A stretch of DNA of 38,492 nucleotides from Pseudomonadota bacterium (lineage in GTDB: Bacteria > Pseudomonadota > Gammaproteobacteria > Burkholderiales > Rhodocyclaceae), in the NCBI GenBank assembly GCA_018262095.1, contig JAGTRW010000041.1, positions 1 to 38,492 on the forward strand, in the 5' to 3' direction. The notes under the pieces are model-generated. The model was not told the DNA's origin. It did not search any database and saw nothing but the letters and a program-made list of their open reading frames with translations. Shown here in pieces: positions 1-38,492 of this stretch (positions are counted from its first letter, which is position 1; each line of letters starts with the position of its first letter). The translations under genes were made by a program, and so were the position numbers.

Positions 1-711
1 CGGCGTGACGATGTCGAATTTGTCGGGGCCGAGCTCCTTGACCGCCAAGTAGGCTTCGTTCTCCCAAGCCAGCAGCACGTCGCCGATACCGCGCTCGGTG
101 AAGCTCGTCGTCGCGCCGCGCGCGCCCGAATCGAGCACCTTGACGTTCTTGAAGAGCTTGCCGACGAACTCGCGCGCCTTCTCGTCGTTGCCGCCCGGCT
201 GCTTGAGTTCGTACGCCCACGCCGCCAGATAGTTCCAGCGCGCACCGCCCGAGGTCTTGGGGTTGGGCGTGACGATGCCGATTCCCGGCTTGATCAGGTC
301 GTTCCAGTCGCGGATCCCCTTGGGGTTGCCCTTGCGCACCAGGAAAACGATCGTCGAGGTGTAAGGCGAGGCGTTGTTCGGCAAACGTTTCTGCCAGTCG
401 GCCGGGATCAGGCTCTTCTCCGACAGCGCGGTCACGTCGTAGCCCAGTGCCAGCGTCACGACGTCGGCGTCGAGCCCGTCGATCACCGCGCGCGCCTGCT
501 TGCCCGAGCCGCCGTGCGACTGGTTGATGCTCACCACCTCTTTGTTGCTTGCCTTCCAGTGCTTGGCGAAGGCCGCGTTGTACTCCTGGTAGAGCTCGCG
601 CGTCGGATCGTAAGAGACGTTGAGTAGCGTCACGTCGGCGTGCGCGACCGACCATGCGGCCGAAAGAACGGCGCCGACGGCAATGCCGGTCAGCAGCTGG
701 CGAAAGTTCAT
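1..711 (-). CDS. sbp: Sulfate ABC transporter substrate-binding protein (partial, C-terminus outside window)
   Basis: Periplasmic binding protein that would deliver sulfate (or thiosulfate) to a CysTWA-type ABC importer. The start is an ATG at 711. The first 25 or so residues form a Sec signal peptide ending in AHA before [16 protein letters not shown], the conserved beginning of the Sbp/CysP family. Further family landmarks are [32 protein letters not shown] and LAWENEA. Only 237 codons lie in the window, so roughly the last 90 to 100 residues are missing at the left edge. Any cysTWA genes would lie to the left, outside the window. Sbp and CysP cannot be told apart with certainty from this fragment. 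Confidence 0.93.
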
Positions 712-791
712 GGTGAGGCTCCGGTTTTGATTGATGACGAATCGGAGTCTAGGGAAAGAACCCGCTGCGGCGAACGATCAAATTCCTATTA

Positions 792-816
792 GCTTATTCG
801 GCGACAGTGCATAAGC
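792..816 (-). promoter_or_regulatory. Inverted repeat upstream of sbp, possible regulator site
   Basis: GCTTAT (792-797) and ATAAGC (811-816) form a perfect 6-bp inverted repeat with a 13-bp spacer, in AT-richer DNA about 80 bp upstream of the sbp start. Sulfate-uptake genes are commonly controlled by CysB, a LysR-type activator that binds in such positions. The assignment to CysB is an inference from position only. Confidence 0.3.
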
Positions 817-905
817 ATTGATCACCCGGCCTTCAACGCCGGCGATGCAGCAGCGAGAAAGGAGTGGCCGACGCATTCCATGCGCCCGGCCACCAGCGTT
901 GCTGG

Positions 906-1925
906 TTATTTGCTCTTGCGAGATTTTTCAACCTCGGCGTAGAAATTCTTGACGAAGTCGGCGCCGATCGTCCCCGAGAATTTCTCGATCACGGGCTTGA
1001 CGGCAGCGCGCATCTTTTCAAGCTCGGCGGGCGCCAATTCGGTGACCGTCATGCCTTTCGCTTTGAGCTGACTGACCGCGTCCTTGTCCTGGCGGATTTC
1101 CTCGGCGCGTTCGAAATCGCGGGCGATGACCGCCGCCTTGCGCACGGCCGCCTGCTGGTCGGCTGACAGCGTCGCGAACCATTTGCTGGAGACGACCAGC
1201 GCGACCGGCGTATAGACGTGATGGGTGATGGCCAGATATTTCTGGACTTCATAGATCTTGTTCTGGAACATGTCGACCGGCGGGTGCTCCAGACCGTCGA
1301 GCGCCCCAATCTCCAGTGCCGTGAACACTTCCGCATAAGCCATCGGCGTCGCATTGATTCCCATCGCCTTGAAGCTTTCAATGGCGACAGGGCTTTGCAT
1401 CACGCGAATCTTGAGCCCCTTGAGGTCTTCGAACTTGTTGATCGCACGCTTGCCGTTGGCGACGTTGCGGAAGGCGCCGCCGGCCCAGGTGAGTCCGGTC
1501 GCACCGGTGTCGCCAAGGCTGTCGAGCAGCTTCTGTCCGACCGGGCCGTCGAGCACCTTGGCCACTTCGCCGTCGTCGGCGAACAGGAAGGGGAAATCGA
1601 AAATCTGCAGTTCCTTTTTTCGCACCGAGAATGGAACCAGCGAGCCGAGATAGAATTCCTGCGTTCCCGATTGGACGGCCTGCAGCATCTTTTCTTCCGA
1701 TCCGAGCAGGGAATTGGCGAAGACCTTGATCTTGACCTGTCCGCCGGTCGCCTTGTCGACTTCTGCGGCAAAGCGCACCATCGCCTGACCACGCGGGTGC
1801 TGCTCGGTAAAGCCGTGGCCCAGACGCGCTTCGGCCGAAGAGGCCGATGCTGACGCCAGCACGCAGACGGCGCCGAGCATTGAGGTGATCAGATTGCCGA
1901 TAAAGCTGTTTGGCCCTGCTTTCAT
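906..1925 (-). CDS. TRAP transporter solute-binding protein (DctP family)
   Basis: Periplasmic receptor of a tripartite ATP-independent transporter for organic acids, 339 residues, the usual length. A signal peptide is visible (hydrophobic run then ASASSAEA, about residues 15-33). Family landmarks follow: GHGFTEQHPRGQAM near the N-terminus, the FANSLLGSEEKMLQAVQSGTQ segment, FDFPFLF, GGAFRNVAN, LKGLKIRVMQSP with the conserved ligand-binding Arg, and EVFTALEIGALDGLEHP. It follows the dehydrogenase gene on the same strand after about 50 bp, so the two are probably co-transcribed. No DctQ or DctM membrane subunit lies in the window, making it an orphan receptor here. An aldonate or sugar-acid ligand is inferred from the neighbouring IdnO-like enzyme. 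Confidence 0.92.
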   Translation of the reverse strand: MKAGPNSFIGNLITSMLGAVCVLASASASSAEARLGHGFTEQHPRGQAMVRFAAEVDKATGGQVKIKVFANSLLGSEEKMLQAVQSGTQEFYLGSLVPFSVRKKELQIFDFPFLFADDGEVAKVLDGPVGQKLLDSLGDTGATGLTWAGGAFRNVANGKRAINKFEDLKGLKIRVMQSPVAIESFKAMGINATPMAYAEVFTALEIGALDGLEHPPVDMFQNKIYEVQKYLAITHHVYTPVALVVSSKWFATLSADQQAAVRKAAVIARDFERAEEIRQDKDAVSQLKAKGMTVTELAPAELEKMRAAVKPVIEKFSGTIGADFVKNFYAEVEKSRKSK

Positions 1926-1973
1926 GGGATTCTCCTTGGAGGGGATTCTGGCTACTTGGTGGTTGAAATTGCT

Positions 1974-2741
1974 TCAGACGCAGCTGGTCATTCCGCCATC
2001 GACGTAAAGGGTCTGACCGTTGACGAAACTCGAGGCATCGGAAGCGAGGAAGATCGCGGCGCCGCAAAGTTCGTCGACCTGACCCCAGCGACCTGCCGGT
2101 GTCCGTTTGCAGAGCCAGGCGGAAAACTCTTCGTTGTCGACCAGCGCCTTGTTCATCTCCGTCGCAAAATAGCCGGGCGCCAGGCCATTGGACTGGATTC
2201 CGTATTTCGCCCAGTCGGCGCACATGCCTTTGGTGAGGTTGGCGACAGCGCCTTTGGTCGCCGTGTAAGGCGCGATGGTCGGACGCCCCAGTTGGCTTTG
2301 CACCGAGCAGATATTGATTATTTTTCCTTTTTGGCGCGCGATCATGTGTTTGGCGACGGCCTGCGAAACATAGAAGACGCTGCTCACGTTGGCGTTGAAG
2401 ATTTCGTTCCAGTGTTCGCTGGAAAATTCTTCGAGTGGCGCGCGGCGTTGGATTCCGGCGTTGTTGATAAGGATGTCGATGGCGCCAAAATCGTTCTCGA
2501 TATGCTCGACACCGGCGATCACCGCCGACTGATCGGTGACGTCGAAAACGGCGAATTCGGCCTTGAAGCCGTCCGCCCGCATCTGTTCTGCCGCCTTGCG
2601 AACGCGCGTCTCGTCGCGGCCGTTCAGGACGATCGTGGCGCCCGAACGCGCCAAACCATAGGCCAGCGCCAGACCGATCCCCTGAGTGGAACCGGTGATC
2701 AGCGCGCGCCGCTTGTCGAGGTTGAAAAGTGTATTTTTCAT
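1974..2741 (-). CDS. SDR oxidoreductase, gluconate 5-dehydrogenase (IdnO)-like
   Basis: Short-chain dehydrogenase of 255 residues that probably interconverts gluconate and 5-ketogluconate, or a similar sugar acid pair, with NAD(P). Seen: cofactor motif TGSTQGIG near residue 15, NNAGIQRRAPLEEF, catalytic Ser in CSVQSQLGR, YTATK with the catalytic Tyr and Lys, and a C-terminus ending YVDGGM. The NNAGIQRR, SQLGR and AWLCKRTPAGRWG stretches are much closer to E. coli IdnO than to a generic SDR. The start is taken at 2741, which gives the IdnO length; an in-frame upstream extension to 2813 has no family counterpart. It is transcribed towards the TRAP receptor and is divergent from a LysR regulator, which may control it. 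KduD-like specificity is the main alternative. Confidence 0.85.
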   Translation of the reverse strand: MKNTLFNLDKRRALITGSTQGIGLALAYGLARSGATIVLNGRDETRVRKAAEQMRADGFKAEFAVFDVTDQSAVIAGVEHIENDFGAIDILINNAGIQRRAPLEEFSSEHWNEIFNANVSSVFYVSQAVAKHMIARQKGKIINICSVQSQLGRPTIAPYTATKGAVANLTKGMCADWAKYGIQSNGLAPGYFATEMNKALVDNEEFSAWLCKRTPAGRWGQVDELCGAAIFLASDASSFVNGQTLYVDGGMTSCV

Positions 2742-2901
2742 GGTCATCATCATCAAAAGTGGATCGGTAAATTGGCGGGGAAGGCACGCGATGTATTGCG
2801 TCGCAGGCGCCATTTATAGCGAGCGCGCGAAAGCATGGCCAATACCCATTTCTGATTCTTGTTATCATGGATTTTGATTGCCATCGAGAAAGCGGAAAAC
2901 T

Positions 2902-3816
2902 TTGGAACTGAAACTGCTGCGATCTTTTGTCGTTCTTTCCGAGGAACTGCATTTCGGGCGTGCCGCCGAAAGGCTGTGCATCGTTCAGCCGGCGTTGAGC
3001 ATGCAGATTCGCACCCTGGAAGCCGAACTCGGCGTGGCGCTTTTCGACCGAGACCATCACAAGGTTGAACTGAGCGCGGCCGGCGCGATTTTCCTGCCCG
3101 AAGCGCAGGCCACGCTCGCCCAGGCGCAGCGTGCCGTGCAGATGGTCAAAGCCGCCGATGCTGGCGAGGTTGGGATCATTCGGCTCGGCTTCGTCTCATC
3201 AATCCTGCCGGATTATTTGCCAAGCCTGATTCGCCAGTTGAGGATGCTTTATCCCTTGATCGAGCTTGAATTGAAGGACATGCCCAGCCCCGACCAACTG
3301 TCGGCGCTCAAGGCGAACCAGATCGATTTCGGCTTCGTTCGCTTGCCGATCGACGACCGACGAATCATGACGAAAACCGTCCTCAACGAGTCCTTTGTCG
3401 TCGCCATCCCCGAGGATCATCCGCTCGCCCGGGCGGGCTCGATTACGCCCGAAACGCTTGCCGAGCACGCCGTATTCATGTTGTCCAGGCGCTTTGCACC
3501 CGGTTTCTACGACGAATTCATGCAGGCTTTCAAGCGTCGCGGGCTGACCTTGCAGATTGCCCGTGAGCTGGGCGAATTCACCACCATGGCGGCCTTGATC
3601 AGTGCGGGCTTGGGCATCGGGGTGGTGCCCAAACTGGCGATGTCGGCACGGCACGACAACGTCGTGACGCGCGACCTGGTTTTCCCCGAGCTTCAATCAA
3701 AGACCGGCCTGGCCTGGGTCGAACTGGAAAGCGCGCTCAAACGAACGTTCTTCGAAGTGGCGAACACCCTGTCTCGGCATTCACCAAGCGGGTCATTCGA
3801 TGCTCTTGTCTTCTGA
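2902..3816 (+). CDS. LysR-family transcriptional regulator
   Basis: About 304 residues: an N-terminal winged helix (LKLLRSFVVLSEELHFGRAAERL, then QPALSMQIRTLEAELGVALFDR) followed by an effector-binding domain of the periplasmic-binding type (GFVSSILPDYLPSLIRQL and so on). The start is taken at a TTG codon (2902) because family members begin M-E-L-x-L-L; a second TTG at 2878 is possible. It is divergent from the IdnO-like gene and the TRAP receptor gene, the usual arrangement for a LysR protein and its targets, so it probably controls them in response to their substrate. Its last 24 bp overlap the 3' end of the convergent clostripain-type gene. Confidence 0.93.
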   Translation: MELKLLRSFVVLSEELHFGRAAERLCIVQPALSMQIRTLEAELGVALFDRDHHKVELSAAGAIFLPEAQATLAQAQRAVQMVKAADAGEVGIIRLGFVSSILPDYLPSLIRQLRMLYPLIELELKDMPSPDQLSALKANQIDFGFVRLPIDDRRIMTKTVLNESFVVAIPEDHPLARAGSITPETLAEHAVFMLSRRFAPGFYDEFMQAFKRRGLTLQIARELGEFTTMAALISAGLGIGVVPKLAMSARHDNVVTRDLVFPELQSKTGLAWVELESALKRTFFEVANTLSRHSPSGSFDALVF

Positions 3817-5823
3817 AAGTACAGGCTTCCAGCGCAGGTCAAAAGCAAAGAACGCATACGGCTTCCCGCTGATGGCGGTCCGCGCGAAGGTCGGGAAATA
3901 CTCGGCGCCCGGCGGTACATCCGGCACCGTAAATTTGAGGTCATCGTTGTCCTGATCGACGACCCATGCCCCAGTCGCTTCCTTTCCCTTTTCCATACTG
4001 GACTGCCACGCCTTCAAGTAAATCACATCGCCACCCTCGAACGAACTCGGACTTGACACCTGATTGCCTTCATTGTTTTCCAGAAAGCCGATGCATTCCG
4101 GCGCTTGACTCGGATCGGCGAAGTTGTACCGCAGCCAGTACATCCCATTTCGGCCGTATTCAATGCCCTTGCCTTTCGGCACTCTCATCATCGGAATCTT
4201 GAGCACCTGAAGTCCCATTTCGGTGGTCGGCGCGGCAATCACCGAAGCAAACTTCCCGTCCAGAGTGAACCACTTGCCATCGGCGGTGTAATGAAATCCG
4301 TTGCCAACCGGATCTCCAACCGTGTTCCAAACCGGCTGGTGCCCGTAATAGTAATTGGCAAACGTTTGGTGAATGGCCACGTAGACCTGTTCATACTTGG
4401 GGTTGGCGGTCGTAAAGGCCACCGAAATCGTTTTTGCCGCCGAGTCCTCGGCCACTGTGGCGAAAACGAGATCTTGCATCGAACGCGCATAAGCGCTAAA
4501 GCTCTTGACCAGCGCCCGATACTCGTCGGTCACGAAAGCAAAGCCATCGTATTTGGGCAGCAGCGTATCGACAGCCCAGACGGCGATACTGGGGAACATC
4601 ACGTTGAGCCCCCCCACATTATTGCGATACTTGATATTTTCGAGCTTGTACACCACGGCGCTCTTTATCGCAGCAACCAGTTCGGTCTGCTCAGCCGATT
4701 CAAAATCTCCCCTCGCCTCAATCAAGGAGGTCAAATCGACCGCGTCGGTTGTACTCGCAATGTCGATATTGGAAGCGAAGAAGTCGGGAGCCCAGCTACG
4801 GCTTTGGGCGATATTCTGCCAAGTCGCCAGTCGGCTGCTGTCGGCCCCGCTCTCCAGCAGATTTCTCAGTTTGTTCGAGAAAGCCGCCAGCGCGGCGCGC
4901 ACGCGCGGAATCGCCGCGAGCTTGGTCGTCGAAAAAGTGAGCGAATCCGCCTCGTGGGAATTGCTCTTCGCATCAGAGGCTTTGACTTTCGCCAGATAGC
5001 CTTCGGCGATTGCCTTGCCAATCGCCGCACCGTCAGCCGACGGATTGCTGACGATAAAATTCAGGAAGCTCGTGTAATCCCATCCGCCGCCGGGCTCGAT
5101 ATCTTGCGAAGCCGCCAAATACCGCCCGACATCCTTTAGCGCCTCGGCGATTTCGAGCGTCCCCATCAGACAGGCATCAAAGCCGATCACCTCGAAACGC
5201 CTCGCCTGATCGTCGCCGACCGCATCACTGATCGCCTTCCGAATATCGCTGAACGTCATCTTGCTGGCAAAGTAGTCAGGCTTGGGAACAAGGCCTGTGC
5301 CATATCCGCCAAAATCGGCCAGGGCGCCGCCACCGTGATCCCACAAGACCAGGACGTAGCGGTCCGCCGCAAAGTTGTCCTGGCCCCATTTGATGAAATC
5401 AGTGAGCGTCTGCGGGTCTCCCATGTCCTTGACGCCCTGAGACCCCTGCGGCACCAACTGATGGTTCTTGATCACGAAACGCTTGACCGTGGTCCAGTCG
5501 TCGACCAATTCACCGGACCCGGAAATATCTTTCTTGTTTGCCGCCCCGGTCGTGATGACCACGCGAAGATTGTCAGAAGAGGCGGCCGCCAGCATTTCCT
5601 TGATGTTCTTCGTCGCCAACGCAGTCCGGCCGTTCAATGCGCCGGAATCGTCGGGCGGCGCCAGACCATCTTCAAGATTGGTCCCCTCGATATAGACGAG
5701 GACGGTGGTCGACGGTGTCGCAACCGAAACCGAATCACCTGAGGACCCGCCACACCCGGAGATGAGCGCCGCCGATAAACACCACAAGACCAACAGACGA
5801 AACGAACTTAGAAGAACTCGCAT
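3793..5823 (-). CDS. Clostripain-family (C11) cysteine peptidase, predicted lipoprotein
   Basis: A 676-residue secreted protein. The N-terminus has a lipoprotein signal with lipobox LISGC (Cys about residue 24), followed by a Gly/Ser-rich linker. The peptidase domain shows the C11 hallmarks: TVLVYIEGTNLED, the histidine of WDHGGG (about 163), and the catalytic Cys of FDACLMG (about 218). C11 enzymes cut after basic residues and often activate themselves. The start at 5823 is preferred over a GTG at 5841 because an AAAGG-type ribosome site precedes it and the signal peptide then has a normal length. The C-terminal 300 residues are unassigned, possibly beta-rich. It stands alone and converges with the LysR gene. 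Substrate unknown. Confidence 0.88.
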   Translation of the reverse strand: MRVLLSSFRLLVLWCLSAALISGCGGSSGDSVSVATPSTTVLVYIEGTNLEDGLAPPDDSGALNGRTALATKNIKEMLAAASSDNLRVVITTGAANKKDISGSGELVDDWTTVKRFVIKNHQLVPQGSQGVKDMGDPQTLTDFIKWGQDNFAADRYVLVLWDHGGGALADFGGYGTGLVPKPDYFASKMTFSDIRKAISDAVGDDQARRFEVIGFDACLMGTLEIAEALKDVGRYLAASQDIEPGGGWDYTSFLNFIVSNPSADGAAIGKAIAEGYLAKVKASDAKSNSHEADSLTFSTTKLAAIPRVRAALAAFSNKLRNLLESGADSSRLATWQNIAQSRSWAPDFFASNIDIASTTDAVDLTSLIEARGDFESAEQTELVAAIKSAVVYKLENIKYRNNVGGLNVMFPSIAVWAVDTLLPKYDGFAFVTDEYRALVKSFSAYARSMQDLVFATVAEDSAAKTISVAFTTANPKYEQVYVAIHQTFANYYYGHQPVWNTVGDPVGNGFHYTADGKWFTLDGKFASVIAAPTTEMGLQVLKIPMMRVPKGKGIEYGRNGMYWLRYNFADPSQAPECIGFLENNEGNQVSSPSSFEGGDVIYLKAWQSSMEKGKEATGAWVVDQDNDDLKFTVPDVPPGAEYFPTFARTAISGKPYAFFAFDLRWKPVLSEDKSIE

Positions 5824-5937
5824 ACCCGCCTTTATGACCACAAAAATAATATGTACGCCCCTCTCCTAATCGAAAAAACACCAAGTCGTATCTTACGAGA
5901 GAGATATGGCGTGCTATGGCACCGTGTGCTTTGGAAA

Positions 5938-6855
5938 TTATCTTCCCAGAAATCCAATCATGTTGTTAAGGACCTTTTCCGACAGCCTTTGCCTCGCCTC
6001 AAAAGTAAATCCGGAAGACTGATTGAAGATAATTACGTTGTCTATATCCTTGAACTCACGAACGGATTCATCGTAGCCACAGCCATCGAATATCGCATAC
6101 GACGTCCTGTCATGGGTGATCCAGTCCACGAAGGCATCCTTGTCAAACGTCAACCCTATCGAGGTATTGATCAATATCGAGTTCTTCTTCTTTATCTTGA
6201 ACTCTTTCTCTGACAGGATCTTTGTATTTCTGGGCAAGTGGGTTGAAACGATGTCGCACGTCCTCATCATTTCATCAAGCGGCAGGTATTTCAAGCGGTC
6301 GGTCTCAAGATCGGCCTTGCGCGTGCGGCTAAAATAATAGACCTCCATGCCAAAGTGCAGGGCGGTACTGGCGACCAGTTGCCCCAGGGTGCCGAAACCG
6401 ATGATCCCGATCTTTTTGTGGGTCAATTCAGTCGACTCATTGCGCCACTTATGACCCCCCATGCCTTTCAATAAAAATATAAGCTGGGCGAAAATGAATT
6501 CAACGCTCCCCTCGTCGCCATAATCGCGAACGCCCTTGACGACGACCCCACGCTTTCTTGCTTCAGCGATATCGACGTTCGCCGATTTCTCGTCATACAG
6601 GCTGCAACACATTCCGATGTATTTAATCGACTTGGCTGAGCGCAGGATATTTTCACTGATTTTCGTCTGCCAGCTGACCAGAACGCAATCGGCATCGGAT
6701 ATTCTTTCAACGATCTCAGCCTCGGACGCGGGAATATCCTGATACAAGCTTATCGGTTCAACGGACAGCTCGTTTATTTTTACGATGATTTCAGGCGTCA
6801 ATCCGCAATTATCAACAGCGACGATCTTCTTGAATTTTTTGTCGGTCACAGTCAT
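5938..6855 (-). CDS. D-2-hydroxyacid dehydrogenase family protein, probably catalytically altered
   Basis: 305 residues with the two-domain fold of the D-isomer-specific 2-hydroxyacid dehydrogenases: a flavodoxin-like N-terminal part and an NAD-binding domain with GFGTLG (153-158), followed by a YFSRTRK segment that would bind the cofactor ribose. The usual catalytic Arg (N-x-S-R-G) is replaced by Ile (NTSIG, 230-234), and the usual Pro-His of the C-terminal loop is replaced by Asn-Gln (278-279). A normal dehydrogenase reaction is therefore doubtful. Base composition (AT-richer) and Lys/Ile-rich codon use differ from the neighbours, suggesting transfer. No operon partner is visible. It may be a binding or regulatory homologue, or act on an unusual substrate. 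Confidence 0.82.
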   Translation of the reverse strand: MTVTDKKFKKIVAVDNCGLTPEIIVKINELSVEPISLYQDIPASEAEIVERISDADCVLVSWQTKISENILRSAKSIKYIGMCCSLYDEKSANVDIAEARKRGVVVKGVRDYGDEGSVEFIFAQLIFLLKGMGGHKWRNESTELTHKKIGIIGFGTLGQLVASTALHFGMEVYYFSRTRKADLETDRLKYLPLDEMMRTCDIVSTHLPRNTKILSEKEFKIKKKNSILINTSIGLTFDKDAFVDWITHDRTSYAIFDGCGYDESVREFKDIDNVIIFNQSSGFTFEARQRLSEKVLNNMIGFLGR

Positions 6856-6923
6856 TTACTATCCAATTAATACTTGAAACGCCATTCGCTGCCGAGCGCT
6901 CATCGCTTCGCGCTGCTGCGAAA

Positions 6924-7268
6924 TCACTTGGCGCGGGCGCCTTTGACGAACTCAAACGACGCCCGAAAGAGTTCGAGATCGTGCTCGTAATCTGCCGCAT
7001 CGGCCCGATCGATTTGAATCCACTCCCGCGAACTTGCCATCCCACGAGGTTGAAAGGGGACGACGTTGCTTCTTGAGAATTGCAACTCGGTCGCCGACGA
7101 GGCCGGTACACGCAATCCGACGCCGTTTCCGCTGATACAGGCGAACATCTTGTCGTTGACAAAGTAGGCGTCGAGGTCGCTGATCTTTCTTGCACTGACC
7201 CCCGGAAATTTAAGCAGAACAGCGTCGATTTGCGCCTTGCGGCTAGTCTTTGGGATACGGGTATTCAA
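6924..7268 (-). CDS. TfoX/Sxy N-terminal-domain-like small protein
   Basis: 114 residues. The pattern RKAQIDAVLLKFPGVSARK, then AYFVNDKMFACISGNGVGLRVP, then VVPFQPRGM and EWIQI resembles stand-alone TfoX N-terminal-domain proteins (a small alpha/beta fold), in which the VNxKMFA and GxxLRxP stretches are typical. The function of the short versions is not known; the long ones (TfoX/Sxy) regulate competence. It follows nothing obvious in an operon; the 2-hydroxyacid dehydrogenase gene lies downstream on the same strand with a gap of about 70 bp. YjbR/MmcQ-like is the alternative fold assignment. Confidence 0.68.
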   Translation of the reverse strand: MNTRIPKTSRKAQIDAVLLKFPGVSARKISDLDAYFVNDKMFACISGNGVGLRVPASSATELQFSRSNVVPFQPRGMASSREWIQIDRADAADYEHDLELFRASFEFVKGARAK

Positions 7269-7619
7269 GGATGCTCCATCGAGTAGGTCAGAACGGGGTC
7301 TGTGACGTTGATATGTCTAAATACGGAACGCGAAAAACAAAATCCACTCCGACCCCTTTTTTTATCTTTGACGAGAAAAAACGCCATCCGTGCTGCACGA
7401 GAATTCACAGGTCAACGAGGATGACTTGAATTTCGACGATCATTGGGGATAAGGGCATATCGGGAGATATGACCGCTAGCATACACCGAAACGGCCGAAT
7501 GGCAGCTACCGGGTTTTTCCACCGGACGGTGCCTTATTTTCTGGCTGACCAGTACCGTTTCCAGAGTGCTCGGGTAAACTCAGGCTTCAAACAATGCCGT
7601 CAGGCGAAAGGATGCCACC
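7269..7619. repeat. Gene-free gap with REP-like inverted repeat and T-tract
   Basis: No gene is visible in this 351-bp gap. GGGGTC (7295-7300) pairs with GACCCC (7351-7356), which is followed by seven T (7357-7363). The stretch around 7340-7363, read on the minus strand as a GGGGTC-rich sequence followed by GGAGTGGATTTTG, resembles repeats often seen near REP-associated transposases. It may be a decayed repeat or a long-loop terminator for rightward transcription. Confidence 0.3.
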
Positions 7620-7889
7620 ATGGCCAAAAAAACGCAGATCGCTGTTGCCAACGACGCAAAAGACTATAGAGACGTAGTCATCCGCATCAACCTCGACGAC
7701 AAAACCGACTGGCTGTTTACAGTCAGTCTGGACAAGGAGTTCGATCTGATCCTCGAAGACGCCACACCGCGATCTTCGGCGGCAGGCGCCGAGAAATTCG
7801 TCGAGAACGACAGGGTGCCGCCCGAGGTGCTCGCCGAGCTTGAGCGCGTTCAGCCTGAGGTGATGGCACTGTTGCAGCCCGCAGCGTAA
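7620..7889 (+). CDS. Small protein of unknown function
   Basis: 89 residues, acidic, with no signal peptide or membrane segment. An AAAGGATG ribosome site precedes the ATG. The middle reads IRINLDDKTDWLFTVSLDKEF, suggesting a small beta-rich fold, and the C-terminus (VPPEVLAELERVQPEVMALL) suggests a helix. I do not recognise the family. It stands alone between the TfoX-like gene and the DUF3553 gene. Confidence 0.6.
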   Translation: MAKKTQIAVANDAKDYRDVVIRINLDDKTDWLFTVSLDKEFDLILEDATPRSSAAGAEKFVENDRVPPEVLAELERVQPEVMALLQPAA

Positions 7890-8114
7890 CCACCGAAGTC
7901 GCAGCGCTCATCAAATCGCAACGCCTTGGCTGCCGCCAGACGCTAGGGCGTCAAGTGCGTCAAGTGCGGCCTTGGTACGCTTATCGCAAAGCACAACTCG
8001 GCCTTCGACAAGAAAATTCATGCGCTTTGCCCTGGCGCGATCCTTTGGTCCGGGCTCAATTTTCGACCGCATGATAGAATGCTCTGCTTTTTCCCGGAAA
8101 CGGCGGAGAGCAAG

Positions 8115-8975
8115 ATGAGTGACCTAAGCCAAGGCGTTCGTGTATTTCACCCCAACCAGAAGGGATGGGGGCTCGGCAAAGTGCTCAGCGTCACGCCGGA
8201 CAATATCGACGTTTTCTTTGTCGGCACGGGCGCCAAGCGCCTTTCAAAATCATTTGTTCAACTCGAAATCGCCGAAGGCGCCGCGGCAAAGGATCGCCTG
8301 CTCGACAACCTGATCGAAGCGTCACAAATGAGCGGCACCGGCTACGTCACGACCGCGATGGCCATTGAACGCTTCCTGGAGAGCTACCCGGAGGGATTTT
8401 CAGCACCGCGTTTTCTCAAGGACGAGCGAGAGGCGACCGTAAGTGCCCACCAGTTCTGCGTCCAGTTGCTGGGCGAAGCTGAGCTTGCCGAACTCATCGC
8501 CGCAGGCCGCTACCAGGACGTCTGCGACCGCGCAAGGCACGTCGAATCGATGACGACGCTGCTGACCAAGAGCGAAAAAACCGCGCTCTATGGCGCGCTC
8601 GACCAGACCGATAACCAAAAGCTGTTCTCGGTTGGCCTGGCCAACCTCCTTTATGGCAGCGATTCGGAAGAAGAGTGCTTCAAGAGCTTTGTCCGCGTTC
8701 TCGATCTGCTTGAGATCAACCGTTGGCAGTACGCGACGCTCTTCGGATTCATCCGCTTCCCGCAGGAAAGAGCCTTTATCAAGCCGACCGTGACGCAGAA
8801 CGCGGCCAAGTCGCTGTGCTGGCGAATCAACTACAAGTCCGAACCGAACGTGCGCACCTACGCCGCGGTCCTGCGCCTGTACCACCACGTGCGCACGAGC
8901 CTCGTTGAAGAAGGCCTGATGCCGCGCGATCTGATCGACGTGCAGTCCTTCGTCTGGTCAGTCGGCCGAAAATAG
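8115..8975 (+). CDS. DUF3553-domain protein of unknown function
   Basis: 286 residues, cytoplasmic. The N-terminal 55 residues (GVRVFHPNQKGWGLGKVLS, then IDVFFVGTGAKRL) match the DUF3553 / UvrD C-terminal-type small beta-barrel, which is thought to bind nucleic acid or protein. The rest is alpha-helical (for example LLTKSEKTALYGALDQ and SDSEEECFKSFVRVLDLLE) and unassigned. The start at 8115 is chosen because GGAGAG lies just upstream and the domain begins at once; a start at 8079 would add residues without family support. No operon partner. Confidence 0.75.
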   Translation: MSDLSQGVRVFHPNQKGWGLGKVLSVTPDNIDVFFVGTGAKRLSKSFVQLEIAEGAAAKDRLLDNLIEASQMSGTGYVTTAMAIERFLESYPEGFSAPRFLKDEREATVSAHQFCVQLLGEAELAELIAAGRYQDVCDRARHVESMTTLLTKSEKTALYGALDQTDNQKLFSVGLANLLYGSDSEEECFKSFVRVLDLLEINRWQYATLFGFIRFPQERAFIKPTVTQNAAKSLCWRINYKSEPNVRTYAAVLRLYHHVRTSLVEEGLMPRDLIDVQSFVWSVGRK

Positions 8976-9136
8976 ACTCAGCAACTGGCCGGAATCAATG
9001 GCTGCTGACACACCATCAAGCCGCCGATCATGCGAACTTGATGACGCCGCCAGGTACCGTGGCCGGTTTATGCTCCTTACTCCGTCATCTGCGCTTACAG
9101 ACCATTACACCTTTCGTGTGCACCAGGCCTCGACGT

Positions 9137-9167
9137 AAGCGTTATGGGACACAGGGAACGCTTTTTT
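9137..9167 (+). terminator. Stem-loop with T-tract upstream of the glycine-zipper gene
   Basis: AAGCGTT (9137-9143) and AACGCTT (9157-9163) pair with a 13-nt loop and run into TTTT. It sits just before the AGGAG ribosome site of the next gene, so it may be an attenuator rather than an end-of-gene terminator. The stem is short, so the call is tentative. Confidence 0.4.
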
Positions 9168-9183
9168 CTGTCAGGAGTAGATT

Positions 9184-9630
9184 ATGAACAGGCTTTGGAT
9201 TCCGGCATTGATTGCCACAGCTGCATTGAGCGCCAACGCGTTTGCCGGCCACGAGTGGGATGACGGGGATCGTTACGAGGACCGCTATCGTCAAGGCGAC
9301 GAGCGCGTTGTGGTGCGCCATGTCTATGCGCAGCCGCAGATCGTCTATCAAACACCGCCGGTCGTTTATGAAGAGCCGCCGGTGGTCTATCGCGAACGCA
9401 TCGTATACCGCGACCGACCAGTTTATTACGAGCGCGAACCGCGTTACTACGAGCAGCCCGCCGCTTACCCCAGCTATAACGGAAACCGCGTTATCGGCAG
9501 TGCGGTCGGAGCAATCGCTGGCGGCGTCATTGGCAATCAGGTTGGCCGGGGTAACGGACGCGTTGCCGCAACCGCAGTGGGCGCAGTGCTAGGCACCTTG
9601 GTCGGAGGGCATCTGGCCGACCCTTACTAG
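9184..9630 (+). CDS. Secreted glycine-zipper (2TM) protein with Tyr/Pro-rich repeats
   Basis: 148 residues. Signal peptide about 1-21 (ending SANAFA). Then a charged, Tyr-rich middle with repeated PPVVYEE / YRERIVYRDRPVYYE units (about 45-95). The C-terminus (NRVIGSAVGAIAGGVIGNQVG and ATAVGAVLGTLVGG) has alternating Gly in two short hydrophobic segments, the glycine-zipper 2TM pattern of the 17-kDa surface antigen / SlyB type. It probably sits in the outer membrane or periplasm. There is no lipobox Cys, unlike SlyB. AGGAG precedes the start. It is followed by a second protein of similar composition. Confidence 0.8.
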   Translation: MNRLWIPALIATAALSANAFAGHEWDDGDRYEDRYRQGDERVVVRHVYAQPQIVYQTPPVVYEEPPVVYRERIVYRDRPVYYEREPRYYEQPAAYPSYNGNRVIGSAVGAIAGGVIGNQVGRGNGRVAATAVGAVLGTLVGGHLADPY

Positions 9631-9743
9631 GGTTGATCGTCGGAGGTCGGCGCGAAGCGTTGCGGCGTCGGCTCGGCCCAGGCCGGGTCAACCAGCTGCC
9701 GCTGAAGACGTTAGATGGATAGACACATGCCAGGAGTGCTTCA

Positions 9744-10097
9744 ATGAAAAACAGTCTGCGTAAATTGCTTGCCACCACGTTCGTTGCGGTCGTCGCGGTT
9801 TCCCTGAGCGCCACAGAAGCGTTGGCAGATGGGCATTACAACGGCCACCACGGCGGCTACCACGGCAATCGCTACAGCAGCAATCAGGCATGGGCGGCGG
9901 TCGGCGTCGGCATTCTGGGCGGCGCGCTGATTGGCGCTGCCGTCAACCGGCCGGCGCCGGTCTATTATCAGCAGCCGCCGGTGGTTTATGTGCCGCCGCC
10001 CGTTTATGTCGAGCGGCCGGTCTATGTGCAGCAGCCGGTCTACGTACCGCCGCCGGCGTATTTGAGATATGACCCGTGGTGCCGCTGTTATCGCTGA
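9744..10097 (+). CDS. Secreted Pro/Tyr/Val-rich protein
   Basis: 117 residues. Signal peptide about 1-28 (ending TEALA), a His/Gly/Asn-rich segment (DGHYNGHHGGYHGN), one Gly-rich hydrophobic stretch (AWAAVGVGILGGALIGAAV) and then a low-complexity tail of PPVYVERPVYVQQPVYVPPP repeats (about 75-107) ending in a Cys-containing C-terminus. It shares the PVVY/PVYV repeats and a Gly-rich segment with the preceding gene and lies 113 bp behind it, so the two may be co-expressed or paralogous. Function unknown; likely cell-envelope. Confidence 0.72.
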   Translation: MKNSLRKLLATTFVAVVAVSLSATEALADGHYNGHHGGYHGNRYSSNQAWAAVGVGILGGALIGAAVNRPAPVYYQQPPVVYVPPPVYVERPVYVQQPVYVPPPAYLRYDPWCRCYR

Positions 10098-10134
10098 GAC
10101 ATTAGAATGGGGCCTTTACTGGCCTGGATGAGCG

Positions 10135-10809
10135 ATGTTCCCAAAAGCCACGCTGAAATTCCTCGACGAACTGGCCGCCAACAACAACCGCGCCTGGTTC
10201 GCTGAAAACAAGCCGCGCTACGAAGCGCTGGTACGCGAACCGGCGCTCGATTTCATCGACGCCATGGCCCCTGCCCTGCAAAGCTTCGCGCCGCACTTTC
10301 GCGCCGACCTGCGCCAGGTCGGCGGTTCGCTGATGCGGGTCTACCGCGACACCCGTTTCGCACGCGACAAGACGCCGTACAAAACCAATATCGGCATCCA
10401 GTTCCGCCACGAACTCGGCAAGGACGTCCATGCGCCGGGCTTCTATCTGCACATTTCCAGCGACGAATGCTTCCTCGCCGTCGGCTGCTGGCATCCCGAT
10501 TCGACGGCGCTCGGACGAATTCGCGACCTCGTCGCGCAAAAGCCCGAACGATGGTTTGCGCTACGCGATGACCCGCGCTTCACTACCCACTGGACGCTCT
10601 CGGGCGATAGCCTGAGTCGGCCGCCGCGCGGCTATGCCGCCGACCATCCGGCGATCGAAGACCTGAAGCGCAAGGACTTCGTCGCCATCGCGCCCTTGTC
10701 GCTGTCCGACGTGACCGGCACCGGCCTGCTCGAACTGACGTCCGCGCAGTTTGCCGCCGCGGCGCCGTTCATGAGCTTCCTGTGCGAGGCGGTCGAAGTG
10801 CAGTATTGA
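10135..10809 (+). CDS. DUF2461 (TIGR02453) family protein
   Basis: 224 residues, the usual length. Family signatures: LDELAANNNRAWFAENKPRYE near the N-terminus, VYRDTRFARDKTPYKTNIG, then GFYLHISSDECFLAVGCW and the ending LCEAVEV. The biochemical role of the family is not established; the proteins are cytoplasmic and widespread. It converges with the MmyB-type regulator gene. Confidence 0.87.
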   Translation: MFPKATLKFLDELAANNNRAWFAENKPRYEALVREPALDFIDAMAPALQSFAPHFRADLRQVGGSLMRVYRDTRFARDKTPYKTNIGIQFRHELGKDVHAPGFYLHISSDECFLAVGCWHPDSTALGRIRDLVAQKPERWFALRDDPRFTTHWTLSGDSLSRPPRGYAADHPAIEDLKRKDFVAIAPLSLSDVTGTGLLELTSAQFAAAAPFMSFLCEAVEVQY

Positions 10810-10853
10810 CCGGCCTGCTCTCCCATAACACTTGAACTAAGCAGCCGCTGCGT

Positions 10854-11741
10854 TCAGTCGGCCAAGCGCTTCAAGCACTGTGCGCTGTGGTCGTCGGCCG
10901 GAACATAGACCAGCAGCCGATCGCCGTTTTTCGGCGCCGACCACCAGTGGGTCTGCTGCACCGTGACGACGCCCAACTCCGGCAGCAGAAAATGCTTGAT
11001 CTGGTTTTCGATGCCGCGCACCTCGTAACGCTGCCAGATCTGCCGGAATTCGTCTGACACGTCGAAATAGCGTTGCAGTTGCCGTTCCCATTGTGGATCG
11101 TTGGTATGTTCGGCCATCGCCGAGCGGAACATCGCGACCATGCGCGGCAGGATGTCGTCCCAGTCCATCAGGCGCGATCGCCAGGTCGGGTTGGCGAGCG
11201 CGAGATAAAGGCAATTGCGGTCTTCCTTGGGCAGCGACTCGATATCGACGCCGACCAGTCGGCTGTAGGCCCGGTTGCAGCCGATGATACTGAAACGCGC
11301 GTTCTGGATCACCGCCGGAAAGGGATCGAGCCGATCGAGGATGGCCTGCCCCGAGGTCGAGAGATGTTCGCAGGTCGGCGCGCGCGCCGCTGCGCCCTGC
11401 GCCTTGAGTCCGGCGAGAGTGAACAGGTGATCGGTTTCAGCCGTACTGCATTGCAGTGCTGCGGCAACGGCGCCGAGCACCTTGCTTGAGGCGCGGATCG
11501 GGCGTCCCTGTTCGAGCCGGGTGTACCAGGTCACGCTGATGTCGGCGAGCAACGCCACGTCGTCGCGGCGCAAGCCCGGCGTCCGGCGTCGGCCGACGCC
11601 GGGCAGGCCCATGCGTTTGGGGTCGAGGCTTTCGCGCCGGGCACGCAGGAACGCGCCTAGTTCCTGCGCGCGATTGGCATCGGTAAAGCGCTCGGCAGAC
11701 GATTCGACGGCAGTCGTCGCGTTACGCCGGTCAGCATTCAT
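10854..11741 (-). CDS. XRE-type regulator with MmyB-like ligand-binding domain
   Basis: 295 residues. N-terminal helix-turn-helix (ELGAFLRARRESLDP, TPGLRRDDVALLADISVTWYTRLEQGR) followed by the MmyB-like sensor domain (LDPFPAVIQNARFSIIGCNRAYSRL, then NCLYLALANPTWR), which binds a fatty-acid-like or other small ligand in known examples. The start at 11741 is supported by a strong GGAGGTGA ribosome site; the in-frame upstream extension is in the divergent promoter region. It is divergent from an MFS exporter, which it most likely represses. Confidence 0.9.
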   Translation of the reverse strand: MNADRRNATTAVESSAERFTDANRAQELGAFLRARRESLDPKRMGLPGVGRRRTPGLRRDDVALLADISVTWYTRLEQGRPIRASSKVLGAVAAALQCSTAETDHLFTLAGLKAQGAAARAPTCEHLSTSGQAILDRLDPFPAVIQNARFSIIGCNRAYSRLVGVDIESLPKEDRNCLYLALANPTWRSRLMDWDDILPRMVAMFRSAMAEHTNDPQWERQLQRYFDVSDEFRQIWQRYEVRGIENQIKHFLLPELGVVTVQQTHWWSAPKNGDRLLVYVPADDHSAQCLKRLAD

Positions 11742-11771
11742 GGCAGTCACCTCCAGAGTGGCAGCATTTAT

Positions 11772-11798
11772 ACCAGGATAACTGGATTCTGGTACCAG
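11772..11798. promoter_or_regulatory. Candidate operator between the regulator and MFS genes
   Basis: CCAG-N5-CTGG (773-785 of the 11 kb block) is followed at once by the perfect 10-bp palindrome CTGGTACCAG (11789-11798). The two related palindromes lie centrally in the 115-bp divergent intergenic region, where the neighbouring HTH regulator would be expected to bind. Confidence 0.45.
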
Positions 11799-11856
11799 TC
11801 TAAAAATCAAAACATACTAAGCCCTTCTCTTCCAATTTCATAGCGAAGGATTTGCC

Positions 11857-13296
11857 ATGACCAGCCTCAACAGCCCCCCCAAACTTGCCAACTCGGGTCT
11901 TTACGTGCTGCTCGCCGGACAATTGTTGCCGATGATCGATTTTTCCATCGTCAATGTCGCGCTCGACGCCATTTCGCGCTCGTTCCAGGTCAGCGCCGGC
12001 GCGCTGGCCTTGATGGTTGCGGTCTATGGCGTCGCCTTCGCCGTCTGTCTGGCGATGGGCGGGCGCCTCGGCGACAGCTTCGGGCGGCGGCGCGTCTTCC
12101 GCTGCGGCGTGCTGCTCTTCGGCATCGCCTCTTTGCTCTGCGGGCTGGCCGATTCGATCTGGCTGCTGCTCGCGGCGCGCGCGCTACAGGGTGTCGCCGC
12201 GGCGTTGATCGTTCCGCAAGTGCTGGCGACCATCCACGTGGGTTTGAGCGGCCACGCGCATTCGCGCGCGCTCGGCTTTTACGGCGCGATCGGCGGACTC
12301 GCCTTCATCTTCGGCCAGGTGCTCGGCGGCTATCTGGTGTCCGCCGACGTCGCCGGAATGGGCTGGCGGATCGTCTTTCTGATCAACCTGCCGGTCTGTG
12401 GCGCGGTACTCGCCAGCAGCTACCGCTGGCTGCCCGAAAGCCGCGTCGAACACGCCGCGACGATCGATCTGCCGGGAACGCTGCTGCTCACCGGCGTCAT
12501 CTTGAGCGTGCTGCTGCCTTTGACCCTGGGACCATCGTTGCAGTGGAGCAGGCCGTGCCTGGCGCTGCTGGCGGCGGTGCTGCCGCTGCTCGCCGCCTTG
12601 TGGCGAACCGAGCTGCGCCAGGAACGTCGAGGCGTTACGCCGCTGCTGCCGCCCTCGCTGCTGCGCCTGCCGAGCATGCGCTTCGGCCTGTTCCTCGGGG
12701 TGCTGTTCTTCGCCTGCTGGAGCGGCTTCATGTTCGTTCTGGCGCTGACCCTGCAGGGCGGCGCCGGACGAACGCCCAGCCAATCGGGCGATGCCTTCGT
12801 GGCGCTGGGAGCGGCCTACTTTGTCGCCTCGCTGCAGAGCTCGCGGCTGGTCGCGCGCCTAGGAAAAGTAACGACGCTGGTGCTCGGCTGCGCGATCCAG
12901 ATGACCGGGCTGGTTGGATTGATGCTGACGCTCAAATGGGTTTGGCCGCACCCCGGCGTGCTCAATCTGCTTCCGGCGACCGTACTGATCGGTATCGGAC
13001 AAGCGTTCATCGTCAGTTGCTTCTTCCGCATCGGCCTCTCCGACGTTCCCGCCGAGCAGGCCGGCGCCGGCAGCTCGATGCTCAGCACGATCCAGCAGAC
13101 GGCGTTCGGATTGGGTTCGGCGCTGCTCGGAACGGTGTTCGCACAAACCTTGCACTACGATGGCAATTACCTCGCTGGCGCACTGGCGGCGCTGATCGTC
13201 GAATTTTTCCTGATGCTGGTGCTGACGCTGTGCGCCGTCGCGTATCGGCAGCGGCAGCAACGCCTCATGCTCGCCACCAGCTTGTGTCCGGGATGA
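11857..13296 (+). CDS. MFS drug exporter, DHA2 (14-TM, EmrB/QacA) family
   Basis: 479 residues with about 14 hydrophobic segments. Family motifs: MIDFSIVNVALDAI in helix 1, GGRLGDSFGRRRVF (motif A) after helix 2, and ARALQGVAAALIVPQVLATI (helix 4). Such proteins use the proton gradient to export drugs or organic compounds. An intact N-terminus starts with ATG at 11857, after AGCGAAGGA. It is divergent from the MmyB-type regulator with a palindromic site between them. No membrane-fusion partner is adjacent. Substrate unknown. Confidence 0.92.
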   Translation: MTSLNSPPKLANSGLYVLLAGQLLPMIDFSIVNVALDAISRSFQVSAGALALMVAVYGVAFAVCLAMGGRLGDSFGRRRVFRCGVLLFGIASLLCGLADSIWLLLAARALQGVAAALIVPQVLATIHVGLSGHAHSRALGFYGAIGGLAFIFGQVLGGYLVSADVAGMGWRIVFLINLPVCGAVLASSYRWLPESRVEHAATIDLPGTLLLTGVILSVLLPLTLGPSLQWSRPCLALLAAVLPLLAALWRTELRQERRGVTPLLPPSLLRLPSMRFGLFLGVLFFACWSGFMFVLALTLQGGAGRTPSQSGDAFVALGAAYFVASLQSSRLVARLGKVTTLVLGCAIQMTGLVGLMLTLKWVWPHPGVLNLLPATVLIGIGQAFIVSCFFRIGLSDVPAEQAGAGSSMLSTIQQTAFGLGSALLGTVFAQTLHYDGNYLAGALAALIVEFFLMLVLTLCAVAYRQRQQRLMLATSLCPG

Positions 13297-13519
13297 GTCC
13301 GAAAAATGGCATGTTCAGCGCTCACGCTTGTCACAAAGCCCTGCCAAAATCAGAGCTTTTAGCGCACCGCGACGGTGAATTTTCGCGCCCCAGTTTGGGA
13401 TGTCCGCACCGACTCCGGGCATTTCAACGCGCTCGTCAACCGCATGAATTTTGGCGCGTTGGCCAAGTATCGCGTCAACACTTTTAGCGCTTCACGCCTC
13501 ACCCAACCAAGGAGCCACC

Positions 13520-13822
13520 ATGCCCCGAAAATTCGACCAAACGACGCTTGACCACCTCATCATCCGTCGCGCCATGCACAATGCAGCAGGTCAGTTTGAG
13601 GTCTATTTTTCCGAATTTTCCGCCACCTGGCACGATTCAAGGACGAAAAAGAACGTCGACTTCACCGGTACGATAGACAGTCAGATATCGCTCAAGACCG
13701 CCCGGATTCAGGGCAGCGACAAGGTGTATGAACTCAAGAACGTATTTACCGACGCCGAGTTGAGAGCGTTCAACTATTTGATCAATTCCGAACACACCGG
13801 ACGCGCGCGCGTCGCGGCATAG
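13520..13822 (+). CDS. Small protein of unknown function
   Basis: 100 residues, start ATG preceded by AAGGAG with 5-bp spacing. No signal peptide or membrane segment. Contains IRRAMHNAAGQFEVYFSEFS and a VDFTGTIDSQISLKTARI stretch, predicted alpha/beta. I do not recognise it. It ends 18 bp before the IS1182-type remnant on the other strand. The 220 bp upstream hold no convincing gene. Confidence 0.6.
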   Translation: MPRKFDQTTLDHLIIRRAMHNAAGQFEVYFSEFSATWHDSRTKKNVDFTGTIDSQISLKTARIQGSDKVYELKNVFTDAELRAFNYLINSEHTGRARVAA

Positions 13823-13839
13823 CTCGAGGTCAGGCAGCG

Positions 13840-14021
13840 CGCTTCAGAATTCTCGTTGAACTGACGTCTCTGATACGCCAATCCGGAGACGAAGGCGGCG
13901 AGCGTGGCGAAGTGCGGCGCAGCGCCGCCCGACAGGGCGATAAACGTCACATGCTCACGGCACAAACGTTCGATGCTGCGAGAAAGCGCGGGCTGGTATC
14001 GATGTGTTTGTAGCGCGCCAT
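13840..14021 (-). pseudogene. Remnant of an IS1182-family transposase gene (internal deletion, frameshift, truncated)
   Basis: Minus strand from 14021: a ribosome site (GAGGAG) and ATG start a reading frame MARYKHIDTSPRFL, the typical beginning of IS1182-type transposases. The sequence then jumps, in another frame, to SRSIERLCREHVTFIALSGG and APHFATLAAFVSGL, a segment that normally lies about 80 to 90 residues further on. Everything after about 13840 is missing. So the gene suffered an internal deletion with a frame change and lost its 3' part. No terminal repeats are recognised. Confidence 0.7.
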
Positions 14022-14153
14022 ACCGGCTCCTCAAACTATTCGCGATCGTGGAGCCTTGATATCCCGAGTCGTTAACGGGATGATCCGGCCATGAACCCCA
14101 TTTTTCTAGAGCCTCGTTAGTCCTTCAATTCAACACCGCACAAAGGTTTCGAT

Positions 14154-14693
14154 ATGCCCGAAGAGCTTCCTGACACCGACACTTATTACATGGGAATTGC
14201 GTTTGCTGTTCGGGAGAAAGCAAATTGCACCGGGAATCGTGTTGGAGCGGTAATTGTCCGTGGTAACCGGGTTATTTCTACTGGATATAACGGTGTCCCA
14301 GAAGGCATGACCAATTGTTTGGATGGTGGATGCCTTCGCTGCAAAAATCCAAACGGTATGTTTTCTAGCGGCACGGGGTACGATCTCTGTATTTGCGTCC
14401 ATGCAGAACAGAATGCCATTTTATCCGCCGCACGTTTTGGTATCGCAGTTGAGAACTCAACCCTTTATACGACAATGCAACCGTGTTTTGGCTGTGCCAA
14501 GGAAATAGCTCAAGCCAAGATCAGCCAGGTGGTTTACTTACACCCGTGGGTTCCAACGGATGCAGACCCTGAAATGGACAGGAACAAAAAAATAGAATAC
14601 GAAAAAATCATGGCCAGGATAAAAATTAAGCAGCTCAGTATTACCGACCCGCGCGCGGAATGGGCCGTGACTACGCTAAGGGGAAAACGCTAG
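14154..14693 (+). CDS. dCMP (deoxycytidylate) deaminase family protein
   Basis: 179 residues, cytidine-deaminase fold. Zinc-site motifs are complete: CVHAEQNAI (His83, Glu85) and PCFGC (Cys111, Cys114), with GAVIVRGNRVISTGYNGVP upstream as in dCMP deaminases / ComEB. The enzyme would turn dCMP into dUMP for dTTP synthesis. An AAAGG site precedes the ATG. The gene is clearly AT-richer than its neighbours and lies beside a transposase remnant, suggesting recent acquisition. A role in nucleotide-pool defence is possible but unsupported. Confidence 0.9.
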   Translation: MPEELPDTDTYYMGIAFAVREKANCTGNRVGAVIVRGNRVISTGYNGVPEGMTNCLDGGCLRCKNPNGMFSSGTGYDLCICVHAEQNAILSAARFGIAVENSTLYTTMQPCFGCAKEIAQAKISQVVYLHPWVPTDADPEMDRNKKIEYEKIMARIKIKQLSITDPRAEWAVTTLRGKR

Positions 14694-14815
14694 TCAGTCA
14701 TTCAACACGAACTGGCGCGATAAAACCGCGCAGGCCGATCATTTCAAACCTTAACGCACATCGCCAACTGCGCGCTAACCCGCGGCCAGCCGACCACTGA
14801 CGGCTTGGCCGCCGC

Positions 14816-15580
14816 TCAGCCGCGAACGAGATCGAAAACGAGTTTGCTCAGCAGGATGATCACCAGCACCAGGAAGAGTCTTCGTATCCAGGTATTGCCG
14901 CCTTTCATCGCCAGATGGCTGCCGGCGTACGAACCGGCGATCATCGCCACGATCATCGGCAGCGCCAGCGAGTACCTGACCATCCCGGCCGGAATGAAGT
15001 AGGCGAGCGCGCCCAGATTGGTCGACATATTGACGAGCTTGGCGCAAGCCGAGGCACGCATGAAGTCGAAGTGAAAGACGCGAATGAACAGGAAGATCAG
15101 GAAGCTGCCAGCGCCCGGTCCAAAAAAACCTTCATAGAAACCAATCCCGCCGCCGATCGCCAGACCGCGAACGAGATCTTTGCGGCTGATCGGCTGTTCG
15201 GTGTCGTGCGTGCCGAACTCCGGCCGGAACCAGGTATAGATCAGCATCACGATCAGCAAGACCACGATGAACGGCTTGACCAGCGTCGCCGGAAGGACGG
15301 CGATCGCGCGCGCGCCCATATGCGCGCCGACAAACGCGGTGGCAGAGGCCATCGCCAGCAACTTCCACGGCAGCTTGATACGTCTGGCGTATTGCACCGC
15401 CGCCGTCGCCATCCCGGTGACGCTCGCGCATTTCTCGGTGGCGATCAACACGGCGGGCAGCGCCGAGGGAAAAAGCGCGAACATGCCGGGAATCAGCACC
15501 AGCCCGCCGCCGCCGACCGCGGCGTTGAGCATGGCGGCGACGAAGGTCAGCGGCAACAGGACATAGAATTCGGTAATCAC
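14816..15580 (-). CDS. TauE/SafE (TSUP) family permease
   Basis: 254 residues with about 8 hydrophobic segments. The N-terminal repeat contains AAMLNAAVGGGGLVLIPGMFALFPSALPAVLIATEK, and the second repeat GFYEGFFGPGAGSFLIFLFIR; both GGG/GPG-type half-motifs are the TSUP signature. Members export sulfite, sulfoacetate or related organosulfur anions. The start is a GTG at 15580. No sulfonate-degradation gene is adjacent, so the substrate is open. The next gene upstream on the same strand (qorB) is separated by a repeat element. Confidence 0.9.
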   Translation of the reverse strand: MITEFYVLLPLTFVAAMLNAAVGGGGLVLIPGMFALFPSALPAVLIATEKCASVTGMATAAVQYARRIKLPWKLLAMASATAFVGAHMGARAIAVLPATLVKPFIVVLLIVMLIYTWFRPEFGTHDTEQPISRKDLVRGLAIGGGIGFYEGFFGPGAGSFLIFLFIRVFHFDFMRASACAKLVNMSTNLGALAYFIPAGMVRYSLALPMIVAMIAGSYAGSHLAMKGGNTWIRRLFLVLVIILLSKLVFDLVRG

Positions 15581-15783
15581 GGGAGTATTTCTTTGCTGTT
15601 ATTTTTCGGCGGACGAAGGGATGGTGCGGCCCCGGTCGATCATTGACCGCCAAGCGGAGCGGCCGATTCAAGGCCGGCCGCTTGCGGGCCTTGGTCTTAT
15701 ACTCCATTTCTTCGATCGCTGCGTCCGGGAACGCGCGAAAAGAGTAGATCGCGCCGGGCGTGTGCGGCAGCACGCCCGACGCA

Positions 15784-15921
15784 GGGTAATGCCGTTCACG
15801 TAAGCCGTTCGTGGTGAGCCTGTCGAACCATGAGCGGCTTCGCTACAAGGAAAAAGCCGCCATCCCCCTTCGACAGGTTCAGGGCGAACGGCGGTTCTTC
15901 TCTTAACTGAACGGTATTACC
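15784..15921. repeat. Long REP/MITE-like palindromic element
   Basis: Two nested inverted repeats. Outer arms: GGGTAATGCCGTTCA (15784-15798) and TGAACGGTATTACCC (15907-15921), one mismatch. Inner arms: about 15804-15828 (GCCGTTCGTGGTGAGCCTG, TCGAACC) and about 15867-15892 (CTTCGACAGGTTCAGGGCG, AACGGC), with an AAGCCGC / GCGGCTT pair at the tip. The TTCGACAGG-TTCAGGGCGAACGG core is a repeat motif common in bacterial intergenic DNA. The rest of the 362-bp gap 15581-15942 holds no visible gene. Confidence 0.75.
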
Positions 15922-15942
15922 CGGCGCGGAAGCTGCTTCCGC

Positions 15943-16794
<852 letters not shown>

Positions 16795-16845
16795 GATGAA
16801 ACTCCTTTATGTGGAAGAGAAGAACGGCGATAATAGCCACTACAC

Positions 16846-16880
16846 AAACTTTTAGTAAGTACGCACATAAAGGTAAGTTT
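16846..16880. promoter_or_regulatory. Candidate HxlR/QorR operator
   Basis: AAACTT (16846-16851) and AAGTTT (16875-16880) form an inverted repeat in the AT-rich 89-bp region between the divergent qorB and HxlR genes; AGTAAGT inside repeats the half-site. Position and spacing fit autoregulation and repression of qorB by the HxlR protein. The binding is inferred. Confidence 0.45.
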
Positions 16881-16883
16881 AAA

Positions 16884-17288
16884 ATGCATAAAGCCCACGA
16901 CGGCGCTGCGCCGTCCCTTGCCGCGAAGATGCGGCGCGGCGACCTGTTTTCGGAAAAGTGCCCGTCGCGCGAGATCCTCAAGCACGTCACCAGCCGCTGG
17001 GGCGTTCTGGTGCTGGTCGCGCTGCGCGACGGAACGCACCGCTTCAGCGAGCTGCGCCGCAAGGTCGGCGGCGTCAGCGAAAGAATGCTCGCGCAGACGC
17101 TGCAATGGCTCGAAGCGGACGGACTGGTGCTGCGCCAGTCCTACCCGGTCGTTCCGCCGCACGTCGAATACAGCCTGACGGCGCTCGGACAGGAAGCCGC
17201 CGAGAAAGTCGAAGTGCTGGCCGACTGGATCGAAGGCAACCTGCCGCAACTGATGAGCGCTCAGCTCGTCGCAAAACCGCGCCAATAG
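16884..17288 (+). CDS. HxlR-family regulator of qorB (QorR/YtfH-like)
   Basis: 134 residues. Nearly the whole HxlR winged helix is visible: CPSREILKHVTSRWGVLVLVALRDGTHRF, ELRRKVGGVSERMLAQTL, and SYPVVPPHVEYSLTALG. The Cys in the CPSRE motif is the redox-sensing position in the YodB/QorR group. The start at 16884 gives the family's length; an in-frame start at 16809 would lie inside the operator region. It is divergent from qorB and is expected to repress it until quinones or oxidants modify the Cys. Confidence 0.93.
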   Translation: MHKAHDGAAPSLAAKMRRGDLFSEKCPSREILKHVTSRWGVLVLVALRDGTHRFSELRRKVGGVSERMLAQTLQWLEADGLVLRQSYPVVPPHVEYSLTALGQEAAEKVEVLADWIEGNLPQLMSAQLVAKPRQ

Positions 17289-17302
17289 CCGCTGAGCCCG
17301 AG

Positions 17303-19561
17303 CTACTTGCGCAGCAGGCGAAGGCCGTTGAAGACGACCAGCAGGCTCGCGCCCATGTCGGCGAAGACGGCCATCCAGAGCGTCGCATTGCCGCTCACCG
17401 CCAGGCCAAGAAAGACCACTTTGATTCCCAGCGCCAACGCGATGTTCTGCGCGAGGATCGATGCGGTGCTTCGGCTCAGCCGGATGAAGGTCGCGATCTT
17501 GCGCGGGTCGTCGTCCATGATCGCGACGTCGGCGGTTTCCAGCGCCGTCGCCGTACCGGCCGCGCCCATGGCCAGGCCGATGTCGGCGCGCGCCAGCGCC
17601 GGCGCGTCGTTGACGCCGTCGCCGACCATCGCGACGGCGCCGTGCCGGGCTCTGAGCTCGACGATGGCGGCGAGCTTGTCCTGCGGCAGCAGGTTGCCGC
17701 GCGCATCCTGCAGACCGAGCTGGTCGGCGATCGCGCGCGCGGTCGCCGGGTTGTCGCCGGTCAGCATCACCGTTTCGACGCCCAATGCCTTGAGTTCATC
17801 GACCGCCGGCGCGCTCTCGCGCCGCAGCGTGTCGGCGAGCGCGAAGATCGCCGCCGCGCCGCTTGCCGCGAACAGCACGACGGCGGTCTTGCCGGCGTTT
17901 TCGAGCACCGCCAGACGGGCCTCCAGTGCCGGCGAGCAGACGCCCAGCGCTTCGACCAGACGGTGATTGCCCAGATGCCAGAGTTGACCTTCGATGACAC
18001 CGGTAACGCCGCGCCCGTTGAGCACGCCGAAATCGGTGACGGCCAATAGCGCAGCGTCGGGCTGGCGCCCTCGCCAGCCATCGACCAGCGCCCGGGCGAC
18101 CGGATGCGTGCTGTGCTCGTCGAGGCTGGCGGCGATCAGCAAGGCGCGTTCTACCGCGGTATCGCGCAGCGCAATGGCGTCGGTCAATACCGGCCGGCCG
18201 CGGGTCAGCGTTCCGGTTTTGTCGAGCGCAACGACTTTGAGCAGGCGACCGCCTTCGAGATAAGCGCCGCCCTTGATCAGGATGCCCTGCCTCGCCGCTG
18301 CCGCCAGTCCGCTGACGACGGTGACCGGCGTCGACACGACCAGCGCGCACGGACAGGCGATGACCAGCATGACCAGCGCCTGGTAGAGCCACCCGGCCCA
18401 GGTTCCGCCGAACAGCACGGGGCCAAGCAACGCGACCAGCAGCGCCAGGAGCACCACGGCCGGCGTGTAGTAGCGCGAAAAGCGGTCGACCAGGCGCTGC
18501 GTCGGCGCGCGTTGCGCCTGCGCCTGCTCGATCGCCGCGGCGATTCGCGCCAGCGTGCTGTCGCCTGCTGCGGCGGTGACGGTCGCTTCAACGACGCCGT
18601 CGGTGACGATGCTGCCGGCGTAAAGCGGATCGCCGACGTCTTTATCGACCGGCAGACTCTCGCCGGTGATCGACGCCTGATCGAGCGCTCCATGGCCTGA
18701 TTCGACTCGCGAATCAAGCGGAACGCGCGCGCCGGCGCGAACCCGGATACGGCTGCCGACGGCGACCGCGGCCGGCGCCAGCCGTTGCCAGCCGTTGGCC
18801 GTCTGCACCTCGGCGCTGTCCGGCGCCAGCGCGGTCAGCGCTTTGATCGCCTGGCGAGCACGTTCGAGCGACAACGATTCGATCGCTTCGGCGAGCGCGA
18901 ACAGAAAAACCACCATCGCCGCTTCCGGCCAGTTGCCGATGGCAAAAGCACCAGCGACGGCGAGCGACATCAGGAAATAGATGTTGAGCGTCAGGTTCTT
19001 GAGCGCGATCCAGCCCTTCTTGAGCGTCGGCAAACCGGCGCTCAACAGCGACAGTGCCGCCAGCGCCAACACCGGCCAGCCGGTCTCCTGCCCGCTCGTC
19101 CAGGCGACGATTTCGGCGCCGAGCGCGGCCACGCCGCTGACCGCCAACTGCGCCCTGACTCGGCTACTCAACGCCGGCGGCAGTGCAACGGCCGGCGCGC
19201 CCGCTTCGAGCAGCCGGGCGCCCAGGTCGAGGCTCTCCAATGCCTGAGTGATCGGCTGCGGATCGTCGAGATGGTGGTAGACGATCAGCTCGCGATCGAG
19301 CAGTCTGAAGTCGAGGCGAGCGATCCCCGCCAGGCTTTTGAGTCTGCTGCGAATCAGCCCTTCCTCGGTCGGGCAGTCCATCTGGTCGATGCGGTAACGC
19401 GCCTTGGCGGCGTCTGGCGGCGGCGCGGCCGGCTCGCTCGCGGCGTGGCGCGCCGAGCAGCAAGCGTCGACGAGCGGCGCCGGTCGATGGTCATGCGCCG
19501 ATCCGCAGCACGGCGCTGGAGAGGGATCAACAACGGGCTTTGGCTTGATCGATGAGTTCAT
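17303..19561 (-). CDS. Heavy-metal P1B-type ATPase (Zn/Cd/Pb exporter, ZntA/CadA type)
   Basis: 752 residues in the cytoplasmic membrane. Order: a Cys/His-rich N-terminal tail (CCGSAHDH, DACCSARHA), one metal-binding-like domain with MDCPTEE (61-67, a single Cys followed by Glu rather than CxxC), TGES (299-302) in the actuator domain, the CPC metal site (403-405) in a transmembrane helix, DKTGTLT with the phosphorylated Asp447, and MVGDGVNDAPALARADIGLAMG. Such pumps export Zn, Cd or Pb. It is divergent from a CadR/PbrR-type regulator, with a MerR-type promoter in front. Metal preference is not decidable here. Confidence 0.95.
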   Translation of the reverse strand: MNSSIKPKPVVDPSPAPCCGSAHDHRPAPLVDACCSARHAASEPAAPPPDAAKARYRIDQMDCPTEEGLIRSRLKSLAGIARLDFRLLDRELIVYHHLDDPQPITQALESLDLGARLLEAGAPAVALPPALSSRVRAQLAVSGVAALGAEIVAWTSGQETGWPVLALAALSLLSAGLPTLKKGWIALKNLTLNIYFLMSLAVAGAFAIGNWPEAAMVVFLFALAEAIESLSLERARQAIKALTALAPDSAEVQTANGWQRLAPAAVAVGSRIRVRAGARVPLDSRVESGHGALDQASITGESLPVDKDVGDPLYAGSIVTDGVVEATVTAAAGDSTLARIAAAIEQAQAQRAPTQRLVDRFSRYYTPAVVLLALLVALLGPVLFGGTWAGWLYQALVMLVIACPCALVVSTPVTVVSGLAAAARQGILIKGGAYLEGGRLLKVVALDKTGTLTRGRPVLTDAIALRDTAVERALLIAASLDEHSTHPVARALVDGWRGRQPDAALLAVTDFGVLNGRGVTGVIEGQLWHLGNHRLVEALGVCSPALEARLAVLENAGKTAVVLFAASGAAAIFALADTLRRESAPAVDELKALGVETVMLTGDNPATARAIADQLGLQDARGNLLPQDKLAAIVELRARHGAVAMVGDGVNDAPALARADIGLAMGAAGTATALETADVAIMDDDPRKIATFIRLSRSTASILAQNIALALGIKVVFLGLAVSGNATLWMAVFADMGASLLVVFNGLRLLRK

Positions 19562-19590
19562 GGTGGCGTTCCTCGCGAAATAATGTCACC

Positions 19591-19621
19591 ATTTAACGGC
19601 CTGTAGTTACTACAGGGTCAA
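19591..19621 (-). promoter_or_regulatory. MerR-type promoter/operator of the metal ATPase
   Basis: Minus strand: -35 TTGACC (19621-19616), a 19-bp spacer holding the palindrome CTGTAGTAACTACAG, and -10 TTAAAT (19596-19591). The overlong spacer with a palindrome inside it is the hallmark of MerR-activated promoters, and CTGTAG-type half-sites are those of the CadR/PbrR/ZntR group. Confidence 0.88.
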
Positions 19622-19638
19622 GCGATATTGGAAGGAAC

Positions 19639-20079
19639 ATGATGAGAATCGGCGAACTCGCCAAACAAGGCGATTGCGACGTTGAAACGCTGCGCTTTTA
19701 CGAACGCGAAGGCTTGCTCGATGCGCCGGCACGCGAAGCCAACGGCTATCGCAGCTATACCGAGATGCACCTGGTTCAGCTCAAGTTCATTCGCCACTGC
19801 CGTTCGCTCGGCATGGGGCTGCCCGAGGTGCGCAGCTTGCGCAGCTTCCAGGCCAGTCCGGAGTTGGCGTGCGGCGAGATCGATCAGTTGGTCGACGGCC
19901 AGATTGCGCGAATCCACCAGCAAATCGAATCTCTGCGCCTGCTCGAGAAGCAATTGCATTTTCTGCGCGACACCTGCCATGCCAGTCGAAAAGCCAGTGA
20001 ATGCGGAATCCTGCGCACGCTGGCGCAGGCAGCCGAAGGCGAAGCGTGCTCGTGCCATGCGCTGCCTGTTGCGGAATAA
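19639..20079 (+). CDS. MerR-family Cd(II)/Pb(II)-responsive regulator (CadR/PbrR type)
   Basis: 146 residues. N-terminal HTH (MRIGELAKQGDCDVETLRFYEREGLL), dimerisation helix, and metal-ligand cysteines Cys78, Cys113 and Cys122, matching the three Cys of CadR/PbrR. A C-terminal CSCH adds further thiols. A GAAGGAAC site precedes the start. It would activate the divergent ATPase promoter when metal binds. Five bases after its stop begins a DMT permease gene, so the regulator and permease are probably co-transcribed. Confidence 0.93.
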   Translation: MMRIGELAKQGDCDVETLRFYEREGLLDAPAREANGYRSYTEMHLVQLKFIRHCRSLGMGLPEVRSLRSFQASPELACGEIDQLVDGQIARIHQQIESLRLLEKQLHFLRDTCHASRKASECGILRTLAQAAEGEACSCHALPVAE

Positions 20080-20084
20080 CGCGA

Positions 20085-21131
20085 ATGTTCCGGGGTGATG
20101 TCCGTTATACCGGGGTCGTTGCGGCGCTCGGCGCCGCCGCGCTGTTTGGCGCCGGAACGCCGCTCGCCAAGCTGTTGCTCGACACGGTGAGTCCCTGGCT
20201 GTTGGCCGGCTTGCTCTACCTCGGATCGGGTCTTGGCCTGACGCTCTATCGCAAGTTGATCGGCGCAGCGCCGGTCAGACTCGCGCAGCACGAAGCGGCG
20301 TGGTTCGCCGGGGCCATCGTCAGCGGCGGCATCGTCGCCCCGCTGCTGTTGATGCTCGGCCTGATGCGCATGCCATCGTCCGGCGCCTCGCTGCTGCTTA
20401 ACGCCGAGGGCGTATTCACGACGCTGCTCGCCTGGTTCGCATTCAAGGAAAACGTCGACCGACGGATCGCCGCCGGCATGCTGGCGATCGTCGCCGGAGC
20501 ACTGCTGCTGAGCTGGCCAGGCGAAGTCCAATTCGCCGCCTGGTGGCCTGCGCTGGCCGTGCTTGGCGCCTGCCTGGCGTGGGCCATCGACAACAATCTA
20601 ACGCGCATGGTCTCGCTCGCCGACGCCGACTGGATCGCCTCGGTCAAGGGACTGGTCGCTGGCGCCGTCAATCTGCTGCTGGCTTTTTCGCTCGGCGCCG
20701 CGCTGCCGCCCCTGCCAAACGTCGCCGCCGCGATGGTCGTCGGCTTCCTGGCTTACGGCGTCAGCCTCGCGCTGTTCGTCGTCGGCCTGCGTCACCTGGG
20801 AACGGCGCGTACCGGCGCGTACTTTTCGGCGGCGCCGTTTGTCGGGGCGATCCTGGCGCTGCTCATCGGCGAACCGGTAACGCCCAGCCTGCTGCTTGCC
20901 GGCGCCCTGATGGCGCTGGGTCTCTGGCTGCATCTGAGCGAGCGCCATGCGCATGCGCATCGGCACGAAGGAATTGAACACGACCATCGGCATGTGCACG
21001 ACGAGCACCACCACCATGCGCACTCAGCCAGCGTCGCGCCAGGCGTCAAACACCAGCATCCGCACCGGCACGACGCGCTGCAGCACAGCCACCCCCACTT
21101 CCCGGACGCGCATCACCGTCACGTTCATTAG
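20085..21131 (+). CDS. EamA (DMT) family permease with His-rich C-terminal tail
   Basis: 348 residues. About ten hydrophobic helices in two EamA repeats (for example ALFGAGTPLAKLLLDTVSPWLLAGLLYLG and the helix near GASLLLNAEGVFTTLLAWF). The last 65 residues after helix 10 are cytoplasmic or periplasmic and hold about 24 histidines, with HDHRHVH- and EHHHHAH-type clusters, which suggests metal binding. It starts 5 bp after the MerR gene. The transported compound is unknown; the tail and the operon suggest a divalent cation or a metal-linked solute. The ATG at 20085 is chosen because longer upstream frames would overlap the MerR gene. Confidence 0.9.
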   Translation: MFRGDVRYTGVVAALGAAALFGAGTPLAKLLLDTVSPWLLAGLLYLGSGLGLTLYRKLIGAAPVRLAQHEAAWFAGAIVSGGIVAPLLLMLGLMRMPSSGASLLLNAEGVFTTLLAWFAFKENVDRRIAAGMLAIVAGALLLSWPGEVQFAAWWPALAVLGACLAWAIDNNLTRMVSLADADWIASVKGLVAGAVNLLLAFSLGAALPPLPNVAAAMVVGFLAYGVSLALFVVGLRHLGTARTGAYFSAAPFVGAILALLIGEPVTPSLLLAGALMALGLWLHLSERHAHAHRHEGIEHDHRHVHDEHHHHAHSASVAPGVKHQHPHRHDALQHSHPHFPDAHHRHVH

Positions 21132-21152
21132 GTCGGCTTGGCTTTCTGGCAT

Positions 21153-21187
21153 CTATCCACAGAACTCACGCAAAAGTCTGTGGATAA
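21153..21187. other. Inverted pair of DnaA boxes
   Basis: TATCCACAGA (21154-21163) and TCTGTGGATA (21177-21186) form a perfect 10-bp inverted repeat. The right half is a perfect DnaA box (TGTGGATAA, 21179-21187, the reverse complement of TTATCCACA) and the left half matches 8 of 9 (CTATCCACA, 21153-21161). No dnaA, dnaN or origin-like AT-rich element lies nearby, so this is not evidence of oriC; a DnaA-titrating or regulatory site is possible. Confidence 0.6.
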
Positions 21188-21374
21188 GCATGGGATAAGT
21201 CGTGTAGATCCAGACACCGCAAGGGAAATTTCCGGCCGCCTCAAAAACAGGCGGAAAAAATACGGCGACCAGAGCCATTGGGTTTACTATGCGGCTCGCC
21301 TGCCATGGCCGGTTTGGTAAGCGGCATGAGCTCGATATCCGATGAATCGCGTTTCCTTCAGCTTAAAACTTGGC

Positions 21375-22277
21375 ATGAAAAACTCTCCGACTTCCCGATT
21401 GCTTTGGCTGCTGCAAATTGTCGGCTGGCTGCTGATCAGCAACCCTGCCTTCGCGCAGCTACCGGGCACCGTCGCCGCCGAGCCGATGGGCAGCTTGCTC
21501 ATTGTCGGCGGCGGCGATACGCCAGACGCCGTACAGCAACGGTTCGTCGCACTTGCCGGCGGCGAAGGTCACGCAAAGATCGCCGTGTTTCCGATGGCCA
21601 GCATGAAATCCGACGAGGAAGCCAACGAGGTCGTCGAAGACTTCCGCAAGCTGGGCGCTGAAACCCACCTCGTCAGCCTCAACCGCAACAGCGTCAACCG
21701 CGAATCGACCGCCAGATACCTCGAACAATTTACCGGGTATTGGTTTTCGGGTGGCGACCAGTCTCGACTCGCCGGCCTGCTGCTTGGCACCAAGGCGCTC
21801 GATGCCATGTATCGGCGCTATCACGAGGGGGCGGTGATCGGCGGCACGTCAGCCGGTGCTTCGGTGATGTCGAGCGTCATGCTGACCGGCAAGCGGCGAA
21901 CGCCCAAAACTCCCGAGGACAAGGAACTGCAGAACATTGCGCGCGGAATGCAAGAGGTTTCAGAGGGCTTTGGGGTTTTCAAAGGCGCGATTGTCGATCA
22001 GCACTTCATGCATCGCGCTCGATACAATCGCCTGATCAGCGCCGTCCTCGACCATCCTCAGTTGCTCGGCGTCGGTATCGACGAAGAAACCGCGCTGCTG
22101 GTGCGCCCCGATGGCTTGTGGGAAGTAATCGGCAGCTACTACGTCAAGATATTCGACGCCCGCCGGTCGCGCATCATCGACGACGAGGGCCCGATGGCCA
22201 AAGCGAGCGACATCAGAATGCACATTCTGCCGATGGGCAGCACCTTCGACCCGCAGAAGAGAAGAGTTGTTTTTTAA
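21375..22277 (+). CDS. Secreted cyanophycinase (peptidase S51 family)
   Basis: About 300 residues. Signal peptide 1-27 (WLLQIVGWLLISNPAFA then Q). Peptidase S51 fold: LLIVGGGDTPDAV, YWFSGGDQSRLAG and the nucleophile motif GGTSAGASVMS with Ser159; later IVDQHFMHRARYNRL and GVGIDEETALLV, as in cyanophycinases. The enzyme hydrolyses cyanophycin, an Asp-Arg storage polymer, to dipeptides; a secreted form would use polymer from lysed cells. The start at 21375 is inferred from the signal peptide; an ATG at 21342 is also in frame. No cyanophycin synthetase is in the window. Confidence 0.87.
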   Translation: MKNSPTSRLLWLLQIVGWLLISNPAFAQLPGTVAAEPMGSLLIVGGGDTPDAVQQRFVALAGGEGHAKIAVFPMASMKSDEEANEVVEDFRKLGAETHLVSLNRNSVNRESTARYLEQFTGYWFSGGDQSRLAGLLLGTKALDAMYRRYHEGAVIGGTSAGASVMSSVMLTGKRRTPKTPEDKELQNIARGMQEVSEGFGVFKGAIVDQHFMHRARYNRLISAVLDHPQLLGVGIDEETALLVRPDGLWEVIGSYYVKIFDARRSRIIDDEGPMAKASDIRMHILPMGSTFDPQKRRVVF

Positions 22278-22309
22278 GCCGCTTGCCCCCTGCGCCAAGC
22301 AGCACGATT

Positions 22310-23461
22310 TCACTCGAGCTGCAGCGCGATGTAAAGCAGCAGCCGGTCGTCGGTGTTCGCCAGATCGAGCTCGGTCGCTTCGCTGATCTGGCGCAGGCGA
22401 TAGTCGAGCGTATTGCGGTGAATATGCAGCGCCTTGGCGGTGGCCAGTGGATGACCATTGTGCGCGAACCACGCCTCGATCGTCCGGCGCAGGGTTCCGC
22501 TGCGCCTGTCGGCGTCGTCGAGGCGACGCAGCGGCTGGCGCAATTGCTCGGCCTGCCAGCCCGATCCCAGACCGGCAAGCAACACCGGAAGGCTCAGCTC
22601 ATAGTAGGAAAAAGTCGTCGCCTCGGGCTTGCGCTGCCGCCCCACCCGGCTGGTCTGGCGCGCGCTTTGATACGACAGCGCGACGCCTTCGATGCCGCTC
22701 AAGGCAACGCCCATCGCCAGCACAAAGGCGCAGTCCAACGCTTTATGCAAAACTGCAGCGAGCGCCGTCAGGCGCTGACGCGCCATCGCCGATCCGGGAG
22801 CGCCGCCGCCGAGCTGCTCGAGGTCGGCAAGGATGACCAGCTCGCGCGGAGAAATCGCCGCCGTCAGCAACTCGGGATGCTGGGCGCCGAGCAGGTACTG
22901 GCAACGCTGCAACTCGCTGCGCGCCAGATCGGGACCCAGGTTCTCGTCAGTCAGTTCAAGCACGATCGCGGCGCGCGCGCGAACGAAGTCGACGCCAAGC
23001 CGCAACGCCCAGGCTTCGAGGTCGTCGTACGAGGCGCTGTCGCGCTTGACCAGATGGAAAACGAACTCCTCTCGATAGCGCTTTTCGCGTTGCAGCTCGC
23101 CGATCAATTGCGCCTGTTCGAGAATGATCTCGGCGGTCACCCGGACCAGTTCGCCGAACTGACGCACGCTGTCCGGGTCGCCGGTCAGCCCGACCACGCC
23201 GCAGATTTTCCCGCGCACGGTCAAAGGCAGATTGACGCCGGGCTTGACGCCAGGCAGGTGGCGCATCGTCGCACTATCGATCTCGATCGCGCGCCGCTGG
23301 GCAATCGCCAGTTGCGCACCGGCGTGCCGCTCGCCGATCCGCGACGCCTTGCCGCTGCCCAGGATGACGCCACCGACGTCCATGACGTTGACGTTGAACG
23401 GGATGACTTGCATCGTCCGTTCGACAATTTCCTGCGCCAACCGCGATTCAATCGTGATCAT
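22310..23461 (-). CDS. cdaR: CdaR-family sugar diacid / glycerate regulator
   Basis: 383 residues. N-terminal sensor domain (MITIESRLAQEIVERTMQV, NVNVMDVGGVILGSGKASRIG, PGVNLPLTVRGKICGVVGLTGD) and a C-terminal PucR/CdaR helix-turn-helix (HPLATAKALHIHRNTLDYRLRQI). CdaR activates genes for galactarate, glucarate and glycerate use. It is divergent from glycerate kinase, the expected target. It converges with the cyanophycinase gene. Confidence 0.93.
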   Translation of the reverse strand: MITIESRLAQEIVERTMQVIPFNVNVMDVGGVILGSGKASRIGERHAGAQLAIAQRRAIEIDSATMRHLPGVKPGVNLPLTVRGKICGVVGLTGDPDSVRQFGELVRVTAEIILEQAQLIGELQREKRYREEFVFHLVKRDSASYDDLEAWALRLGVDFVRARAAIVLELTDENLGPDLARSELQRCQYLLGAQHPELLTAAISPRELVILADLEQLGGGAPGSAMARQRLTALAAVLHKALDCAFVLAMGVALSGIEGVALSYQSARQTSRVGRQRKPEATTFSYYELSLPVLLAGLGSGWQAEQLRQPLRRLDDADRRSGTLRRTIEAWFAHNGHPLATAKALHIHRNTLDYRLRQISEATELDLANTDDRLLLYIALQLE

Positions 23462-23537
23462 CTCGCCTCGCCAAAAAAGTCGTCGCCTGCAGAATGCGAC
23501 GTTTGCACAGTTTGTCTCGTCATTCTCGGTGCATTTA

Positions 23538-23590
23538 CGTGCCAGCGCACGATGATAATCCCATTGGCAATCACTAGTATTTCAGATTGC
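23538..23590. promoter_or_regulatory. Candidate operators in the cdaR / glycerate kinase intergenic region
   Basis: Two short inverted repeats lie in the 167-bp divergent region: CGTGC-CAGC-GCACG (23538-23551) and GCAATC (23567-23572) with GATTGC (23585-23590). Either could be a CdaR site. I cannot show which from sequence alone. Confidence 0.35.
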
Positions 23591-23628
23591 TGGAATTCAC
23601 CGCTGCGCTTCAATCGGGAGGACGTGAC

Positions 23629-24771
23629 GTGCTCATCGTCGTAGCACCGGATTCGTACAAGGGTAGCGTCTCGGCGCTCGGCGTAGCGCAAGCCATGGAA
23701 CGCGGAATTCTGCAGATCTTCCCGAAGGCCCAAGTGCGCAAGATTCCGATCGCCGATGGCGGCGAGGGAACCGTCGACGCGCTGGTTGCCGCGACCAGTG
23801 GAAAAATCAGGCAAGCCGAAGTCACCGGCCCCTTGGGCGAGAAAATCAGCGCGAGCTGGGGAATTCTCGGCGATGGCCAGACGGCGGTGATCGAGATGGC
23901 GGCGGCGTCGGGACTGCCGCTGGTCCCAGCGGAAAAAAGGAATCCGCGAACGACGACCAGCTATGGCACGGGCGAACTCATTCGCGCCGCGCTCGACGCC
24001 GGTCTGCGCAAGATCATCATCGGCATCGGCGGTAGCGCGACCAACGACGGCGGTGCCGGCATGGCGCGAGCGCTGGGCGTGCGCTTTACCGGAGATGACG
24101 GCAGCGAACTGCCGGAAGGCGGCGCAGCGCTGGCGCGCTTGCAGCAGATCGACTTGAGCGGGCTCGACGCGCGAGTCGGCGAAGCCCAAATCACCGTCGC
24201 CTGCGACGTCGACAACCCGCTGTGCGGCGCACGCGGCGCGTCAGCCGTTTTCGGTCCGCAAAAGGGCGCGACGCCGCAGATGGTCGCCGAACTCGACGCA
24301 GCACTTGCCCATTTCTCAGCATGCGCACATCAGGCCACCGGCCGCGCTGTCGCGCTGCTGCCGGGCGCCGGCGCCGCCGGCGGGCTGGGCGCCGGGCTGA
24401 TGTTCTTCACCGCAGCCAAGCTCAGGCCGGGCGTCGAGATCGTCCTCGAGGCGGTCGGCTTTGCCGATCTCGTCAAGCAGGCTTCATTCGTCATCACTGG
24501 CGAAGGTCGTACTGACTTTCAGACGGCTTTCGGCAAGGCGCCGGTCGGCGTCGCCAAGCTCGCCAAGCAGTTCGGCGTTGCGGTGTTCTGTTTGTCGGGA
24601 GGCCTCGGCGACGGTGCCGACGACGTTCTGGCGCAGGGAATCGATGCGGTGATGAGCATCTGCGACAGGCCGATGGCGCTCGAAGAGTGCATGAAGAGCA
24701 GCGAAATTCTGATCGAATCGGGTTCAACACGGCTGTGCCGAATCATCAAGGCGGCGCAGTCCGTTCGCTAG
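23629..24771 (+). CDS. Glycerate kinase (GlxK/GarK type)
   Basis: 380 residues, the usual length for the GckA/GlxK class of 2- or 3-phosphoglycerate-forming kinases. Starts VVAPDSYKGSVSA, then IPIADGGEGTVDALV, VIEMAAASGLPLV, IGIGGSATNDGGAGMARALG and GEGRTDFQTAFGKAPVGVA, all family signatures. The GTG at 23629 is preferred over an in-frame TTG at 23587 because GGGAGG lies just upstream and the family begins here. It is followed by a GntP permease, with a CdaR regulator divergent. Confidence 0.95.
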   Translation: MLIVVAPDSYKGSVSALGVAQAMERGILQIFPKAQVRKIPIADGGEGTVDALVAATSGKIRQAEVTGPLGEKISASWGILGDGQTAVIEMAAASGLPLVPAEKRNPRTTTSYGTGELIRAALDAGLRKIIIGIGGSATNDGGAGMARALGVRFTGDDGSELPEGGAALARLQQIDLSGLDARVGEAQITVACDVDNPLCGARGASAVFGPQKGATPQMVAELDAALAHFSACAHQATGRAVALLPGAGAAGGLGAGLMFFTAAKLRPGVEIVLEAVGFADLVKQASFVITGEGRTDFQTAFGKAPVGVAKLAKQFGVAVFCLSGGLGDGADDVLAQGIDAVMSICDRPMALEECMKSSEILIESGSTRLCRIIKAAQSVR

Positions 24772-24831
24772 AAGCGCTGTCCGGCGCCGCATTTTTTTCA
24801 AAACGACACAACAATCTTGGGGGGTTGAAAA

Positions 24832-26178
24832 ATGGTACAGGGACCGATGCTGCTGGTCATACTCGTGATTGCCATCGTCATGATCGTCGTGCTCATCTCG
24901 AAATTCAAGGTGCACGCCTTTCTCTCCTTGCTGGCGGCATCGTTCTTCGTCGGCTTCGCCGCCGGGATGAACCCGGTCGAGGTCACCAAGGCGATCATGA
25001 AGGGCTTCGGCGGAACGGCCGAACGAATCGGCATCGTCATCATCGCCGGGACGATCATCGGCGTCTTCCTCGAAAAAACCGGCGCCGCGCTGACCATGGC
25101 CGAAACGGTCTTGAAATGGGTCGGCCCCAAACGCCCGGCGCTGGCGATGAGCATCATCGGCTATATCACGTCGATTCCGGTGTTCTGCGATTCGGGCTTC
25201 GTGATTCTGTCGGCGCTCAACAAGTCGCTGTCGAAAAAATCAGGCGTCTCGATGGCGGTCATGGCGACCGCGCTATCGACCGGCCTCTATGCCACGCATA
25301 CGCTGGTTCCGCCGACGCCTGGCCCGATCGCCGCGGCCAACAACCTGCACGCTGACCTCGGGATGGTGATCTTTGTCGGCCTGATGGTAGCCATTCCGGT
25401 GACCATCGCCGGCTACCTGTGGGCGACCAAGTTCGCCAGCCGTTATGAAGTGCTGGCCGAATCGTCGTTAAGTTACGAGGAACTGCTCGAACAATTCAAG
25501 AAGCTGCCGAGCGCCTTCGCCGCGTTCACGCCGCTGGTGCTGCCGATCGTGCTGATCGCCCTGAAGTCGGTCGCCAACTTCCCGAGCCTGCCGTTCGGCG
25601 GCGGAACACTCAAACTGGCGATCGACTTTATCGGCGAGCCGATGGTGGCCTTGCTCTTGGGTCTCATCAGTTGCCTGCTGTTGCTCGCCCCTAAACTTGA
25701 CGAAGAAGTGCTGTCGGGCTGGATCGGCCAGGGCATCAAGGATTCCGCCGCGATCATCATGATCACCGCGGCCGGCGGCTCGCTCGGCGCACTGCTCGCC
25801 GCGAGCAAAATTGCCGACTACCTGGGGACTAGCCTGGCGGTCTTCAATCTCGGTATTTTCCTGCCCTTCGTGATCGCCGCGGCCTTGAAAACCGCGCAGG
25901 GCTCGTCCACCGTCGCGCTGATCACCACTTCGGCGATCGTCTATCCGCTGCTCGGCTCGCTCGGACTCGCGAGCCCGATGGGCGCGGTGCTGGCGACGAT
26001 GGCGGTCGGTTGCGGCGCGATGGTCGTCTCGCACGCCAACGACTCGTACTTCTGGGTCGTCTCGCAGTTCTCCGGGCTCAAGGTCGACCTCGCCTACAAG
26101 TGCCAGACGCTCGGCACGCTGGTTCAAGGCGTAGTCGGCATCGCGGTGGTCTATGTGCTCAGAGTCGTGCTGATCTAG
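24832..26178 (+). CDS. GntP-family permease, probably for glycerate or gluconate
   Basis: 448 residues, about 12 to 14 transmembrane helices. GntP signatures: SKFKVHAFLSLLAASFFVG, IIAGTIIGVFLEKTGAA, SIPVFCDSGFVIL and ATHTLVPPTPGPIAAANNL. A strong GGGGGG-type ribosome site precedes the ATG. It lies 60 bp behind the glycerate kinase gene, so kinase and permease form an operon; glycerate as substrate is inferred from that. The IdnO-like gene near the left end could use gluconate from the same family, but is not linked. Confidence 0.93.
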   Translation: MVQGPMLLVILVIAIVMIVVLISKFKVHAFLSLLAASFFVGFAAGMNPVEVTKAIMKGFGGTAERIGIVIIAGTIIGVFLEKTGAALTMAETVLKWVGPKRPALAMSIIGYITSIPVFCDSGFVILSALNKSLSKKSGVSMAVMATALSTGLYATHTLVPPTPGPIAAANNLHADLGMVIFVGLMVAIPVTIAGYLWATKFASRYEVLAESSLSYEELLEQFKKLPSAFAAFTPLVLPIVLIALKSVANFPSLPFGGGTLKLAIDFIGEPMVALLLGLISCLLLLAPKLDEEVLSGWIGQGIKDSAAIIMITAAGGSLGALLAASKIADYLGTSLAVFNLGIFLPFVIAAALKTAQGSSTVALITTSAIVYPLLGSLGLASPMGAVLATMAVGCGAMVVSHANDSYFWVVSQFSGLKVDLAYKCQTLGTLVQGVVGIAVVYVLRVVLI

Positions 26179-26183
26179 ACAGA

Positions 26184-26198
26184 CTCGGGCCGCCCGAG
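26184..26198. terminator. GC-rich hairpin after the permease
   Basis: CTCGGG-CCG-CCCGAG, a perfect 6-bp stem with a 3-nt loop, starts 6 bp after the permease stop. No T-tract follows, so it may be a weak or Rho-assisted terminator. Confidence 0.3.
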
Positions 26199-26318
26199 CA
26201 GATCACGTCTCAGGTCAGGCGGCCCGGTTCCAGGACGCTTGATCGGAGACGCTTGCCAATCGGCCGTCGGCGGCGCCCGTCACTGCCGAGCGATGCTGCG
26301 AGCCGCGCAAGATTGCTG

Positions 26319-26735
26319 CTACGGATACGGCGAAAACTGGTCGGCGACGACCTGCCAGCGGCCGTTCTCGCGAACCAGGAAAAACAGGTCGCGCCCGCGC
26401 TGTTCGATGCGCGAACCGCCCATCTCGAAATCGATCTCGTAGTAGTAGCTCGCCACCGCGGCGTCGCCATAGACCCTGATCAGCGGGTCGAACTCCTGCC
26501 AGCGATGAATTCGCGCCGCGTCGGCGAAGCTTTTCCAGCCGGCGATGCACTCTGGCGCGCCGTCGCGGCGCAAGCGGTCGACCGGCGTGATGGCGAGCAT
26601 CTGCGGATGAAAATAGTGCGCCAGGTCGTCGGAATGGCCCAGGGTCCAGGCGTCGTTAACGGCGCGCAAAGTCGCCCAGATTTCCTGCTGGACAGGATCT
26701 GAAAATGAATTTTCCATCGCGTTTTCCAAGCTCAT
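26319..26735 (-). CDS. SnoaL-like / DUF4440 family protein
   Basis: 138 residues. NTF2-like fold: QQEIWATLRAVNDAWTLGHSDDLAHYFHPQM, then a middle with VASYYYEIDFEMGG and the end GRDLFFLVRENGRWQVVADQFSPYP, the typical DUF4440 pattern. The start at 26735 overlaps the stop of the isochorismatase gene (ATGA), so the two are translationally coupled. The function is unknown; such proteins may be hydrolases, isomerases or binding proteins. Confidence 0.85.
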   Translation of the reverse strand: MSLENAMENSFSDPVQQEIWATLRAVNDAWTLGHSDDLAHYFHPQMLAITPVDRLRRDGAPECIAGWKSFADAARIHRWQEFDPLIRVYGDAAVASYYYEIDFEMGGSRIEQRGRDLFFLVRENGRWQVVADQFSPYP

Positions 26736-27343
26736 TCGATGATCTCTGCCGCATTCCACACGATTTTCGCCATGGTGTCACTCAGGCCGACCAGACAAGC
26801 CGCCTGGACGGTCGCCGCCGCCAGCGTACCGCCGCGCCCGTCGGGCAAGTCGCGCGTCGCGGTGGCCGGGGCAACGACGGTGCAAGCGTAGCCTTTCTCT
26901 TTGGCGGCGCGGACGGTCGAGCTCACGCAGTTGTGCGTCATGAAGCCGATGACGATGAGCTTGGTGCGCGCGGTCGCGGCGAGCACTTGTTGCAGGTCGG
27001 TTTGCGCAAACGAGTTGGCCAATGTCTTCTCGATCACCGTTTCGCCGGCCTGCGGCAGCAGCGGCGCAGCCGGCTGGAAGCCCTCGCTGGACGGGTTGAA
27101 CAAGGCGCCGGCGCCGCGCTGCAGAACATGAACGACCGGCGTTCCGGCAGCGCGTGCGCGCGCCAGCAGTTCGCCGCCGACGGCCAGCGCTTCGGCGATA
27201 CCGGCTAGCGGCAGCGCACCATCGACGTATTCGCGCTGCGCGTCGACGATCAGCAGCACGGCGTCGGCAAGCCGCGTAGCTTGAGGCGTCGCGCCCGCCA
27301 TTTCAAGAATCGTCCGGGCTTGAGCTTGGGCATGTGAAGTCAT
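26732..27343 (-). CDS. Isochorismatase-like cysteine hydrolase
   Basis: 203 residues. Catalytic triad visible: Asp34 (LLIVDAQREY), Lys106 (VIEKTLANSF) and Cys139 (GFMTHNCVSSTVRAAKEKGY), as in nicotinamidase/isochorismatase-like hydrolases. These enzymes hydrolyse amides, carbamates or vinyl ethers. It is the first gene of a two-gene operon with the SnoaL-like gene and is divergent from a GlxA/AraC-type regulator, which often controls such hydrolases. Substrate unknown. Confidence 0.92.
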   Translation of the reverse strand: MTSHAQAQARTILEMAGATPQATRLADAVLLIVDAQREYVDGALPLAGIAEALAVGGELLARARAAGTPVVHVLQRGAGALFNPSSEGFQPAAPLLPQAGETVIEKTLANSFAQTDLQQVLAATARTKLIVIGFMTHNCVSSTVRAAKEKGYACTVVAPATATRDLPDGRGGTLAAATVQAACLVGLSDTMAKIVWNAAEIIE

Positions 27344-27433
27344 GAGGAATCTCCTGATAAAGAGCGTTCATGATCGGCGATCCGCCAGATCGCACCAAGT
27401 GGCATAATTGACAAAAATCGTGCGAAATCTGCC

Positions 27434-28396
27434 ATGACCGCCATTGCCCTGATCGTCGAATCCGGCGCCACCGCGTCGAGTGTCATGCTCACGCTCGACA
27501 TGCTGGCGATCACCGCCCGCTCCCCCGAAGCCGCGGCCTGCCGTCTTGATCTGCTTTCGCTGGGCGGCGGCGCGGTGCAGCTCTCGCCGCGCGTCAGCGT
27601 TGCGACGCAAAAAATTCCGGCGCAGCTTGCGGGCTATGCGGCGGTGATCGTTCCCGGTTTCTTCGCCGAAAACGCGAGCGCGCTGATCGAGCAGCTTCGG
27701 ACGACCTGGCAGCCGCTGATCGCGCGTTTGCGCGTGCTGCCTGCCGAAACGCTGGTCGCGGCAAGCTGCTACGGCACTTTCGTTCTCGCTGAGAGCGGCC
27801 TGCTCGACGGGATCGACGCGACGACGACCTGGTGGTTCCAGGATCAATTCAGGCAACGCTACCCGAACGTTCGCCTCGACGCCGATCAGGCGCTCGTCGA
27901 CGGCGGCCGCTGCCTCACCGCCGGCGCGATGACGGCGCATACCGATCTCTCGCTGCACGTGCTGCGCCGACTGTTCGGCGCCGCGCTGGCGCGCCAGGTC
28001 GGCGCCATCATGCTGGTCGACGGCGCAAGAACGTCGCAGCGCCCGTTCATGACGCTGCGCAAGGATTTCGACGACCCGCTGATCGAGCAGGCAGCGAACT
28101 GGCTCGCCGCGCGCGCAGCGGAGGTGGTATCGACACCGGCGCTGGCCGACGCGCTGCACGTGAGCTACCGCACCCTGCACCGCCGCTTCCAGGCGGCAGC
28201 GGGAATGGCGCCGCTCGCCTACCTGCAGGAGCTGCGCGTCGAACACGCCAAGGCGCTGCTCGAAAGCACGCTGATGAGCATCGAGCAGATCGTCATCAAA
28301 GTCGGCTACAGTGACGCCTCGGCCTTCCGGCGGTTGTTTGCCAAGCGCGCCGGGCTGAGCCCGGCGCAGTACCGCCAGCGCTTCCGGCGCGGCTGA
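27434..28396 (+). CDS. GlxA-type AraC-family regulator (DJ-1/PfpI domain)
   Basis: 320 residues. N-terminal DJ-1/PfpI amidotransferase-like domain (TAIALIVESGATASSVMLTLDML, YAAVIVPGFFAENA, LVAASCYGTFVLAESGLLDG) and C-terminal AraC HTH_18 (LADALHVSYRTLHRRFQAAAGM, IVIKVGYSDASAFRRLFAKRAGLSPAQYRQRF). It is divergent from the isochorismatase-like operon and probably regulates it. Confidence 0.93.
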   Translation: MTAIALIVESGATASSVMLTLDMLAITARSPEAAACRLDLLSLGGGAVQLSPRVSVATQKIPAQLAGYAAVIVPGFFAENASALIEQLRTTWQPLIARLRVLPAETLVAASCYGTFVLAESGLLDGIDATTTWWFQDQFRQRYPNVRLDADQALVDGGRCLTAGAMTAHTDLSLHVLRRLFGAALARQVGAIMLVDGARTSQRPFMTLRKDFDDPLIEQAANWLAARAAEVVSTPALADALHVSYRTLHRRFQAAAGMAPLAYLQELRVEHAKALLESTLMSIEQIVIKVGYSDASAFRRLFAKRAGLSPAQYRQRFRRG

Positions 28397-28444
28397 GCGG
28401 CCGCCGCCTCAATAACCCGACATTTTTTCGGAACACACGCTGCG

Positions 28445-29161
28445 ATGACCCCGACCTCATTTCCCGCATCGACGACCGACTCGCCCTTGGCAGCGTCATG
28501 CCAGCTGCTGCTGGTCGTCGCCGACGAGTGGACGAGCACGACCGCCCGCTTGCGACGTTTCGAGCGCGCCCGGCCCGGCGCCGAATGGACGCCGGTCGGC
28601 GATGCGATCGACGTCAGCCTCGGGCAATCGGGCCTGGCTTGGGGAATCGGGCTGCATCGAAGCGTCTGCTCAGCGGGGCCACTGAAACGCGAGGGCGACC
28701 GCCGCGCGCCAGCCGGCGCCTTCGCGATCACCGCGCTGTTCGGCGATGCCGACGGCGAGCTGGCGCGAACCGCGAGGCTGCCCTACCTTGCCGCGACGCC
28801 CGACCTCAAAGCCATCGACGACCCCGCGTCGCGTCATTACAACCGCATCGTCGAGCAAAGCGCGGTCGGCCAGATCGACTGGGTCTCGCACGAAGACATG
28901 CTGCGCGGCGACGAGCGCTACGCCATCGGCGCGGTCGTCGCGCACAACAGTCCCAGGACTATCGCCGGCGCCGGATCGTGCATCTTCATCCACGTCTGGC
29001 ACAGCCAAGGCGTTCCGACGGCGGGCTGCACCGCGGGCGCGCGGGCCGACATCAGCGAGCTCTGCGCCTGGCTCGACGGCGCATCGTCGCCGGTGCTCGT
29101 CCAGCTGCCGCGCGCCAAATATTCGCGCTGCCAGGCGGCCTGGGCGCTGCCTGCCGCCTGA
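28445..29161 (+). CDS. YkuD-type L,D-transpeptidase family protein (COG3786-like)
   Basis: 238 residues. The end of the domain reads GSCIFIHVW (His183) then GVPTAGCTAG (Cys195), the catalytic His and Cys of the YkuD fold; the more common SHGC is replaced by TAGC. The LKREGDRRAPAGAFAI stretch is typical of this subgroup. The enzymes cross-link or trim peptidoglycan. No clear signal peptide is visible from the ATG at 28445, which is odd for a periplasmic enzyme; the true start could differ. Confidence 0.85.
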   Translation: MTPTSFPASTTDSPLAASCQLLLVVADEWTSTTARLRRFERARPGAEWTPVGDAIDVSLGQSGLAWGIGLHRSVCSAGPLKREGDRRAPAGAFAITALFGDADGELARTARLPYLAATPDLKAIDDPASRHYNRIVEQSAVGQIDWVSHEDMLRGDERYAIGAVVAHNSPRTIAGAGSCIFIHVWHSQGVPTAGCTAGARADISELCAWLDGASSPVLVQLPRAKYSRCQAAWALPAA

Positions 29162-29301
29162 TTCACGCACCCGGCGAACCGCCGGCACACGAGCTCAATT
29201 GCTTGGCAGTTCGCTGACAGCTATCTGCCACCCCGATATACTGACGGTCTTTCAACCTTCCTGCCGGCTCGTTCGCGCTTTGCTGCGGGCCCCCGACGAC
29301 C

Positions 29302-30546
29302 TTGCTCAATTTCATCTGGATTTCCTTCATCGTCGTCGGCTATCTGGCGGCGCTGGCTCAACTGCTGCAAGGCGACCTCGACATTTTTACCCGCGTATTG
29401 ACCGGGCTGTTCGAATCGGCCAAGACCGGTTTTGACATTTCGCTCGGGCTCGTCGGCGTCATGAGCCTATGGCTTGGCGTCATGAAGATCGGCGAGCGCG
29501 CCGGCCTGATCGAGCTGTTCGGCCGCGCCGTCGGCCCCTTTTTCCGGCGAATCTTTCCCGACATTCCGGCCGGGCATCCGGCCAGCGGCAGCATGGTCAT
29601 GAATTTCAGCGCCAACATCCTGGGCCTCGACAACGCCGCAACGCCGCTCGGCCTCAAGGCCATGCGCGAACTGCAGGAAATCAATCCGCACCCCGACACG
29701 GCGAGCAACCCGATGATCATGTTCCTGGTGCTCAACACCGCGGGGATCACGCTGATCCCGACCTCGGTGATCGCGATCCGCCAGAGTCTGGCGCTGCAGC
29801 AGGGGCTGGTCGGTTTCAACGCGGCCGACATCTTTCTGCCGACGCTCTTGGCAACCTTCGTCTCGTTTTGCGCCGGGCTGGTTGCGGTCGCGCTCTGGCA
29901 GCGAATCAACCTGTTCTGCCGGCCGGTGCTGCTCTTTTTTGCCGGCTTCTTCGCGCTCATGGGCGGCCTCTACGCCTGGCTCAGCGCGCTGCCCGCCGAG
30001 CAGATGACGCAGATGATCGGGGTCCTCGGCAGCGGAATGATCGTGACGATCATCGTGCTCTTCGTCGGCGTCGGCGCGTGGCGACGAATCGACGTCTATG
30101 AAAGCTTCGTCGACGGCGCCAAGGAAGGCTTCGGCGTCGCGGTGCAGATCATTCCCTACCTGATCGCGATGCTCGCGGCGATCTCGGTCTTTCGCACCAC
30201 CGGCGGAATGGATTATGTGATCGAGGCGATCCGCCGCGGCGTGCTGGCGTTCGGCCTCAACGACGATTTCGTCCCGGCCTTGCCGGTCGGCTTGATGAAG
30301 ACGCTCTCCGGCAGCGGCGCGCGCGGCTTGATGGTCGATGTGATGACGACCTATGGCGTCGACTCGTTCCAGGGAAAGCTCGCCGCGATCATCCAGGGAT
30401 CGACCGAAACGACCTTCTATGTACTGGCCGTTTATTTCGGCAGCGTCAATATCAGCAAGACGCGCTACGCGCTGGCCGGCGGCTTGATCGCCGACGGTGT
30501 CGGGCTGGTCGGTGCTATCCTGATCGCCTATTGTTTTTATCACTGA
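29302..30546 (+). CDS. SpmA/SpmB-type nucleoside-recognition (Gate) domain membrane protein
   Basis: 414 residues, about 10 hydrophobic helices. Contains two Gate domains: the first with GLVGVMSLWLGVMKIGERAGL and NFSANILGLDNAATPLGLKA, the second with VDGAKEGFGVAVQIIPYLIAML and GSTETTFYVLAVYFGSV. This is the SpmA-SpmB fusion, known in many non-sporulating bacteria. The role is unclear; possibly transport. The start is a TTG at 29302. It is followed 17 bp later by a dehydrogenase gene. Confidence 0.87.
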   Translation: MLNFIWISFIVVGYLAALAQLLQGDLDIFTRVLTGLFESAKTGFDISLGLVGVMSLWLGVMKIGERAGLIELFGRAVGPFFRRIFPDIPAGHPASGSMVMNFSANILGLDNAATPLGLKAMRELQEINPHPDTASNPMIMFLVLNTAGITLIPTSVIAIRQSLALQQGLVGFNAADIFLPTLLATFVSFCAGLVAVALWQRINLFCRPVLLFFAGFFALMGGLYAWLSALPAEQMTQMIGVLGSGMIVTIIVLFVGVGAWRRIDVYESFVDGAKEGFGVAVQIIPYLIAMLAAISVFRTTGGMDYVIEAIRRGVLAFGLNDDFVPALPVGLMKTLSGSGARGLMVDVMTTYGVDSFQGKLAAIIQGSTETTFYVLAVYFGSVNISKTRYALAGGLIADGVGLVGAILIAYCFYH

Positions 30547-30563
30547 CATTAAGGAGCAAGATC

Positions 30564-31424
30564 ATGGCACACATCGCATTTCTCGGCACCGGGCTGCTCG
30601 GCAGCGCCTTCGCCGAAGCCGCCGCCAAGCGCGGCGACACGGTGACCGCCTGGAACCGTTCGGCGGCCAAGGCGCAAGCCCTCGCCCGGTTCGGCGTCAA
30701 GGCCGCGGCAACGCCCGCCGACGCCGTTCGCGGCGCATCGCGCGTGCACCTCATCCTCAAGGACGACGCTGTCGTCGACGAAGTCATCGCTGCCGCGCGC
30801 GCCGGGCTCGGCGCCGACGCGGTGATCATCGATCACAGCACGACCTTGCCCAAGCTCACCGCCGAGCGCGCCGCGCGGCTGGCAGCGACCGGAGTGAAGT
30901 ATCTGCACTGCCCGGTGTTCATGGGACCGCCGGCGGTGCGCAGCGCCCAAGGTTCGATGATCGTCGCCGGCCCCCAGGCGATTTTTGCAAGCGTCCAGGC
31001 CGAATTGGCGAAAATGACCGGAAAACTCAATTACCTGGGCGAACGCAGCGATCTGGCGGCCGTCAACAAGCTCTTTGGCAACGCCCTGTTCATCGGCACC
31101 TGGGCGGTTCTCGCCGATGTGCTGACGCTGGCCAAGGCGTGCGACGTTGCGCCCGAGGACGCCATCGACCTGCTCAAGAGCATCGATATGAACGCGGCAA
31201 TCGCCGGCCGCGGCGCGAGCATGGCGAAAGGCGACTTCAAGCCGAATTTCGAACTGACGATGGCGCGCAAGGACGTGAGCCTGATGCTCGACACCGCCGA
31301 CGGTCTGCCCATGGCGGCGCTGCCCGGTATCGCCGCGCGCATGGATCAACTGATCGCCACGGGGCATGGCGAGCGCGATGCCAGCGTGCTGGCGATCGAA
31401 GCAGTGAGCAAAAGCTCGACATGA
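30564..31424 (+). CDS. Beta-hydroxyacid dehydrogenase family NAD(P)-dependent oxidoreductase
   Basis: 286 residues. Rossmann motif GTGLLG (8-13), substrate-site DHSTTLPKL, and the catalytic Lys of NKLFGNALFIG, as in 3-hydroxyisobutyrate / 2-hydroxy-3-oxopropionate (tartronate semialdehyde) reductases. The start at 30564 has AAGGAG upstream. It may reduce a short hydroxyacid or semialdehyde; tartronate semialdehyde reductase would fit the glycerate cluster but is not linked. Its stop overlaps the start of the next gene (ATGA). Confidence 0.9.
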   Translation: MAHIAFLGTGLLGSAFAEAAAKRGDTVTAWNRSAAKAQALARFGVKAAATPADAVRGASRVHLILKDDAVVDEVIAAARAGLGADAVIIDHSTTLPKLTAERAARLAATGVKYLHCPVFMGPPAVRSAQGSMIVAGPQAIFASVQAELAKMTGKLNYLGERSDLAAVNKLFGNALFIGTWAVLADVLTLAKACDVAPEDAIDLLKSIDMNAAIAGRGASMAKGDFKPNFELTMARKDVSLMLDTADGLPMAALPGIAARMDQLIATGHGERDASVLAIEAVSKSST

Positions 31425-31810
31425 GAATCGACCACGTCGCGCTGTGGACGAGCGATCTTGAGCGCTGCCAGCGGTTCTACGCCGACTACTTCGGCGCCGT
31501 TCCCGGCGCCGGCTACGTCAACGCGGCCAAGGGTTTCGCCTCGTGCTTCCTGTCCTTCGAAGACGGCGCGCGCATTGAGGCGATGACCACCACGACGCTC
31601 GCGCCGCTTTCCATCGATCCCGGCGCGCAGCGCATGGGGCTGACCCATCTGGCCATCGCGCTGGGCTCGGAACGGCGGGTCGACGAGCTCACGCAGCGGC
31701 TCAAGGACGACGGCCATCCCATCCTCGACGGGCCGCGGCGCACCGGCGACGGCTATTACGAGAGCGTCGCGCTCGACCCCGATGGCAATCGAATCGAAAT
31801 TACCGCCTGA
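31421..31810 (+). CDS. VOC (glyoxalase/bleomycin-resistance) family protein
   Basis: 129 residues. Starts RIDHVALWTSDLERCQRFYADYFGA and ends YYESVALDPDGNRIEI, the two half-barrels with the metal-ligand positions His5 and Glu (IEI) of the vicinal oxygen chelate fold. The ATG overlaps the preceding dehydrogenase stop, so it is coupled to it; it overlaps the next gene by 29 bp. The substrate is unknown. Confidence 0.9.
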   Translation: MRIDHVALWTSDLERCQRFYADYFGAVPGAGYVNAAKGFASCFLSFEDGARIEAMTTTTLAPLSIDPGAQRMGLTHLAIALGSERRVDELTQRLKDDGHPILDGPRRTGDGYYESVALDPDGNRIEITA

Positions 31811-32339
31811 AACGGCGCCGCCGCTTCGCGCAACGGTCAAAATCGCCGACCAGCTCGGCATTTGCCAAGCGGCGCTCATCGCGCGCGGCCTGCCCGCCTG
31901 CCAGGAAGCGCAGCGCCTTGAGATCGCCGAGGTCGGCGCTGATGGCCGCGAGCAGCGGCTGGTCGAGCCCGCCGCAGCGGCGTGGCGAGCGCTCAAGGCG
32001 GCGGCCAGCGCCGACGGCATTGCGCTCTCTATCGTCTCGTCTTTCCGCAGCATCGAACGCCAGACCGAGATCATCCGGCGCAAGCTCGACGCCGGCCAGG
32101 CGATCGAAGACATCCTGACGGTCTGCGCGCCGCCGGGATTTAGCGAACATCACACCGGCCGAGCGGTCGACCTAGCGACGCCTGGCGTTCGCGCGCTGGT
32201 CGTCGAGTTCGACCAGAGTCCGGCTTTCGCGTGGCTCGCCGCGCATGCCAACGATTTCGGCTTTCGCTTGTCGTATCCTGTCGGCAACGCTCAGGGTTTT
32301 GAGTACGAACCGTGGCACTGGTGCTTTCATGAGCGCTGA
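31782..32339 (+). CDS. VanY-type D-alanyl-D-alanine carboxypeptidase (M15)
   Basis: 185 residues. M15 signatures: SIVSSFRSIERQTEIIRRKL, the zinc motif SEHHTGRAVDLATPG (His and Asp) and the C-terminal EPWHWCF with the third ligand His. It removes the terminal D-Ala from peptidoglycan precursors. No signal peptide is visible, so it may act in the cytoplasm or the start may differ. It overlaps the VOC gene by 29 bp, indicating an operon. Confidence 0.87.
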   Translation: MAIESKLPPETAPPLRATVKIADQLGICQAALIARGLPACQEAQRLEIAEVGADGREQRLVEPAAAAWRALKAAASADGIALSIVSSFRSIERQTEIIRRKLDAGQAIEDILTVCAPPGFSEHHTGRAVDLATPGVRALVVEFDQSPAFAWLAAHANDFGFRLSYPVGNAQGFEYEPWHWCFHER

Positions 32340-32433
32340 GCCCATCTTCAAAAACGAGGCAGCGCCTTCATCAACGATCACAAGATTCTCGCCAGCGCTC
32401 TAGTCGACGGCGTTCAACGAAAGGAAAAACATC

Positions 32434-33417
32434 ATGTTCAAAGCCATTCTGATCACCAAGGACGAGGCCGGCTACCAGGCCCGGTTGCAGGACGTCGACG
32501 ATGCCGTGCTGCCCGAAGGCGACGTCAGCGTCGATGTCGAATTCTCGACGCTCAACTACAAGGATGGCCTGGCGATCACCGGCAAATCGCCGGTCGTCCG
32601 CCGCTTCCCGCTGGTTCCGGGAATCGACTTTGCCGGGACGGTGAGCGAAAGCAGCAACCCGGCGTGGCGCGTCGGCGACCGCGTGATCCTCAACGGTTGG
32701 GGCGTCGGCGAAACGCATTGCGGCGGTCTCGCGCAGAAGGCACGCGTCAAGGGCGAGTGGCTGGTCGCCTTGCCGAAAGAGTTTACCGCGCGCCAGGCGA
32801 TGGCGATCGGCACCGCCGGTTATACCGCGATGCTCTGCGTTCTGGCGCTCGAAAAGCACGGCATCAAACCGGCTGACGGCGAAATCCTGGTCACCGGCGC
32901 CAACGGCGGCGTCGGCAGCATCGCCATCGCGCTGCTCGCCAGGCTCGGCTATCAGGTCGTCGCATCGACCGGGCGGGTCGCCGAAGCTGAGCACCTCAAG
33001 GCGCTCGGCGCCGCCGCGGTCATCGACCGCCAGGAGCTTTCCTTGCCGGCCAAACCGCTCGGCAAGGAGCGCTGGGCCGGCGTGATCGATACGGTCGGCA
33101 GCCACACGCTGGCCAACGCCTGCGCGACGACGCGCCACCACGGCGCGGTCGCCGCCTGCGGTCTGGCCGGCGGAATGGACTTTCCGTCGTCGGTGGCGCC
33201 GTTCATCCTGCGCGGCATCACGCTCTACGGCATCGACAGCGTGATGGCGCCGCTGGCGCTGCGCCAGCAAGCCTGGCAGCGCCTTGAGCGCGACCTCGAC
33301 GTCGCCAAGCTCGCAGCGATCACCCGTGAGATTTCGCTGTCGGAAGCGCTAAGCGTCGCCGGCGACTTGCTCGAGGGCCGCGTGCGCGGCCGCGTCGTCG
33401 TCGATGTCAATCGCTGA
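32434..33417 (+). CDS. acuI: Acryloyl-CoA reductase / quinone oxidoreductase (AcuI/YhdH)
   Basis: 327 residues, medium-chain dehydrogenase. Starts [17 protein letters not shown], then [55 protein letters not shown] motif [10 protein letters not shown] and the ending GRVVVDV, all close to AcuI/YhdH of E. coli and Rhodobacter. It reduces acryloyl-CoA to propionyl-CoA with NADPH, a detoxification step. It has no obvious operon partner apart from the flavin reductase 15 bp behind. Confidence 0.93.
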
Positions 33418-33432
33418 ACAGGAGAACGCCCC

Positions 33433-34062
33433 ATGCAAATCGACCCCGCGCAACATTCGACCGCCGACGGCTACAAGCTACTGACCAATCTGGTGGTACC
33501 GCGTCCGATCGCCTGGGTGAGCAGCCAGAGCCCGGACGGCGTGATCAACCTGGCGCCGTTCAGCTTCTTCAATGCGGTGAGCAGCCACCCGCTCTATATC
33601 ATGGTCAGCGTCGCGCGCAACGAAGCTGGCGAAGCCAAGGACACCGCGCGCAACATCGAGGCCAGCGGCGAGTTCGTGGTCAATATGGTCACCGAGGAGC
33701 TGTTCGACGCGATGAACCTCTCGGCGGCCGATTTTCCGCCCGACCAGAGCGAACTTGAACTCGCGCATCTGCACACGGCGCCGTCGCTTCGCATCAACAC
33801 GCCGCGCATCGCCGAAGCGCAGGCCAGCCTCGAATGCAAGCTATTCAGCACGCAGCCGCTGGGGACCTACACGCTGTTCATCGGCGAAGTGCTGATGTTC
33901 CACGTCGCCGATCGCCTCGTCGGTCCGCGTCTGCACATCAACGATTTCGCGCCGCTCGGACGGCTGGGTTCGCCTTCGGTCTATTGCCGGACGACCGATC
34001 GTTTTGATATCGCGCGGATCAGCTACGCGCAATGGCTCAAGGACAACGCGCCGGGCGCTTGA
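33433..34062 (+). CDS. Flavin reductase-like FMN-binding protein
   Basis: 209 residues. Split-barrel flavoprotein: LLTNLVVPRPIAWVSSQSPDGVINLAPFSFFNAVSSHPLYIMVS, then KDTARNIEASGEFVVNMV, the PRPIAWV and DTxRNI motifs typical of the family. It would bind FMN and reduce it or act on a substrate. Preceded by AGGAGAACG. It lies 15 bp after the acuI gene and 21 bp before the ACP phosphodiesterase gene, so the three form an operon. Confidence 0.92.
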   Translation: MQIDPAQHSTADGYKLLTNLVVPRPIAWVSSQSPDGVINLAPFSFFNAVSSHPLYIMVSVARNEAGEAKDTARNIEASGEFVVNMVTEELFDAMNLSAADFPPDQSELELAHLHTAPSLRINTPRIAEAQASLECKLFSTQPLGTYTLFIGEVLMFHVADRLVGPRLHINDFAPLGRLGSPSVYCRTTDRFDIARISYAQWLKDNAPGA

Positions 34063-34083
34063 GCCGGGCGCGCCGGCCAGCGA

Positions 34084-34671
34084 ATGAATTTTCTTGCGCA
34101 CGCGCTGCTCGCCGGAGACGATGACGACGACCGCATCGGCGGCCTGATGGGCGACTTCGTCAAGGGTTTTCTGCCGGCCGGGCTGCCGCCAGCGCTGGCT
34201 TCAGGCGTCGCGCTGCACCGCGCGATCGACAGCTTCGCCGATCGCCACCCGGCGTTCATCGCCAGCCGTTCCCGGATCAGCGCGGCGCGCCGGCGCGTCG
34301 CCGGCGTGCTGGTCGACCTCTTCTATGATCACCTGCTCGCGCGAGATTGGGCGGATTACGGCGCGGGATCGCTCGACGACTACACCGCCGGGATCTACGC
34401 CGCGCTGCAACGCTATCGCGGCGTTCTGCCCGAGCCTGCCGAGGCCGTCGCGAACCGGATGCAGGCCAACGACTGGCTCGCTTCGTACCGCGACGTCGCG
34501 GCGGTCGGTCGGGCGATCGACCTGATGGCGGTTCATCGCCTGCGGCAACCCAACGCTTTGGCGGGCGGAATCGATGAATTTCTCGCCGACGCTCAAGGCT
34601 TCGCCGCCGACTTCAGGAGTTTCCTGCCCGACGCGCTCGCTTTTTCCGAGGCCTGGCGCGCCGCGCGCTGA
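34084..34671 (+). CDS. acpH: Acyl carrier protein phosphodiesterase (AcpH family)
   Basis: 195 residues. Family features: MNFLAHALLAGDDDDDRIGGLMGDFVKG at the N-terminus with the DF motif, ALHRAIDSFADRHP, and VLVDLFYDHLLARDW. The enzyme removes 4'-phosphopantetheine from acyl carrier protein. It is the last gene of the acuI-flavin reductase run and converges with the transglycosylase gene 8 bp away. Confidence 0.93.
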   Translation: MNFLAHALLAGDDDDDRIGGLMGDFVKGFLPAGLPPALASGVALHRAIDSFADRHPAFIASRSRISAARRRVAGVLVDLFYDHLLARDWADYGAGSLDDYTAGIYAALQRYRGVLPEPAEAVANRMQANDWLASYRDVAAVGRAIDLMAVHRLRQPNALAGGIDEFLADAQGFAADFRSFLPDALAFSEAWRAAR

Positions 34672-34678
34672 AGGTGGG

Positions 34679-35341
34679 TTAAGGCGCAGCCAGTTCCATT
34701 CGCGATTTTTCGGCGAGAACGCGGTTGGCGAACAGCTTTTTCTTTTTCGAACCGTTGTACGACTGCAGCCCCGCCACCGGACTTCCCGAACGGCTGATCG
34801 CATCGTCGAGGATGATGGTTCCGACCTTGACGTTGACCGCCGGGTCCATCAGCCCCTTGACGCCGAGTCCGTCGGGGATCTTGTTCAAGTGGTAGCGCGG
34901 AATGATCTGCATCAGGCCATGACCGCCGCCGGCGCTCTTGGCGTCCGATTTGAATCCCGACTCGATGCCGATGATCGCGACAATCAACAGCGGGTCGATG
35001 CCGTGCTCCTTGCTGATCCGCTGGACCGTCTCGAACAGCGGGTGCATCGCTTCCTTCGAGACCTTGTAGCGGGTTTTGACGTAGTCGAGCGCCCTCTGCA
35101 TGCGCGGGCTGAGCGTCGTCGGAGCATGCACCGCCACGTCGTCGCTCGCGGCATCGACCGGCGCTACGGCGCTCTGGATTGATTGCGCGGTTTCGTCCCT
35201 GGCGGGGATCTCGTTGGCGACCGAAGACAAGCTGGCAAGGCCCAGCAACAGGCCGATCAGCAACAGGCAGTGGTGAAACGGAGAAAGGGCAGCCCCTTTC
35301 AGATGGATCGTCGTTCTTTTAAAGCGCGTCGTGACTGACAT
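34679..35341 (-). CDS. Lytic transglycosylase (SLT-domain protein)
   Basis: 220 residues. A basic, then hydrophobic N-terminus (to about residue 43, ending near SVANE) acts as a signal anchor. The SLT domain starts near residue 80; the catalytic Glu127 lies in IGIESGF, followed by GHGLMQIIPRYH and VNVKVGTIILDDAI. It cleaves glycan strands of peptidoglycan. A single-gene unit with about 360 bp of gene-free DNA upstream. Confidence 0.93.
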   Translation of the reverse strand: MSVTTRFKRTTIHLKGAALSPFHHCLLLIGLLLGLASLSSVANEIPARDETAQSIQSAVAPVDAASDDVAVHAPTTLSPRMQRALDYVKTRYKVSKEAMHPLFETVQRISKEHGIDPLLIVAIIGIESGFKSDAKSAGGGHGLMQIIPRYHLNKIPDGLGVKGLMDPAVNVKVGTIILDDAISRSGSPVAGLQSYNGSKKKKLFANRVLAEKSRMELAAP

Positions 35342-35700
35342 GCTCTCTCCTTTCGTGTCGTTGTCCGGCCAATGATCGAGCCGGATAGCAAACCGTTACA
35401 GGCGGGTGCAAGAAGCCTCTCTGTCGAAGCTTAGTGTTGTGAGTTTTGGCGACCGTCTGATGAACTCAGGCAGGTGATAAAACTGCGGCTAGCGCGATGT
35501 CCAAGATGAAAGAGGCGCCATCTTATTGATTATTTGAATTCTGTCAAATCGGCGCCTTTTCCAGGCGGTCTGCCTGGCGCGTCAAAAAGGCGTTTCGTTG
35601 ATGGATCATCGTGCTTCGACGACAGCTCGTGAGGGAGAAGAACAGCGACTGTGTGCGTAGGCGTCCATGGCACTTCAACCATCACCCATTAACGATGGGT
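35342..35700. other. Gene-free gap with stem-loops
   Basis: No gene is visible in these 359 bp. Present are AGGCGCC (35513-35519) pairing with GGCGCCT (35551-35557), which runs into TTTT and may be a long-loop terminator, and a perfect hairpin CCAGGC-N5-GCCTGG (35561-35577). The base composition is AT-richer, marking the boundary between housekeeping genes and the accessory operon to the right. Confidence 0.4.
35684..35700 (-). terminator. Hairpin directly behind the nucleotidyltransferase gene
   Basis: ACCCAT-TAACG-ATGGGT, a perfect 6-bp stem with a 5-nt loop, abuts the stop codon of the leftward operon. It lacks a T-tract, so termination is not assured; it may also protect the 3' end of the transcript. 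Confidence 0.35.
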
Positions 35701-36516
35701 CTATATACCCAGAATCTGTTCAAACGCGAATTGGCAAGTTCGTTGCAGCTGTTCTGGCGTGAGATTGCGATTCTGCGGGATGCGCACGGCAGCTCGTGTC
35801 ACGTCATTAACGCCTGAGAAGGTGGCCTTGCTTAAGGTCAGCACTCTATTGCTCAACTTGTCCCCAAGGGCCGGGCTAATGGTTGTCTTCCATTTTTCAT
35901 GGAATTCATCCAACAAGGACCCGAAAAGCTCGATGGTGTCGAAGATATACAGCACGTCTTGGGCTTGTTTTGCTGCCGGGCGATCTTCCTGGATCAGGAA
36001 TTTCTGGATCATGAAGCATAGTGGGTTGGCCACCTGAACGTCGATTAACGACGGAACTGGCACACCGTTTCCGGGATCCAGCGTGATCACCCAAGGATCA
36101 ACGAGGAGGATGTCCAGGTATCGGATCTTTTGGGCCGATATGCCAGCCATCGCCATGGTCGCATCTTGCGCCCCACTCCGTTTGACTCCACTACCGATCA
36201 GTGGCGTCAGGAACTCGGCGTAGAAGCCACCGCTCTCTTCTCCCAAAGCGTAGTGCGCGACCGGCGGCCTGTGGTCTCCGGCGAGCTGCTCCTTGAAGCC
36301 ATGTTGAATGAGGGCGGCTTTGATATCCCCCTCAATTGGCGCCCTGTTGGAAAATGCCAAGTCAGTGTCGCGAGTGAATACGGGTTGGTATTCCAGCTTG
36401 TTCGCCCTCGGATCGAATCGGTGGATTCGATGCGCCCAACCACCGATGAAGACGAGCTGCGCACGCCATGGAAAAAGTGCTTGTGCCAGCTTTGCGAGTG
36501 CGTCGAGGTCGTTCAT
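35701..36516 (-). CDS. Nucleotidyltransferase-fold protein, probable toxin of an AbiE-like module
   Basis: 271 residues. The N-terminal part has the minimal nucleotidyltransferase motif: FIGGWAHRIHRF (Gly25-Gly26) followed by TRDTDLAF with Asp50 and Asp52 as the metal-binding pair. Later segments (AGISAQKIRYLDILLVDPW, NPLCFMIQKFLIQEDRPAAKQAQDVLYIFDTIELF) resemble the helical C-terminal half of AbiEii-like and GSU2403-like proteins. In AbiE (type IV) modules such a protein is the growth-arresting toxin. Its ATG directly follows the TAA of the upstream gene with no spacing, so translation is coupled. Target and activity unknown. Confidence 0.75.
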   Translation of the reverse strand: MNDLDALAKLAQALFPWRAQLVFIGGWAHRIHRFDPRANKLEYQPVFTRDTDLAFSNRAPIEGDIKAALIQHGFKEQLAGDHRPPVAHYALGEESGGFYAEFLTPLIGSGVKRSGAQDATMAMAGISAQKIRYLDILLVDPWVITLDPGNGVPVPSLIDVQVANPLCFMIQKFLIQEDRPAAKQAQDVLYIFDTIELFGSLLDEFHEKWKTTISPALGDKLSNRVLTLSKATFSGVNDVTRAAVRIPQNRNLTPEQLQRTCQFAFEQILGI

Positions 36517-37668
36517 TTAGTTTCCGTTGCCCACGATTGGACGCAGGACTTTTTCATAGATCAGATCGGCCTGCTCTACGCCACGTGATGGGTGATTGAC
36601 GACATCCAGCCACACCTGGATGACATCGGAGACGATCAAACTATCCTGATGCACGGCGCCCCGGAAGACCGATTTCGGTGAAAGCGCTTGTCGGACGACG
36701 AGGTCTGGCAACTCTGAAGGAGAAGCAACGACCAGCGCTCTCCATTTCTTGTCGTTAGTTTGCGGTAGTTTGGGCACGTAAACATAGGGAGGAACGCCGC
36801 TGACGTGCCCGAGTCCCAACGCGTCGGCGGCAGCAAAAGCCCCTAGACAAGCATCTCCTTCATGACTCGCCACAAGGCCGCGAATTTGCTGTTGTCCAGA
36901 TCCTCGTATGAGAAAGCGCATTGGCAATTCGGGCGATGGGCGCATCGAGGCCGATCGCCAACGGCGAAACAACTCTGCACGACGAACGAGAGCGATATAT
37001 CGCGACGAATCGTCCAAAAACCCTTCATCGCGTAGCTGTTTCAAAAACCGTGATGCACTCATGGTTGATGCCTTGGCGACCTCGGCGAGCTCGAAACCGC
37101 TTTGGTACTTTTGTCTTGGTGCTTGTAGCAGTTGAACTGGTATTTCAGGGGCCAGTAGCACTTTGAGCATCCACTGGTTGAGATCCGAGAAGAGATTGAC
37201 GGGCTGATTCGATGGGGCGTTTCCACGCCTTCGAAGCTCTTCCGGCTTGGCGTTGAGCGCCTCGAGTCCGCGTCCCCTGAAAAATCTGAGGCCCCTTTTG
37301 GATATCAGGCCGACAGCTACATTCGGCGCGTAGCGTTCAAAAAACGAACCAACTTTCTTCGCCAGGGATTGGGATGCGTCCTCTACAGAAACCACTGCCA
37401 GCGGCTGCGCATTGCCCGCATCGATGGCATTCGCTTGTGCCTGCAGGATGGCCTGCGACAGCAAAGGAATGACTCGATCGGCACGTCCTTCTGCGAGGGC
37501 CTTGATCTCAACGACATAGCGCTGCGCTCCCCTGCGCACAATCAGATCCGGGCGTTTCCCTCCGCATTCCGGCGATCGATCGACGTCCCAGCCGCCGGCC
37601 GCGAATAGATCAGCTACGAGAGCCTCAGCGTTTTCACTTCGGTCTTTGGATGAATAAGAAGGGAGCAT
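36517..37668 (-). CDS. AbiEi-like regulator/antitoxin with N-terminal PD-(D/E)XK nuclease-like domain
   Basis: 383 residues from the ATG at 37668. Residues about 10-100 look like a restriction-endonuclease fold: PDLIV (Asp41), then VVEIKA (Glu54, Lys56) and a following helix LLSQAILQAQ; the PD...ExK triad is intact. A winged helix follows (about 190-230: FELAEVAKASTMSASRFLKQLRDEGFLDD). The C-terminal part (CLGAFAAADALGLGHV, LIVSDVIQVWLDVVNHPSRGVEQADLIY) matches the AbiEi antitoxin pattern. The start at 37668 has GAGG nine bases upstream; ATG 37677 or TTG 37683 are alternatives but would lie too near the predicted transcript start. It would repress the operon through the 18-bp sites upstream and neutralise the nucleotidyltransferase. 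Whether the nuclease domain cuts is unknown. Confidence 0.75.
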   Translation of the reverse strand: MLPSYSSKDRSENAEALVADLFAAGGWDVDRSPECGGKRPDLIVRRGAQRYVVEIKALAEGRADRVIPLLSQAILQAQANAIDAGNAQPLAVVSVEDASQSLAKKVGSFFERYAPNVAVGLISKRGLRFFRGRGLEALNAKPEELRRRGNAPSNQPVNLFSDLNQWMLKVLLAPEIPVQLLQAPRQKYQSGFELAEVAKASTMSASRFLKQLRDEGFLDDSSRYIALVRRAELFRRWRSASMRPSPELPMRFLIRGSGQQQIRGLVASHEGDACLGAFAAADALGLGHVSGVPPYVYVPKLPQTNDKKWRALVVASPSELPDLVVRQALSPKSVFRGAVHQDSLIVSDVIQVWLDVVNHPSRGVEQADLIYEKVLRPIVGNGN

Positions 37669-37686
37669 TCTGTGCATCCTCAATCG

Positions 37687-37758
37687 ATAACATGGCCATT
37701 ATACATACCATGGCCAAGGTATCAACCGTGCCCATGGTAGAAATCTTGGCCATGCCGG
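37687..37758. promoter_or_regulatory. Four tandem 18-bp operator copies in front of the AbiE-like operon
   Basis: Four units (37687-37704, 37705-37722, 37723-37740, 37741-37758) have their TGGCCA or TGCCCA cores centred exactly 18 bp apart. The column consensus is ATACCATGGCCATGGTAT, a perfect palindrome. Unit 2 matches it in 16 of 18 positions; the others are more diverged, unit 4 most. Units 1 and 2 cover the promoter. Such an array fits cooperative autorepression by the winged-helix antitoxin. Confidence 0.75.
37698..37725 (-). promoter_or_regulatory. Sigma-70 promoter of the AbiE-like operon
   Basis: Minus strand: -35 TTGATA (37725-37720), 16-bp spacer, -10 TATAAT (37703-37698). Transcription would begin near 37691, leaving a leader of about 22 bases before the ATG at 37668. 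The -10 is a perfect consensus and operator unit 2 fills the spacer. Confidence 0.75.
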
Positions 37759-37769
37759 CAGGCCGTGTG

Positions 37770-37978
37770 CCGCCTTGACGGCGCGCGTAAGCCTGTCACG
37801 CCGACCACAGTGATAGAGTCGGTCACCCCGAGCGTAGCGCGCGTGTATGTCATCCCGAGCGTAGCGGCCAAGTATGTCATCCCGAGCGCAGCGAGGGATC
37901 TTTGCGCCGCGAAGAACCGTTCGCCATCGGAACCGCAGTGTTCCGCCTTGACGGTGGGTGGCTCTTTCCTGTCACGCC
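37770..37978. repeat. Mosaic of intergenic repeats with three tandem 27-bp units
   Basis: Three 27-bp units start at 37822, 37849 and 37876, each beginning with GTCAYCCCGAGCGYAGCG. They are flanked by two copies of a second module in the same orientation: CCGCCTTGACGG (37770-37781 and 37943-37954) followed by CCTGTCACGCC (37792-37802 and 37968-37978). The TCATCCCGAGCGCAGCGAGG motif is a widespread intergenic repeat. No coding potential. Confidence 0.7.
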
Positions 37979-38298
37979 TTCAACAAGGAGCAAGGCGTCT
38001 CAGTCCGCAACAAACCTGAAATTCAGCCGCACCGATGGCTTGAGGCCACACGGAACTCTTTGCCTGAGGGTATGATGAGCGCTTACGAAAAATCGGGATT
38101 CGGCTAAGAAAAGACGGTCCATGCTGCGAGCTGAAAGCAGGTATTCGAGTTGCGTTCTCGATATTTTCATAATCTGAAATGTCTCTGACCTCTTTGGCTT
38201 TTGTGAAATTCTTTGCATCAATGACGTCGACGTATTAAGGGCCGAGTGCCGATGATACACAGAATAGATGCCCAATATAATAAATCAGAGACTAGGAG
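37979..38298. other. AT-rich gene-free stretch
   Basis: About 320 bp with no convincing gene, hairpin or repeat. A 91-codon minus-strand frame exists but lacks a ribosome site and family resemblance. The stretch may be the remains of the 5' region of the interrupted gene that follows. Confidence 0.4.
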
Positions 38299-38304
38299 AT
38301 GCCC

Positions 38305-38436
38305 TTGAACGACACGCTGCTTCAAATTGGTTTGGCTATTGCGACCCTCGTGTTCTACATTCCTTTTTTAATGTTGATTACTAACGGGTTTGGAGGGGTG
38401 GCCCCGATCAGTTGGACAGGAAGCCGGGGTTTTTAA
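38305..38436 (+). pseudogene. Small membrane-protein gene, apparently truncated by an IS insertion
   Basis: AGGAG with 6-bp spacing precedes a TTG at 38305 (an ATG at 38299 is too close to it). The frame reads NDTLLQIGLAIATLVFYIP, FLMLITNGFGG, one clear transmembrane segment, then enters the IS-like sequence at about 38398 and stops after 12 more codons at 38436. The abrupt change at the IS border suggests that the original protein was longer. The family is not recognisable from 31 residues. Confidence 0.45.
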
Positions 38437-38492
38437 GTGATATTTCTACCGGGTTTTAAGCCGCCGCGGCTAGCGGCGGCTTGCTGAGGTTG
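38399..38492 (-). mobile_element. End of an IS3-type insertion sequence (runs off the window)
   Basis: From 38399 the sequence reads TGGCCCCGATCAGTTGGACA, similar to terminal inverted repeats of IS3-family elements. On the minus strand a frame ending NLSKPPLAAAA then stop (TAA at 38458-38456) could be the C-terminus of the transposase. The hairpin CCGCCGC-GGCTA-GCGGCGG overlaps that end. Only one end is in the window, so the element is not proven. Confidence 0.5.

Follow-up and report, generated by a model that had tools for sequence, protein, structure and literature searches.

The closest described counterparts of the operon considered here are type IV toxin–antitoxin systems with the same gene order, in which an AbiEi_2 (PF09952) regulator gene precedes a nucleotidyltransferase gene, there of the AbiEii family and here of PF12281. 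AbiEi_2 operons also have repeated sequence ahead of the first gene. Repressors that pack helically along contiguous DNA units are known from MetJ, on its met boxes, and from the omega protein of pSM19035, on its heptads; both read units of 8 or 7 bp through a ribbon-helix-helix fold, whereas the present locus combines a winged helix with 18-bp palindromes.

The AbiE antitoxins of Streptococcus agalactiae and Streptococcus suis repress at repeats in their own promoters. The S. agalactiae operator comprises two 23-bp repeats, 3 bp apart, which are occupied by two AbiEi monomers (PMC7319586), and that of S. suis two palindromes, both required for repression (PMC11062541). In the operon described here the repeats are conserved and the regulatory role of the protein is predicted; unlike the streptococcal operators, the arrays consist of two to five gapless 18-bp palindromes. 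A further likeness is to the Mycobacterium tuberculosis pair Rv2827c–Rv2826c (MenT4), which likewise has four repeats over the promoter and a nucleotidyltransferase partner. The Rv2827c repeats are, however, gapped 23-bp sequences (gaps of 13 and 4 bp, with negative cooperativity, according to PMC7319586), and the units here are contiguous. The S. agalactiae antitoxin is presented as a two-domain protein with no PD-(D/E)XK-like domain, in contrast to the regulator here, which has one. A term search of a paper on M. huakuii (PMC8436566) turned up no passage on an operator.

Array and promoter in the window

The window, that is, the whole 38,492-nt stretch of DNA that was analysed, carries near its end an array of 18-bp units immediately ahead of a predicted regulator gene, which is followed by a PF12281 nucleotidyltransferase gene (Table 1). 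By its predicted anatomy the operon is AbiE-like; it is not filed as AbiE because the regulator passes none of the curated AbiEi models (Pfam, NCBIfam, PADLOC) and its partner lacks the DUF1814 (AbiEii) match by which such toxins are recognized.

Table 1. Positions of the operon, its promoter and its operator units in the window, with one viral array
Feature	Position	Strand	Remarks
Nucleotidyltransferase gene, 271 aa, PF12281	35701..36516	-	ATG directly after regulator stop codon
Regulator (antitoxin-like) gene, 383 aa	36517..37668	-	Same start (37668) in L002 and L003, compared by eye
Regulator domains	residues ~1-135; ~160-235; ~245-383		PD-(D/E)XK-like; winged helix; AbiEi-like C-terminal
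Likely Shine-Dalgarno GAGG	37678..37681	-	Read from sequence; 9 nt ahead of ATG
Array of four 18-bp units	37687-37758		Exact 18-bp phase; centres 37695.5, 37713.5, 37731.5, 37749.5
Operator unit 1, nearest gene	37687..37704		Centre 37695.5; 20.9 bits; 6/9 self-complementary pairs
-10 box TATAAT, within unit 1	37698..37703	-	Promoter scan
Operator unit 2, between -35 and -10	37705..37722		Centre 37713.5; 22.1 bits; 8/9 pairs
-35 box TTGATA	37720..37725	-	Promoter scan
Operator unit 3, core GCCC, abuts -35 from upstream	37723..37740		Centre 37731.5; 13.1 bits; 6/9 pairs
Operator unit 4, degenerate	37741..37758		Centre 37749.5; 3.2 bits, in phase; 4/9 pairs
Viral array (example, L144)	11713-11748		

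Units were scored with a symmetrised matrix built from 202 in-phase sites of homologues, the window being excluded. The array in the window is graded: units 1 and 2 are strong, unit 3 is moderate and unit 4 is weak. Units 2 and 1 have the top two matrix scores of the 38-kb window, and no place scored above 15.7 when the window was shuffled 20 times by mononucleotide. On re-reading, the coordinates given in the initial annotation, its four centres and the 18-bp phase were all correct, and its figure of 1.7 helical turns per unit agrees with 18/10.5 = 1.71. Other parts of that description require adjustment. Its count of four units holds for three, the fourth being degenerate at 3.2 bits. The consensus, described as perfectly palindromic, is so over the inner 16 bp but not at the outermost pair; among the four units position 2 is tied (T2/A2) and position 18 is G2/C1/T1. 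The consensus sigma-70 promoter said to underlie two units is present, but as a sigma-70-like promoter on the minus strand that matches at 11 of 12 positions, spanning the junction of units 2 and 3 and reaching into unit 1, in which the transcription start is also predicted to lie.

We put at roughly 0.8 the probability that the array is the autoregulatory lattice operator of an AbiEi-like toxin–antitoxin-type operon, in which dimers of the regulator pack at 18 bp and repress. A dimer would bind each GGCC-centred palindrome through its winged helix, and adjacent dimers would touch at the fixed 18-bp step, each rotated by about 103 degrees from the previous one. The row of dimers would coat the core promoter (-35 box, spacer, and -10 box with start site) and keep both the regulator and the nucleotidyltransferase genes from being transcribed; when the level of regulator drops, the promoter would open. 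What is observed is the array with its strict conservation, its association with the regulator gene and its register with promoter-like boxes, together with the homology of the regulator to AbiEi antitoxins and the MenT-like predicted fold of the partner. That the regulator binds, as dimers that pack cooperatively and repress, and that the partner acts as a toxin, is inferred.

Two other features of the window lie outside the array. A single site at 14605-14622 scores 16.7 bits, third best in the window; it falls inside an ORF (14154-14693) and, being probably coincidental, is not taken as a further operator. Directly upstream of the array, at 37822-37893, there is a 27-bp tandem repeat, GTCATCCCGAGCGTAGCG..., with 2.7 copies and 86% matches. 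A wider regulon in the same genome was considered and rejected on a search that allowed one mismatch, in which nothing but the C17 array fits the two-unit pattern; with up to three mismatches there are 71 places, against 6 for the reversed pattern.

Conservation of the 18-bp step

A contig scan for relatives of the regulator found 87, of which the best 80 were used, with a threshold of 7 bits for a unit and a phased pair defined as two units of at least 7 bits each. The check set by the initial annotation, which would have been refuted had homologous operons lacked the array, came out in its favour: 73 of the 80 loci carry at least two units in phase. Together with the window, these arrays have three units in 54 cases, two in 14 and four in 6. 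All phased pairs lie near the gene start, and there is none elsewhere in 729 kb of homologous loci. The distance between consecutive sites is 18 bp in 139 of 144 cases (80 loci and the window); the other five are 16 bp (two), 36 bp (two) and 43 bp (one). An extra weak site at 16 bp is seen in L018 and L039.

A test that makes no use of the motif gave the same step. When 24-bp segments of the regions upstream of the gene in 78 homologues and in the window, 79 in all, were matched with themselves at lags of 8 to 44, the best lag was 18 in 62 regions, 36 in 8 and another value in 9, and the mean self-match was 0.716 at lag 18 and 0.603 at lag 36, against 0.385-0.447 at all others. Chance, or an origin of the array as shuffled sequence, was rejected on the matrix scores, the lag test and the scan for pairs in 729 kb.

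Seven of the 80 loci fall below two units. Two of these could not be read, L049 because of an assembly gap and L067 because the contig begins 17 bp before the match. Three (L076, L080 and L081) have, by eye, 18-bp arrays of another sequence; the best lags of L080 and L081, which are among the nine regions with other values, were 34 and 24, and the slice analysed cut through both arrays. The remaining two, L004 and L071, have no array, and the upstream region of L004 is unrelated. Comparison of L071 (about 4700-5000) with its close relative L065 shows a region that is apparently decayed, in which the regulator is kept and the array is gone; the 1.9 kb of sequence downstream contains no partner gene either.

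Four further loci with arrays were recognized by eye: L091, from IMG/VR, with three units, and L092, L093 and L135, with five, three and three, which are Burkholderia/Paraburkholderia loci and represent three of eight plasmid records with a relative of the regulator. In the lag test these gave 18 (L091), 36 (L092) and 18 (L093), and the L135 slice missed the array. A phased pair was found in none of 30 loci retrieved through PF12281 alone, and in none of 11 AbiEi_2 loci.

The promoters of the 11 AbiEi_2 loci (L124-L134) have no 18-bp array, the self-match at lag 18 (0.417) being indistinguishable from that at other lags (0.418). Within 150 bp upstream of these genes there is instead a 17-bp direct-repeat signal with GTTCA-type half-sites, for which the 8-bp self-match at lag 17 is 0.807, against a 95% shuffle maximum of 0.716 (11 loci). 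This signal is a putative second lattice of different step. The two AbiEi_2 and AbiEii genes touch or overlap in 10 of the 11 loci; in the other, L133, the sequence ends 410 bp after the gene.

The 18-bp step is also retained where the sequence of the units differs. L041, L043 and L079 have GCGC cores at an unchanged step, L076 has GATC cores with dyads every 18 bp, and by eye L080 and L081 keep the step with units of the TATCCTGATCAGGA type. The latter units, at about 4847-4882 in L080 and 892-927 in L081, look like HipB operators, which have the form TATCC-N8-GGATA. The recognition helix is different in these proteins (MSASRF/MSAFRF versus M(T/S)ANRL, LPSARR and SPAAWR). Regulators with the same core label tend to group on the protein tree, which requires 6 changes of label against a mean of 10.9 in shuffled labels, none of 200 of which was as low. 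Helix and core do not correspond strictly: in L023 the cores are GCGC and the helix is near-usual, MSASRL, and L092, with GCGC-like cores, and L091, with GGCC, share a near-identical helix, MTATRL in both. As the phase outlasts the change of core, it is probably set by packing of neighbouring proteins, and the variant arrays suggest that it is probably a property of the protein rather than of the sequence. Spacing that stays fixed while the recognized sequence drifts constitutes a natural experiment on the packing of a repressor along DNA; with the phase as the one number to be changed, it opens cooperativity in AbiEi-type antitoxins to direct test.

These observations bear on whether the dimers cooperate at all. 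They might instead bind independently, 18 bp being the closest packing free of clashes and the graded sites giving a stepwise response of the kind proposed for Rv2827c. The unit scores in the window are indeed graded (22, 21, 13 and 3 bits), steric packing alone can fix a spacing without cooperativity, and Rv2827c fills its four repeats with negative cooperativity and graded affinities (PMC7319586). Independent binding would nevertheless permit longer gaps, yet all but five of the steps are exactly 18 bp, and the step is unchanged when the recognized sequence changes. We consider it unlikely.

Outer half-sites at the ends of arrays carry about 10-12 bits per half, equal to the inner ones, which favours the GGCC-centred 18-mer as the repeated object over a dyad across the junction. 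Pairing between halves, computed over 214 sites, bears on a highly improbable reading, namely that the palindromes function as hairpins in the leader RNA. In its favour, the last unit is placed where the transcript begins, perfect palindromes can fold, and pairing somewhat exceeds independence at positions 4/15 (0.46 vs 0.36), 9/10 (0.87 vs 0.77) and 3/16 (0.85 vs 0.80). The other pairs are, however, approximately independent (0.97/0.97, 0.84/0.85, 0.57/0.58, 0.75/0.75, 0.63/0.61 and 0.33/0.29), and such largely independent pairing, with a modest excess at three pairs, speaks against a hairpin. Moreover, in arrays of the window's class the predicted start site has most of the units upstream of it.

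In keeping with an operator over a promoter, the best -10 box is in register with the lattice in 59 of 74 arrays, although this register is partly built in, since the left arm of each unit, TANNAT, resembles a -10 box. Of 36 arrays from Pseudomonadota, including the window, 25 have the best -10 box in their last unit; of 33 from Acidobacteriota, 24 have it in their first. The examples of the acidobacterial pattern that were read (L061, L065, L066 and L072) have the -35 box outside the array.

Regulator, partner and distribution of the operon

The window regulator has no match to any Pfam model at E 0.001. Alignment of profiles (hhalign) between 78 regulators and 11 AbiEi_2-type antitoxins nevertheless gave a probability of 97.3 (E 2.7e-11) over 312 columns, which indicates that the regulator is, by sequence comparison, a full-length remote relative of these antitoxins. 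The AbiEi_2 model itself matches 5 of the 78 members at E <= 1, the best being the C-terminus of L076 (E 0.0029, under the cut-off of the model). The tie between an operator-like array and the gene at 36517-37668 drawn in the initial annotation is supported, whereas binding, polymerisation and cooperativity of the protein are predictions; the likeness to AbiE that accompanied it stands as remote homology. The operon represents an AbiEi-like class in which a regulator with a nuclease-like domain and a winged helix is joined to a MenT-like partner. Not one of the models applied from Pfam, NCBIfam and PADLOC calls this regulator AbiEi or a defence protein.

At E <= 1, the N-terminal part of the 78 relatives matches PD-(D/E)XK models, with Hjc hit by 26 proteins and Mrr_cat by 24 (lowest E 2.9e-9); helix-turn-helix models match in the middle of the protein. 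An AlphaFold2 model of the regulator has a pLDDT of 92.2 and a pTM of 0.64, the latter leaving the orientation of the domains uncertain. In Foldseek this model retrieved AF1548 (E 6.2e-5), Hjc and winged-helix proteins, and no AbiEi structure was among its 50 best PDB matches. R207, in the recognition helix, is invariant in all 78 regulators. The most conserved segment is the helix F160-K169 (FSDLNQWMLK), immediately ahead of the winged helix, which may be a contact between subunits of the dimer or between neighbours in the lattice.

The conserved D...ExK (D41 in 65, E54 in 64 and K56 in 75 of 78), located in the expected fold, qualifies the N-terminus as a predicted PD-(D/E)XK domain. Its presence invites the alternative that this domain targets the lattice or is regulated there, the nuclease being silenced or activated on the array or on foreign DNA, to which the two-unit copies on viral contigs (see below) would lend some colour. 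This appears improbable, as L091, L092, L093 and L135, which lack D41 and E54, and L027 and L028, which lack E54, still have arrays.

The partner in the window matches PF12281 at E 9.4e-30 (104.6 bits, cut-off 26.3), and no other Pfam family at E 0.001. A structural model of it (pLDDT 94.2) was compared with the PDB in Foldseek; all 11 matches at E <= 0.001 are MenT1, MenT3 or MenT4, with TMq of only 0.35-0.50. Among 59 nucleotidyltransferase sequences G25, G26, D52 and E101 are invariant, and D50 and K172 nearly so. The partner thus has a MenT-like predicted fold with a nucleotidyltransferase active site. Similarity to AbiEii proteins in hhalign is weak (probability 6.4, E 0.0058). The mention found in literature on GSU2403, PF12281 or NTP_transf_8 concerns another subject, according to its abstract.

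The partner gene lies downstream of the regulator in 71 of the 80 loci; in the nine others the downstream sequence extends for 333 bp (L044), 1.9 kb (L071) or 5 kb (the other seven). Five of these loci retain an array, of two units in L007 and in each of L027, L028 and L029 and of three in L078, with no nucleotidyltransferase match within 5 kb downstream, which suggests that the array belongs with the regulator gene. In L080 and L081 the partner is missing as well, and the variant units replace the usual motif.

The regulator proteins form 37 clusters at 60% identity (82 rows, including the window, L091, L092, L093 and L135) and come from Pseudomonadota, Acidobacteriota, Gemmatimonadota and Myxococcota; contigs labelled Cyanobacteriota and Eiseniibacteriota also carry the gene, although labels from metagenomes may be wrong. 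The family is sporadic. It was found in one of 148 relatives searched, this being the genome of the window itself, and in 398 genomes of the phylum that genome alone has a full-length match. Partial matches occur in seven other genomes of the 398 (E 2e-4 to 6e-4), and a second, partial match is present in the genome of the window (E 9.4e-4).

A defence-island context was considered and set aside, as no downstream neighbour is constant among 122 of 126 neighbour ORFs (the four of L080 and L081 being omitted). PADLOC single-ORF matches among those listed (25 of 77 families) include Dsr1, a type III restriction enzyme, JetA and a type II methyltransferase, and, also among the matches listed, four PDC-S01 models match two neighbour ORFs.

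Two-unit copies on viral contigs

Scans of IMG/VR that began from the array rather than the gene revealed lattice-bearing contigs, putatively viral, without the operon in the stretches covered. The pattern TANCNNGGCCNNGNTA-NN-TANCNNGGCCNNGNTA occurs in 39 stretches with 34 different arrays (L142-L180; example in Table 1). Control patterns in the same collection gave no match with a 19-bp phase, none when reversed, and one with a GGAC core, which is compatible with coding; this sole match reads like a variant of the motif. At the eight positions that the pattern leaves unspecified, the viral sites score a mean of 1.52 against the bacterial matrix, compared with -7.80 (sd 0.62) for background draws. 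These arrays have two units each, except L145 (10595-10684), which has five, and end abruptly, a further in-phase unit on either side being found in none of the 34. A BLAST match of the L145 array to Vibrio vulnificus plasmids was discarded, since the region concerned is a 9-bp tandem repeat beside parA and not this lattice.

Among the 98 of 134 ORFs of the array contigs that were scanned, there are matches to phage families of terminase, portal, DNA polymerase and integrase. The 41 virus records with array hits (8 + 33), many of which are short fragments, yielded no relative of the regulator; the same search detected the operon-bearing L091 record as expected. The 41 records include L140, whose two units the full pattern missed, and L141, in which the match lies inside a CDS and is probably due to chance. 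The viral arrays lean away from long genes, and some, their coding frames being read by eye, lie inside genes. Open frames of 100 codons or more contain 24 of the 34 (random places in the same stretches, mean 29.3, range 24-32) and frames of 200 codons contain 10 (random places 18.3, range 11-24). Part of this lean is attributable to stop triplets within the motif.

A 36-bp consensus query against 50,697 phage records returned only a 22-nt match (E 5). The exact two-unit pattern was absent from all 398 bacterial genomes, a weak result because the pattern also misses the window's own array; it matches 21 of the 73 operon arrays.

The viral elements raise the possibility that another DNA-binding protein, of host or phage, reads the array, and that the operon lies behind it by coincidence. 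In favour of this, the viral contigs have the two-unit element and no detectable regulator. Against it, the array accompanies the regulator gene in different phyla, plasmid records included; the absence of the exact pattern from the 398 genomes counts in the same direction, with the weakness just noted. A coincidence of this kind seems quite improbable.

If the regulator does read its array in the autoregulatory manner proposed, the copies in diverse environmental phages might be decoy or sensor sites for the AbiEi-like repressor of the host, shifting the balance of toxin and antitoxin during infection, a suggestion that we offer tentatively and regard as doubtful. Replicating phage DNA would pull the repressor off the host operon by means of a two-unit, 36-bp copy that is present once per sampled stretch and unaccompanied by a regulator. 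Alternatively, the viral sites may be operators for phage genes, or may belong to a phage protein that has diverged beyond detection. Titles and the opening lines of abstracts retrieved in a literature search mention nothing on phage operator decoys for antitoxins. Were the viral copies read by the same proteins, they would be phage-borne operator elements aimed at a toxin–antitoxin operon, and a decoy role would imply a contest between phage and defence operon at the level of the operator.

tRNA genes are found near the viral arrays in 9 of 40 loci scanned and are not a constant feature. Three stretches, L142, L155 and L174, are rich in them, with 12, 19 and 19 tRNA genes, respectively, and in L142 and L155 the arrays adjoin tRNA genes. 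These tRNA-rich contigs may be set beside the predicted fold of the partner, which is that of the tRNA-modifying MenT toxins.
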